A stretch of DNA of 64,000 bases from Citrus sinensis (lineage: Eukaryota > Streptophyta > Magnoliopsida > Sapindales > Rutaceae), in assembly GCF_022201045.2 (NCBI RefSeq), contig NC_068558.1, positions 15,033,501 through 15,097,500 of the forward strand. Direction: 5' to 3'. The position numbers and the translations under genes are program-made. The notes beneath the pieces were generated by a model that did no database searches, was not told the DNA's origin, and worked only from the letters and a program-made list of their open reading frames with translations. Shown piece by piece: positions 1-64,000 of this stretch; positions within the stretch are counted from its first letter, which is position 1; the number at the start of each line of letters is the position of its first letter.

Positions 1-64
1 ATCTTGAGAAAGCATTAGAACTTTTGATCAATTATATGGAGATTTTGAGTAATCTAAAGGGACG

Positions 65-400
65 ATGAACCCAGAAGATGATATTAAGACTCGTGACCTT
101 AAACAAGGAGAGAAAGAAAACCTTAAAGACTTTATTAAAAGATATCATAGAGCAATTCTTGAGCTTGAAACTTTCAATCATCCTCAAGTTTTAAGGGGAC
201 TGAAAGAGAGGGTGAAGATAGGCCAACTATGGTACAATATGAAGGCACCAGCAATTAACTCATATTTGACAGTTCATGTCCAATTGATGATGGATATAGA
301 GATTGAAAAGGAGAAAGTAGGATGTAAGCAACTAGAGGAATCGAGGAGAAAAGAGAGGAGGGCACAAAGGGGAAGTGGACCCGTTATATATATATACTAG
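65..400 (+). pseudogene. Gag fragment (Tat-type retrotransposon)
   Basis: A 111-codon open segment holds the retrotransposon gag core: a KENLKDFIKRYHRAILELE stretch, then NHPQVLRGLKERVKIGQLWY. The same motif order occurs in the broken gag of the Tat-type element at 14280-14480 (FVKRYHRAVLDLG, then ALRGLKEGVRIGRLWY), so the two are relatives. The N-terminal half of gag and the nucleic-acid-binding tail are not in this frame. Charged residues dominate the C-terminus. It is a dead fragment, not a host gene. Confidence 0.7.
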
Positions 401-1102
401 GACAAGTTGTCGTAAAAACAATTGAATGGTGTGAAGAGAGCACCCTACTCGTGGCATTATTTCTTGTCTTGACCTAATCCAACATACACAAATAAAGCCA
501 ACTCAGGATCCCTTTAATAAAAAGCAATTAAAAAGTCTTACTCAACAAAATATTTGCGCCCAATTAGGACAACCAAGTGACCAACAGAAAAACTAACTAA
601 GACAAAAGGTCAAACAAATCAGGTGTAAACCTTCTATCACCACTAATTCTTTCTAGCTAGACATAAAGCTTCTCAAGAGATAGAACCACACATGAGTAGA
701 CTATACTTTATAGACAATTAATATACACCTTTAAAGGTCTCATTAGAAAAGTTGTACCACTCCATTAAAGATCGAGTGCTGTTGTACCCTCTAACATCTC
801 TCAAAGAGCAACTAACAAACATGACAAGAGTAAATTCTGCGAATTTCATGACAACTATGGCCAGATCATGGTGCATTGTCGTGATTTAAAAAATAAGGTC
901 AAAGATCTAGTAAGAAATTGTTATTTAAATGAGTATGTAAATATATTATTTCCATTGGCAGATGAGCAAAAGTTGCTTGAAAAGGTGAGTAATGAAGATG
1001 TAACACGGGAAGAGTCAATGCTAGAGTTATTGTAAAAGGCCAACATTAGTATAGGACTCAAATAGTGCTAAAAAAATTATGAAAGCTATAGTATGAGCAG
1101 TC

Positions 1103-1327
1103 ATGACGTTCTTTTCAATATACCATATTACCATTGGAAAAAGGTGCAAAGACCAAATTATTTGCAATTATAAGGAGGGAGTTATGTACCAATACAAAGA
1201 TGTGGTGTTTATAAAAGCCAATGCTGTAAGCAAAGAATATAAAAGGATTTTGATAGACTCTGGCAGCTCATTTGACATCATTTTTAAAGCCACTTTAGAC
1301 AAGATGGACCTAAAAATAAAGCCATAA
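1103..1327 (+). pseudogene. Retropepsin-like protease fragment
   Basis: A 74-codon segment ends in an ILIDSGSSFDIIF motif, the D-S/T-G-S/A active site of gypsy aspartic protease with its usual hydrophobic surroundings. Upstream, KDVVFIKANAVSKEYKRI matches the strand that precedes the catalytic loop in Tat-type elements. The flap and C-terminal half run into stops after KIKP. It lies about 160 bp after the gag tail segment, the expected gag-protease order. Confidence 0.65.
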
Positions 1328-1924
1328 GTAATTCATTGAATGGATTCGTTGTTAATGCTACTAGGGGTTGTAGAACTACTTGTAATTATTGATTTAAAAT
1401 CCTTCAAAATAACCATGATGTTAGATTTTATTATAGTAGAGGAGAATAGTCCAAGATAATATTTGGATAACCTCTTTTCAGGATCAATAAATTTGTTTTT
1501 TCCATCTATTATCTAACAATTAAATACTAAATAAATGGAATGGTAAAAGTTGTAAAAGGCAGCTAGAGAATTGTGAGGAGCTACTCTATGATGGTAGCTA
1601 AAGAAACAATACAGATAATATCCCTTAATGCTCGAGGAGATTCTAAAAAGAACAAATAAGAACCTATTAAAACCCTCTAAATAGCAAAGGTAAAGTTAGA
1701 TGACTTGAAAAAATTATTTAAATAGGGTTTAAGTTTGGGGATGACTTAAGGATAAGGTTGATGGAATTCTTGCAAAGATATTCTAATAATCTAATGTATT
1801 TGCTTGGTCGTATAAAGACATACTAGATATCGACCCTGAGGTGGGTTTTCATAGATTATCCACGAGTAAGACTCTAGGCCAGTAAAGCAGAAAATGAGAT
1901 GCTTTAATTAAAAGAAGTATGGTA

Positions 1925-2160
1925 ATACATATGTGTGTAGCACTTGAGTTTGCTTTTGACCTTACTTCTACACACTAACCCTTGATGAAGATTCCAAGTC
2001 TGATAGGCTACTTCTAATAATGACAATACTTACGTTGTTCTCTATTGATTTGTTTTGGTGTTTTCATTGTGAAAAAAAGGATAGATAATTAAATCCTTTT
2101 TCTTTTATTATATTTCAATTCTTACAAGAACATTTGTGAGAGTTTTATCTTTCCTTTTCG
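1925..2160. other. Segmental duplicate of small-gene upstream spacer
   Basis: This stretch (GTGTAGCACTTGAGTTTG onward) aligns by eye with 20385-20590, which lies upstream of the small minus-strand gene at 19556-19894. It indicates that an RLP/small-gene unit also preceded RLP1, the small gene itself having been lost or replaced by the gypsy remnant. No coding potential is seen. Confidence 0.6.
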
Positions 2161-2202
2161 TGGGAGTTTATTGATAAACTTTATTTATACTGATATTTAT
2201 AC

Positions 2203-2358
<156 letters not shown>

Positions 2359-2702
2359 ACCCTGCTCTTTATTCCAGTAACTTACAAATCCTAAAAAATG
2401 ATACTGGCCGGCTGAAAGGATGCAGAAAATTAGCCGGTTGAAAGGATGCTCGTATATACTCACTGATTATACTATTTCAAAATTAAATTTATTAGCTAAA
2501 AATTCCACATTCTCGTATTTAAAAACATCTATTTACTTCATCATTAATTGATGGGTACCGTTTATTGATTTCTTTTTTCTTTTTTGTCCATTGCATGCTC
2601 GCTTAATTCACACCATTTGGACGATCGTACATTTCATGGAATATTTTTTTTTGGTCCATTAATTGCATTTCATAATTTGATGCATTTCAGATATATTAAT
2701 CA

Positions 2703-2778
2703 TTGACCAAATTGGAACATGCCTGGAAATGAAATACAAAAGTCAAAAGATATCGTCCACGAAATGCCAATATATAAG
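2703..2778 (+). promoter_or_regulatory. RLP1 promoter: W-box and TATA box
   Basis: TTGACC at 2703-2708 is a W-box core, the site bound by WRKY factors. TATATAAG at 2771-2778 is a good TATA box about 85 bp before the ATG at 2861. RLP2 has a TTGACC at 9650-9655 and a TATAAA at 9720-9725 in the same relative positions, so the arrangement was copied with the gene. Confidence 0.5.
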
Positions 2779-2860
2779 AACGCCTCTGTATTAACATTTA
2801 TCATCTGCCTCTTAACAATTTGACATTAATTGTCAAGTTTCTGAGTATTGATTCTTAGAA

Positions 2861-5787
2861 ATGATGACGGAGAGGTTCGTATGGCATTATAATCAAGTCT
2901 CCTGTGCCCTCTTCTTCTTCTACTTCTTCTTGTGTTTGTTTGGTTATTTTCAAGTGGATTGTTCATCATCTTTCCATTACTCATCTCCTAAAACAACTCA
3001 TTTCTGCCCTCCCGACCAAAGTTTAGCTTTGCTTCAATTTAAAAATAAAACTTTTTTTTTCAGTTCTGGGTATTACGCTACATGTAATGAACAAGTTTTT
3101 TATCCTAAGACGTATTCTTGGACAGAGGGTACCGACTGCTGCTCTTGGGATGGGGTAACATGTGATAATGTGACAGGAAACGTGATTGGCCTCGCAGCAG
3201 TTCCAGTAGGCTTGAAGGCAGCATCGATGACAATAGCAGCCTCTTCCATCTTTCCCATCTCCAATCTCTCAACCTTGCTTTTAACGATTTCGGTGGTTCT
3301 CAAATCTCTCCCGAGATTGGACGGCTAAAGGAATTGACATATCTTAACCTCTCTTTTTCTTATTTCGGTGGTCTAGTCCCATATGAAATCTCTCACTTGT
3401 CCAAACTAACTCATCTTGAAATTTCCCTAAATTACTTCCTGACAATCGAACAAAAAACTTTTGATTTGGTTGTGAGTAACCTAACAAATTTAAGCCTTCT
3501 CAATCTCGGAACAACAAACATGTCTTTGATCAAATCTTTTTCTCTTCTAAACTTGTCTTCAACAATGACGGCTCTCGATCTCAGTGGAGCTAGTTTACAA
3601 GGAAATTTCCCTGATGAAATTTTTCGTCTTCCAAACCATCAAGCACTCTATTTATATGGAAACAGTAAACTCACTGGTTATCTCCCAAATTCTAACTGGA
3701 GTAGTCCTCTTAGGAAGTTGTATCTTTCTTCCACTAACTTCGCAGGTAAAATACCCGATTCAATTGGAAATCTATTGTTCTTGGAGATTGTACATATCGA
3801 AGGCTGCAGTTTCACCGGGTCAATTCCAACATCAATTGGAAACCTCACTAGAGCTACTGAAATTGTGTTCGCATCAAATCATCTTACTGGCCACCTGCCC
3901 CATCATGTAAGTGGACTGTCATATTTAACCACTTTAGACCTTTCTGGAAACTCTCTACAAGGCAGGGTAACATCCTGGTTGTTCACTCTGCCTTCTTTGG
4001 TTTCTCTAGATCTTTCAAATAACATGCTCAATGGTCCTATTAATCCATTCCAGTCACCTAATTCACTACAAGAAGTTCGATTGCAAAAAAATGAGATACA
4101 TGGCACAATTCCTAGTTCCATCTTTCAACTAGTGAACCTCACTTATCTCGATCTTACATCAAACAACTTGAGTGGCACTGTCAAGTTCGACATGTTCTCA
4201 AAGTTGCAAAGCCTGCAATATCTTTATCTTTCAAACAACAGCCTGCTCTCATTTACTTCCTCTAGCAATATGGATATCAAATATTCCTTACCTAGTCTAC
4301 AGGAATTGAATTTATCTAATTGCAATGTCAACCAATTCCCAAGTTTCTTGAGAAACTCAGAAAAATTAACAAGCTTAGACCTCTCCAATGGTAGAATTCA
4401 TGGTCGAATTTCGAAACATGATTCTGAAGGATGGAAAAGTTTATTTGATCTTCATCTTTCCAACAATTTTCTGACACATATAGAGTTACATCCATGGCAG
4501 AATATTACAATTCTTGATCTGCGAAACAACAAAATCCAAGGATCAATTCTGGTTCCACCACCATCAACACAAGTCTTCTTAGTTTCCAACAACAAATTGT
4601 CCGGACAGATCCCTCCGTCGATTTGCAGTTTGAGTTCCCTTCAATATTTTTCCTTATCTCACAACAACTTGAGTGGAACGATTCCTTCATGTCTTGGAAA
4701 CTTTAGCACTCAGCTGATTATTCTGGACTTGAAGAACAACAGCCTTGAGGGTCACATCCATGATACATTTGCAAATGCAAGTTCTTTAAGGAGTCTTGAC
4801 CTTAATAGCAACAAGTTGGAAGGGCCATTACCAAGATCTTTGGCGAATTGTAGCGTCCTGCAAGTTGTCAATGTGGGGAACAACATGATAAGTGACAGAT
4901 TTCCGTGTTGGTTGGGATATCTTCCGGTGCTAAAAATTCTGGTCTTGAGATCTAATCGATTCTATGGTCCACTATGCAAGTCCAATAGTACGTTTACCTT
5001 TCAAGCCCTTCAAATCATTGATCTCTCTCATAATGAATTCACTGGTTTTCTGCCAAGAACGATCTTTGTAAGTATGGAAACAATAAAGAATGTGGAGGAA
5101 ATGGAGTTTGGACCTCAATATATTGGTGGTTTCTACTATAAAGATTCTGTAACTGTTGCAATGAAAGGACGGGATGTTCTACTGTACAAGATCTTGAGAA
5201 TATTTAGAGCTATGGATTTTTTAAGCAATCGGTTCAATGGAGAGATTCCTGAAGTACTTGGAAATTTTAAATCACTCAAAGTGCTCAACCTTTCACACAA
5301 TGGCCTGACAGGTAATATTCCGGTGTCCTTGGGGATTATGACAGCACTTGAATCATTGGACCTCTCTTTCAACAAGCTTCATGGAAGAATTCCAGAGCAG
5401 TTATTAGGTATTACAGACCTTGCATCATTAAATCTTTCATATAACCGGCTTCGGGGACGCATTCCTCGAGGCAATCAATTTAATACATTTGATAATGATT
5501 CCTACATTGGGAATATTCATTTGTGTGGGGAGCCGTTGACAGTAACATGTAGCAATGACGGGGTGCCAAAAGCACCTCCTTCGGCTTCTACTGATCATGA
5601 GGAAGATGAAATTGCAAGCTGGTTTGACTGGAAAGTGGCGAAGCTGGGGTTTGCATCTGGAGTGGTGATTGGATTGTCAATTGGATACATATTATTGTCA
5701 ATAGGGAGACCACGATGGTTAGTGAAGATGGTTGAAAGAGATCAGCAGAAGAAGGTAAGAAGACGAAGGCCAAGTGATAGAATGTAG
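2861..5787 (+). pseudogene. RLP1: LRR receptor-like protein (Cf-9/HcrVf type), one frameshift
   Basis: Single-exon gene for a cell-surface immune-receptor-like protein with no kinase. Seen in order: hydrophobic signal peptide, LRR N-terminal cap with CPPDQSLALLQFK and DCCSWDGVTCD, about 25 LRRs rich in LxxLDLSxNxLxGxIP, the loop-out (SVTVAMKGRD) before the last four LRRs, the NQFNTF/LCGEPL cap, an acidic spacer (DHEEDE), a membrane helix (GVVIGLSIGYILL) and a short basic tail. Compared with RLP2, 7 bp are missing at about 3195. The signal peptide and cap are therefore in one frame, while everything from SSRLEGSIDDN onward is in another that stays open to the stop. Expected length without the deletion is about 977 aa. 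The downstream frame alone has no ATG near its start and no signal peptide. Known relatives signal through SOBIR1 and BAK1. Confidence 0.93.
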
Positions 5788-6814
5788 AAGAAAATACAAA
5801 TAACTGAAATTAAGCTATAGGCTAAGATTAAGTTCTGGGTGTTTTTGCTGTTCAGTAATAGTTGTTTTTTTTTTTTTTTTAGTAGCAGAATCATTGGTCA
5901 TGTATGACGATTGTATGTGAAATTATGTATTAGCTTTTTAATTAAAAATCCTTCTTTCGGTTGTGTAAATAACGGTATGGCTATCTACTGAAACCAAACC
6001 ATTTCTTGTGATGCTTGCGGTTTAAATCACATGCTCCGTGCTTATCTTACTACCAGGCTCGGTGAAACCGCTTCATTAGTTAGTCAAGTGGAGCAAGTAA
6101 TTTGGATGAGATCTACATGAAAGAACAGCCATATATGTGTGACTTAAATGGTGGCAACATTGAATTGGCTACCCAACCCATCATTATAATTCATGGGTTA
6201 GCTTCATTTGTACTCACTTTCAATCCGAGATTAGTAATAATATTTTCTAGCTTATATCATTTAGCGTCTCATACTTACTCTAATCTTTATTATTTACATC
6301 AATTATCAAATACCTCCTGCCCATTTTGTCCACAGTTATAATATATTATCAACATGAGATTGCTCTGGTACTTGTATCCTTTCCCTTTCTTATTTTTCTG
6401 CTCGTTACAAGCAAAGACCAGTCTGTGGAAACCCTAATTACAAATAAAGTACACAAATCCATAAATTATCTTTGTTCCATGAAATTCAACATAAATATGG
6501 ATACAAAGATGGAAATCTTACTCCCTTTGGTGAGAAATCGAAAATGTATGTTTAATTTATAGACTTCTTTCACTCCAAAAACACACTCTCTCTCTACACT
6601 TCCACCTTCAAATTCACCTTCAACGGTATTCCTAAATGAAATTAACGTTGAAAACACTCCAAAATAACGCATCAAATCAAGTTTTAAAAGACCCAAACTT
6701 TAATTTTTCATAAACTCTAACCTTCGAATTTTCCCCATTTCAATTCTTCTTCACCAATAGCTTCTTTTTCCAAAACAATGAAAAATGCTTCTTCTTCTTC
6801 TTTTTTAAATAAGT
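5788..6814. other. RLP1 3' region and spacer, no gene seen
   Basis: AT-rich sequence with a T-run at 5867-5881 and a likely 3' UTR after RLP1. Open frames here (e.g. 6102-6341, and minus 6466-6696) are short and have no recognisable domain. Confidence 0.5.
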
Positions 6815-8120
6815 TATCCACTTTAAATTTACCCTCTTATCAAAAATATTATAAAAATTTGAATTTGTCCAATTTTCCAACCTAAAATTTGTATTGTATC
6901 AACCATCCATTAAACAGTTAATTGCTATTTATAATTGATGATGTCAAAAGGGTAATTTAAACATCTAACACAATAAATAAAAATTAAAAGAAAAATGTCG
7001 GTCATCTACCTTAATTTTACTTTGTTATTAAAAATACCATAAAAGTTTGAATTTGTGTATTTATTAGTCATTCGCCTTAAGTTTACTCTGTTATTAAAAA
7101 TACTATAAACATTTGAATTTGTTTATTTTTCCACACTATAGCTTGAATTTAATAGAATCTAAGTAAAATGACCATTTTACCTTGAATTCAAGGGCATTTT
7201 TGGCTTTGCACCATAAATAATAAATTTAAAAAAAAATCAAAACCCATCAAACCTTGGAAACTCTTTGTTTCAAAACAAAATCCACTGACAATTTTGATCC
7301 CTAACTAGAATTTGTATCAAACCCTTCGTCAATGACGTAAAATAAAAATAAAATAAAATACATCTCACTATCTTCTTCCTTATCTTCTCTTTGTCTAAAT
7401 TTTTAGAGTTTATAAAATCAACACAGAAATTGTTCAAATCTTTCATCACCTACATCCTCCATCACTAGATCCTTCAGCTAACTACTATAATGGACAAAAG
7501 TATGCATTGGGCTATGAAGACTGGCTAATGAGGAGTCTTGTGGTGGTTGCATCTATCCACGAGGTTGAGAGAAGAGGTAGTAGCAGCAACGATCAACGGG
7601 AATGGTGTCTATGACAATATAAATTAGGTTTGATTGGGTGTTTATGAAATCGAATTTAAGTGTTGGATTGATTAGGTGTTTATGAATTAGGGTTTAGGGT
7701 AATTTCTAGATTAAGTTTGATATTCAAATTTGTAAAGATAATTGAGAAGATAAATTAGATTTTTTTTCAATTAAAGAAGAAATTAGAGTGTTAAGTGTAT
7801 TTAGTTGAATATTGGTTATATAAAATGGATTTTATTTTTATTTTAAACTAATTTATTTAACATGTTAAATGTCTAAATTACTCGTGTGACGTCATCAATT
7901 ATAAATGGCAATTAACGTTTTGGTGAATGATTGATAATTTCTCAAAATTCAAGGGTAAGATGTACTTTTTACTTAGAATTTGTTAAACAACATAACAATG
8001 TAAATGTTTTGATGTTTTGGTTGACGGATGATACAAATTATAAATTTGGGGTAAAATTTTAAATAAATTAAAATTTTAATAATATTTTTGATAAGAAGAC
8101 AAAGTTGAGGTGAATTTCTT
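6815..8120. mobile_element. Long inverted-repeat (foldback-like) element
   Basis: The left arm (about 6815-6980: CTTATCAAAAATATTATAAA, then TTTATAATTGATGATGTCA) reappears in reverse complement at about 7855-8120 (CTTATCAAAAATATTATTAA, then TTTATAATTGATGACGTCA). Arms are imperfect, with indels. Shorter AAATTTGAATTTG-type repeats fill the interior. It codes for nothing recognisable and target duplications are unclear. It looks like a non-autonomous TIR/foldback element or an old nested inversion. Confidence 0.5.
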
Positions 8121-8159
8121 TTTTTCTTTAAATGCCTAATACACATAAAAGAAATGCGC

Positions 8160-8528
8160 TTCGTTTTTATTAGCCAAAAGCCTTTGGCCCATGAAAATAA
8201 AAGATTAAAAGAAAGAGTGCATAGGTTACATTTGACGACTGCCTACTGACCTTAATAGCAGCAATAACATCAAACCACCTAAAATGCGTCATGTGTCGTT
8301 AATTTGATATCAGACGGAAATAATAAAAGTGTCCTGATAACACTTTGATTCGTAACGGAAACAAGGCCATCGACCGTTGGATAAGTGCAAATATAAAAAA
8401 CGGTTCACAACGAAGATTAGACCAAATCTCTAACAAAATCACGTGCTAACAAAGGATTGGGATTGCTTTAGATCTAATCTCCCACCATAACTGAGGTTCT
8501 TTATTGATAAATAGAGGATATATTTTCA
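8160..8528. other. RLP2 far-upstream block duplicated at 39.1-39.5 kb
   Basis: Segments such as GAAACAAGGCCATCGACCG recur at about 39183-39200 (GAAACAAGGCCTTCAACGG), with matching surroundings. The RLP upstream regions were therefore duplicated together with the genes. No gene is seen. Confidence 0.55.
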
Positions 8529-9276
8529 TGGTGCATTCATTAATTGATAATCGGAATTGGTTGAAATTAAATAAGCAATTCAAATAAGTTATTTACTTAA
8601 GATATAGGAATCGAAATTGGAACGAACTGTACTCTCATTCATGTGTTTATTTTATTTTGAAATTAAAATAAACTGTTATAAGTTACTAATATATTCTTTG
8701 TTAATTGTTGCACTTAGTATTATTTGCATCTATTATAATAATAAAAATAACAAGAATAAAAAAAATGAATAATAATATTGTTAACAGTAATAAATACAAT
8801 GATGATGATGATAATTAATAAAGCTTACAATCCACCTAAAACATGCATAAATGAGTAAAATGGTAGCGGAACCCACCTGATTTTTGCATTATTTTAGTTG
8901 GGCTGTAAGTTATATTAATTGTAACTTAGCAAAACCTTAATAATATTAATAATAATAAATATTGAGGGATATATTTGTAAATATTACAAATTTTCTAAGC
9001 ATTTTCATAAATTCTGTAAGGATCAAAATGTAAAAGAAATAGTACTTGGTTGAGGTTATTTGGAGATTATGAAAATTTAATGGGAGTAAAATGGTTGTTC
9101 TGGGAACGAGAATTTCATTCTCAATCCCCTTGAGAATCAAGTTCCTATTCTCAAATTGCAAAATTTGTGGGTTCCACATACTTGATTTTCATTCCCCCTT
9201 CTCTTTTATTTAGTAAATACTCTCAATTATTTTGATTCTTAATTTCAATTTTCCCAATTTTAAAGTAAAAGCACCA
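8529..9276. mobile_element. TTA-type MITE (PIF/Harbinger-like), copy 1
   Basis: The element starts TGGTGCATTCATTAA and ends in the complement of TGGTGCTTTTACTTT. It is flanked by TCA on the left and TTA on the right, a slightly decayed 3-bp target duplication. The paralogous sequence near 39465-39495 runs through the site without it. The interior holds AAT/GATGAT-type simple repeats like copy 2 at 62117-63057. It encodes no transposase. Confidence 0.6.
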
Positions 9277-9803
9277 TTACATACTTAGTGCATATGATAT
9301 GTAATGTCAAATATAAAAATATCCTACTCTTTGGATTTTCTTGAATCGAGATTGCTCTTTTAAGTCCATACTGTGAAAAATTAACCCGTTCATTCGGTTA
9401 TCCACTACTTTTTTCTATTTTTCCCATTAATCCTTGCATCCGTTGGATTTCAGTCAACAAATGATATTGGCCGGCTGAAAGATAATTCGTGAAACTCAGC
9501 CGCGGCCGTCTCTCGTATTTATTCCATCGTATGCTTTCTTTCACGCCATTTGGAGGATAATGCATTTCATGGAATTTTTTTTATTTTTGTCCATTGCATT
9601 CCATTTCATGCATTTCAGAAAATGTTAAATGTATCATTTGAATCAATCTTTGACCAACTAGCAACACGCCCGGCCCGGAAATGAAACATAAAAGCTAAAG
9701 ATACAGTCCTTGGAATTCATATAAACACTCATCCACCTGCCTCTCAACAATTAGACATATGATAAGTAATTGTCACGTTTCTTTGCATTAATTCTTAGAA
9801 ACC
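9277..9803 (+). promoter_or_regulatory. RLP2 promoter region
   Basis: This is homologous to the RLP1 upstream region (shared TGATATTGGCCGGCTGAAAG block) and to the two halves of the RLP3 upstream region around the solo LTR. It contains a W-box core at 9650-9655 and a TATA box at 9720-9725. The ATG at 9804 aligns with that of RLP1. Confidence 0.5.
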
Positions 9804-12624
9804 ATGGAGAGGTTCATATGGCATTATAACAAAGTCTCCTGCACTCTCTTATTCTTCTACTTCCTTTTGCTTGGTTATAGTTTTCAAGTTGATTGTTCAT
9901 CACCTTTCCATCACTTTTCTTTTAAAACAACTCATTCCTGCCCTCCCGAACAAAGTTTGGCTTTGCTTCAATTTAAAAATAGCACTTCCGTCAGATCAGC
10001 GAATTACTCTTTTTGCAATGAAGAAAATTCTTCTCCTAAGACGAACTCTTGGACGGAGGGTACCGATTGTTGCTCATGGAATAGAGTAACGTGTGATAAT
10101 GTGACTGGAAACGTGGTTGGCCTCGACCTTTATAGCAGCTGCAGTTGGCTTGTAGGTACCATCGATGACAATAGCACCCTCTTTCATCTTTCACATCTCC
10201 AATCCCTCAACCTTGCTTATAGCAATTTCCTCGGTTCTCAACTCTCTCCGGAGTTTGGATGGCTGAAGGAATTGACATATCTTAACCTCTCGGCTTCCAA
10301 TTTCGGTTGTCTAGTCCCTTATGAAATGTCCCACTTGTCCAAACTAACTCATCTTGTCCTTTCCTTCTGCGTCTTGACAATCGAACAAAAAACTTTTGAT
10401 TTGCTTGCGAGTAACCTTACAAAATTAAGCCTTCTACATCTCAGAAAGACAAACATGTCTTTGATCAAACCCTTTTCTCTATTAAACTTGTCTTCAACAA
10501 TGACGGATCTCGATATGGGTGATACTGCGATGGAAGGAAATTTCCCAGACGACATTTTTCGTTTTCCAAATCTTCAAATACTCAATTTAAAACTAAACAG
10601 TCAACTCACAGGTTATCTCCCGAAGTCTAATTGGATTAGTTCTCTTAGGAAGTTGGATCTTTCTCTCAGTAATTTTTTAGGCGAAATACCATATTCAATT
10701 GGAAATCTATTTTTCTTGAAGGTTTTACATATTGGATTCTGCAATTTCACTGGGTCAATTCCAACATCAATCGGAAACCTTACCAGAGCTACTGAAATTG
10801 TGTTCGCATCAAATCATTTTACAGGCCAACTGCCTTATCATGTAAGTGGATAGTCTTATTTAACCACTTTAGACCTTTCTGGAAACTATTTCGAAGGCAG
10901 AGTACCATCTTGGTTGTTCACTCTGCCGTCTTTGATTTCTATAAACCTTGCATGGAACAAGCTCAATGGTCCTATTGATCCATTCCAGTGGCCTAATTCA
11001 CTACAGGATGTTCGTTTGGAAGAAAATGAGATCCGTGGTACAATTCCTAATTCCATCTTTCAATTAGTGAACCTCACTATTCTCGATCTTTCATCAAATG
11101 ATTTGGTGGCGCAATCAGATTTGACCAGTTCTCAAAGTTACAAAAGCTTCAATTTCTTGATCTTTCAAATAACAGCCTACTCTCATTTACCTCTTCTGCC
11201 AATATCTTTATCGAATATTCCTTACCTAGCCTTAAGATTTTGCGTTTCTCTAATTGCAATGTCAGTGAGTTCCCAAGTTTCTTGAGAAACTCAGAAAATT
11301 TAAGTGTCTTAGAGCTCTCTAACAGCAGAATTCATGGTCGGATTTCGAAATATGGTTCTCAAGGATGGAAGAGTTTGACTGTCCTTGTTCTTTCCAACAA
11401 TTTTTTGACACATATAGAGCTACATCCATGGATGAATATCACCACCCTTGATCTGTGAAACAATAGAATCCAAGGATCAATTCTGGTTCCACCACCTTCA
11501 ACTGAAATCTTCTTAGTTTCAAATAATAAATTGTCCGGACGGATCCCTCCATCTATTTGCAGCTTGAGTTTCCTTCAACATCTTTCCTTATCTAACAACA
11601 ATTTGAGCGGAACAATTCCTCCATGTCTTGGAAAGTGGAAGCTTTAGCACTGAGCTGATTACTCTGCACTTGGAGAACAACAGCCTTGAGGGTCACATCC
11701 ATAATACTTTCGCAAATGCAAGTCATTTAAGGAGTCTTGACCTTTATAGCAACAAGTTAGAAGGGCCATTACCAAGATCTCTGGCTAAATATATTAAGCT
11801 GGAAGTTGTCAATGTGGAGAACAACATGATAAGTGACTCATTTCCATGTTGGATGGGATCACTTTCGGAGCTAAAAATTCTTGTCTTGAGGTCTAATCAA
11901 TTCGATTGTCCACCATGCAACTCCAATATTACATTTCCCTTTCAAGCCCTTCGAATCATTGATCTCTCTCATACTGAATTCACTGGTTTTCTGCCAAGAA
12001 GGATTTTTCCTAGTATGGAAGCAATGAAGAATGTGGACGAACAGGGAAGACTTGAATATATGGGTAGAGCCTTCTGTGACGAGTCCATAACGGTGGCAAT
12101 GAAAGGACACGATTTTCAATTGCAAAATATCTTTGTCATGTTTAGAGCAATGGATTTTTCAAGCAATCGGTTCCACGGAGAGATTTCTGAAGTACTAGGA
12201 AACTTTAAATCACTCAAAGTGCTCAACCTTTCACACAATAGCCTGACAGGTAATATTCCGGTGTCCTTTGAGAATATGACAGCCCTTGAATCATTGGACC
12301 TCTCTTTCAACAAGCTTGATGGAAGAATCCCAGAGCAGTTGTTAAGCGTTACAGCCCTTGCATTGTTAAATCTTTCATATAACCGACTTTGGGGACGCAT
12401 TCCTCGAGGCAATCAATTTAACACATTTCAAAATGATTCCTATATTGGGAACATTCGTTTGTGTGGAGAGCCCTTGACTGTGAGATGTAGCAATGACGGC
12501 CTGCCAAAAGCACCTCGTTTGGCTTCTTTTGATCACGACGAAACTGCAAGCCGGTTTGATTGGAAAATGGCAAAGATGGGGTATGCGTCTGGACTAGTGA
12601 TTGGATTGTCCATTGGATACATGG
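9804..12624 (+). pseudogene. RLP2: LRR receptor-like protein, multiply broken, anchor split by retrotransposon
   Basis: Close paralogue of RLP1 with the same order: signal peptide, CPPEQSLALLQFK/DCCSWNRVTCD cap, LRR array, loop-out (SITVAMKGHD), LCGEPL cap and start of the membrane helix. Lesions by comparison with RLP1: TAG at 10851-10853 (CTG in RLP1); a net 1-bp deletion near 11102; TGA at 11456-11458 (CGA in RLP1, a C-to-T change); a 7-bp insertion GTGGAAG near 11633, apparently a local duplication. The frame then stays open to the insertion point of the Tat-type element at 12624, inside the helix after GLSIGYMV. The last 34 or so codons lie at 18664-18765. At least five independent breaks make it a clear pseudogene. 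Confidence 0.95.
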
Positions 12625-13363
12625 TGTTAAGTAAATAAGAGCACCAGCTCAGCTATGCCATCATCCCCACCCCGGGGTGGATCACCTCAGTCGAATGATA
12701 CGAGCAGAACACTGATAATGAGCCCTTCACAAACATGGGCCGACCAGAGATGATTACCAACCAGAGGAATATACCGATCAGAAACGTATACTGAGCAGAT
12801 GCCCATTCACCAAAGAGCGGGAACAAGATCTCACGAAATCACAACAGTTACGCTTTTCCCAGAACCATTGAGGGAGACACGATGTCTCACGTTTGCCCAC
12901 AATGTGGCAGTTGGAGTCCCATAAGGGGCTGCCATTACCCGAGAAAAGGGGAATGAAGGGTGAACGGAAACGTGGGATAGAGGCTATAAAAGAGGAAGAA
13001 ACCAATGAAGAAGGGGATGAAAAAACTGAGAGAAAAGGGAAAACTCTGCCAAATTGAAACTAGACTGTTTTTCTGTCTAAATTGAGAGTGAATCGTAAGC
13101 CATTCCGAAATCTAAATTGAACCGTTTTTCTGTAAACACCTTGTGCTAACTTAGGCATCGGAGGGTTTACGTCGGTAAAATCACCGGCGTCTCTGATCCA
13201 TTTCTTTGTGAACGTAGGCTTAGCAAGATAAAAAAGGGTGACTTCAACCCAGTGACGTAAGCGACCGTTAAGGCAAAGAGAGAGTGACATCGTTCCATTA
13301 AACATATAAGCATTGGTGGAGAAATCTGGTCGGGTAAAGGGCGAGCAGATTTCAGCATCAATA
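12625..13363 (+). repeat. 5' LTR of Tat-type element
   Basis: 739 bp starting TGTTAAGTAAATAAG and ending in ATCAATA, where the 3' copy ends ATCAACA, so the final CA has mutated to TA. The boundary is fixed by the CATGG duplication. The end segment (ACTTAGGCATCGGAGGG) is typical of plant gypsy LTRs. Open frames inside are accidental. Confidence 0.92.
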
Positions 13364-13443
13364 TTTCGGCGCCGTCTGTGGGGAGCTGGATAAAAAGCTA
13401 CCACCAAATTAGTAGTCATCGGAGAAGCAGCGAACAATCGGTT

Positions 13444-14480
13444 ATGGATATATCAAGGAAGGATGCCCTAGGTGGCGACAATGAAACTGGTGAAACAATC
13501 ACTCTCCGAGAGATAGCAAATGAGGCTAGAGAGAGGATGATGCAAGATCGGATGGAACGGATGAAGAAACAAATGGAAACTCTCATGGCCATATTGCATG
13601 AGCTGAGGGATGAGCGGAGAAGGGACTACGAAACTCCCGTGGGGAGAGAACCCAGCCTCCGGAGGCGTAGGGTTGAGGAAATCCCTCCACCGGTAGACTA
13701 ATCGTACGGGGTGCATGCTCATAGAAATACTGGTCGGGTCCTAGGGGAGCCCGTGGATGAAGGGAGAGACCAACCTCACTCCGGACGAGTACTGAAAATT
13801 GATGGCCAAGGAGCCAATATTGATGAAGGAGAGCTCAGACAGCGGTTGCAGAATGCCGAGCAGGAGCGAGATCAGATAGCTGCACGGATCCTGACCGTGC
13901 TGTAGAATTGGAGGGTAAGGTGCGCAGATTGACGCAGGTGATGGAGGAGATTCAGGGCAAGAGAAAGCCCCCGAGCTGGAGGATAATGCTAGATGAAAAG
14001 TCCCCGTTATCAGTCGAGATCATGGGTATTGTAATCCCAAGAGATTTTTACTTCTCCGACCTCAAATACTCCGAGCGGAATAACCCGCTGGTGCATATTG
14101 AACGCTTCAACGACATGACGGGTGTGCAGGGGCTAACACCTGCTCAGAGGTGCAGGGTATTCCCATTGACATTAGAGGGACGAGCCCGAGACAGGTACCG
14201 CAAGCTGCCATGAGGAAGTATAAAAGGATACGAGCAGATGTGCCAAGAATTGGCCGAGCAGTTCCGAGGAGCAGTAACCCCAGAGGACGATATGATGGAA
14301 CTGATAGGGATAAAGCAGGAGGAACATAAATCTCTTCGGGAATTTGTAAAACGATACCACCGAGCCGTGCTTGATCTGGGAGCTTTCAATCACCCGTAGG
14401 CGTTGAGGGGATTAAAAGAGGGCGTGAGGATAGGTCGACTGTGGTACAACTTGAGAAGCCCCCTAGTGCAGAATTATTCG
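13444..14480 (+). pseudogene. Broken gag of Tat-type element
   Basis: Starts with MDISRKDALGGDNETGETIT at the first ATG after the 5' LTR region. It has a helical, charged segment (MMQDRMERMKKQMETL), then after several stops the gag core: PRDFYFSDLKYSERNNPLVH, RVFPLTLEGRARDRYRKLP, FVKRYHRAVLDLG and GLKEGVRIGRLWY. Stops fall at 13699-13701, 13903-13905, 14211-14213 and at 14397 (Q to TAG type). The frame ends at about 14490, where the 68-bp repeat begins, so the nucleic-acid-binding tail and all of pol are gone. Confidence 0.85.
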
Positions 14481-14495
14481 GCCGGGTACGAGCAG

Positions 14496-15050
14496 GCATT
14501 TTCATGAAATTTTACTAAGGCAAGCAAGTGCCTATTCCTGCTCAGTCACCCAAGGACCAGCATGCATTTTCACGAAATTTTACTAAGGCAAGCAAGCGCC
14601 TATTCCTGCTTGGTTGCCTAAGGACCAGCAGGCATTTTCACGAAATTTTACTAAGGCAAGTAAGCGCCTATTCCTGCTCGGTCGCCTAAGGACCAGCAGG
14701 CATTTTCATAAAATTTTACTAAGGCAAGCAAGTGCCTATTCCTGCTCGGTCGCCTAAGGACCAGCAGGCATTTTCACGAAATTTTACTAAGATAAGCAAG
14801 TGTCTATTCCTACTCGGTCGCCTAAGGACCAGCAGGCATTTTCACGAAATTTTACTAAGGCAAGCAAGTGCCTATTCCTGCTCGGTCGCCTAAGGACCAG
14901 CAAGCATTTTCACGAAATTTTATTAAGGGAAGCAAGTGCCTAATCCTGCTCGGTCACCTAAAAAGACCAGCAGGCAAACCTACAAAATTGGTTATGGCAA
15001 ACAAGTGCCCATTCCTGCTCAGTTGATTAAAGGACCAGTAGGCAAAGCCA
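14496..15050. repeat. 68-bp tandem repeat, about 8 copies
   Basis: The GCATTTT/GCAAAC start of each unit recurs at 14496, 14564, 14632, 14700, 14768, 14836, 14904, 14974 and 15042, that is every 68 bp with one 70-bp unit. Unit core: ACTAAGGCAAGCAAGTGCC, then CCTGCTCGGTCGCCTAAGG. Copies differ at a few sites and the last two drift most. It sits exactly where gag is truncated, between gag and the antisense ORF. Confidence 0.96.
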
Positions 15051-15320
15051 ACTAAATATGATAACGCAATTTACAGAAACAATCCATAAGCAAAACCACA
15101 ATAAAAAGCCCACAGAAAGCATTCAAAATTTATACTTAAATGTTTACAAAACAGATGAAAGTCTAGAATTTATACAAAAATAAACTTAAGGGTTATGAGG
15201 TTCAACCACCTCAGTAGTCGAAGGATCAGCAGTCTCAAGAAGAGGAGGATCGGCAACATCAGGGGGAGTAGGCACTGACCCTTGACCTACTTCAAAAGCA
15301 CGATCCCCGGCTTTCCCCTC

Positions 15321-17302
15321 CTACACCCCATCTAAAGGAGCCTCCACTTGATCCTGGTCACCCTGCTCCTTATTCCCTTGGTCGGCCTCAGCCATATATC
15401 TCTGCACTCCAGCCTCCAGCTTACTCATATTAAGCTCGGGATATTTTTCCTTAAGCACAGACATGATGCATTTATAGCAGAAGGCAACCCCAGAGTCATA
15501 CTCTGCATCCAGCCGATCATCCACATCAACAGATTTGCCTTTCACCTCGGCCAACTGCTTACTCAGAGATTTGATTTCTCCCTCAAGGGTCGTCTTCAAG
15601 GTATCCCGCTCACTTTGAGTAGCCTGAAGATCAGACTTCAGATCACCCAACTCACCCTCAAGTTTGGTAGAGTTGGATTCAGCCATAGCCACCTTTTCTT
15701 CCAGGTCCATGATCTGCTTCTGTAGATCAAGCAGCTTTTCCTTCGAGCAGTCGGCAGACTCAGCTCTTTTCTTCAAGTTCTAGTTATCAGCTTAAAGCTT
15801 CCTCTCATGGCGTGTGATCCTGTTCTTATAACAAGAAACTATAGTAGCCATCTTGAAGGAGACCCACTGGACAGAACCAGCCAATTCACTGAGATTCATG
15901 CTCTCAATGTCCTGGACCATTTTCGGTCCCACTGACTTCCCATAGTCCCTCTGATACGGGGTCAGGTAGTCACCCTGATCACGAGGCGGAAGAGGAGAGG
16001 ATCGGTCCCCAGAGCGAATGCTGACCTCAGAACTCTTGTCGGTAGTTTTCTCCCCACAGCTCTTACGAGGTGGAGGAGGGGGTAGAGCAGGAACAGAAGC
16101 CTTGGAAGGACCAACACTGGCTTTCTTCGGAGGAGGGGGAGGAGGATTGCTGGAGCTGCTTGGAGCCCGACCACGCTTTCTAGTCATGGCGCTGAGGATC
16201 TTGTTATCCATTCCGGCAGCTACGTCCACTAAACGCGAATCGACTAGATTAGTCGATGACAAGAGATCTTGGCAGGTAGACGCGTTCACCAAAGCAGTCT
16301 CCACCTGGAGCAAGGGTCTGTCGTCAAACTCCTTGATCAAACCCCACGACTCTGAAAGAGCAAACAAGGTTAAAGAATCCAATAAGTAACGATCGGAGAA
16401 AGAAAATAGGCAATAAATAAACGACCTAGGGTGACAAAGCGCGTTGGAAGGTGAATATCACTACTAAGCGAATGGGCTGCTGGGCACCAATTTCCTTCAG
16501 CAAAGAAGAATTTGTTCTTTCAATTTTTACATGAAGAAGGAAATCCGGTGATCGGCTTCCTCTTCGCAGAGCTCGACATAAAGTAGTATCAGCATGCTTC
16601 CTTCGGGCTACTCCTCAGCTGGTATAAATGCTTTACTTCAACAAGGGAGGGTTCCTCTGATCCACACCTCTCCCATAACACATACATAGCTGAAAGAACC
16701 ATCCACCCATTTGGATGTAGCTGACCTGGAGCTAAGTGCATACCACCCAGTATCTTGGCAAAGTAACGTTGAAGGGGCAACCAAGCTTCTAGTTTGAAGC
16801 TCTCCAGGTGCATCGTCATATATCCTCTCGGAGGCCGACTAAGAACATCATCTTTCCCAAGAATTACTAGGAGAACATCTGCAGGAATGTCGTAGAGATT
16901 TCTAAGTTTGAACAGGTCAGTTGGGGTGGTGGCACAGGCTATATAATCAATATGGTAGGAATCTGCCTCCACCCTATGGCCAAGGTTTCTTTTCTTAGGG
17001 GGTCTGCTCGGCTCGAAACTGCTCCCCTCACCATCACCTACGTCTTCAGGGACCCCAACCCCACCAGAGTTGTGATTCTCACCAGAGCCCGATGCGGGTC
17101 CACCTCTGTTTCCTACAAGCTCTAATTCAGGGAAAGGTGAAGTGGCCATTGGACGAGGGTATTCAAGGGTATCCCTATGATAGGAGGGACTTATACTGCG
17201 AGAGGAATGTATGATATCACTGGGTCCAAACAAATGGGGATAGGAATCCTCTATCTTTTCATCGCTCTCAACTACAATTCTTTTTCCCTTTCGGTGGGAC
17301 AT
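15321..17302 (-). pseudogene. Antisense ORF (aORF) of the Tat-type element, Transposase_28-like
   Basis: Read from 17302 leftward. The first part (to 16589) has a disordered N-terminus and then a folded region (LRNLYDIPADVL, RPPRGYMTMHLESF, PLQRYFAKILGGMHLAPGQL) matching the family annotated in Pfam as putative gypsy type transposon (Transposase_28). Two Trp codons have become TGA (after PKEAC and after SSCKN). A 74-bp intron with GT/AG ends is likely at 16352-16425. It joins to SWGLIKEFDDRPLL, a proline-rich segment (PPPPPPKK, PPPPPRK) and a C-terminal coiled coil. Two further stops near 15780 replace Gln codons. All four stops fit C-to-T or G-to-A change. Its function in Tat elements is unknown. 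Confidence 0.8.
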
Positions 17303-17931
17303 ACCGAGGTATTAGAAGGAAAATCACAAAATATCTAAGAGTATGGGTACAGAAAAGGGACAAACACAGAACCCACAATACAAAACCCAATCAACAACAA
17401 CCAGAAAAGAGGTTAAAGGCTATACCTGGAATAGGCTGGCACGGACAGCGTTGCTGTGATAGAGAAAGAACCCAGCAAGTGGAGGTTCCGGACGCAGAAA
17501 GTGTGAGCAAAGTTCAAAGAAGGAGTTGGCTTACGGCGGAGAGACGAATAACAAAATGATGATGATTTCGGTCTAGGAATTTGAAACGAAAAGGGGGAAA
17601 TGGAAGCGTTTAAGTGATAGGGATGCCAGCTCACTCACTGTATATCGAGAATGGATAGCCCGTCGTTTCAAATTTCAAATACGAAGAGTCAGGAAGCGCC
17701 ACGTCATTAACCGTTATAAAAGGCCTGACGAGACATAAGCCTAAATATATACGAGATATATTCATAAAGGCCCATACTCGGGTTAAAAATCTCCTCAGAC
17801 GAGAGATGGAACCTCAGAGCCACCACAATGACGCGAGGACCAGATGGGTAGTTCCCAGAATCGGTAAGATTCGATTATCAGTTTCTACTCTCAACTCATT
17901 GCACTCGCAAGACCAGAAACTGAAGGACTAG

Positions 17932-18663
17932 TGTTAAGTAAATAAGAGCACCAGCTCAGCTATGCCATCATCCCCACCCCGGGGTGGATCACCTTAGTCG
18001 AATGATACGAGTAGAACACTGATAATGAGCCCTTCACAAACATGGGCCAACCAGAGATGATTACCAGCCAGAGGAATATACCGATCAGAAACGTATACCG
18101 AGCAGATGCCCATTCCCTAAAGAGCGGGAGCACGATCTCACGAAATCACGACAGTTACGCTTTTCCCAGAACCATTGAATGAGACACAATGTCCCACGTT
18201 TGCCCACAATGTGGCAGTTGGAGTCCCATGAGGGGCTGTCATTACCCGAGAAAGAGGGAATGAAGGGTGAACGGAAATGTGGGACAGCGGCTATAAAAGA
18301 GGAAAAAACCAATGAAGAAGGGGATGAAAAAACTGAGAGAGAAGGGAAAACTCTGCCAAATTGAAACTAAACTGTTTTTCTGTCTAAATTGAGAGTGAAT
18401 CGTAAGCCATTCTAAATTGAATCGTTTTTCCATAAACACCTTGTGCTAACTTAGGCATCAGAGGGTTTACGCCGGTAAAACCACCAGCGTCTCTGATCCA
18501 TTTCTTTGTGAACGCAGGCTTAGCAAGATAAAAAGGGGTGACTTCAACCCAGTGACGTAAGCGACCGTTAAGGCAAAGAGAGAGTGACATCGTTCCATTA
18601 AACATATAAGCGTTGGTGGAGAAATCTGGTCGGGTAAAGGGCGAGCAGATTTCAGCATCAACA
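17932..18663 (+). repeat. 3' LTR of Tat-type element
   Basis: 732 bp, starting TGTTAAGTAAATAAG and ending ATCAACA directly before the CATGG duplication and the resumed RLP2 sequence. It differs from the 5' LTR by scattered substitutions and a roughly 7-bp deletion near 18413. Confidence 0.93.
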
Positions 18664-18765
18664 CATGGTATTCTCAACTGGAAAACCACAATGGTTTGTG
18701 AGGTTAGTTAAAGAAGACCAGCAGAAGAATGTTATAAGAGCAAGACGAAGACACAGGAGGTAAAA
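18664..18765 (+). pseudogene. RLP2 C-terminal tail downstream of the insertion
   Basis: Continues RLP2 after the retrotransposon: CATGG target duplication, then codons for the end of the membrane helix and a basic cytoplasmic tail (WFVRLVKEDQQKNVIRARRR) to a TAA at 18763-18765. It is homologous to the tails at 60350-60448 and 42710-42808, which proves that the 6-kb element interrupts the gene. Confidence 0.9.
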
Positions 18766-19420
18766 AAATAAGTGAAAGTCGTCCTTTACTTATAAGCCTG
18801 GTGAAAGGTTAAATTGTTAGTATGTATATTGTTGTTTCTTGTCGTAGCAGAATCAACAGTAATGCATGACGTTTAGGCATTAGCTCCTCATATAAAAGTC
18901 ATCCTTTCCTTAACTAGTGAAGCTAAAAAAAGGGCATAATATGCATATAGCTTAGTCCTATTCAATAACTCCTCTAAAAATATGTCATGGTAATAAAATC
19001 ATAAACTCAATTCACCTATCTCAATCCCAAAACACCAAATCTCAATCATTCGAGCCCTCGCTCTTAAGCTATATAGTTATATAGTATAGTTATCAAGACA
19101 ATATCCTCATCCATAACATTATCAATCCTGATTTTAATGGAAAATTGAAACATCTTTAAACCATTAATACTTATCTCAAAACATGTCAACTTAATTAAAA
19201 GAGCTCATGACTTATAAATTCGTCTAGAAACTCACTCACTAGTAATGTGGGATATTACAATGAGAACGAAATATATCTAAACAAAAATGATAAAAATATA
19301 AAATTGTGATGAAATACCGACAAACACAATATATACACCTTGGGATTACAATATTATAAATTGATTAAATCTAGTTGGGTTTATAGTTCTTTTTATCACT
19401 AATTTTTTTCCCCAAATATG
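18766..19420. other. RLP2 3' spacer, shared with other units
   Basis: AT-rich and non-coding. The part after 19085 (TATCAAGACAATATCCTCAT) is repeated from 21009. Parts also match 60600-62110 downstream of the last RLP copy, up to the ATCTAGTTGGGTTTAT motif. Confidence 0.55.
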
Positions 19421-19555
19421 AACGTGCAGATCCAAATGGCCCCCAAAGCTTTATCCATCATCATAATACAATACAAACCCAGAAAAGAATTACAGATCTT
19501 TCAAATCGCCTTGCAGTTCAACTTGAACAAATCTATAAGAGAAAGATCAACAACT

Positions 19556-19894
19556 TTAGAAATCAGCTTCCTCCTGCTGCAACTTTCCATCATCGAAGTT
19601 TTTAGTGTAGCCCAAAATATCGTAGTTGAAGTTGAGATTCCTTTTAGCAATATCTGATGATGAAATTGATGAGATCCCACAAACCATCTTCTCAAGCTGA
19701 AGAGATCCCCAACCCCATAAAACCACCCTGTTTGTCCTTGAAATAATGGCACCCACCAACTTCCTCCTTCTCATGCATCCACCACCACTAGTCACCTTCT
19801 TCGCTACTGATCTCCATCCCCTGCTCTTTGCCCTATTACTACTCTCCAGTACTACTGGTATTGCTTCTGCTCCTAGTTTTGAGTACTTCACCAC
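19556..19894 (-). CDS. Small plant protein of unknown function
   Basis: A 112-codon frame with ATG at 19892-19894. The protein has a basic N-terminal half (SNRAKSRGWRS, CMRRRKLVGA) and a C-terminal segment IAKRNLNFNYDILGYTKNFD followed by acidic residues. I do not recognise a named family; the YD..xYxxNFDDG pattern looks like a conserved motif of small plant proteins. Partial copies with the same motif lie at 21540-21720 and 63218-63460, always downstream of an RLP tail and on the opposite strand. The stop lies where the 63-kb copy has a Tyr codon, so this frame may be slightly shortened. Start choice is uncertain. Confidence 0.45.
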   Translation of the reverse strand: MVKYSKLGAEAIPVVLESSNRAKSRGWRSVAKKVTSGGGCMRRRKLVGAIISRTNRVVLWGWGSLQLEKMVCGISSISSSDIAKRNLNFNYDILGYTKNFDDGKLQQEEADF

Positions 19895-20667
19895 TACCCT
19901 TCAGTTTCTTGATCTTTAATAACCAACAGCACAATATAGACAGGAAATAAAGAGTCTATTGTTTTCCTCGAGCATTATTATTCTTACTGTGGGTCACTTT
20001 CTTTTCTTCCTAGTTTGTAACAAAAGCAGCATATTACATGGATCAAACCTTGTTTCTTGCGGCCTGTATACATTAAATTGATATATTACTTCTGGTTTTT
20101 TGGCCCTTTGTCTGTCTTTAATAAGCTAGGACATAGTGGTTACTGTGAGTGTTATTTATAAATAATTCAGTTGCAGCGTGAGAATTGCAGTTGCAGGAGG
20201 ATGCATTTCTAAAAATGCATATATAGAAATTGTTGTTAAGTGTCCCCATGAGCTTAGTTGAGTAGTTTCCAAACAGCTTTATTCAACTGACCATCCGAGT
20301 GGAATTAAAGAATTTATCTGAATTTTACTCACCCCCTACCTTTTGGAAAAGGAAAATTGTTGTTCATTAATATAATACAAGTGTGTAGCACTTGAGTTTG
20401 GTTTTGTCCTCACTACTAAGTACCAAACCTTGATGGAGAATCCAATGCTGACAGACTGCTTCTAGGAATGACTATATGTACGCTTGCCCTGTACTGACTT
20501 GTGTTAGTGTTGTTATTGACAAAAACAGAATGTATAATTAAATCCTTTTCCTTTCATTATCATTTCTGGTTATTACAAGAAAATTTTCTCTTGCTGCTCC
20601 AACAGAGTTCTTTCTCCAACTAAACAAATATGATTGAATCTCATGTTTATAAAGAACATTAAATAGG

Positions 20668-20952
20668 ATGCATAAGTTCTTGAAAATGCATATTCTGTTA
20701 AAAGAATTTGTATTTCCTTTTGGCAAAACAGATAGACATGGGGACCTATCCAGTCATTTTATTGTTGGGAAAAAAGAAAAAATGTTGGTGCGGAACCAGA
20801 AGCAGTCCTTCGAGAAAGTTAGTTTCGAAGATCAAGATTGGAAATTTCATACCATGAGTTTTGCTAAATATATATCGAAACAATTTGGGAAAGATTCAGA
20901 TAATAAGAGAGCTTCTGAGAATAAGTCAGGATGTATCTACAAATATTGTTGA
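20668..20952 (+). CDS. Hypothetical ORF, duplicated at 21825
   Basis: 94 codons: MHKFLKMHILLKEFVFPFGK, then a segment with FIVGKKEK, SFEKVSFEDQDWKFHTMSFA and KQFGKDSDNKR. The copy at 21825-22148 keeps much of the sequence but is shifted around the KEKMLV/KEKRWC region. Two related open frames in a recent duplication are weak evidence for coding. No known domain is recognised. It may be an exon remnant. Confidence 0.25.
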   Translation: MHKFLKMHILLKEFVFPFGKTDRHGDLSSHFIVGKKEKMLVRNQKQSFEKVSFEDQDWKFHTMSFAKYISKQFGKDSDNKRASENKSGCIYKYC

Positions 20953-21000
20953 ATGTACTTCCAAAAACTTGACCCAATGATTTTCAAGTAATTTTATTTG

Positions 21001-22122
21001 AGTATATAGTTATCAAGACAATATCCTCATCCATAACATTATCAATTCTGATTTTAATGGGAAACTGAAACATCTTTAAACCATTAATACTTACCCCAAA
21101 ATACGCCTACTTAATTAAGAAAGCTCATGACTTATAAATTAGTTTAGAAACTCATCCATAACATTATCAATTCTGATTTTAATGGGAAACCGAAACATCT
21201 TTAAACCATTAATACTTACCCCAAAATACGCCTACTTAATTAAGAAAGCTCATGACTTATAAATTAGTTTAGAAACTTACTCGCTATTAATGTGGGATAT
21301 TACAATGAGAACGAAATATATCCAAACAAAAATGATAAAAATATAAAATTGTGATAAAATACCAACAAAAATAATATATACACCCCAGGATTACCATATT
21401 ATAAATTGATTAAATCTAGTTGAGTTTATAGTTCTTTTTATCACTAATTTTTTTCCCCAAATATTAACGTGCAGATCCAAATGGCCCCCAAAGCATCATC
21501 CATCATTATAATACAATACGAAGCCAGAAAAGAATTACAGATCTTCCAAATAGCCTTGCAGTTCAACTTGAACAAATCTATAAGAGAAATATCGACAACT
21601 ATAGAAATCAGCTTCCTCTTGCTGCCACTTTCCATCATCAAAGTTTTTAGTGTAGCCCAAAATATCATGGTTGAAGTTGAGATTCTTTTTAGCAATATCT
21701 GATGATGAAATTGATGAGATCCCACAAATTTACAAGAAAAATTTCTCTTGCTGCTCCAACAGAGTTCTTTCTCCAATTAAACAAATATGATTGAATCTGA
21801 TGTTCATAAAGAACATTAACTAGCATGCATCAGTTCTTGAAAATGCATATTCTGTTAAAAGAATATGTATTTCCTTATGGCAAAACAGATAGACATGGGG
21901 ATCTATATAGTCCTTTTATTGTTGGGAAAAAGGAAAAAAGATGGTGCGGAAACAGAAGCAGTCCTTCGAGAAAGTTAGTTTTCGAAGATCAAGATTGGAA
22001 ATTTTATACCATGAGTTTTGCTAAATATATATGGAAACAATTTGGGAAAGATTCAGGTAATAAGAGACACTCTTCCATCCCTTTTGGAATTGAGGCTTCT
22101 GAAAACAAGTTAGGATTGTATG
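21001..22122. repeat. Partial direct duplicate of the 19.1-20.96 kb block
   Basis: 21001 onward repeats 19081 onward (TATCAAGACAATATCCTCAT and following), through the small-gene 3' half, and then jumps to a copy of 20590-20930. Within it, a 125-bp unit is tandemly duplicated at 21026-21150 and 21151-21275. The block is cut by the Athila element at 22122 and resumes at 36052 with TATAAATATTGTTGAATGTAC, matching 20939 onward. Confidence 0.8.
21540..21720 (-). pseudogene. Partial copy of the small unknown gene
   Basis: The reverse-strand sequence carries the SSISSSDIAK and YTKNFDDGK-type segment of the 19.6-kb gene but lacks its 5' half. That half is replaced after about 21727 by sequence matching 20580-20600, so the copy has no start and is presumed dead. 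Confidence 0.55.
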
Positions 22123-23572
22123 TGACACAACTTAAAAGTAAATTTTAACTCCCAAGTATAAGAGTGTCTTGTTGTATTATAACTCGGTGAGTCCGAGGTC
22201 GATCCACAGAGAAAAGATTTAATTAGTTTATTTTATTTTATCTAAAAATTGAAATTAAAACTTGAATATAAACAACTTAATTTAAATGAAACTATGGAAT
22301 TGAACTAGTTAGGGTTATAGATCCACTCTTAAAAATAAATAAAACTTAATAAATTCTTTTTGCCAATTTGTTTTAGATTTATTACCCAAAAGATTAATTA
22401 TACAAATTATTATTATTTTCCCTTTAATTTTATGATGGATTAAGTATTTATTGTGCCAAAATTTAATTTGTCTACAATAAGTCAAAATACCATTTCACCA
22501 TGCCTTATATTAAGATCTTAAGAATTTATTGTGCCAAATTCATTTGTTTGTCTACAATAAATCAAATTTTCAAAATATAAAACATGTATAAAATTAAATA
22601 GAAAATAATTTAATTTATAAAATTAAACATAGAATTTGATTAAATCATATTTATTTCTTAAGAGTTTCACCTTCCCCTAACTAATATTATTTAGTTAAGC
22701 ATAATTAAAATAAAAAGAAGTAGTAAAATTGAATTACTTATAATTAAAAGAAATAAAAACAACTAAAATTGGAAATAAAACTAATTTTATTAATGAAAAT
22801 AATTATACAAAATATTAAAAACACACCTGGAAATCAAGATTACAAGGAGATGGAGAGAATTTGAGAAGAAGAGAGTTGTAGAGAGATGATCAAAACATAA
22901 AAATGAGGCTCTATTTATAGAAAAATAAATTCATAATCCAGTGCTTTGCGATCCATCATAGGCTTCATGCATGTGCTCCTCACAACCCTTAGATCAAGAT
23001 TCAATGGCTGGTCAAACTTCCAAAGTCAACATCACACATGGCATCATTTGACTCGTCCGATTTACCCAAAGAACGGTTGAGATTTGGTGGGTTAATGGGT
23101 GGATCGGGTCGACCCGAATACAAAGATTCGGATCCTCCAACTTGCTTCACCAACCATTGCCACGTGGCACAATCATGGCCATTGAATCATGAACGGTTGA
23201 GATTTAGTCAAGATTGCCAGTTATCCCATGCACTCATATCTATTGTAAACTTATTTCATCATCCAATCAATGCTCGGTCAACAGGAAAAGTCAACTTTTT
23301 TTACACAAGCCCAATTTTAAGCCAATCTTGACTGATCTTAAGGTTTTCGGACCTCCGGAATCCAAATTTGACCTCCGTTTATCTGTTTGAAGCCTCGAAG
23401 TACGTGAAATTAATAATTTTCCTAATAAACACATAAAAATACACAAAATTAAATATATTTAAAACATAATTAATAATTCATAATATATTATATAAACACA
23501 AATATAAATTATAACATAAGCATAAAATAACATATTATCGCTGGATAATTAAATAATTTTTAATACTAATCA
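22123..23572 (-). repeat. 3' LTR of the Athila element
   Basis: 1450 bp; on the plus strand it starts TGACACAACTTAAAAG and ends AATACTAATCA. The open frame at 23038-23331 is also present in the other LTR and is chance. Confidence 0.96.
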
Positions 23573-23580
23573 CACCCCCC
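23573..23580 (-). other. Polypurine tract of the Athila element
   Basis: On the minus strand GGGGGGTG lies directly before the 3' LTR start (TGATTAG), the usual primer site for plus-strand DNA synthesis. Confidence 0.8.
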
Positions 23581-25062
23581 AGCCAGCTTATTGCTAGCCC
23601 TCTAGCCATTAAAGCGTTATATTAAGATTTATAAAATTCACATAAAAGTTAATAGTTGTTCATCTATCCTCTAAATTACCAAATAAATGAACTCTCCCAA
23701 ATTCCTTTACCACATTGATGTTCACTCATTATCCAGAATATCATCAAACCTTCTTTTGTGCTCAAGTAATTAACACAATACTTATGGGGCTTCATTAAAA
23801 GAAAAACAACATTTTCGTTCTAAAATTCATTAGAAATTATATCTTTAGGCAATAAATTATTCACACATTTTTTTATATTACATTTCTAACCCATGTAGCG
23901 AGCTTTAGGTCAGTGACTCCCAGACCAGTTGGCCTTAGGGCACTAGATGTTGAAGCACCCCTACGGACTTAATTACTCGGGTTTCTAATAAACAAACAAT
24001 ATATCTATTACCCATGTAGCGAGCTTTAGGCCAGTGACTCCCAGACCAGTTGACCTTAGGGCACTAGGTGTTGAAACACCCCTACGGACTTAATTACTCG
24101 GGTTTCTAGATATAACAAAATTAAAAACATTTTTTTTCTTCTTTTTTTTTGATTTTTTTTTTGTTTTTTTGTTTTTTTGTTTTTTTTTTTTTTGGAAATA
24201 TACACTTTCTACTACCTTAGATACTATTCCTAATAAATCAAAAGAACTAAATGCTGTAAAACTTTAACTTACAACCCACTAGTATGTGTCATAGTGTGTG
24301 TGAAGAATGATTCAATAATACCTGTTAAATGAGTAAACAATTAAATAACTTAATAACCAAGTGGAGAGTTCACAAATTTGAGTAATTCAAAGAAAAGGGA
24401 ACAAAAACAACTTACTATGAATCTCAAAATCAAAATATAATACAACAAGACTATTAGGATGCGTCTCAAAAGTCGTGACTCTTTACACGGTCATCCTAGA
24501 CAAAAAATAATTTTTTTTTTATTTTTTTTAACAAAGAAAAGAAAAGAGAAAAGAGAAAAACAACACACATATTTAAAACATACGTCAATTATCCCCACCC
24601 CGCAACCTAATCTAAACATTATCTTAACAGTTTATAATTTTATAGATATGCAAAAAGAAAAAAAATAAATAAAAATAAAAGAGAATAATAAAAGAAGAAG
24701 AAGAGGAGATCTCACCTGAACTTGATGCAGAAGCTTAAAAGTAAATAACAAAGATGAAAAAAAAGTCAATTTTTTTTAACAACACCCTTAAGATTAAGAA
24801 GATGCGTTTCTAGAGAGACTACATTCTCTATATCCTGCCATCTTTGACTCAAATTTGTCCTAAGTTAGTCTTTACAAAAAAAAAAAATTTGTTTTTGTTT
24901 TTGTTTTTTTTTTTTTTTTGTAAACACATAACCAGGACTAAGACATTCCACAATTATCAACTATTCCCTCCCCCCAACCTGAAAAAGACATTGTCCTCAA
25001 TGTTTTAAAAGGAAAGAGAAAGAGTGTAGAAGACATCACATGAACACTACAACAGAAAATAT
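23581..25062. repeat. Non-coding 3' tract of the Athila element with 121-bp repeat pair
   Basis: No gene is seen. A unit starting ACCCATGTAGCGAGCTTTAG occurs at about 23889-23988 and again at 24010-24108 (period 121 bp), nearly identical. The rest is T-rich and A-rich, with long homopolymers at 24129-24194 and 24907-24920 and simple AAAGAA repeats. It is unlike the coding modules on its right. Confidence 0.8.
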
Positions 25063-25743
25063 TTACAAACGGAGAGTTAAATCTAAATCGCACTTCTTAT
25101 TACTACTACTGTTACCGTTACCGTTACCGTCATTAGTCGACCAATTCAGTGCAACAGTCTGTGGATCTGGCTCTGGTGTATAAGCTTGCAAAAGATCAAG
25201 TAACTCATTAGCAGTAGAAGCAGAGATAAAGAATTTTTTTACAGAATGTGGAACAAAATGATTCTTTATTGCATGGTTAATAAAAGTTAGCAAGCCGTCA
25301 TAAAAATTATTAACATTTAACAAACCGATGGGTTTTTTATGAATGTTCAAGTGGGCCCAAGATGCAAATGTAATTAGTGCCTCAAAAGTTGCAAGATCTC
25401 CTGGCAAGAAAATAAAAGCATCAGCATAATTCATCATTTCAGATATTCTCTCTTGCATACTTGATACCACTAATTCTTCTCCAATTGGTGGGCCAGACAT
25501 GCACACTAGCGGTTTCATGGGTTTTGGGATAATGCCGAGTACTTGGCTTCCTCTGGTAAAAACAGCTTCTGAGACAAGTCTTGATAACACTCGTTCACCT
25601 CCTCCATATACAAGATGCAGTTTCCTCTCTGCTATGACACGACCAAGATCTACAGCTGCCTGAACGAATTCTTTGTACTTTCCATAGTGAAACCCAGAGA
25701 GCACACAAATATTTTTGAATTGTTTACTCGAAGATGCTGCCAT
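25063..25743 (-). CDS. LOG-like phosphoribohydrolase ORF captured in the Athila element
   Basis: Uninterrupted 226-codon frame, ATG at 25741-25743. It matches the LOG/lysine-decarboxylase-like fold that releases active cytokinin bases from nucleotide precursors: NICVLSGFHYGKYKEFVQAA, VYGGG (45-49), QVLGIIPKPM, ERISEMMNYADAFIFLPGD and WAHLNIHKKPIGLLNVNNFY. The family hallmark PGGYGTxEE is degenerate here (PGDLATFEA, 114-122), and the GGGxxGLMG loop reads GGERVLSRL. Arg99 and Glu121 are kept at the usual active-site places. A Gly/Asn/Ser linker leads to C-terminal LDLTLRL (220-226), an LxLxL EAR-type repressor motif. Plant LOG genes normally have several introns and this one has none, which fits capture through RNA. 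It lies between integrase and the 3' LTR in the element's sense. Activity is doubtful. Confidence 0.85.
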   Translation of the reverse strand: MAASSSKQFKNICVLSGFHYGKYKEFVQAAVDLGRVIAERKLHLVYGGGERVLSRLVSEAVFTRGSQVLGIIPKPMKPLVCMSGPPIGEELVVSSMQERISEMMNYADAFIFLPGDLATFEALITFASWAHLNIHKKPIGLLNVNNFYDGLLTFINHAIKNHFVPHSVKKFFISASTANELLDLLQAYTPEPDPQTVALNWSTNDGNGNGNSSSNKKCDLDLTLRL

Positions 25744-26101
25744 TGGACTAATTTTTCAAAAACAAGTTGTGAGTGTTTGAAAAATGAGCTCATATTTAAA
25801 GATCTTGGTGACATAAATAATGAGAAACAACTGTAAATGGGTTGTCATATTTGTCAAATGACAAGGAAAGCTCGTGGCTCAATAATTCAAAAACAAACAG
25901 TAAAAAAAAAGTAATGATTAAAAAAAACAAACAGTAAAAGAAACCAAATAAATACAAAATCACATCGCTAAATGCAATAATGCAAATGATAAAATAACAG
26001 TAAAGTAAAATAACAGTGAAGTGAAAGGATATTTACTGGTAGTTGTGATTGTGGCTCACATCTTCCTCTGGTTTTACGTCCAGTAACGGCTTGAACGCCC
26101 T
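25744..26101 (-). other. Spacer between the two larger accessory ORFs
   Basis: 358 bp, A/T-rich towards the LOG side. The frame from the 184-aa ORF could continue past its TAG (KPLLDVKPEEDVSHNHNYQ) to a possible splice donor, CAG followed by TAAATATC. A possible acceptor (AAAATTAG) lies just before the LOG ATG. Neither is proven. Confidence 0.3.
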
Positions 26102-26656
26102 CTATGGGTCGAGGATCGGCTTCCCATCCAGTTTTCTTATAAACTGGCAAACAGGGTCTTTTTGAGTCAAATTCCCAAGACTTAACTGTGCACTTTGTTT
26201 TTGGAATAGTATCCACAAATTGTAAATCTCACGTTGCACAATTCCGCTTCGATGCGTCTCAAGAGATCGTAAGATATCATCCAACAATTCTTTACTCATG
26301 CCATCTTTAATGAATTTAATTTTATCTTCACGAGTATCAGAAACCATTCCTAAAGATTTATAATCCGGTCGTTTGCAACCAAGTCTTACACAGTTATGAC
26401 ATTTTGAGCCAAGTCGTTTAGCTCTCCTTTTCTTAGCAAACGTACTTTTACCAAAACCAGGCATGTAAGAAACAAATTGACCAAAAAACTCACCTGCTAA
26501 TCGGACCTTTGCTTCAATTAACCAACGAATGTCAGAAGGAATGCCATTGATCATTAACAAACGCAGTCGTTCACAACAAGCTTTATAAATTTTCCTGAGG
26601 GCATTCTGAGGGAGAGAGGGAAAATGCTTATGGAGTTTATGTTGTATTTCTTCCAT
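26102..26656 (-). CDS. Accessory ORF with viral-NABP-like basic/Cys segment
   Basis: 184 codons, ATG at 26654-26656; the frame is also open upstream to about 26743 without another ATG. The N-terminal 60 residues are helical. Residues 70-81 form a strongly basic patch (KSTFAKKRRAKR), followed by Cys86, Cys89 and Cys94 (C-x2-C-x4-C). The order basic patch, Cys cluster, short charged tail resembles the nucleic-acid-binding proteins of carla- and vitiviruses (Viral_NABP family), which bind nucleic acid and often act as silencing suppressors. The resemblance is by eye and moderate. Alternatives are an unrelated zinc-ribbon or a nuclear-localisation protein. No membrane segment is seen, so it is not an envelope. 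Its 3' end may be shifted, since another frame stays open beyond the stop. Confidence 0.6.
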   Translation of the reverse strand: MEEIQHKLHKHFPSLPQNALRKIYKACCERLRLLMINGIPSDIRWLIEAKVRLAGEFFGQFVSYMPGFGKSTFAKKRRAKRLGSKCHNCVRLGCKRPDYKSLGMVSDTREDKIKFIKDGMSKELLDDILRSLETHRSGIVQREIYNLWILFQKQSAQLSLGNLTQKDPVCQFIRKLDGKPILDP

Positions 26657-26841
26657 GTTTGATTTTGGGGTTTCAGTTATTGTGGGAAACTGAAGATACC
26701 GACTAATGAAGTCACGAAGTATCGTTATCCGCCATTTTTACGGGAAAATAAATCAAAACACACCAAAATCAAATCTGCAAAATCAAATCAAGCGTGAAAG
26801 CGAGTAAAAAGAAGCACACAATATAAAAGGAAAATGAACTT

Positions 26842-27073
26842 ACATTCGTCCTTTCATTGAGTTAACCTCAAGCTCCATTTGAAATTCATATATGCCACTC
26901 TCTACTGTTCTGAGTTGTCCCTCTAGATCCTCAACATAGGACACGAATTCTGGTGGTTGCAGATCCTAAAGTGGATGTGATTTACAGCTTTGTATCAGGC
27001 CTCTTAAGTGAAATTTTATACGCCGGAATCTTTTAAGATGTGCGAACATGTATTTTCTCATTGAGGTGCTCAT
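26842..27073 (-). pseudogene. Short accessory ORF, one internal stop
   Basis: 77-codon frame from an ATG at 27071-27073: a basic N-terminal part (MSTSMRKYMFAHLKRFRRIK), a TAG at 26966-26968, then an acidic, heptad-like part (YVEDLEGQLRTVESG). It ends at an ATG-TAAGTTC sequence that is also a strong splice donor. An acceptor-like TTTTGCAG lies at about 26775-26782, so a 69-bp intron leading into the next ORF is possible. It lies between the pol stop and the 184-aa ORF. No family is recognised. Confidence 0.35.
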
Positions 27074-27263
27074 GATGTAAAATGAAAATTGATGAGAGAA
27101 TGTACAACTGTCAAACAAACACGCTTACACAAGAAAAACAATGTTAAAAAAAACTATGGGCCACTCCATTTTGAAAAAAACTACAGTGCATCAATCTAAG
27201 GAAAAAAAAGTCAAACAATGAAACGGTAAAATAATAGTAAAACAAAAAAAAATCATTAAAGAC

Positions 27264-29728
27264 TTAATCAAGAACTGGTGGGTCATCCAAATTAATTTTG
27301 GTGTCCTCGTCACGTGGGTGATGTTCCAGATATGGTTTTAACCTTTGACCATTAACTTTAAATGTGACACCGTTATTTGGATTCTCAATTTCTATGGCCC
27401 CATATGAATATACATTTTTTACAACAAATGGGCCACTCCATTTTCACTTTAACTTTCCTGGAAATATATGAAAACGAGAATTATAAAGCAACACTTTTTA
27501 ACCAATCTCAAATGTTTTTCGAAAAATTATTTTATCATGAAATGCTTTTGTTCTTGCCTTAATAATTCTTGAATTTTCATATGCATCATTCCTTAATTCC
27601 TCAAGTTCATTCAATTGCAATTTTCGCACATTACCAGAATCATCCAAATTTGAATTAAAAGCTTTAATAGCCCAAAGTGATTTATGTTCAAGTTCAACAG
27701 GTAAATGACAAGGTTTACCATAAATTAACTGATAGGGTGACATTCCTAATGATGTTTTAAATGCAGTGCGGTAAGCCCAAAGTGCATCATTAAGTCTAAG
27801 AGACCAATCTTTTCGGTTTGGGTTAACCGTCTTTTCCAAAATTTGTTTTATCTCCCGATTTGCTAATTCAACTTGACCATTTGTTTGAGGATGATAAGGG
27901 GTAGCAATTTTATGTGTAATTCCATATTTCTTCATTAAAGACTCAAATGACTTATTACAAAAATGCTTACCTCCATCACTGATAATGGCTCGAGGGATTC
28001 CAAATCGACTTAAAATATTTTCTCTTAAAAATTTAATCACAGTTTTACTGTCATTATTTCGACAAGAAATTGCTTCAATCCATTTTGAGACATAATCAAT
28101 TGCAACTAATATATATACAAATCCAAAAGATGATGGAAATGGACCCATGAAATCAATTCCCCAACAGTCAAATATTTCAATTTCAAGTATGGGATTTAAG
28201 GGCATCATGTTTCTTTTAGTAATTGATCCCAATTTTTGACATTTTTCACAACTTTTGTAAAATTCATATGTGTCTTTAAACATGGTAGGCCAATAAAATC
28301 CACACTACAAAATTTTAGCAGTAGTTTTTCTTGAAGAAAAGTGACCACCACATGCTTCAGAATGACAAAAATTAATGACACTACTTACCTCATTATCAGG
28401 AATACATCGCCGAAAAATTTGATCTGGGCAATATTTGAACAAATAAGGATCATCCCAATAAAATTTCTTTACTTCAACAAAAAATTTCTTCTTCTCTTGA
28501 GCATTCCATTGCAAAGGCATTTTACATGTAACAAGAAAATTAACAATATTAGCATACCATGGCATTGAAGTAACAGAAAATAAAAATTCATCAGGGAAAG
28601 AATCATTTATGGGTGTTATATCATTGCAGAATTCGGATGTGAGTCTTGATAGATGATCAGCAACAACATTTTCCCCTTTTTATCTTTGATGGTAAGGTCA
28701 AATTCTTGTAGTAACAAAATCCAACGAATTAGTCTCGGTTTGGCATCCTGTTTACTCATCAAATATCTCACAGCAGTATGGTCAGTAAACACAACAGATT
28801 TAGAGCCAAGCAAATATGAACGAAATTTGTTTAATGCAAATACCACAGCAAGTAATTCTTTTTCAATTGTAGAATAATTCATTTGAGCACTATCCAAAGT
28901 CTTGCTCGCATAATAAATCACAAAAGGCTTACCATCCCTTCTTTGTCCTAAAACAGCACCAACAGCAAAATCATTTGCATCACACATTAATTCAAATGGC
29001 AAAGACCAATCAGGAGATTGCATAATAGGTGCAGATGTTAAAAGACAAATTATTTTTTCAAAAGATTTTTGGCAATCAACATTCCATTCAAACGGTGCAT
29101 CTTTTAATAAGAGGTTACAAAGTGGTTTAGATATGGCACTAAAGTTTTTTATAAACCTCCTATAAAATCATGCATGTCCTAAAAAGGATCGCACATCTCT
29201 AATTGTTTTTGGTTGTGGCAATTTAGATATGACTTCGATTTTTGCTTTGTCAACTTCAATTCCTTTAATAGAAACAACATGACCCAAAACAATTCCAGAA
29301 GTAACCATGTAGTGACATTTTTCCCAATTCAACACGAGTTCTTTTTCAACACATCTTTTTAAAACTTTCTCCAAATTATCAAGGCAATCATCAAAAGAAT
29401 TCCCAAACACAGTCAAATCATCCATAAAGACCTCTAAACAATGTTCAACCATATCACAAAAAATGCTTAACATACATCTTTGAAATGTTGCAGGAGCATT
29501 ACAAAGCCCGAATGGCATTCTTTTAAATGCAAATGTTCCAAAAGGACATGTGAATGTGGTCTTTTCTTGGTCCTCAAGTGCTATAGGAATTTGATAATAA
29601 CTTGAATATCCATCTAAAAAACAGTAGTAGGGATGTCCTGCTACTCTTTCTAAGATTTGGTCAAGGAATGGTAATGGAAAATGATCTTTTCTAGTGACTT
29701 CATTTAATTTTCTATAATCAATGCACAT
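27264..29728 (-). pseudogene. Athila pol: RT, RNase H, integrase
   Basis: In order on the minus strand: RT (29728-29168) with CIDYRKLNEVTRKDHFPLPF, FGLCNAPATFQRCM and the catalytic box VFMDDLTVFG; RNase H (29023-28616) with [20 protein letters not shown] and [11 protein letters not shown]; the integrase H2C2 zinc region (HSEACGGHF, then [10 protein letters not shown]); and the integrase core ([41 protein letters not shown]). The frame continues with stops to PPVLD and a TAA at 27264-27266. Breaks include TGA near 29170 after FLGHA, a frameshift near 28650 after KDKKG, TAG near 28304 (Gln expected), and TAA near 27496. Domain order and the FMDD box are typical of Athila. Confidence 0.94.
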
Positions 29729-29777
29729 GCGCCAACTAGATGTAATTCGTATTGGAATTAATTCACCTTTTTCATTT

Positions 29778-31412
29778 TTAACAACAGTGATTCCAGATTT
29801 TTTTAGGCACTACTTGTGTAGGACTTACCCACTTTCTATCAGAAATAGGGTAGATAATTCCCACATCAAGTAATTTAAGGACTTCTATTTTGACTACCTC
29901 TTTCATGTGTGGGTTTAATCTTCTTTGAGGTTGTTGACATATTTTAGCATTTTCTTCCAAATTAATTCTATGTGTGCAGATTAAGGGATTAATGCCTTTA
30001 ATGTCATTTAAAGTCCATCCTATTGCATTTTTATGCTTTTTAAGAACAGTTAGTAACTTACCTTCTTGGTCGCTTGTTAAAGTGGAAGAAATCACAACAG
30101 GATAAGTTTGTTCTTCTCCAAGAAAAGCATATTTCAATCCTTCAGGCAAAGGTTTCAATTCCATTTTAGGTGCTTCTTGTTGTTCTGTCTTTTCAATACT
30201 TCCAAGCTCCTCAAATTTTGGCTCGTCATCATAATTTTGCGAAGTCTGCATAGAATCAAGCAACGAATTTATATTAGAAATATCAAGTTCAAGTTGCTTA
30301 TTTGACTCAATTGAATTAACTAAACAAACATTAGAAAGTTCAGAAAAATCCCCTTTTTGAATATTTTCCTCGATACAAGATTCAAACAATTCCTTTTGTT
30401 CATCAGTATCATCTTCATTCTCATTTTCTTCATTAGGTTGCCTGCACATGTTGAAAACATTCAATTCCAAAGTCATATTCCCAAAGGATAAATTCATTAA
30501 ACCATTCCTACAATTAATCAAAGCATTAGCAATTGCTAAAAATGGTCGACCTAAAATTACAGGAATTGGTTTGTAATTATTCACAACATGTTCAGTTTCC
30601 AAGACAATAAAATCCACAGGATAAATAAATTTATCAACTTGTACTAAAACATCTTCCACTATTCCTTTTGGTACTTTAACTGATCTATCGGCAAGCAAAA
30701 GTGTAGTTGAAGTTGATTTTAACTCACCAAGATTAAGTTGAAGATAAACTGAATATGGAAGCAAATTAACACTAGCACCAAGATCTAGTAAAGCATGCTC
30801 AATTCTGTGGTTACCAATAATACAAGAAATGGTAGGACAACCAGGATCTTTATATTTCAACTTATTATTAGTAGATAGAATTGTACTTACCTGTTCGGCC
30901 ATGAAAGCACTCTTTCTTACCTTTAATTTCCTCTTAACAGTGCACAAGTCCTTTAAAAATTTGGCATATGAAGGAACCTGCTTGATTGCATCTAATAGAG
31001 GAATGTTAACTTTCACTTGCTTAAAGATTTCATAAATTTCAGAAGAGTGGTTTGATTTCTTTGGTTTATTCAATGCATGCGGAAATGGTGGTTCAGGTGG
31101 AACACTAGTTATTTCTTCACTAGGTGTAAGTTCATTTAGTCCTTCCTTACCCTTTGAATTTTCATCATTTTCATAAGGTTCAGGCATAGGTCTATCAACA
31201 ACCTTACCACTACGAAGAGTTATAACTAATTTGACTTGGTCTGTGGGTGGATTTTGTTGAATTTTAGGATTTGGTTGTGGTTGGGCTGGAAATTTTCCTT
31301 TTTCTTGAATGGTGAGTGCAGAAGCAATTTTAGCAAGAGTATCTTTCAAATCAGAAAAAGTTTGTGCATTTTGATTGTTAATAACATCTTGCTTTCTGAT
31401 GAATGAATGCAT
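29778..31412 (-). pseudogene. Athila gag C-terminus and protease
   Basis: 544-codon open segment. The first 130 residues are linker rich in Pro and Gln. The protease centre is HALLDLGASVNLLPYSVYLQ with downstream VILGRPFLAIANALINC, as expected for Athila (DLGAS rather than DTGAS). The end leads into RT with ICTHRINLEENAKICQQPQR and SPTQVVPKK. A surplus A in an A-run near 29805 shifts the frame just before the RT start. Confidence 0.93.
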
Positions 31413-31460
31413 TGTGTCTTCCAGATTTTTCCAGGGTGGTGGAACATATGGTGCATAAGG

Positions 31461-32646
31461 CTAAGGATTTTGAAAATTTTGTGGAGGTGGTGCTTGTGAA
31501 GATTGTGCATTATTATTATTCCTCCAATTGAAATTCGGATGATTTCTCCAACCAGGATTATAAGTCTGTGAATATGGGTTTGGTTTATTGAAAGTGTTAA
31601 TGACATTAGCTTGATCATTTAGACATTCTTTAAGTGCAGGCAAAGTGGGACACTCTTGAGTGAAATGATCATTCGAATTACATATGTTACATGCAATTTC
31701 TTGAACAGATTTTACTTGATCACTCTTTTTATGCTCCAAAGCTTCAACTTTCCTAACTAGGGATGCAAATTTTGCTTGTAAATCATGATCTTCCCTAAGG
31801 TTATGGATTCCTCCACTAGATGGAGATGATTGTTGCTTATTTGTCAATTCAAAAGTTCCAACAGTATCCCAATGTTGTGCATTTTCAGCTAATTGATCAA
31901 GGTAATCTAGTGCATCTTCAGGATTTTTATCCCTAAATTCACCATTACACATCATTTCAACAACCTGTCTACTTTGGGGTATTAAGCCCTCGTAGAAATA
32001 AGTGACCAATCGCAAGTTTCAAAACCATGAAGTGGGCATATGTTAAGCAACTCTTTAAACCTATCCCAACATTGGTATAATGTTTCTCCATTTTTTTGAG
32101 TGAAAGAAGTGATTTGCCTTTTAAAGAATTTGTTCTATGAGGTGGAAAGAATTTTTTCAAAAACAGTTCTTGCATGTTATTCCAAGTTCTTACTGATCCA
32201 GATCTAAGGTTTTGTAGCCAAGTTTTAGCTTTATCTTTTAATGAAAAAGGAAAAAGCTTTAATCTAATTATGTTCATGCTACAATTTTGATCCGTGTATG
32301 TGTTACAAACTTCCTCAAAATCTCTTAGATGCAAGTACGGATTCTCAGATTCTAAACCATGAAATGTTGGTAAAAGTTGGATAATACCTAGTTTAAAGTT
32401 GAATTGAGATGCTTCTGGAGGAAATACTATACACGACGGTGCTCCGGTTCTGGTTGGATTCATGTAGTCTCTCAGAGTCCTTGGTTGATTCTGATTATGC
32501 CCATGTTGAGATTGGTTGTCTCCTTGATCAATTTGAGGATTAAGTTCGCCCAAAACGTTTTCGCCTTCATTCTCATCCATGATTGGTGGTGGAGATTGAG
32601 ATCTATGAATTAACCTGCCACTTGAAGATCGAGACCAATGTCTCAT
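31461..32646 (-). pseudogene. Athila gag, second (3') tandem copy
   Basis: Starts MRHWSRSSSGRLIHRSQSPP. The gag core includes NFKLGIIQLLPTFHGLESEN and LFPFSLKDKAKTWLQNL. A frame change after FFPPHRTNSLKG garbles the next 50 codons (KSLLSLKKMEK, where a QITSF-type sequence would be expected), and the frame resumes at RLVTYFYEGLIPQSRQVVEM. The CCHC zinc knuckle is CNICNSNDHFTQECP. This copy also lacks one base near 32015. It leads directly into the protease segment. Confidence 0.92.
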
Positions 32647-33799
32647 GCAAGGGTTATGTTATAAAGATAATATTTACACAAATTGATAACAAAATAAAAT
32701 AAAATAAATAAATAAGTCTGTGAATATGGGTTTGGTTTATTGAAAGTGTTAATGACATTAGCTTGATCATTTAGACATTCTTTAAGTGCAGGCAAAGTGG
32801 GACACTCTTGAGTGAAATGATCATTCGAATTACATATGTTACATGCAATTTCTTGAACAGATTTTACTTGATCACTCTTTTTATGCTCCAAAGCTTCAAC
32901 TTTCCTAACTAGGGATGCAAATTTTGCTTGTAAATCATGATCTTCCCTAAGGTTATGGATTCCTCCACTAGATGGAGATGATTGTTGCTTATTTGTCAAT
33001 TCAAAAGTTCCAACAGTATCCCAATGTTGTGCATTTTCAGCTAATTGATCAAGGTAATCTAGTGCATCTTCAGGATTTTTATCCCTAAATTCACCATTAC
33101 ACATCATTTCAACAACCTGTCTACTTTGGGGTATTAAGCCCTCGTAGAAATAAGTGACCAATCGCCAAGTTTCAAAACCATGAAGTGGGCATATGTTAAG
33201 CAACTCTTTAAACCTATCCCAACATTGGTATAATGTTTCTCCATTTTTTTGAGTGAAAGAAGTGATTTGCCTTTTAAAGAATTTGTTCTATGAGGTGGAA
33301 AGAATTTTTTCAAAAACAGTTCTTGCATGTTATTCCAAGTTCTTACTGATCCAGATCTAAGGTTTTGTAGCCAAGTTTTAGCTTTATCTTTTAATGAAAA
33401 AGGAAAAAGCTTTAATCTAATTATGTTCATGCTACAATTTTGATCCGTGTATGTGTTACAAACTTCCTCAAAATCTCTTAGATGCAAGTACGGATTCTCA
33501 GATTCTAAACCATGAAATGTTGGTAAAAGTTGGATAATACCTAGTTTAAAGTTGAATTGAGATGCTTCTGGAGGAAATACTATACACGACGGTGCTCCGG
33601 TTCTGGTTGGATTCATGTAGTCTCTCAGAGTCCTTGGTTGATTCTGATTATGCCCATGTTGAGATTGGTTGTCTCCTTGATCAATTTGAGGATTAAGTTC
33701 GCCCAAAACGTTTTCGCCTTCATTCTCATCCATGATTGGTGGTGGAGATTGAGATCTATGAATTAACCTGCCACTTGAAGATCGAGACCAATGTCTCAT
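32647..33799 (-). pseudogene. Athila gag, first (5') tandem copy
   Basis: Nearly identical to the neighbouring copy, including the same frame change after NSLKG and the same zinc knuckle. It ends near 32712, where the sequence returns to the 5' flank of the second copy (A/T-rich AAATAAATAAATAAG). The unit is about 1152 bp. Because both copies share the frameshift, gag was already broken when the duplication happened. Confidence 0.93.
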
Positions 33800-34572
33800 G
33801 CAAGGGTTATGTTATAAAGATAATATTTACACAAATTGATAACAAAATAAAATAAAATAAATAAATAAGCAAATAATATAAGTATACAAAAGAAAATTAA
33901 ATAACAAAAATGGTGGTTGAACCCACCAACAAAGTAATAAATAAATAAATAAATAAATGCAAAATAAAAAAAATGGTGGTTGAACCCACCAATTAAAAAA
34001 ATAAAAAATGCAAAATTAAATAAATACTGAAAATTAAATAACTGAAAATAAAAGTTAAGAGTTAGTAGTTAGTTTGGTGGTTAAACTCACCAATAAAGCA
34101 AAAACAAATAAATAAATACGAAATAAAATAAATGCAGAAAATTAAATAACTGAAATTAAATAAAAGTTAGGAGTTAGCAGTTAGTAAGTTAAAAGTTAGT
34201 AATTAGAGTTAGTAGTTAAAGTTAGTTTGGTCCAAAATAAGTCCAAATATGTCCAAATATGTCCAAGTCTTGATTATGTTGAGGAATTTCGTCTAGGGAT
34301 TCTATTGCAAATTATTTTTAATTTTATAGTCAAACTGTAATTTTTAGAAGTTTAGAATAGCAATTGGGATGAAAGTGAAACAGTTGAAAGATGTCGGGGT
34401 CCGAACGTAATTACCAGACGATTGGGCTAGAAACGGAAATTGTTGGGGTGAAACGAGAATTATGAAAGATATGGGGACAAAAGAGAATTTAAGAAAAGGA
34501 AAAGGGGGCAAACGAAATTTTACATATAAGAGAAAAATAAAAAACGGAAAAACAAACCAAATAAAAAACTTT
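33800..34572 (-). other. Athila 5' leader
   Basis: Non-coding, A-rich. ATGGTGGTTGAACCCACCAA occurs twice (about 33909 and 33972) and a variant occurs near 34073, each a small hairpin (TGGTGGTTGAACCCACCA). The rest is simple AAATAAAT and GTTAGTAGTTAG repetition. Confidence 0.75.
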
Positions 34573-34590
34573 TCCCCGGCAACGGCGTCA
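34573..34590 (-). other. Primer-binding site of the Athila element
   Basis: On the minus strand TGACGCCGTTGCCGGGGA lies six bases after the 5' LTR. It equals the usual Athila PBS (TGGCGCC...) except for one G-to-A change. Confidence 0.85.
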
Positions 34591-34596
34591 AAAACT

Positions 34597-36046
34597 TGAC
34601 ACAACTTAAAAGTAAATTTTAACTCCCAAGTATAAGAGTGTCTTGTTGTATTATAACTCGGTGAGTCCGAGATCGATCCACGGAGAAAAGATTTAATTAG
34701 TTTATTTTATTTTATCTAAAAATTAAAATTAAAACTTGAATATAAACAACTTAATTTAAATGAAACTATGGAATTGAACTAGTTAGGGTTATGGATCCAC
34801 TCTTAGAAATAAATAAAACTTAATAAATTCTTTTTGCCAATTTGTTTTAGATTTATTACCCAAAAGATTAATTATACAAATTATTATTATTTTCCCTTTA
34901 ATTTTATGATGGATTAAGTATTTATTGTGCCAAAATTTAATTTGTCTACAATAAGTCAAAATACCATTTCACCATGCCTTATATTAAGATCTTAAGAATT
35001 TATTGTGCCAAATTCATTTGTTTGTCTACAATAAATCAAATTTTCAAAATATAAAACATGTATAAAATTAAATAGAAAATAATTTAATTTATAAAATTAA
35101 ACATAGAATTTGATTAAATCATATTTATTTCTTAAGAGTTTCACCTTCCCCTAACTAATATTATTTAGTTAAGCATAATTAAAATAAAAAGAAGTAGTAA
35201 AATTGAATTACTTATAATTAAAAGAAATAAAAACAACTAAAATTGGAAATAAAACTAATTTTATTAATGAAAATAATTATACAAAATATTAAAAACACAC
35301 CTGGAAATCAAGATTACAAGGAGATGGAGAGAATTTGAGAAGAAGAGAGTTGTAGAGAGATGATCAAAACATAAAAATGAGGCTCTATTTATAGAAAAAT
35401 AAATTCATAATCCAGTGCTTTGCGGTCCATCATAGGCTTCATGCATGTGCTCCTCACAACCCTTAGATCAAGATCCAATGGCTGGTCAAACTTCCAAAGT
35501 CAACATCACACATGGCATCATTTGACTCGTCCGATTTACCCAAAGAACGGTTGAGATTTGGTGGGTTAATGGGTGGATCGGGTCGACCCGAATACAAAGA
35601 TTCGGATCCTCCAACTTGCTTCACCAACTATTGCCACGTGGTACAATCATGGCCATTGAATCATAAACGGTTGAGATTTAGTCAAGATTGCCAGTTATCC
35701 CATGTACTCATATCTATTGTAAGCTCATTTCATCATCCAATCAGTGCTCGGTCAACAGGAAAAGTCAACTTTTTTTACACAAGCCCAATTTTAAGCCGAT
35801 CTTGACTGATCTTAAGGTTTTCGGACCTCCGGAATCCAAATTTGACCTCCGTTTATCTGTTTGAAGCCTCGAAGTACGTGAAATTAATAATTTTCCTAAT
35901 AAACATATAAAAATACACAAAATTAAATATATTTAAAACATAATTAATAATTCATAATATATTATATAAACACAAATATAAATTATAACATAAGCATAAA
36001 ATAACATATTATCGCTTGATAATTAAATAATTTTTAATACTAATCA
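34597..36046 (-). repeat. 5' LTR of the Athila element
   Basis: 1450 bp, same ends as the other LTR. Differences are nearly all transitions. The GTATG target duplication follows at 36047-36051. Confidence 0.96.
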
Positions 36047-36051
36047 GTATG

Positions 36052-37496
36052 TATAAATATTGTTGAATGTACTTCTAAAAACTTGAACGAATTTTCAAGT
36101 AGTTTTATTTGACTGGTCATTGGAGTATCAAACAATAAATTTGTGCCTTATCAACCCTACTACCTTCTTAAAAATAAAACATATAAGACTAATATAAGAG
36201 CCAGGGAGGTAGACTGTTGAATGCAGCATTAGAACAACATAACAAAGAACTTTAGAGATCAAGGTGCTTGTGGCTTTTAATTCACTGTCTTTATCATAAA
36301 CTAGAATGAATCACCAAATTAGGAAGACAATCAGATGAGTAAGGCAAACATCAAATCCGGCCGCATAATTTCTTAACCACCAGCAGCTGATGAGAGCTGG
36401 GCAGTAACGGGCTTAGGATCTGTCATGCACCTTTGTTTCTTCATGGTCCTCCTTTCAACAAATGTGTAAGCAAGAAAAGAAATGGCTAAAGCAAATGACG
36501 TCTTACTCGTCCAAGAAATGTTAAGTTTTATTCGGGAATTTCATCGAACACAATGCGTGCGCTCAACTAAGTCATTACAGAGATTCCATGAAAATTGATT
36601 TATATCAAAGAAATCTCTTGACTAACCTGGAAAAAGTTAGTCCCAAAACAGTGATGAACACTCTCGCGGGTTCAAGTGTGGGTATTATCAATCTTGCAAA
36701 CTTCACTTAAGAGTCTTTCAAAATTTGCCCCTGTATATACCTTGGAAACCCTTTAACTATTATAGTGGCTAATGGGGGGCGTTGTGGTAATAAGGTAATA
36801 TATTATCATTACTTAAATCATGTTCAATTGAATGCAATCCTTTATAAAAAATATTCATAAAAAATTATGGAGATAAATAATGCTAATTTGAAGAAAATAA
36901 GAATAATAATAATATACCACTATATGATGACAAGTTATAAAAATAGGTAATTATACTAATTATTAAATTTTTATTTAGCTAATAATGAAAATTAATTAAG
37001 TATATAACATATTTTATAGAATATCTTTTAATGATATTATTCAGACTTTTTAAATTAAATACTGAGCTAAAAAAGTTGGCTTAATAGCTTAATTATATAA
37101 TTATTAAAAATTATTATTAAGTTAAAAGATAAACAGATTTAATGACTTAATTGATTGAAATTAAGTCAATTAAACTACAAATAATCCTACAATCTTTTAA
37201 TAAGAAGTTGTCATATGGTGATGTCTCTTACTATAATCGACATTACTTACGTGATGTAATACATAAATATTGTACCATTTAGCTTATAATATTAATACAA
37301 ATTAATCTCAAAATTTGTGAAAAAATAAATTAAAATTTATAATTTGAAAGCTCAACTTATTACTAAATCGAATTGTTAAAAAGGTGTAAACAGTAAAAGT
37401 CAGCCTATCATCAAGACCCATTTGGTCAGCATTTTTCCATAAATTTCGATTTTTTGATAAATTAAAAATGAAAAGAGTTACGACACTTGTCTTCAC
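36052..37496. other. Spacer with possible exon fragment
   Basis: AT-rich. The first 100 bp continue the block cut by the Athila element. On the minus strand 36540-36373 reads as a short frame with a hydrophobic segment (SFALAISFLAYTFVERR) and tail ending TAQLSSAAGG-stop. It could be the last exon of an unidentified membrane protein, but no partner exons were found. The rest shows no gene. Confidence 0.35.
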
Positions 37497-37626
37497 ATGA
37501 ACCTCAAGAAAATCACCAATTCAAAAACACGAACATTGTGGCTGATAAATATTTTTGCGTTGAGGCATTATTCATCCATTATCCTCACCATCGAGCACCC
37601 AAAAGTCGCTCCACTCAAAAACAAAA

Positions 37627-37869
37627 ATGGCTGCAGGCTTGAGCATGTTAAAGCTTTCAGTTCTGAGCCTACTCTCAAATCTGAACTCGGGTTTATGGCC
37701 TGAATCTTCAAAGGGGCTGAAAATGTTTCCACCAACATGCAACAGAATTGAGTGTCCGAGCTTTGAGACCGTTCATGTTGGCAATGGCTTTGAAATTCGT
37801 CGCTATGATTCGTCCATGTGGATGTCTACTTCACCTATTCAAGATATCTCTCTAGTTGAAGCATTTTGA
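37627..37869 (+). pseudogene. First exon of a SOUL heme-binding protein, truncated
   Basis: 80 codons from ATG 37627: hydrophobic N-terminus (MLKLSVLSLLSNLNSGLWP), then MFPPTCNRIECPSFETVHVG and FEIRRYDSSMWMSTSPIQDI, which match the start of plant SOUL/heme-binding protein 2-like proteins. The frame stops after LVEAF, where the family would continue through the beta-barrel. About 130 further residues are expected but not found downstream, which is repeat-like AT-rich DNA. It is a gene fragment left by truncation or insertion. Confidence 0.8.
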
Positions 37870-39100
37870 GGTGCATGGCTACTCATAAACAAAACCATGC
37901 AGGCTTTGAAGTGGATAATATTTGCCAGGTTTAGATTGTGTCATGACACTAGCCCACTTTTAAATGAATTGACATAAAATCAACTCAATCCAATTAAATA
38001 AGTATGTTTAACTTAATCTAATCAAGGTTGGGTTGGGATAGTTGGTTGAAGGTCAAATCAAAATAAAAAAAAAAAAGATATAAAATTTATTAAAATAAGA
38101 TAAATCTATTATGATATGAAAATTCTATTCATTATCTAGTGTTTGATTAAAACAAAAAACTAAAAAATTAACTATCTTAAATTTAATAAAATTTCAACTA
38201 TGAGCTTCTAAACTTTATTCTCGAATCCTTGCATCTCTTTTTTTCTAATTTTAAATTTAGATCTTTTAGATAATTAGCTAGCATCATATCTAATAATAAA
38301 ATGAAAGTTATTTATAATTATGTACTATCAATTGATTACATAAAAATAAAGAGAAATTGAAACCTACTTTCAAAATTTAAACTTAAAAGATAATAAATTT
38401 ACTTACATGAGAGGGTGATTTTACTTTTGGAATTAAACTCTGGAGCACTAGATACGAATGAATAGTCTTTTTTTATAAAATAAAAAAAAGTTAAAAATTA
38501 TGTTGGTCATTTGGGTCTTTAAGGTTTTATAATTGAAGATTAACATATTATTATTATTTTCCTAGGTTGGGTTGGATTAGACAAGTTCTTCATAATTAAC
38601 TCAACCAAGCCTAATTATTAATTGAGTTAGGAAAAATGACCCAATTATCCTGCAATAATCAAGTCAATTCATCAAAACTAGATTGGGTTAGATCGGACCT
38701 ATTCCGTTGAATTGAGTTTGTCTATCCCCACTATTTAGGTACTTATTATTAAATATTATGTCAAATGATGACCACTTGGCAAAACTTCCTAAGTGAGAGC
38801 AAAGCTCACGAGTTTGGGTTCAATGTCCAATAAATTGGAAATATAGTTTTATTAAAATAAAACTTAAAAAAATGGAAGGAAAAAAAAAAGAACATAACTG
38901 ATCTACTCTCACAAAAAAATGAAAAAGACAACTCTACCCATTTATTACAACATGACAACATCAATATAATAGTAGCTATCAATTACTTTTAATTAAAAAA
39001 AATCAATTTAAAAAATTGTAGTTATTATTGATGTCACAGCAGCTATTTTTTACTGTATTTTTTTATTACTTTCCATGGGTGTAAGTGCCATATAATCATA
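37870..39100. repeat. AT-rich dispersed-repeat sequence, no gene
   Basis: Contains GGGTTGGGTTGGAT-like blocks near 38028 and 38567, in the style of common plant repeats. Boundaries cannot be set. No coding frame is supported. Confidence 0.3.
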
Positions 39101-39878
39101 TCACCTAAATCGCGTAACTTGTTATTAATTTGAAATTAAATAGAAACAATAAAAGCGTTTGGATAACACTTCGATTCATAACAGAAACAAGGCCTTCAAC
39201 GGCTAGATAACTGCAAAGCGCTCACATGATATCATTAAACTGGGGCAAATATTGAAAGCCGGTTCACAAGGATGATTAAACCAACAACATGTGATCTCTA
39301 ATAAAATCATGTGATGACAAAGAACATATTAATCATAAATTAGCTACTAGATCGATAGTTATAATTCATCTTGAAATTGAATGGACAAGATTAGGTCAAG
39401 TTTCCCACCAAAAGTTAAGTCCTTTGTCTATAAATAGAGGCTTGGAAGAAATACAGGATATATTTTTTGACAAGAAAGTGAGGCCGTAAGACATGTAATG
39501 TCAAATATAAAAATATCTCAAGCATTTTTGTAGGTTGCCATACTCTTTACACATGCTTACAATATATTTTTAAATTGAGATTCCTCAATCAAGTCCATAC
39601 TGGGAAATTAAAACCCTGCGTTTTCGGCTTGCACTTACTAGGTCAAATAATGAAACCCTTAACGTTAACACATTTTGGTAACAGCATGAGTGTTTGGTGA
39701 TGACTTACGAAACAAAACGAAAATTTTGATAAATATCAAACCTTTAACCCGTTCATCCGGTGATTCACTACTTCCTTTTTTATTTTTCCATTAATCCTTG
39801 CATCCGTTGGATTTCAGTCAACAAATCCAAACAAATGATATTGGAGGATCATGCATTTCGTGGAATCTTTTACTTTTG
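39101..39878 (+). other. Upstream half of the RLP3 promoter region
   Basis: Homologous to the RLP2 upstream DNA at 8280-8528 and 9277-9560, without the MITE. CCATTAATCCTTGCATCCG and the following TTGGATTTCAGTCAACAAAT are shared. It ends at the target site TTTTG of the solo LTR. Confidence 0.65.
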
Positions 39879-42188
39879 TGAAACGACCCGCCCCAAATTC
39901 TCCGGGTGAGTCAATCTAGTCTTACCAAAACTAACTTAATAATAATCTAATTAGTGGTAATTCTACCAAAAATTTAGCAGAATCTCTTTTATAAATATTA
40001 CACTCTCAATCTAAAAATTTGAATATAACACTCCCGAAAGTAATTCAATCTACAACCAGCTCTAATGATTAACATCATCAACAAAAATATTGAATTTTAT
40101 TCAAATTATCTCCAAGGTATCAAAAGATCATATTAGAACTAATATTAATATACATCAATTTATTTTTAATCCCAAAAGAATACTATAACAAAATTATACA
40201 ATCCTAAAAGAACGATATGATCAAGATGTCCTAACAAAAAAAAATCATCTATATCTTCGAACACCATCACATGTCCAAAACTCAAAATATATTTACATTC
40301 GTTGGGTCAATCTAGTGTATCTGCAACCTCTTGTTGGGAGGGGGGGGGGGGAAGGGGGATGAGAGAATATAATAAAAACGGGATGAGTATAAACTCAGTG
40401 AACTCAGTAAGTGGATAATAATTTTTTAAAAATAAATAATAATTATATTATTTCCAAACACGATTTCATCAAATCATATGCGAGAAACCATTAATAAATC
40501 ATTTAACATCTAAATCAGATTACTAACCTTGAAGAGCATATATAATATCGTATGTAATAACAATGGAAATCTTATTACAATATTATATAAAATACACAAA
40601 TTTAAAAATCATCACTAAACAAGCACCCAATGAAATAATCTCGCGTATCCGGACCTCAACGGACGGATAATGACGTACTATATAGGTACCGTCACGCGCC
40701 CGAAGCTACACGGATAGACAGGAAAATACAATCTCATATCTCATCATATTTGTGCATGTATAATCTAGTTCCCAAAAGACAAAAACGCCCAAGCACACGA
40801 TCCAAAGTCTCTGTGTGTACTTCGACGGACCCAAAATACCTGTATCTTATCTGTATCTTCTGTATCTGTATCACTGTTATTATCATATCACACGCATATG
40901 CCCCCAAATGGCAGAAGCGCCTAAACACACGGCCCAAAGCCTCTACCATGTGTTCGAACGGGCCCCAAAAGGTCTCTCATCTCATCTGTATCACTGTATC
41001 TGAAGGGTAGGGTACTATTTAATAATTTTAAAAATAATCTCTATACTCATATTCATATACATTTTAACCATACTTTAAATCATGCTCTTCTTTTCATTAT
41101 CACATCTAAATCCACTTTTCTTATCTTTAAAAATACTATCATACTTTATTTAAAGTCGATACGAAAAATCATTAACTAAATATTTTAATATAATATCAAT
41201 GCGTGAATAAAATTCATTTCAAGAAAATCATTAAATCAGAATATTTAAAATACTTATTTCGCAAACACGCTTTACTATCATAATTAACTATGAAAAAATG
41301 TTTTGTATATTTCACTCACAGTAACAATGTTCATGCTCGGTTATCGTCCACGCCTGCGGACTGGTTCTCGTCGCAGATCCTCCTAAATCAAGGAAACGAC
41401 ATAATTATTTTTTGTAAATCGAAATTAGGACTAAATTTATGCAATAAACTCGAAACAAACATCTATCCATAATTTACAACTCCTGTATCGATAAAATTAC
41501 TAAAATACCCTCGACTCTGTAAATCATTAAAATATTCCGAGATCGTAAATCATTGAAGTACCTTCGGAATCGTAATTAGAACAGATCCCAATTCCAGAAA
41601 TTACTAAAATCTTCATAGGGTCTGAAATACAAAATTGTCCTCATATTGTGAAATTACCGAATTGCCCTCGCCGGACAACGGTGACCGGAATTCAAGCAAC
41701 GGAGACCGGGAAACTCAGGTCTAAAAGTTTCGGCCACTCTGGGTCTAATGGTACCGGCAGTGACCTCCCACGCGCGGCAACAGCGCCGGAATCTAGCTCG
41801 GGAATTGAAGAGGGAGTCGTGGGGAACAAAATCCAGCCGGTGGTGTCACCCAAAACCGGCGAAAAGTCCGGCAGAGCAAGGTGAAAGTCGCGGGTTTTTC
41901 AAGCTTTGGTCGCCGATGTTCTGGCTATTTTCCGGCAACGTGGACGGCTAGGGTATGATGTGCGGTCGTCAAGCTTCAGATTGGTGCCAAGCGTGCCCGG
42001 TGGGGTGGTCGGAAGCACAAGATATGGCCAGGTCGATTTCCGGGCAAAAGGGTCGGGTGTTTGGGTCGGTTTTGACTCTCACTTTCTCACACGTGTATAT
42101 GTTTCCCCGTTTCCAGCTTCTTCGTTTACTTTTATTAACCGCCTCAATTTTTTTTTATTTTTTTTATTTTTTTTTCACATATGTTACA
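39879..42188 (+). mobile_element. 2.3-kb solo LTR (Tekay/Del-like gypsy)
   Basis: Starts TGAAACGACCCGCCCC and ends ATGTTACA, flanked by perfect TTTTG duplications (39874-39878 and 42189-42193). RLP2's promoter passes through the same site without it. The length, the CGACCC start and the GTGAGTCAATCTAG-type sequence fit LTRs of Tekay/Del chromoviruses. The interior has two related CCCAAA..CGCC..AAACACACG blocks near 40770 and 40905, and a G-run at 40339-40350. Open frames (41648-41884 and others) are unsupported. Confidence 0.8.
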
Positions 42189-42405
42189 TTTTGTCCATTG
42201 CATTTCATTGATGCATTTCAGAAAATATTAAATATATTATTTGAATCAATCTTTTACCAACTCGCAACATGCCCGGCCTGGAAATGAAACATAAAAGACC
42301 AAAGATGCGGTCCATGTAATGAATATAACACCCATCTATCTGCCTCTCAACAATTAGACATATGTAAGTAATCGTTGCGTTTCTTTGTATTAATTCCTAG
42401 TAACC

Positions 42406-42808
42406 ACGGAGAGGTTCTTATGGCATTATAACCAAGTCTTCTGCACTCTCTTTTTCTTCTACTTCCTTTTGTTTGGTTATAGTTTTCAAGTTGATTTTTC
42501 ATCATCTTTCCATCGCTTTTCTTCTAAAACAACTCATTCCTCAAACCAAGGTGTCGAATTAAAGTGCATCCTTTTTTTTTGTTGTTTAATTAAAGTGCAT
42601 CCTTTAGCTACTACTGATGACGATAAAGATGAAACTTCAAGCGGGTTTGATTGGAAAATGGCGAAGTGGGGGATGCGTCTGGACTGGTGATTGGATTGTC
42701 AATTGGATACATGGTATTCTCAACAGAAAGCCACGATGGTTAGTGAAGATGGTTGAAGGAGACCTGTAGAAGAAGGTTAGATACGCAAGACGAAGGCACA
42801 AGAGGTAG
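42406..42808 (+). pseudogene. RLP3: LRR-less receptor remnant
   Basis: The N-terminus aligns with RLP1/2 (hydrophobic FLFGYSFQVD, then SSFHRFSSKTTHS), but the start codon is ACG (42406-42408) instead of ATG. At about 42541 the homology stops, and 66 bp of unrelated DNA with a doubled AATTAAAGTGCATCCTTT follow. At about 42607 it resumes at the acidic spacer (DDDKDETSSGFDWKMAKWG), membrane helix and basic tail. All LRRs, about 2.5 kb, are deleted, and a 1-bp loss near the helix shifts the frame. A TAG also falls in the tail (GDL-stop). Confidence 0.85.
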
Positions 42809-42955
42809 AAGAAAAAAAGTGAAGGTCAGCAGTAGCCAGAGGTTAAATTGTAAGTGTGTATTTGTTGCTTTGGATTACATAGCTGTGCTGTTTTTGGTTG
42901 TACTTGGAGCAGAATCAACAGTGATGTTTGTACAGTTATGTATTAGCTTTTTAAT

Positions 42956-43571
42956 GAGTAATTTTTAAAAACCTCCCCTGAGGTTTGAGCTTGTTGCAAG
43001 TAGATGACGAGCATCTGTTTATTTGTAAAAAACTTCCTACCGTCAGTTAATTTTAACATTGACCGTTAGTTGACTGTGCAAAGACAATATTGCCCTTAAC
43101 AATAGTTTGTAGACTGACATAACTAAAAAAAAAAATTAAAATTATTGGCGTGAAAAATACAAACCCTATTTTTTGACAATTTTATCCTTGTCAATTCCAA
43201 AGATTTACAATATCATAGATAAAGATTATGATTATTTCATTTTTAAGTTTTTAATTTTATCTTTCTTGTAGGAACTTTAAGGAAATATCAATAATTTAAA
43301 GAGGATTTTTCAAGTTTTTAATTTTATTTTTTTGTAGGAACTTTAAGAAAATATCAATAATTTAAAGAGGGTAAAATAAACAATAATTTTATTTTTTTTT
43401 TAGTTATTTCCGTCTACAAACTATTGTTAAGGGTAATATTGTCTTTGTACAGTCAACTAACGGTCAATGTTAAAATTAACTGACGGTAGGGAGTTTTTTT
43501 ACAAATAAACAGATTCTCGCCATCTACTTGCAACAAGCTCAAATATCAGGGGAGGTTTTTAAAAATTACCC
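42956..43571. mobile_element. Mutator-type MITE with long TIRs
   Basis: 616-bp element just after RLP3, flanked by identical 10-bp duplications GCTTTTTAAT (42946-42955 and 43572-43581). Terminal inverted repeats of about 170 bp start G(A/G)GTAATTTTTAAAAACC and include CTAACGGTCAATGTTAAAAT and its complement. The centre holds a 67-bp tandem pair (TTGTAGGAACTTTAAG units, about 43240-43375). Long TIRs and 9-10-bp duplications are typical of MULEs. No transposase. Confidence 0.85.
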
Positions 43572-44183
43572 GCTTTTTAATTAAACAATAGTGCTCTTCT
43601 TACTATTTTGTTGGGATACTTATTTTATATTCTAACTATTCTAGCAAGTGATGCATCACTTTATTGATTACTTCAAGTGACCTTATAACTTTCAATTCAA
43701 ATAATAAATTTGTATTGGTGAAACATTAGTTAGAATACAAATTAAGTATCTCAACTAAATACACATAATATAACTCTTAACTTAAAATCCTCCTTCGTCA
43801 AACCAATTACCCCTTTTTTTCTCTTTTCTGAAAACCAGTTGTGTAGTTGTATGCACACCAAGCAACAGCCACCTAACATCTTAACAATTTGCATGATCAT
43901 GGTAATTGGATAGGTAATAATAAAATAAAACAAAACCAACTATAAATTGTATGCTTCATATCAATAGTACTCATTAAAGCTTCTTATTTAATTACCTCTT
44001 ATTAATTAGTAACGATCACCGGCATTGAGGTTTCAAACAATAAGCTTGTTGACATTTAGTTAGTTCCACCTTGCAGAGGCAATATCAACTGGTTAGTTGT
44101 CCAAAAACAAGTAACGGCGGGAGATAGGATTCGATAAAAATAACAGAACGCGAAAAATGCCTAAAATAATTCTAATAATCTAG

Positions 44184-44260
44184 ATTTGTCATGCCCGCGT
44201 TGTTGTATTAGACCCAAGGGTTCTTTCTTGACCTACCTACAACGCGTGGGCATGACAAAT
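44184..44260. other. Short hairpin (20-bp stem)
   Basis: ATTTGTCATGCCC-GCGTTGT (44184-44203) pairs with ACAACGCGTGGGCATGACAAAT (44239-44260; written here as two arms) with one 2-nt bulge and a loop of about 35 nt. It could be a small-RNA precursor, a transposon end or a degenerate MITE. It immediately precedes the TIR-like left end of the next element. Confidence 0.6.
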
Positions 44261-44269
44261 ACGCATCTA

Positions 44270-45797
44270 AATATGCGTCTGGTATCATTTTCTGTATTCT
44301 ATATTTTAAAACTGAAAACAGTAATATGCGTTTGGTAGACAAAATTAAAAATAATAAAAACAGAGAATATGCATTTGGTAATCTCTTGTATGTTCTCGTC
44401 GAATAAAATTTTTTTAAGCTTAATTATTTAAGCACATTATAATCAGTTTTAGCTTAGCAAAAATAAGAAAAATGCCACTAGAAATGAACACTAATTCGAG
44501 GCTAAATCTTTATCGACTTTGATCCTCTGGTGTACATAATGAAAATAACTAACCAAAAAAAAGGGAAGAGGAAAAAAATTGATGATGAACATAAACAAAA
44601 TTTAAAAAGTTTTATTTATTTTCTCTACAGTTCAATTACTCACTCAGACATGGAAAGAAACAAAGGAGGCAACACCTTTTATATACACAGGTTTGATATC
44701 TTGATGTTGCCTGCTTACTATAAGAATTGATGACATTAAAAAAGTCACCAATTTAGCAAAATGTCTTTAATTTTTGTTGAGAAATTAACAAATAACACAA
44801 GCGTTTGGATTCTCTTCAATGCTTTGAACATGGTAATGAGTGGTCAAGTAAGGATTCCCTTCAATGCGTTTGGGCTCTTCTTTCTTAGCTACCTCTCTCT
44901 TCTTCGGTTCTTCCTTCTTCGGCTCCTCCTTTGGCTTCTCTGGCTCCTTTGTTGGCCCAACTAATATTATATCTGCCGGCCAATATTTTCTCCATTTGCT
45001 CATAACGTTTACAGGATCAACGGTTCCTACACTGTCAATTTCTTCTCCTTCATGTCCATGGCAGTGGAATCGATCCCTTTTAAAATAGAAAATAATTATT
45101 GAGTATGGATTCTCAACATTCACCATTTTCCAAAGCAAATTAAAACCCAATGAATGCCAAATTCGATTGTACACAAGCCTTAAAAACGAAAAATATCAGC
45201 AACTCACATAACAAAGATGGAGCTGAGGCCTGAGATAGCAAAAGCAGTCAAGGTAGTTGGATGGAGCAGCAGTGGTTGCAGTGAGATGGCGCACCAGCAA
45301 CGTTGGAGATGAAGCGATAGCGACGGCGATCAAGTGAAGCGACAACGACGCCAGAGATGAAGTGCAGCAACCGAGATGGGCAAACTGAGAAAGATCAGAT
45401 CTGGAGAGAAAATGACAGAGAGCTTGCTGTTGTGTGTAGATTGGCAAAGATAAGGAGAGAGAGAGAGAGCTTCGTTGTGAGCAGATTAAGAAAGGGGGGA
45501 GAGAGGACACTGTGAGTAGATCAGGAAAGGATGGAGAGAGAGCACCGTGAGTTCGTGAATGAGATTTTTTGTTGGCTTTTATTTTTTAATTTGTTTTTGA
45601 GTTCGGTTTTGTAATAAGCAGAGAACATGTTAAACATGTTTTTACTTTACTAGTTATAAAAAGTGAATTTGGATTTCTTATTTTGTAATTTGTTTTTGGA
45701 TTCAATCAACCAAACGCATCAACCAAACGCATATTATATCAGTAATCCGAAAATGAAAATGAAAACACTGGCCCAAAAATGCTACCAAACAGGCCCT
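44270..45797. mobile_element. TIR element carrying a HIPP gene fragment
   Basis: The left end has GCGTCTGGTATCATTTT and AATATGCGTTTGGTAG. The right end, read in reverse complement, has GGGCCTGTTTGGTAGCATTT and AATATGCGTTTGGTTG. These look like imperfect terminal inverted repeats. The right end falls exactly where RLP4 promoter homology resumes (GACCAAAGATACTCTG). The left boundary is uncertain. A host-gene exon inside suggests a Pack-type element. Confidence 0.4.
44785..45076 (-). pseudogene. HIPP (heavy-metal isoprenylated protein) exon, frameshifted
   Basis: On the minus strand an AG acceptor near 45077 is followed by the second half of an HMA domain ([16 protein letters not shown], then [20 protein letters not shown]). 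A Lys/Glu/Pro linker ([16 protein letters not shown]) and the end NPNACVIC-stop follow, with a CaaX prenylation box CVIC. One base is missing near 45030 (GTG-TAGGA where GTG-ATA-GGA is expected), which shifts the frame. The first exon with the N-terminal HMA half is not found. The upstream extension in the 129-codon frame is not HIPP-like. Confidence 0.8.
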
Positions 45798-45903
45798 TAA
45801 AGACCAAAGATACTCTGTCCATGGAATGCATATAAATTCATGTCATCTACCTCAAATATTATATGTAAGTACTTGTCAGTGTCTTTATATTAAACACTTA
45901 AAA

Positions 45904-46328
45904 ATGATGAAGAGGTTTGCATGGCATAATCAAGTCCCCGGTCTCTTTTTCCTCTTCTTTGTCTTTTTTATTTGGTTATTTTCAATTGAATTTTTCATCA
46001 TCATTTCATTTATGCCCTCAGGAACAAAGTTTAGCTTTGCTTCAATTTAAAAATAGCACATATGTTCGTAATGATCGAGCACGTTCCTCTTTTTGTTTAG
46101 GAATTTCTTATCCTAAGACAATCTCTTGGAAGGAAGGAACCGATTGCTGCTCATGGGATGGAGTAACGTGTGATATTGTTACAAGAAATGTGCTTGGCCT
46201 CAATCTTCATTGCAGTAAACTTGAGGGTACCATCGATGACACTAGCACGCTCTTTCATCTTTTACATCTCCAATCTCTCAACCTTGCTTTCAACTATTTC
46301 AGTGGTTCTCAAATCTCCCCCAAGTTTC
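45904..46328 (+). pseudogene. RLP4: 5' fragment of an LRR receptor-like gene
   Basis: ATG ATG at 45904, signal peptide region (LFFLFFVFFIWLFS), a frameshift near 46000, then the LRR cap (SLALLQFKNSTYV, TDCCSWDGVTCDIVTRNVLG) and the first LRR (LFHLLHLQSLNLAFNYFSG). It stops at 46328, where the LTR of the copia element begins. The rest of the LRR array is missing. A C-terminal RLP fragment resumes at 59813 after 13.5 kb of transposons, so the two may be halves of one gene that has also lost about 1.5 kb. Confidence 0.88.
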
Positions 46329-46857
46329 TGTTGTGCGCGGAATGCGGACTCAAACGCACCGAATAATCACATAAAAATAAAGGACACAAGAATTACGTGG
46401 TTCGGCAATATGCCTACATCCACGGGAGAAAGAGAAAAATAATTATAATTATTGAGTACAAATTTGAGTAAGAAATCTCACTTTCCCAGAACCTAAGTAC
46501 ACCCAGTACTCACACACACACTCTTCAATTGCTCACACTTTTAGAACTCTCAAAAGCTTAGAAACTTATAAGCTTAGCAAATTTAGGGATGCTTAACAAA
46601 TGAAAAACTCCCTCTATTCATAGGAAGTATTTTTCACTATTACAAATTCAGCGCTCACCAATAATTTGCCAATTTGTCAAAGTAGTTGTGAATTTGTCAA
46701 ACTGTCACATGCTTCACCAACTCCTTTGGCTTCAATTTCTAAGGGTCGGTGCCAACTTTTCAAGCTTTGCATGCTTAGCCACATGCATGTGTCAAATTTT
46801 CAAGGTTTGGTGCCAACTTTGGCCAATTTGTCATCATGTTTTGTCAACTTTTCAACA
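46329..46857 (-). repeat. 3' LTR of the copia element
   Basis: 529 bp bounded by TGTTG and CAACA; the left edge abuts RLP4 coding sequence. The right LTR matches its first 310 bp or so. Confidence 0.88.
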
Positions 46858-47354
46858 ATTCTCCATCCCGGCGAAGATTTGTCCAAATTTGAGCCGACTT
46901 ACCAGCGGATCATCATCCCCAAAATGGCTGCATCTCTGTGACTGCCTACATACCCAAAATTTAGGATCAAGCCAACTGTAGTTCAAAATTCTCGAAGGAC
47001 ATAACTTAACACAATCAAAGGATTTGAATCAGTTTCAAGCAATGTTGAAACTTAACTCCAAAAACTACATTCGTCAACATATCTGATGGATTATCTTTAG
47101 TATCGATCTTTGTCAACAACATAATGATATTTCACATCTATGTGCTTTGTCCGAGCGTGATATGTTTGATTCTTCTCAAGGAATATCGCACATTGATTAT
47201 CACAGAAGACTGTAATATTCTCCTGGATTACTCCCAAATTATCTAACAAGCCTTTCAATCAGATAACTTATTTTACAGATTCAGTTGCTGCCATATACTC
47301 TACTTCCGTAGTGGACAGAGCAATTGTCAATTGCAAAATCGACCTCTAACAAAC
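46858..47354 (-). pseudogene. Copia RNase H fragment
   Basis: Reverse-strand reading gives TALSTTEVEYMAATESVK, then VFCDNQCAIFLEKNQTYHAR and KHIDVKYHYV with scattered stops: the C-terminal copia RNase H. Its upstream part continues at 54276 on the other side of the solo LTR (FTLGGGLV joining CxRS). Confidence 0.85.
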
Positions 47355-47834
47355 TGTGTTAGCCTAAAGGGCTACACATAATGTAATTTTGATGATAACA
47401 AACATGTGTCTTAAGTAAAAATAATAAATATTGTATTTCACATTTTCACTAGTTTTGAAAGATAATATTTATGCAAGTGAATCAAGTGAAATCAAGATTG
47501 AACACACTCAACGGACAACGGCGAAATCAAGAATAAAGTTTAGAGCTCAATGGACAAATTAGTGCGATAAATTCTTGTAAAGCTGGTATGATTTAATTGA
47601 TGCATGATTTAGCATTTGAGAAACTCAAGAGATTAATTTAATTAAATACTTTTCATAAACTAAAAGGTTTTATATTTATAAGATAAGGTGTTTTGTGGAT
47701 TTGAGTAATTTGGATTAAAATGAAAAAGTTTTGTAATCTTTGAGTTTAATAAATATTATTTTGAAATTCAAAGTTGGACTTATTAGCAAAGGTTTGAAAC
47801 TTTTTGGGCCATACTATAATTTATGAAAGTTTGA

Positions 47835-48225
47835 TGATGCAGCGGAAGTTTAATGTTCAAAATATTCCGTTGATTTTTTGAGAATACCGGAACAAAAGAA
47901 CAACTAAATTCACGTTGATTCAAAAGAATACCGCGAATTTAGGGATTAAGACTCGTTGATTCCGCAGAATACCGAGAATTAACTGTTCAAATACTCACAA
48001 AGAGATTTGAAAATTGAAATATTATTAAACTCAAAAATCTCTCCTTCAAAGGTTACAAGAGGGAGCTATTTATAGTAGTAGTAATTATCCTAATTCATGA
48101 AGGAAAAACAAAATCCTAAATTGAAAGGGAAACAAAATTCTAAATTAGAAAGGAATTTAAAAGTCTTAAACTTTAGTTAATAAGGAAACTAATCCTAGTA
48201 TAATATGGATTCCTACTCTTCATCA
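47835..48225 (-). repeat. 3' LTR of the CRM-like element
   Basis: 391 bp, TGATGCAGCGG to CTTCATCA on the plus strand. It includes the last codons of pol. Confidence 0.95.
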
Positions 48226-50981
48226 TTCCCCCCAGGGTGGAGAGAATTCGCCCGCGAATTTGGATTGTCAGCAACATCTTCATCATGATCACCTCTGTAA
48301 GGAATAAGATGCTTAACATTAAATACATCTGCAGTGCGGATATGACTATGAAGCTTTAATCTGTAGGCATTAGGATTTATCTTCTCTATAATCTCCAAAG
48401 GGCCGATTTTCCTGGCAGAAAGTTTGTTGTACTCACCAACTGAGAATCTATCTTTAGTTAGGATAACCCAAACAAAATCTCCCACTTGAAATTCCAAAGC
48501 TCGACGGTTTTTGTCTGCCATAATTTTATAACCTTCGGTCGTCTGCTTCAAAGACTCTTGCGTAGTTTCATGAATCTTCTGAAGCTGCTCAATAAAGTCT
48601 TCTGCTTTACCGCTTTTGCGAACTAAATTTGGAACTGGAGCCAAGTCAATGGGAGCTCGTGGATTATATCCGTAATTTACCTGAAAAGGGCTTAAACCAG
48701 TACTACGCTTAACTGCACGGTTATAAGTAAACTCGACTTGATATAACTTTTGATCCCACATCTTCAAGTTATCGCCAACTAGACTACGTAGATGGTTTCC
48801 TAAAGAGCGGTTGACAACTTCAGTTTGACCATCTGTTTGTGGGTGGTAAGCACTACTAAAATTCAGGCGAGTGTTAGTCAATTTCCATAATGTCTTCCAA
48901 AAATGGCTAAGAAATCGTGTATCCCGGTCAGATACTATAGAACTTGGTAAACCATGCAATCTATAGACTTCCTTGAAGAATAGGCGAGCAACAGTCAAAG
49001 CGTCTGTAGTCTTCTTGCAAGCAATGAAGTGAGCCATTTTCGAGAATCGATCAACAACAACAAATATTGAATCCATACCCCTCTGAGTGCGGGGTAATCC
49101 TAAAACAAAATCCATGCTAATGTCAGCCCAAGGTTGTGTTGGAATCGGTAGCGGCATATATAACCCAGCATTAGTTGCTGCGCCCTTGGAAACTTGACAA
49201 ATGCGACAAGTCTCGACATAGTGATAGATTTCACGCCTCATAGTAGGCCAAAAATAAGTGTTGGCTATTAGAGCCAGAGTTTTGTCACGACCCATGTGCC
49301 CTTCATTATGTAACTCTGCAATGATTTTCAATCTCAAACTTGAGTCAGGAACACACAGCTGATTACTCTTGAAAAGGAATTTGTCATGTAAATGATAATC
49401 TGAGCGAAACCCTGCAACAACGTCTTCTAGTATAGGAGCAAAGTAAGGATCAGAAGCATATAACTCTCGAAATGTGTCAAATCCGAGAACTTGATTATGC
49501 ATCTGTGTCAATAAAGAAGTTCGTCGACTAAGTGCATCTGCTACCCGGTTGGATTCACCAGAGGTATGCTTCACCACAAAAGTAAATTGTTGAAGGAATG
49601 CTGTCCACGTGGCATGTCTGTGAGAGAGTTTGTCTTGACTATTGAGGTATTTTAACGCGGCATGGTCAGTGTATAAAACAAAGTCTTTATGAATTAGATA
49701 ATGTCGCCAATGTTTTAACGCTTGGACTACTGCGTAAAATTCCACGTCGTAAGTGCTATAGTGTGCCTTTGCTCCATTCAACTTCTCACTAAAATAAGCT
49801 ATAGGCTTACCTTGTTGGCTAAGAACAGCTCCAATGCTGACCTTAGAAGCATCACAATGTACCTCAAAAGTGAGCGAAAAATCTGGTAGAGCAAGTACTG
49901 GGGCAGTAATCAACTTTTCTTTGATAATCTCGAATGCCTTAGTAGCTGCCTTTGTCCAAGAGAATTTTCCTCCTTTCATGCAATCCGTGATTGGTGCCAT
50001 AATAGTACTGAAATGAGGAATGAATCGCCTGTAAAAAGAGGCCAATCCATGGAAACTTCTGGTGGCGGATAAAGTAGTTGGCGGAGGCCAATCTCGAATA
50101 GCATCCACTTTTGATTGGTCAACAGATATACCATCTTTCGACACCACATATCCCAAAAATAATACTTTTTCTGTTAAGAAAATACACTTGTTTACTGTTG
50201 TGTATAAACTTACTGCTCTTAAGGTTGAAAGCACTTCTCTCAAATGTTGTAGATGTAACTCGTGGCTGGTGCTATATATAAGTATATCATCGAAGTAAAC
50301 AACCACAAACTTTCCAATGAAAGGGCGAAGAACTTGATTCATGACTCGCATAAAAGTACTCGGAGCATTGGATAAGCCAAACGGCATTACCAACCACTCG
50401 TATAACCCTTCGCGAATTTTAAAAGCTGTTTTCCATTCATCTCCAGGTCGTATTCGAATTTGATGGTAGCCACTTTTCAAATCAAGTTTGGTAAAAATTG
50501 TTGCTCCACTGAGTTGATCTAACAAGTCATCTAATCGAGGGATTGAAAAACGATATCGAACTGTAATTTTATTGATAGCTCGACTGTCCACGCACATCCT
50601 CCAAGAACCATCTTTCTTTGGAGTCAATAAAGCAGGGACTGCACAGGGACTAAGACTTTCACGGATAAATCCCTTTTCTAGTAACTCTTATACTTGGCGC
50701 CTTAATTCCTCATGTTCTGTAGGACTCATACGATAATGAGGTCGATTTGGTAGTGTAGAACCTGGTACCAAATCAATTTGGTGTTGTATATCCCGAAGAG
50801 GTGGTAAAGCCTGTGGTAGCTACTTGGGGAACAAATCTTGAAATTCCGCCAGAATAGGTGTCACAGCTTCAGGAATCTTTGAATTACCGTTACTCTCTTT
50901 TCCCAATAAAATGTAGATTCTCTTTGTCTCTGCTACAACATCTATAAATTGCTTCTTGCTTAACAAATAATTACCCAAGTC
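48213..50981 (-). pseudogene. CRM-like pol: RT, RNase H, integrase
   Basis: The main open part (50627-48213, 804 codons) contains RT with [40 protein letters not shown] and catalytic YFDDILIYS; RNase H with [20 protein letters not shown] and [12 protein letters not shown]; integrase with the [20 protein letters not shown] zinc region, [26 protein letters not shown] and [16 protein letters not shown]; then a [20 protein letters not shown] tail. Upstream to 50981 the frame continues ([28 protein letters not shown]) but has stops near 50979, 50820 and 50690. The last replaces a Gln codon, and all three could come from C-to-T change. Confidence 0.93.
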
Positions 50982-51824
50982 TTACTGGAGAGTAAACTCG
51001 TTGTTAGGTAGGAGAACGATCTTAGTGTTGTTAAACATAAAGCTGTAGGTGTTTCTCTTCCCATCATGCACTACGTTTCGATCATATTGCCAAGGTCTAC
51101 CCAGTAATAGATGACAAGCATCCATAGCCACAACATCACACCAAATTTTGTCTTTATAAATTGAACCAATGGATAAGGAAACTAAACAACATTTCGATAC
51201 TGTCACTTGATTCCCCTTCTTCAGCCATGTGAGCTTGTATGGAGTTTGATGAGGTTCTGTCATTAAATTTAGCTTTGTTATGGCTTCTTCTGAAATGACA
51301 TTCTCGCAACTGCCGGAGTCTATGACCATACGACATACTTTACCCCCAATTGTGCAAGTAGTCTGAAAGATATTTTGTCGTAGCCACTTGTCTTTGTCTT
51401 GACCTTTAGGAGTGAAGAATGCACGGTTCACGATCAACATTGGTCCGCTATCACCATGTTCTTCAACAGATTGAGCGCTACCACTACTATCAAAAGTTGG
51501 TTCTACAGCAAACTCTTCAGTTTCTTCCTCTTGATAGTCTTCGCTTTCCTCTGTGCCTACGAATAAGTCTTTACCATATTTTCCTCCCTTTTTACATTCT
51601 GTGATTCGGTGCCCATTTTCTCCGCAATTAAAACAGCATAATCCCGAACCCGAGGATTGGGTTTTGCTGTTTTGACCGATTTCACTAGGCTTACTAGTTT
51701 TATTTGGAGGATTTGGAGGAGTGAAAGTACGAAATTGGGAAGTCGGGTTTGAATTATCACGAACAACACTTCGAGCACCCCGAAAGCTTGAGTCATTAGT
51801 ACGTCGACTAAATTGCTTCTCCAA
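50982..51824 (-). pseudogene. CRM-like gag C-terminus and protease
   Basis: 280 codons: a Ser/Pro/Asn-rich linker, zinc knuckle CCFNCGENGHRITECKKGGK, an acidic stretch (EESEDYQEEETEE), then the protease CRMVIDSGSCENVISEEAI with downstream LLLGRPWQYDRNVVHDGK. It is preceded by two stops (TAA and TAG, Gln expected) separating it from gag, and ends at a TAA where the polyprotein should continue. Confidence 0.93.
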
Positions 51825-51836
51825 CTACAAGGCTTG

Positions 51837-52565
51837 TTAGTGTGCCTCTGAAACAGAGTATGGGTCAAGTAAATTTAATTGGTCTTGAAATTGAGATCGT
51901 AGGCCTCCAATATAGCGGGAAACATGTTGCTCTTCTGTCTCTGTCAAGTCATTGTGTGCCACCAACCAATGGAATTCTGTAGTGTAATCATCCACTGATC
52001 GATTACCTTGCCTTAAATTCTGTAGCTGTTGGTATAACAGTTTGGCGTAATTATGAGGCAAGAATGCTCCACGCAAGTGCTTCTTGAACTTTTCCCAAGA
52101 ATCAATCTTCTTTTTGCCTTGCCTAATCCTTGTGAGCTTAGTTTGTTGCCACCAAGCTGCTACTCTTCCACGAAATCGAGTTGCAGCAAGCGAAACTAGT
52201 TTATTTTCAGGAACTTCTTTGTATTCGAAAACTTCCTCAATGGCGTTAATCCAATCCAATAATTCTTCAGGTCGACCACTTCCTTGAAATTCGGGAATGT
52301 CAATTCTCAACCCAGATTCCCATCTTCTGTCATCAGTAGACTCAGTTCTAGGGTGACGCCCAGAGAATGGGTTAGCAAAGCTTCCACTTGATTTGTCTTC
52401 ACGTTCTGGAGTACAATGGCGTTCGTCAAGTAACTCTGCCATTCGTGCCATTTGTGCAGCTAACATATCAATTCTGGCTGTCATACTAGCCAAGGATTCA
52501 TCTTTCGAAACATCTTCTTGATTGTAAGTTGTAGTATGAGCATCATGAGCTTTTCTTGGAGGCAT
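51837..52565 (-). pseudogene. CRM-like gag N-terminus
   Basis: 242 codons from MPPRKAHDAHTTTYNQEDVS: a helical segment (ARIDMLAAQMARMAELLDER), then the gag core IDIPEFQGSGRPEELLDWIN, RFRGRVAAWWQQTKLTR, SWEKFKKHLRGAFLPHNYAK and EFHWLVAHNDLTETEEQHVS. It is open up to a stop that replaces a Gln codon after SVSEAH. Confidence 0.93.
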
Positions 52566-52864
52566 TTTTTTTTTAAATTCGGGTTTAAAAAGGTAGTGGG
52601 GCTAAACTGAAAGTAAATAAAATTTTAGGCCGAAGCTGTAATTAAGCAAAAAGTTTTAGATTGCCGATGATGGTGGTCGGAAATCGAGTAAGGGTGGGTG
52701 GATCTGAAAGATTTTGGGTTGGTAAGATGATGGTGGTGGTTTGTCTGAAAAAGTGGGTTTTTTTTTTTTAAGCTAAATGGAAAAAATCAAAAAGGGAAAA
52801 AGGAAAGGTTTGGTGGTAGATGGAGTTAGATTGGTGATACCAGGTTTTGGCTCTGATACCAAGC

Positions 52865-53255
52865 TGATGCAGCGGAAGTTTAATGTTCAAAATATTCCGT
52901 TGATTTTTTGAGAATACCGGAACAAAAGAACAACTAAATTCACGTTGATTCAAAAGAATACCGCGAATTTAGGGATTAAGATTCGTTGATTCCGCAGAAT
53001 ACCGAGAATTAACTATTCAAATACTTACAAAGAGATTTGAAAATTGAAATATTATTAAACTCAAAAATCTCTCCTTCAAAGGTTACAAGAGGGAGCTATT
53101 TATAGTAGTAGTAATTATCCTAATTCATGAAGGAAAAACAAAATCCTAAATTGAAAGGGAAACAAAATTCTAAATTAGAAAGGAATTTAAAAGTCTTAAA
53201 CTTTAGTTAATAAGGAAACTAATCCTAGTATAATATGGATTCCTACTCTTCATCA
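52865..53255 (-). repeat. 5' LTR of the CRM-like element
   Basis: 391 bp. The PBS lies directly to its left (52850-52863) as GGCTCTGATACCAA on the plus strand. Confidence 0.95.
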
Positions 53256-54275
53256 TTTGAGGACCCGAATTTAATCTAAACACTTGAAATCCAAAATTGG
53301 ACAGAGAGGAAGCGGCTAACCACCTGAGGCTAGCGGCTAGCCACCTGAGGAAAATCTCATATTTTCAATTTTTGGACTAAATTGAAAGGTTTTGAGAACT
53401 TTGAAAAATATGGGTATTATGCTAAATTTAAAAAGGACCTCTTTAAAAAATACTATTATATTTGGGGCCATATCATAATTTCAAAAAGTTTGGGAAAGAC
53501 AATTATTTTTAGGAAATTCTGAAATTGGATATATTTGCAAAGTTTTATGACGTTTTGGGCCATAGTATAAGTACAGAAAGTTTAGGGCCAAAAGTGTAAT
53601 TTTAGTGAACAGTGTTACTATAGCAAATTCAAAAATAATGGTAATATCACTGTTCCTGAGCGGCTAGCCCGATAAATTAAGCGGCTAACCGCTTGGGCGC
53701 GAGAATTTGACTATAATGGCTAGTTTTCGGGCTTTTACTATAAAAACTCAACTCAAACTTCATTCTAAGAATAAATACAAGGAAAAACAAGATCATATAA
53801 CATATATTGAGCTTTCATTTCGCAAATCATCATTTATTGAATCATCATTGAGCTATAATTTGTTATTCACTCTTAAAGAGAGTTTCATTGTTGTAATTTT
53901 CATTTCTCATCAAATTGTGAGTGTACAAGTGTGAGAAACACTTGAGGTGAAGAGATTGAGGATATAATCTCTTGTTGTAAAGGTCCATTGACACCTTGGA
54001 AGTCAATTGTAAACATTTGAAGCCTTGGGAGGCTTGGATAGTGAAATCCTCAAGCCGAAAGAGCTTGGAGGCGTGAACGTAGGCAGGGATAGCTAAACCA
54101 CGTAAAAATCCTTGTATTTGTTTTCTATTCCCTTACTCTTTTAATATTGTGCTTGATTGAATTTATTGTTTTTGATTTGATTAAGGCAATAGATTAAATT
54201 GTTGTGCGAATTGTATTGCATAAATTTTAAAATCCCTACTCACCCCCCTTCTTAGATTGCATAACTTGCATTTCA

Positions 54276-57190
54276 AACCAGACCTCCACCTAATGTGAAT
54301 GCATAGCATGTTGTTGATCTTCGCTTATCTAGGTCTCCGGCGAAATCAGAATCACAATACCCAACAGATTGTTGACCACAATCCTTCTTGAACAATAACC
54401 CAACATCAACTGTCTCATACAGATATCGGAGAATCCATTTCACAGCAAGCTAGTGATTTTTACCCGGATTGTGCATGTATCTACTAACCATGCTCACTGC
54501 TTGAGATGTACCGGGCCTTGTGCATACCATAACATACATAAGACTACCCACAACACTAGCATATGGAACACGAGCCATATAATTACGCTCTTCTTGAGAT
54601 ATAGGACATTAAGAAGAGCTTAATTTGAAATGAGGAGCTAGAGGTGTACATACTGGTTTAGTTTTGTCATCCTTACCGAATCTTTCTAGCACTTTCTTCA
54701 AATAAGACTTTTGAGTCAACTATACGCTCCTCATCCTTCTTGTCTCTACGAATCTCCATCCTAAGTATTCTCTGTGCATCACCTAAGTCTTTCATCTCGA
54801 ACTCAGAAGTCAGCTGCTTCTTTAATCTTTCAATCTCATCTCTATTCTTCGAAGTTATAAGCATATCGTCGACATATAATAACAAATAGATGAAAGCTCC
54901 ATCTAGTAGTCTTCTAAAGTAAACACAATGATCTTGTTCACTTCTGGTGAATTTTTACCCTTGTATAAATTGATCAAATCTTTTGTACCACTGTCTTGGT
55001 GATTGCTTCAGTCCGTATAAAGATTTAATCAACCTACACACATGATTATCTTTTCCAACAACTTTGAAACCACAAGGCTGAGTCATATAGATTTCCTCCT
55101 CCAAATCTCCATGTAAGAATGCCGTCTTAACATACAATTGAGCCAACTCTAACTCATATTTTGTAACTAAGGCAAGTAGAATACAAATAGAAGTATGTTT
55201 TACAACTGGAGAGAAAATTTCATTATAGTCAATACCTTCCATTTGAGCAAAACCTTTCGCAACGAGTCTTGTCTTGTATCGAGGAGTTGATTGATTCGGA
55301 GATCCTTGGTTCTTGGTGTAGACCCATTTATTGCCAATAGGCCTTTTCCCCTTTGGTAACTCCACAAGTTCCCAAGTCTGATTTTGATGGAAAGATGTCA
55401 TCTTTTCTTCCATGGCTAACTTCCATTGATCACTTTTACTGCTGCGTAATGCTTCACCGAAAGTGTTGGGGATGTCATCATCAATAACTGGAAGTGCATA
55501 GGCTACCACCATATCTTTAGTAAGTCATTCGGGTTTCTTTATCTCTCCTATTGGCTTCCTTGTTGCTATAAAATCATCATTATCTACATCATCAATTGTT
55601 TCTTCATTTTGTGGGACATTAGAAGAAACAACCTCTTCTTCAAATCTAGGTGTCACCTCCATTGTTGAACCATTCTCTGATATAGAACTAATTGCTATAT
55701 ATGGAGTTTCATCAAACTCCACCCGCTGTAATACCTCCGTGGTTTTATTTTTCACCTACTGAGAACTTGAAACTTTCATCATTAAAGTTTCATCAAACGT
55801 GACATCTCTGCTTCACACAAACTTTTTATCTTCGAGATCCCAAAACTTGAAGCCTTTTACTCCACCTTTGAATCCCACAAAGATAATTTTTCTAGCACGA
55901 GGATCCAGTTTACCATCTTTGACATGATAATAAGTTGGACACCCGAATATACGAAGGGAATCATAGTCTTGTGCATACTTTTCAGACCACATTTCCATAT
56001 GAGTATTACCTCCAATTGCAGCAGAAGGTAACCAGTTTATTAAGTGACTTGCGTAGTTCACAGCTTCAGCCCAAAACTTTTTATTTGAACCAGCATTAGA
56101 TAACATACACCGTACTTTCTCCAGCAAAGTACTATTCATACGCTTAGCCACATTGTTTTATTGCGAAATATGTCTCACCGTGAAATGTCTTTTAATACCA
56201 TCATTCTGGCATACTTGCAAGAATGGATTAGAAGTATATTCACCCCCATTATCATATCGTAATATATATACTTTGATCTTTCTGCCAGTTTGAGTCTCCA
56301 CCAATTTCTTTCATTTCACGAAAATCTCTAAAACCTCATCATTTGCTCGCATGGTGTACACCTACACACGTCTAGAGAAATCATCAACAAATGTAACAAA
56401 ATAATGGCTTCCACCAATTGATGCATTCTTGGTTGGTCCCAATACATCACTGTGAATATATTCAAGGATCTCACGAGTATCGTGATTAGCTGTACCAAAT
56501 TTGACCCTTGTTTTTTCGCCTACTACACAATGCTCACAGAAATTTAATTTACAGGTTTTAGTACCTTTTAAGAGTCTGTACTTCATCAAAGTTTGCAAAG
56601 ACTTCTCTCCAGCATGTCCCAACCGTACGTGCCATAGGTTGGTGGTGTTATTGTGCGCTACAGCAACATTTGCTTCATTAGTTGTACCTCCCTTCAAATA
56701 GTATAAATTGTGACGCCGAATCCCTTGCAGAATTACCATAGCCCCATGTGTAAACTTCATTGTGCTATCTTCAATGGTAACCTTGTATCCTATAGCTTCC
56801 AAAGCACCCATAGAAATTAGATTTTTCTTTAAAACTGGAACAAATCTAACCTCTTTGAGTTCTCTGATCATTCCATTAAACATTTTGAGCCAAATTATTC
56901 CTATCCCCATTGTGCGACAAGGTTGATCATTCCCCATCACAACTGCATTGGATTCTATATTACGAAAATCCATAAACCATTCCTTAATAGGACACAAATG
57001 GTAGGTTGCTCTAGTATCAAGTATCCACTCGCTCGAACTAGCCACGTATGATGTAGGAGTAATACTTAGTGAATAATCAAAGTCCTCATCTTTTCGTGCC
57101 ATGTTTGCTACTGCTGGTTTCTTCCCATCTCTCTTTTGAGCCTTTGGACAATCCTTTTTTCCAATGGCCCTTTTCATGACAAAAAGCACA
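54276..57190 (-). pseudogene. Copia pol remnants: protease, integrase, RT
   Basis: From right to left: zinc knuckle CAFCHEKGHW with a frameshift before the last Cys; protease SEWILDTRATYHLCP (DTG has become DTR); GAG-pre-integrase LWHVRLGHAGEKSLQTLMKY; integrase start IHSDVLGPTKNASIGGSHYF; integrase end NSTLLEKVRCMLSNAGSNKK; a linker; RT (55512-54955) with WVYTKNQGSPNQSTPRYKTR, KGFAQMEGIDYNEIFSPVVK, then QLYVKTAFLHGDLEEEIYM, where the first catalytic Asp is Tyr; and LLYVDDMLITS (intact). Numerous stops and frameshifts; it cannot be active. Confidence 0.93.
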
Positions 57191-57226
57191 CTCGTCTCGA
57201 GCTATATTTCTGCTTCTCGATTTGGA

Positions 57227-57973
57227 TCAAGAATTCTTTCCACCGCGCTTCTTTTTTTTCTCCATCGCCCAATCTCTGCTCATTAAAGCTTCAAACGATG
57301 CTCGTTCAGAACTTTTATCATTATTTCGAATCTCCAACCTAGTCAATGTTGTGCAAACATCTTTGAAGACGATCACACTCTTCCCATATATCAAAGTAGT
57401 CACAAAATGACTATATTCCTCTGGTAGTGAGTGTAACAGAATCATAGCCTTGACTTCATCCTTAATATCTTCATCAAGATTCTTTAAATCAGCAAGTAAG
57501 TTTTCAAATCTTGAGACATGATCGTGCATTGGCACCCCAGGGTTCATTTGAAAGCCATATACTTGGCTCATTGCATGAAGATAATTTTCAGGACTTTTCA
57601 GCAAGTATTTCTCCTCCAATGTACGCCACAAAGTCATCGCACACTCTTCATCTTTCGCCAAGTATTTCACCTCCTTGGTAAAAAAAGATATACCATAGGC
57701 TTTTTCATTCATACGATCCCAAATTTCTTCATTATACAAGTGTCTTTTATTTTTCAGAACAACATGGAGATCAATTTGAATAAAGGCATCCATAACTTCG
57801 CGCCTCCACATGCCGAAGTTGATTTTCCCATCAAATTTTTCAACATTGATCTTTTGGCCTCCTATAATAGGTGTTGAATAGCGATTTGACAAATCTCGCC
57901 TCCCACCTGAAGTGTCTCCTGAAATAGTCTCGGTAGATCTCTCCCTAATTCTAGAAGTTTCACCTTCTACCAT
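57227..57973 (-). pseudogene. Copia gag
   Basis: 248 codons from MVEGETSRIRERSTETISGD. The UBN2-type gag core is INVEKFDGKINFGMWRREVM, ECAMTLWRTLEEKYLLKSPE, MSQVYGFQMNPGVPMHDHVS and MILLHSLPEEYSHFVTTLIY. It ends in a basic KKKKRGGKN stretch before the zinc knuckle at 57190. This is the best preserved part of the element. Confidence 0.9.
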
Positions 57974-58274
57974 TTTCTCAACGAACTATTTCCACTTGAA
58001 AAACAGTCTCTATGATATTAATTTCGTGTGAATAAATGCACCAGAAAAGTTTCCAAGAGACTGGATGGGAATTCGGTCCTAATTAAAAACCAAAATCCTT
58101 AAACTCTTATCGCCTTATTGACAGAACTTTCTTAAACATGTAAAAATACACACTACTTATAATAGATTGTCTCCCAAGTATAAACGGCCATCTCCACCGT
58201 ATTCGTGAATAGTACCGTACGTGAACAGTACCGTATATGTTAATAGTGTCATATCCCCTAAGTACGAACCGTCG

Positions 58275-58598
58275 GCTCTAATACCACTTGTTGTGCGCGG
58301 AATGCGGAATCAAGCGCACCGAATAATCACAGAAAAATAAAGAATACAAGAATTACGTGGTTCGACAATATGCCTACGTCCACGGGAGGAAGAGAAAAAT
58401 AATTGTATTATTAACAATTATTTGAGTACAAATTTGAGTAAAATATCTCACTTTCCCATAATCCAAATACACCCGGTACTCTCACACACACTCTCCAATT
58501 GCTCACACTCTCAGAACTCTCAAAAGCTTAGAAACTTATAAGCTTAACAAATGAAAAACTCCCTCTATTTATAGGAAGTATTTTGCACTATTACAACG
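58275..58598 (-). repeat. Copia PBS and truncated 5' LTR
   Basis: 58275-58286 reads TGGTATTAGAGC on the minus strand, one base from the initiator-Met tRNA primer site. The LTR from 58289 (TGTTGTGCGCGG on the plus strand) matches the left LTR for about 310 bp and then breaks at CTATTACAA | CGGACAATGG. Confidence 0.85.
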
Positions 58599-59812
58599 GA
58601 CAATGGACAACGGCGAAATCAAGAATAAAGTTTAGAGCTAAATGGATAAATTATTGCGACAAATTCTTGTAACGCTGGTATGATTTAATTAATGCATGAT
58701 TTAGCATTTGAGAAGCTCAAGAGATTAATTTAATTAAATACTTTTCATAAACTAAAATGTTTTATTTTTATAAAGTAAAGTATTTTGTGGATTTAAGTAA
58801 TTTGGACTTAAATGCTAAGATTTGAAATCTTTAATTTTAAATAAGTATTAAATTTCAGAGTTGGACGTTTTTATAAACATTTGAAATGTTTTGGGCCATA
58901 CTATAATTTATGAATATTTTGGACTAAAGTGAAAGGTTTTGAGAACTTTGAAAAATATAGGTATTATGTTAAAAAGGACCTTTGTGCGACATAATAAAAT
59001 CTTTGGGGCCATATCATAATTTCAAAAAGTTTGGGAAAGACAACTATTTTTAAGAAGTTCTGAAATTGGACCTATTTGTAAAGTTTTATGACGTTTTGGG
59101 CCATAGTATAATTATAGACAGTTTTGGGTCAAAGTGTAATTTTAGTGAACACTGTTACTGTAGTAAAATTCAAAAATAACGGTAATATCACTATTCCTGA
59201 GCGGCTAGCCGGATAATCAAGCAGCTAACCGCTTGAGCACGGAAATTTGTCTATAACGACTAGTTTTTGGGCTTTCACTATAAAAACTCAACTCAAACTT
59301 CATTCTAAGGACTAATACAAGGAAAAACAAGATCATATAACATATATTGAGCTTCCATTTCGCAAATCATCATTTATTGAATCATCATTGAGCTATAATT
59401 TGTTATCTACTCTTAAAGAGAGTTTCATTGTTGTGATTTTCATTTCTCATCAAATTGTGAGTGTACAAGTGTGAGAAACACTTGAGGTGAAGAGATTGAG
59501 GAGATAATCTCTCGTTGTAAAGGTTCATTGACACCTTGGAAGTCAATTATAAACATTTGAAGCCTTGGGAGGCTTGGATAGTGAAATCCTCAAGCCGGGT
59601 GAGCTTGGAGGCGTGGACGTAGGCGGGGATAGCCAAACCACGTAAAAATCATTGTGTTTGTTTTCTCTTCCCTTACTCTTTTAATATTGTGCTTGACTGA
59701 ATTTGTTGTTTTTGATTTGATTAAGGCAATAGATTAAATTGTTGTGCGAATTATATTGCATAAATTTTAAAATCCCAATTCACCCCCCCTCTTGGGTTGC
59801 ATAACTTGCATT
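58599..59812 (+). mobile_element. 5'-truncated second copy of the solo-LTR family
   Basis: Matches 47512 onward and 53280-54275 (AACGGCGAAATCAAGAATAA; ATCATCATTGAGCTATAATT; GGAGGCGTGGACGTAGGCGG), ending TTGCATTTCA. Its first 155 bp or so are missing at the junction with the copia LTR. RLP sequence starts immediately after it, at TAACAGTGACAG. Confidence 0.82.
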
Positions 59813-60448
59813 TCATAACAGTGACAGTGAAAGGGCGCGATGTGGTACTAAAAAGAATCATAACAATTTTTACAACCATTGATCTGTCCAGCAATCAGTT
59901 TCAGGGAGAAATTCCTCAAGTACTTGGAGACTTCAAATCACTGATTGTGCTCAACCTTTCTCACAATGGCCTAACAGGTTCTATTCCGGTTTCCTTTGTG
60001 AATATGACACCGCTTGAATCATTGGACCTGTCTTCTAACCAGCTTCACGGAAGGATTCCAGAGCAGTTGTTAAGCGTTATAGCCCTTGCATTGTTAAATC
60101 TTTCATATAACCGGCTTTGGGGACGCATTCCTCGCGGCAATCAATTTAATACGTTTGAAAATGATTCCTATATTGGGAACATTCATTTGTGTGGAGAGCC
60201 ATGGACAGTAACATGCATCAATGATGCCAAAAACGCCTCCTTCGGCTTCTATTGATCATAAGGAAGATGAAAGTACAAGCTGGTTTGATTGGAAAATGGC
60301 GAAGATGGGGTATGCATCTGGACTGGTAATTGGATTGTCTATTGGATACATGGTATTCTCAACAGGAAAACCACAATGGTTAGTGATGATGGTTGAAGGA
60401 GACCAGCAGAAGAAGGATAGGAGAGCGAGACGAAGACATAGGAGATAA
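59813..60448 (+). pseudogene. RLP5/RLP4 3' fragment: last LRRs, anchor and tail
   Basis: Starts inside the loop-out (TVTVKGRDVVLKRI), then the last four LRRs (SSNQFQGEIPQVLGDFKSL, SIPVSFVNMTPLESLDLSSN), GNQFNTFENDSYIGNIHLCG, and after a 5-bp deletion near 60224 (frame change) the acidic spacer (DHKEDESTSWFDWKMAKMG), helix (GLVIGLSIGYMVF) and a basic tail with stop at 60446-60448. The ATG-like start at 59797 lies in transposon sequence, so there is no real start. It is probably the other half of RLP4. Confidence 0.9.
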
Positions 60449-62116
60449 AAGAAGTAATTGAAAATCACCTACAGCCTAAGGTTAATTTGTAAGTGTGTTC
60501 GTTGCTTTAGATCAGTAGTTGTGCTATTTCTTACTGTACTTGTTGCAGAATCAACAACCATATATGTGAAGTTATATATATGAGCGCTTTAAATAAAAAT
60601 CGTCCTTTCTTTGCCTAGTGAAGGAAAAAAATTGCATAATGGGTATATAGCTTGCTCATATTCAATCACACCTCTGCTCCTCATAGTAACATAAATGCTT
60701 CAATAATTAATAATACTTTAAAACTTGTTAATTGTTGTAGTTGTTGTGCTTTGGTTATACAATATATTAAGGCTCTATTTGAGATTGAGATTCCGTAGTT
60801 GTGCCTTAGAAGTTATAACATTAAAGCGATTAGTGCTTTAGTTTAAAAGTTAAATTAATTTGATTTTATACTTGTATAATGAAAAATTTATTATATTTTT
60901 ACTAATTTTATTTAAATTATTATTTAAAAATTATATTTACTATATACTATTAACTTTTATTGTATGGTCACAATTTTTTTTTTCACAACAGCTGTAGTTT
61001 AAAATTTACGCCACCTCAATACCGAACAGTAACTAAATTGACATAATTTATTCATTTATATAAAGCTTATTTATATTACTTAGAATAATTTTTTTGAACT
61101 TTGCAATTGGTGATCTCTTCTAAAAAATAATCTTTTATTTTGTTGTACCATAAATGAATATAAAATTAAATTTAGGTTACAACTCAACTTGGTCTGGATT
61201 GATTTGACGAGGTATTAGCATAAATCTCTAGTTATATTTTGCTCTGACATATATCTTCTTGACGAAGCTCTATTATCATTCATGTTTTCAAATTTATGAA
61301 AAGTAATATTTCAATTCGTAAGAATGCAATATCATTTCATGGGCAACTTATAAGGCACACATATGCACAAAATGCACTAAAATGTGGGTACTTCAGGACA
61401 AGGAAAAAAAGATTTTCCGTAAAGAAAATAATCAATACAATTATTTTTCATATAAAGCGCTGTGAGACTTGTTTTAAATGTTCATATCTTGTATTTCACA
61501 TTAGTCTCACCATCAGTTTCATAAATGAATGCACATATCTTTATTATTATTATTATTATACTCTTTAATTATAATAAGCTAATTAAATCAACTTTACACT
61601 ATTATTAAGAGGTGTTAAGTAGGTCTCTCTATAATACTGTTATTTTTTCTACGACATCAATAATATAATAAATGTACACCTTGAGATTTTCATGAACAGT
61701 GTAAAATATTTGTATAAATAAAACTTATAAATTCTTATCTCTTAATTTGAATTCATCAACTTAATTTTGAAAGCTACCTATTGCTTATTAATTAACTAAT
61801 TATTTATCCATTTAATTAAAGTAATGGTAGAGATTAAAATATTCAAATCCAATAGGCTAGAACAATCCCATTATTAATAGTGTAAAAAGTCATACATCAT
61901 CATAGAAAATTCCAATATTTAAATGGGGTAAACGGAGAAATTGGATTTGAAGAGATTATGGAGCGCATATCTATAGACCAACTCTTTATAATAAATCAGA
62001 CATTACTCATTATGAGGACCAAATATATCTATATAAAAAATGATAAAGAAACAATTATGTGTACACCCGACTAGGATTACAGTCGTAAATTAAGTATATA
62101 AATCTAGTTGGGTTTA
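60449..62116. other. RLP 3' spacer, no gene seen
   Basis: AT-rich; 60600-60680 and 61980-62115 match the RLP2 3' spacer (18900-18970 and 19260-19390). The frame at 61296-61568 has no support. Confidence 0.5.
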
Positions 62117-63057
62117 TGGTGTATTTACTTGTGTGATTGAAAATTTGAATTCAAAATAAGAATAATTGATATTGTTTACTTGTTAAAATAGAAATTAAAG
62201 GGGAATGAGGATGAAACATATGAGGCCACTATAGTTTTGGGATTAAGGAACAAAAACTTAATTCCTATGAGGGGTTGGATTTAAGTTCCCATTCCTTTAA
62301 CTCACCATTTTACTCCACCCAAATTTCATTATTTCACTTTTATCCCAAACTAAATTATTAATATATTATTGTTATTCTTATTATTGTTATTCTTATTCTT
62401 ATCATTGTTGTCAATAATAATAATAATAATTGTTCTTATTAAATTAATATTAATAATAATGATAATATAACAATAATGACGATGACAAGAACAACAACAG
62501 CATCAACAACAATAATAATAATAATAATCATGGTCGTTGTCATCATCAAAATGACTATTATTATTGTTAAAATTATTAATATTATCGTGGATATTATTAT
62601 TATTTTCATTATTACTATCCTTAATATTAATAATAATATTATTATTTTCATTATTATTATTGTTAAAATCATCATCATCATCACCACCACCACCATCATC
62701 ACCATCATCATCATCATCATCATCATCATATTGTTACTATTATTAGTATTTTCATTATCAACTATATTGATTATTATTATTTTCATTATTAATAACAATA
62801 TTTTTTAAATAATAATATTCAAAATTATTATAATAAATAATAAAAATATGGAACTAATTAACTTAGGGCATTAATAACTTAAAACAATCAATTCCAATTC
62901 TTAGATAAAGTAAACAAATCAATAGGAATACAATCCGTTCTAATTCCGATTTTTATAGCTCAAGTAAGCATCTTATTTTGATTTTCATTCTAACCTATTC
63001 TAATTTCTACTCATTTTGATTCCAGCTCATTTTGATTATCAGTTGGTAAATGCACCA
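62117..63057. mobile_element. TTA-type MITE (PIF/Harbinger-like), copy 2, with ATT/ATC repeats
   Basis: Starts TGGTGTATTTAC and ends GTAAATGCACCA, flanked by TTA on both sides (62114-62116 and 63058-63060). The homologous site near 19388 lacks it. 62340-62810 is a mosaic of (ATT)n, (ATA)n and (ATC)n runs; open frames there on both strands are repeat translations. Confidence 0.75.
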
Positions 63058-63217
63058 TTATTGTCTTTTTTTTTTTGTTTTTTGTGTCTATGTCCAGATG
63101 GCCCCAGCAACAACATGCATTGTCATCGTGTTCATACATGATTGATTATATTGTATTATATATTGAAATACAAAAAACCAGAAAAAAATTATGGATCTTC
63201 CAAATCGCCTTATAGGT

Positions 63218-63460
63218 TCAATTGCACTTGAACAAATATAAAAGAGAATCGTCGTAACTATAGAAATCAAATTTCTCTTGCTGACACTTTCCAGCATCAA
63301 AGTTGCTAGTGTACCTCGAAATGTCATAGTTGAAGTTGTGATTCCTTTTAGCAATATCTGATGATAATATTGATGAGAACCCACAAACCTTCTTCTTAAG
63401 ATGAAGAGATCCTAACCCTATAACATCGCCCTTGTTTGGGTAATAAAATTGTGGGAACAC
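63218..63460 (-). pseudogene. Partial copy of the small unknown gene
   Basis: 80-codon frame: VIGLGSLHLKKKVCGFSSIL, IAKRNHNFNYDISRYTSNFD, then QQEKFDFYSYDDSLLYLFKC. It aligns with the C-terminal two-thirds of the 19.6-kb gene and extends past its stop. The basic N-terminal part is absent, replaced near 63460 by unrelated sequence. It lies downstream of the RLP tail on the opposite strand, as in the first unit. Confidence 0.5.
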
Positions 63461-63519
63461 GATTAAGTGTTTCTTCGTACCTCATAGCACTTTCTTCATT
63501 GTGAAACAGAGATATAAAC

Positions 63520-64000
63520 AATTCACTAACAGATAATCCCAATAGGTTTCTTGCTAGGCCTCAATAAGCGACTGTTCAAGACAAAAAGAATATACGAGCA
63601 GATAGCTTGTTAGGAAGAAACCTATAAGCAGATATTCTCGAGGAGACATTTAAGTTGAACTAACGAAAAAAAAAGACTCAATTAAAATTGCCCCATTGAT
63701 TTCTCTGAAAAATAAAGAATCGAGTTTTATCCGTTAAGGGCTTTTCTAGAGTCTAAAGTAGGAAGATTCTGCCCTCTATTAAATCTTAGAAAATTTGAAC
63801 AAATCTAAGTTTCATATTCCTCTCTCTCAGATTTTTTTTCCATGTTATCCTTTTCCTTACTCTATTTACTTAAGAAGACTTTTTTCTTTTCCTCATTCAT
63901 CTTTACAAAAAAAAAAGACACCGTATTTATTTTTTAAGCAAACCCGTAAAATTGACTTAAGCATGTAAGGGTTGAGGAGAGCACCCTACTCGCGGCATTA
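63520..64000 (+). mobile_element. Part of a Tat-type gypsy LTR, continuing beyond the window
   Basis: Contains ATACGAGCAGATAG and AATTGACTTAAGCATGTAAGG, the latter in the style of the LTR end of the 12.6-kb element (CTAACTTAGGCATCGGAGG). The last 30 bases (GAGGAGAGCACCCTACTCGC) match 430-460 in the first remnant. Boundaries cannot be set. Confidence 0.45.

What the first reader, a model, noticed from the sequence alone, without database searches (positions are those of the whole stretch)
25063..27073. Athila retrotransposon with an accessory gene module in place of the envelope-like ORF
Seen: between the pol stop (27264) and the 3' LTR lie three sense-oriented ORFs (77, 184 and 226 codons), none with a membrane segment, all inside one insertion bounded by GTATG duplications. 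Known: Athila elements usually carry an env-like ORF here. Inference: this lineage replaced it with a putative nucleic-acid-binding/silencing-suppressor protein and a hormone-metabolism enzyme homologue, a combination that could alter the host cell around the element. The 226-codon ORF is open while gag and pol are broken.
Basis: partly seen in the sequence, partly recalled or inferred. Interest (0 to 1): 0.92.

Follow-up and report, generated by a model that had tools for sequence, protein, structure and literature searches.

The report
Citrus retrotransposon carrying extra effector-like genes
A very abundant jumping element in the sweet orange genome carries, after its usual genes, extra genes kept by selection: one resembles a plant-virus protein family that includes suppressors of host defence, and another is a look-alike of a plant hormone enzyme that has lost a catalytic residue and ends in a tail that may grip the plant's gene-repression machinery.

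Summary
On the minus strand of a Citrus sinensis window lies a Ty3-type LTR retrotransposon (Athila-type by features) with matching GTATG duplications. Between pol and the 3' LTR it has three sense ORFs: p77, a protein matching Pfam's carlavirus nucleic-acid-binding family (NABP), and a LONELY GUY (LOG) homologue. It is not a one-copy accident: exact motif counts are 936 (NABP) and 891 (LOG), and NABP-LOG order recurs in 17 of 20 loci read, down to a subfamily whose pol is saturated at synonymous sites. dN/dS between subfamilies: LOG 0.14-0.22, NABP 0.24-0.74, p77 0.24-0.49.

The interpretation needs correcting. The LOG protein is probably not an active hormone enzyme: the catalytic glutamate is replaced in 119 of 119 readable representatives, with six further binding-site changes. 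It looks like a conserved pseudoenzyme, ending in an EAR-type LxLxL motif absent from the four host LOG tails I could read. NABP is the more widespread part: Rhamnella and Orobanche gene models join it to retrotransposon sequence.

A LOG (YgdH) domain in Citrus Gypsy elements is already published. I did not find the NABP, the altered active site or the EAR tail in the papers searched. The TOPLESS/counter-silencing mechanism is inference.

The parts
34597..36046 (-). 5' LTR
   Evidence: 1450 bp, 98.83% identical to the 3' LTR
36047..36051 (.). target-site duplication GTATG (5' side of the element)
   Evidence: sequence
34572..34596 (-). primer-binding-site region next to the 5' LTR, resembling the 3' end of a tRNA-Asp (recalled, not searched)
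   Evidence: sequence; tRNA identity recalled
31346..33864 (-). gag region with a 1153-bp direct duplication (31560-32711 / 32712-33864)
   Evidence: Retrotrans_gag E 5.8e-11; duplication
27264..31412 (-). protease, RT, RNase H and integrase, interrupted in this copy
   Evidence: Pfam Asp_protease_2 (E 0.0012, below its cut-off), RVT_1, RT_RNaseH, rve; split ORFs
26840..27073 (-). p77, small basic ORF of unknown family
   Evidence: recurs in other copies; dN/dS 0.24-0.49 between subfamilies
26673..26744 (-). conserved non-coding block before NABP (candidate internal promoter; TATAAA in subfamilies A-C copies, not in this copy or in D)
   Evidence: 80-87% A-D identity per 30 nt against 23-53% further upstream; no RNA structure beyond shuffles
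26102..26656 (-). NABP: carlavirus-type nucleic-acid-binding protein homologue, 184 aa (this copy lacks the last Cys of the C-x2-C..C..C pattern)
   Evidence: Carla_C4 21.9 bits, cut-off 20.9; 47 of 53 aligned homologues match Carla_C4 and 45 of 53 Viral_NABP at E<=0.01
25793..25800 (-). TATA-like TTTAAATA before the LOG ORF, with CACTCACAA about 25 nt downstream (candidate internal promoter)
   Evidence: CTTAAAT core and CACTCACA kept in the 10 sequences aligned
25063..25743 (-). LOG-like pseudoenzyme, 226 aa, signature PGDLATFEA instead of PGGxGTxxE, C-terminal LDLTLRL (EAR-type LxLxL)
   Evidence: Lysine_decarbox E 6.6e-29; residue counts; tail
22123..23572 (-). 3' LTR
22118..22122 (.). target-site duplication GTATG (3' side of the element)
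   Evidence: sequence

Best explanation
This is one of many copies of an Athila-type Ty3 retrotransposon lineage of Citrus with a conserved 3' accessory module p77-NABP-LOG. SHOWN here: recurrence, order, between-subfamily purifying selection, homology of NABP and LOG, a systematically altered LOG active site, a conserved C-terminal LxLxL. INFERRED mechanism: the element expresses the two larger accessory proteins, possibly from internal promoters. NABP binds nucleic acid and blunts host silencing of the element, as carlavirus members of its family do. The LOG-like protein no longer activates cytokinin; it keeps the dimeric LOG fold as a scaffold (and perhaps pairs with host LOG) while its C-terminal EAR motif recruits TOPLESS-type co-repressors, shifting host transcription in the cell in the element's favour.
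For: 891 and 936 exact motif matches, 0 for reversed controls. On contig C1, 67 of 96 NABP motifs have a LOG motif 652-1060 bp downstream on the same strand (67 of 87 seen from LOG), 0 in the three other arrangements. In 20 LOG loci that I chose for spread, 17 have NABP upstream and 15 also INT. dN/dS over 8 between-subfamily pairs: LOG 0.14-0.22, NABP 0.24-0.74, p77 0.24-0.49, RT 0.07-0.16; in 4 of these pairs the bootstrap upper limits are at most 0.34 (LOG), 0.57 (NABP) and 0.99 (p77). Catalytic Glu122 kept in 0 of 119, Gly116 0 of 119, Gly118 0 of 119, Lys100 1 of 118, His97 0 of 118, Glu125 0 of 120, Ser19 0 of 119; while Arg99 106 of 118, Thr119 117 of 119, Glu121 113 of 119, Trp129 117 of 120 are kept. 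In CgLOG, alanine at the AMP-binding and catalytic residues almost abolished activity, S19A excepted (section 6 of PMC4979012). LxLxL in the last 9 residues in 80 of 120 representatives and in 19 of 19 fetched loci that still have the tail (1 of 20 has lost it), against about 1% by chance and 9 of 22071 internal 9-mers; absent from 4 of 4 readable host tails. EAR = LxLxL or DLNxxP (abstract of PMC6283911 in the listing); effectors with EAR motifs bind TOPLESS (passages of PMC12886408).
Against: No expression, protein, binding or localisation data. 40 of 120 representatives lack the LxLxL tail (many look truncated; not counted), and a short motif can have another role. Within-subfamily dN/dS is noisy and partly high (LOG 0.05-0.59, NABP 0.18-0.80, RT up to 1.41), as expected of decaying copies; NABP A-B is 0.74. 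29 of 96 NABP motifs on C1 have no LOG motif within 3 kb, so NABP may exist without LOG; I could not read those loci. Carla_C4 scores are weak: 1 of 150 scored places (of 811 candidates) reached E<=0.001 in the genome search. The AlphaFold2 model of NABP has low confidence (pLDDT 63, pTM 0.38). PGD/A118 changes do not exclude another ligand or reaction.
Confidence: 0.5

Rival explanations
1. The LOG protein is a working cytokinin-activating enzyme: the element raises local cytokinin and so cell division, giving itself dividing cells to transpose in.
For: Clear LOG homology (E 3.1e-46 to AtLOG3 2a33; TIGR00730 118.4 bits, cut-off 96.35); Arg99, Thr119, Glu121 and Trp129 mostly kept; purifying selection.
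Against: Glu122 kept in 0 of 119 and Gly116/Gly118/Lys100/His97/Glu125 changed in nearly all; alanine substitutions of such residues almost abolished activity in CgLOG; far below the LOG equivalog cut-off (76.5 against 300 bits), though that model is built for prokaryote annotation.
Confidence: 0.1
2. Dominant-negative or scaffold LOG: the inactive LOG fold pairs with host LOG subunits or binds nucleotide without cleaving it, lowering cytokinin or sensing nucleotides; the C-terminal LxLxL is not a co-repressor motif.
For: LOG works as a dimer whose active site is built from both subunits (passages of PMC4979012); residues at the active site changed while the fold family signature is kept.
Against: Does not explain why the far C-terminal leucines are invariant next to a variable linker.
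Confidence: 0.25
3. Passenger genes: LOG and NABP were captured once and are carried along without function, spreading with the element.
For: Many copies carry stop codons; within-subfamily dN/dS is partly high; element families spread captured sequence anyway (general knowledge).
Against: Between-subfamily dN/dS of LOG 0.14-0.22 with wrong-frame controls 0.59-2.32, for lineages whose pol is saturated at synonymous sites; NABP kept in rosid and asterid elements.
Confidence: 0.1
4. An ordinary host LOG locus into which an element inserted or recombined.
For: None found.
Against: LTRs and target-site duplication enclose the module; hundreds of copies; intronless with a changed motif, whereas readable host LOG genes are multi-exon with PGG|YGTLEE.
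Confidence: 0.01

Closest known systems
YgdH/LOG domain in Citrus Gypsy-type LTR retrotransposons (PMC9289625, citing Steinbauerova et al. 2011)
   Same: Almost certainly the same LOG-like gene: YgdH found in consensus elements of C. sinensis and C. clementina, and in P. trichocarpa without their n5 filter (section 12 read).
   Different: In the parts I saw (passages and section 12) there is no NABP, no statement on active-site residues, C-terminal motif, gene order or selection; Steinbauerova 2011 itself is not held.
Carlavirus cysteine-rich / nucleic-acid-binding proteins (Pfam Carla_C4 PF01623, Viral_NABP PF05515)
   Same: Profile match around the Cys cluster and basic stretch; viral members include suppressors of RNA silencing (passages).
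   Different: Sits in a retrotransposon, with its own conserved N- and C-terminal parts; the viral proteins themselves were not aligned here, and two scans of viral contigs found no relative.
Plant LONELY GUY enzymes (AtLOG3 2a33, AtLOG8 1ydh)
   Same: Same fold family over residues 6-202.
   Different: Intronless; PGDLAT[FL]EA for PGGYGT[LM]EE; extra tail with LxLxL.
Athila retrotransposons with 3' extra ORFs (eORF-3'F)
   Same: Ty3 pol, single RNase H found, extra sense ORFs after INT; eORFs are common in the OTA group (PMC6317226).
   Different: That survey counted eORFs of 250 codons or more, so ORFs of 77, 184 and 226 codons would be missed; it calls eORF proteins highly divergent (section 13), whereas these are conserved.
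Orchid Gypsy elements with an AlkB-type m6A demethylase (PMC9289625)
   Same: A Ty3 lineage with a fixed extra protein proposed to act on host-element conflict.
   Different: There an enzyme with shown activity in vitro (abstract); here a probable pseudoenzyme plus a virus-type NABP.
EAR-motif effectors of plant pathogens that bind TOPLESS
   Same: LxLxL motif as the proposed docking site (passages of PMC12886408).
   Different: Encoded by a retroelement; binding not tested.

Membership tests
LTR retrotransposon, Ty3 type | two LTRs, target-site duplication, gag, PR-RT-RH-INT order | tested here: met
Athila clade | RT/RH/INT phylogeny inside Athila | not tested
   no Athila reference sequences were fetched; the name rests on features
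Athila clade | OTA-type element without the additional RNase H (aRH) that marks Tat (PMC6317226) | tested here: inconclusive
   only RT_RNaseH was found in the 8 ORFs scanned; the interrupted stretches between them were not all scanned
Active LOG enzyme (cytokinin riboside 5'-monophosphate phosphoribohydrolase) | LOG/TIGR00730 fold family by profile | tested here: met
Active LOG enzyme (cytokinin riboside 5'-monophosphate phosphoribohydrolase) | PGGxGTxxE motif with catalytic Arg99 and Glu122 | tested here: not met
   Glu122 kept in 0 of 119, Gly116 and Gly118 in 0 of 119; Arg99 in 106 of 118
Active LOG enzyme (cytokinin riboside 5'-monophosphate phosphoribohydrolase) | hydrolysis of iPRMP | not testable with these tools
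   needs an assay
Carla_C4 / Viral_NABP | profile score above Pfam's cut-off | tested here: met
   Carla_C4 21.9 against 20.9 bits for the window copy; Viral_NABP 19.5 against 23 is below; 47 and 45 of 53 homologues at E<=0.01
Carla_C4 / Viral_NABP | Cys cluster C-x2-C..C..C | tested here: met
   100 of 120 listed homologues; the window copy lacks the last Cys
Carla_C4 / Viral_NABP | nucleic-acid binding, silencing suppression | not testable with these tools
   needs an assay
EAR-motif co-repressor recruiters | LxLxL or DLNxxP sequence | tested here: met
   19 of 20 fetched loci; 80 of 120 representatives
EAR-motif co-repressor recruiters | binding of TOPLESS/TPR | not testable with these tools
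   needs an assay
Endogenous retrovirus-like Athila with env-like ORF | env-like ORF with membrane segments after pol | tested here: inconclusive
   three other ORFs occupy the place; membrane segments judged by eye only

The most novel reading that the evidence does not exclude
A retrotransposon lineage of flowering plants that runs a virus-like host-manipulation kit: an RNA-virus-type NABP suppressor kept since before the split of rosid and asterid hosts (or passed between them), to which the Citrus lineage added a captured hormone-enzyme fold, killed its active site and fitted it with an EAR tail, making a retroelement-encoded TOPLESS hijacker present in hundreds of copies.
Probability: 0.25. 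Interest if true: 0.85.

Novelty: new variant of a known kind. Interest (0 to 1): 0.6.

Why it matters
How plant retrotransposons answer host silencing is largely open, and most of their extra ORFs have no proposed role. Here is a high-copy family in a sequenced crop whose extra proteins are conserved, short and easy to express, with two sharp predictions (no iPRMP hydrolysis; tail-dependent TOPLESS binding) and one for NABP (silencing suppression). It also bears on where RNA-virus NABPs come from, since the same family sits in elements of several eudicot orders. In practice, many Citrus proteins named 'cytokinin riboside 5'-monophosphate phosphoribohydrolase' (for example a cluster of 705 members, P0145) look like retrotransposon ORFs, so LOG gene counts in Citrus need care.

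Tried and rejected
Host-locus explanation: rejected (LTRs, duplication, copy number, no introns). Active LOG enzyme: held unlikely. Splicing of p77 onto NABP: the p77 stop overlaps a GTAAGT donor-like sequence in subfamilies A and B and GTGAGT in C, but not in D, so dropped. RNA structure of the conserved block: no better than shuffles (z -0.96, 0.09, -0.28), so read as DNA. Bacterial origin of the LOG gene: the tree puts the element clade (100/100, branch 1.5) with plants and the two bacterial rows apart (99/99), but placing it with the bacteria is not rejected (AU p 0.11) and long branches are warned of; plant capture is favoured, not proven. A scan of 84,980 bacterial and archaeal genomes with two element-specific peptide patterns found no relative, and two scans of viral contigs with NABP found none; these patterns are narrow.

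That NABP, the altered active site and the EAR tail of these elements are not in print is claimed only for those searches of the held open-access library.
Full report
WHERE IT IS. The window lies in G000, a 299.7-Mb genome of 11 contigs. Contig C5 has 38,998,145 bases, the same length as a contig behind proteins named Citrus sinensis (P0006, P0142), so the host is sweet orange. The element is on the minus strand: 5' LTR 34597-36046, 3' LTR 22123-23572, 98.83% identical over 1450 bp, flanked by GTATG. Pfam finds gag, RT, RNase H and integrase, and a protease match below its cut-off. In this copy gag/pol is split over several ORFs and gag has a 1153-bp tandem duplication.

THE MODULE. Between the pol stop (27266-27264) and the 3' LTR lie p77 (27073-26840), NABP (26656-26102) and the LOG-like ORF (25743-25063), all in the element's sense. 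NABP matches Carla_C4 just above the Pfam cut-off (21.9 against 20.9 bits) and Viral_NABP below it; of 53 aligned proteins (the window's and 52 of the 120 listed homologues) 47 match Carla_C4 and 45 Viral_NABP at E<=0.01, the best near 1e-8. A genome search with the Carla_C4 profile itself reached E<=0.001 at only 1 of 150 scored places (811 candidates), and in 0 of 14 control genomes, so the link is real but remote. The LOG-like protein matches Lysine_decarbox (E 6.6e-29) and AtLOG3 in the PDB (E 3.1e-46).

HOW COMMON. The LOG search scored 150 of 2090 candidates and all 150 matched at 73-100% identity; the NABP search scored 150 of 1877, matching at 69-100%. Both lists are capped. Exact degenerate patterns give whole counts: 891 for PGDLAT[FL]E and 936 for the NABP C-terminus, with 0 for each reversed control. 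On C1, where both lists are complete, 67 of 96 NABP motifs have a LOG motif 652-1060 bp downstream on the same strand (median 710), 67 of 87 LOG motifs have the reverse, and the other three arrangements give 0. I read 20 LOG loci picked from the 150 to spread over identity bands that I call A (about 88-100%), B (81%), C (74-78%) and D (73-75%). 17 of 20 have NABP upstream and 15 of 20 also integrase; 3 (L014, L017, L024) show LOG without NABP in the stretch held.

SELECTION. Nei-Gojobori dN/dS over 8 between-subfamily pairs: RT 0.07-0.16, p77 0.24-0.49, NABP 0.24-0.74 (0.74 is A-B; the other seven 0.24-0.35), LOG 0.14-0.22. For 4 of these pairs bootstrap upper limits are at most 0.34 for LOG, 0.57 for NABP and 0.99 for p77; wrong-frame values are 0.59-2.32 for LOG and 1.07-1.75 for NABP. 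Four within-subfamily pairs are noisy (LOG 0.05-0.59, NABP 0.18-0.80, p77 0.14-1.15), as decaying copies would be. Synonymous divergence differs by part: A-D is about 2 or beyond computing for pol, about 1.0 for NABP and 0.7 for LOG; A-B is 0.28 for RT, 0.11 for NABP and 0.51 for LOG. This suggests that the 3' module has been exchanged between subfamilies, an inference.

THE LOG-LIKE PROTEIN IS PROBABLY A PSEUDOENZYME. Using CgLOG numbering from PMC4979012 (passages and section 6) I aligned 120 cluster representatives (the listed best of 492 hits) to AtLOG3. Catalytic Glu122 is kept in 0 of 119 (Ala in 106), Gly116 in 0 of 119 (Asp in 117), Gly118 in 0 of 119 (Ala in 107), Lys100 in 1 of 118, His97 in 0 of 118, Glu125 in 0 of 120 and Ser19 in 0 of 119; Arg99 stays in 106 of 118, Thr119 in 117 of 119, Glu121 in 113 of 119, Trp129 in 117 of 120. 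In CgLOG, alanine at the binding and catalytic residues almost abolished activity; S19A was the exception, with higher activity, so the Ser19 change is no evidence of inactivity. Two PDB chains of one bacterial LOG (5zbj, 5zbk) differ in the printed motif by the same Glu-to-Ala; I take 5zbk to be an engineered mutant, which I did not look up.

THE TAIL. The protein ends in KK-x-x-LDLTLRL. In the 30-row alignment K216, K217, L220, L222 and L226 are invariant next to a variable, indel-bearing linker. LxLxL lies in the last 9 residues of 80 of 120 representatives and 19 of 20 fetched loci, the other having lost the tail; chance is about 1% per tail, and 9 of 22071 internal 9-mers have it. LxLxL is one of the two EAR patterns (abstract of PMC6283911, listing). 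Of the 8 host-type pattern hits plus L037, which is the same gene as L039, four host genes had a readable C-terminus, none with LxLxL; L040's end lies outside its stretch and L042-L044 did not align as LOG. Those host genes are multi-exon with the canonical motif split by an intron.

WHO ELSE HAS IT. NABP homologues (386 and 303 hits in two searches, 120 listed each) carry names from Citrus, Populus, Acer, Xanthoceras, Rhamnella and Orobanche. A Rhamnella model (P0259) runs from an integrase-like end into NABP, and an Orobanche minor model (P0281) from a protease-like stretch into NABP (compared by eye with this element's own ORFs), so NABP sits in such elements of rosids and an asterid. For LOG, the 120 listed hits with names are from Citrus; PMC9289625 adds Populus trichocarpa. 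NABP therefore looks older in the lineage than LOG; horizontal spread is not excluded.

CONTROL SEQUENCES. A 72-nt block before NABP is 80-87% identical between A and D per 30 nt, against 23-53% further upstream; before LOG a TTTAAATA-like site stands about 25 nt before CACTCACAA. I read both as possible internal promoters. The block is not more foldable as RNA than shuffles. TATAAA in the NABP block is present in the A-C copies other than the window's and absent from D.

WHAT IS KNOWN. PMC9289625 (passages, section 12) reports YgdH/LOG in Citrus Gypsy consensuses, citing Steinbauerova et al. 2011 (not held). The survey PMC6317226 (passages, section 13) counted extra ORFs of at least 250 codons, so this module would escape it. 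PMC11593424 on plant LOG evolution does not mention Citrus or retrotransposons by word search. Carlavirus CRPs/NABPs are described as silencing suppressors in passages of PMC10219291 and PMC12172455. I found no paper on NABP in retrotransposons or an EAR tail on LOG in the ten searches listed under Tried and rejected.

VERDICT. New variant of a known kind.

Noticed in passing
window 31560-33864: 1153-bp direct duplication inside gag, 99.9% identical, so recent compared with the 1.2% LTR divergence.
   Followed up: partly
window 26673-26744 and L009-L028: 72-nt non-coding block before NABP conserved between subfamilies whose pol is saturated at synonymous sites.
   Followed up: partly
L009, L020, L021, L025: Synonymous divergence differs between pol, NABP and LOG, as if the 3' module had been exchanged between subfamilies.
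   Followed up: partly
window 23038-23331 and 35512-35805 (+ strand): A 97-aa ORF antisense to the element inside both LTRs.
   Followed up: no
window 14420-15031: 68-bp tandem array of several copies.
   Followed up: no
window 12624-12923/17931-18230, 47835-48134/52865-53164: Further long direct repeats at 95% and 99% identity, probably other LTR elements.
   Followed up: no
protein cluster P0145 and others: Retrotransposon LOG-like ORFs are named as cytokinin phosphoribohydrolases in protein databases; one cluster holds 705 members.
   Followed up: no
window 26102-26216 and L009, L019, L022, L027, L028 (- strand sense): A second open frame overlaps the NABP end and runs on after it (…PVYKKTGWEA..PRPIEGVQAV.GRKTRGRCEPQSQLPVNI), similar across subfamilies; cause unknown.
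   Followed up: no
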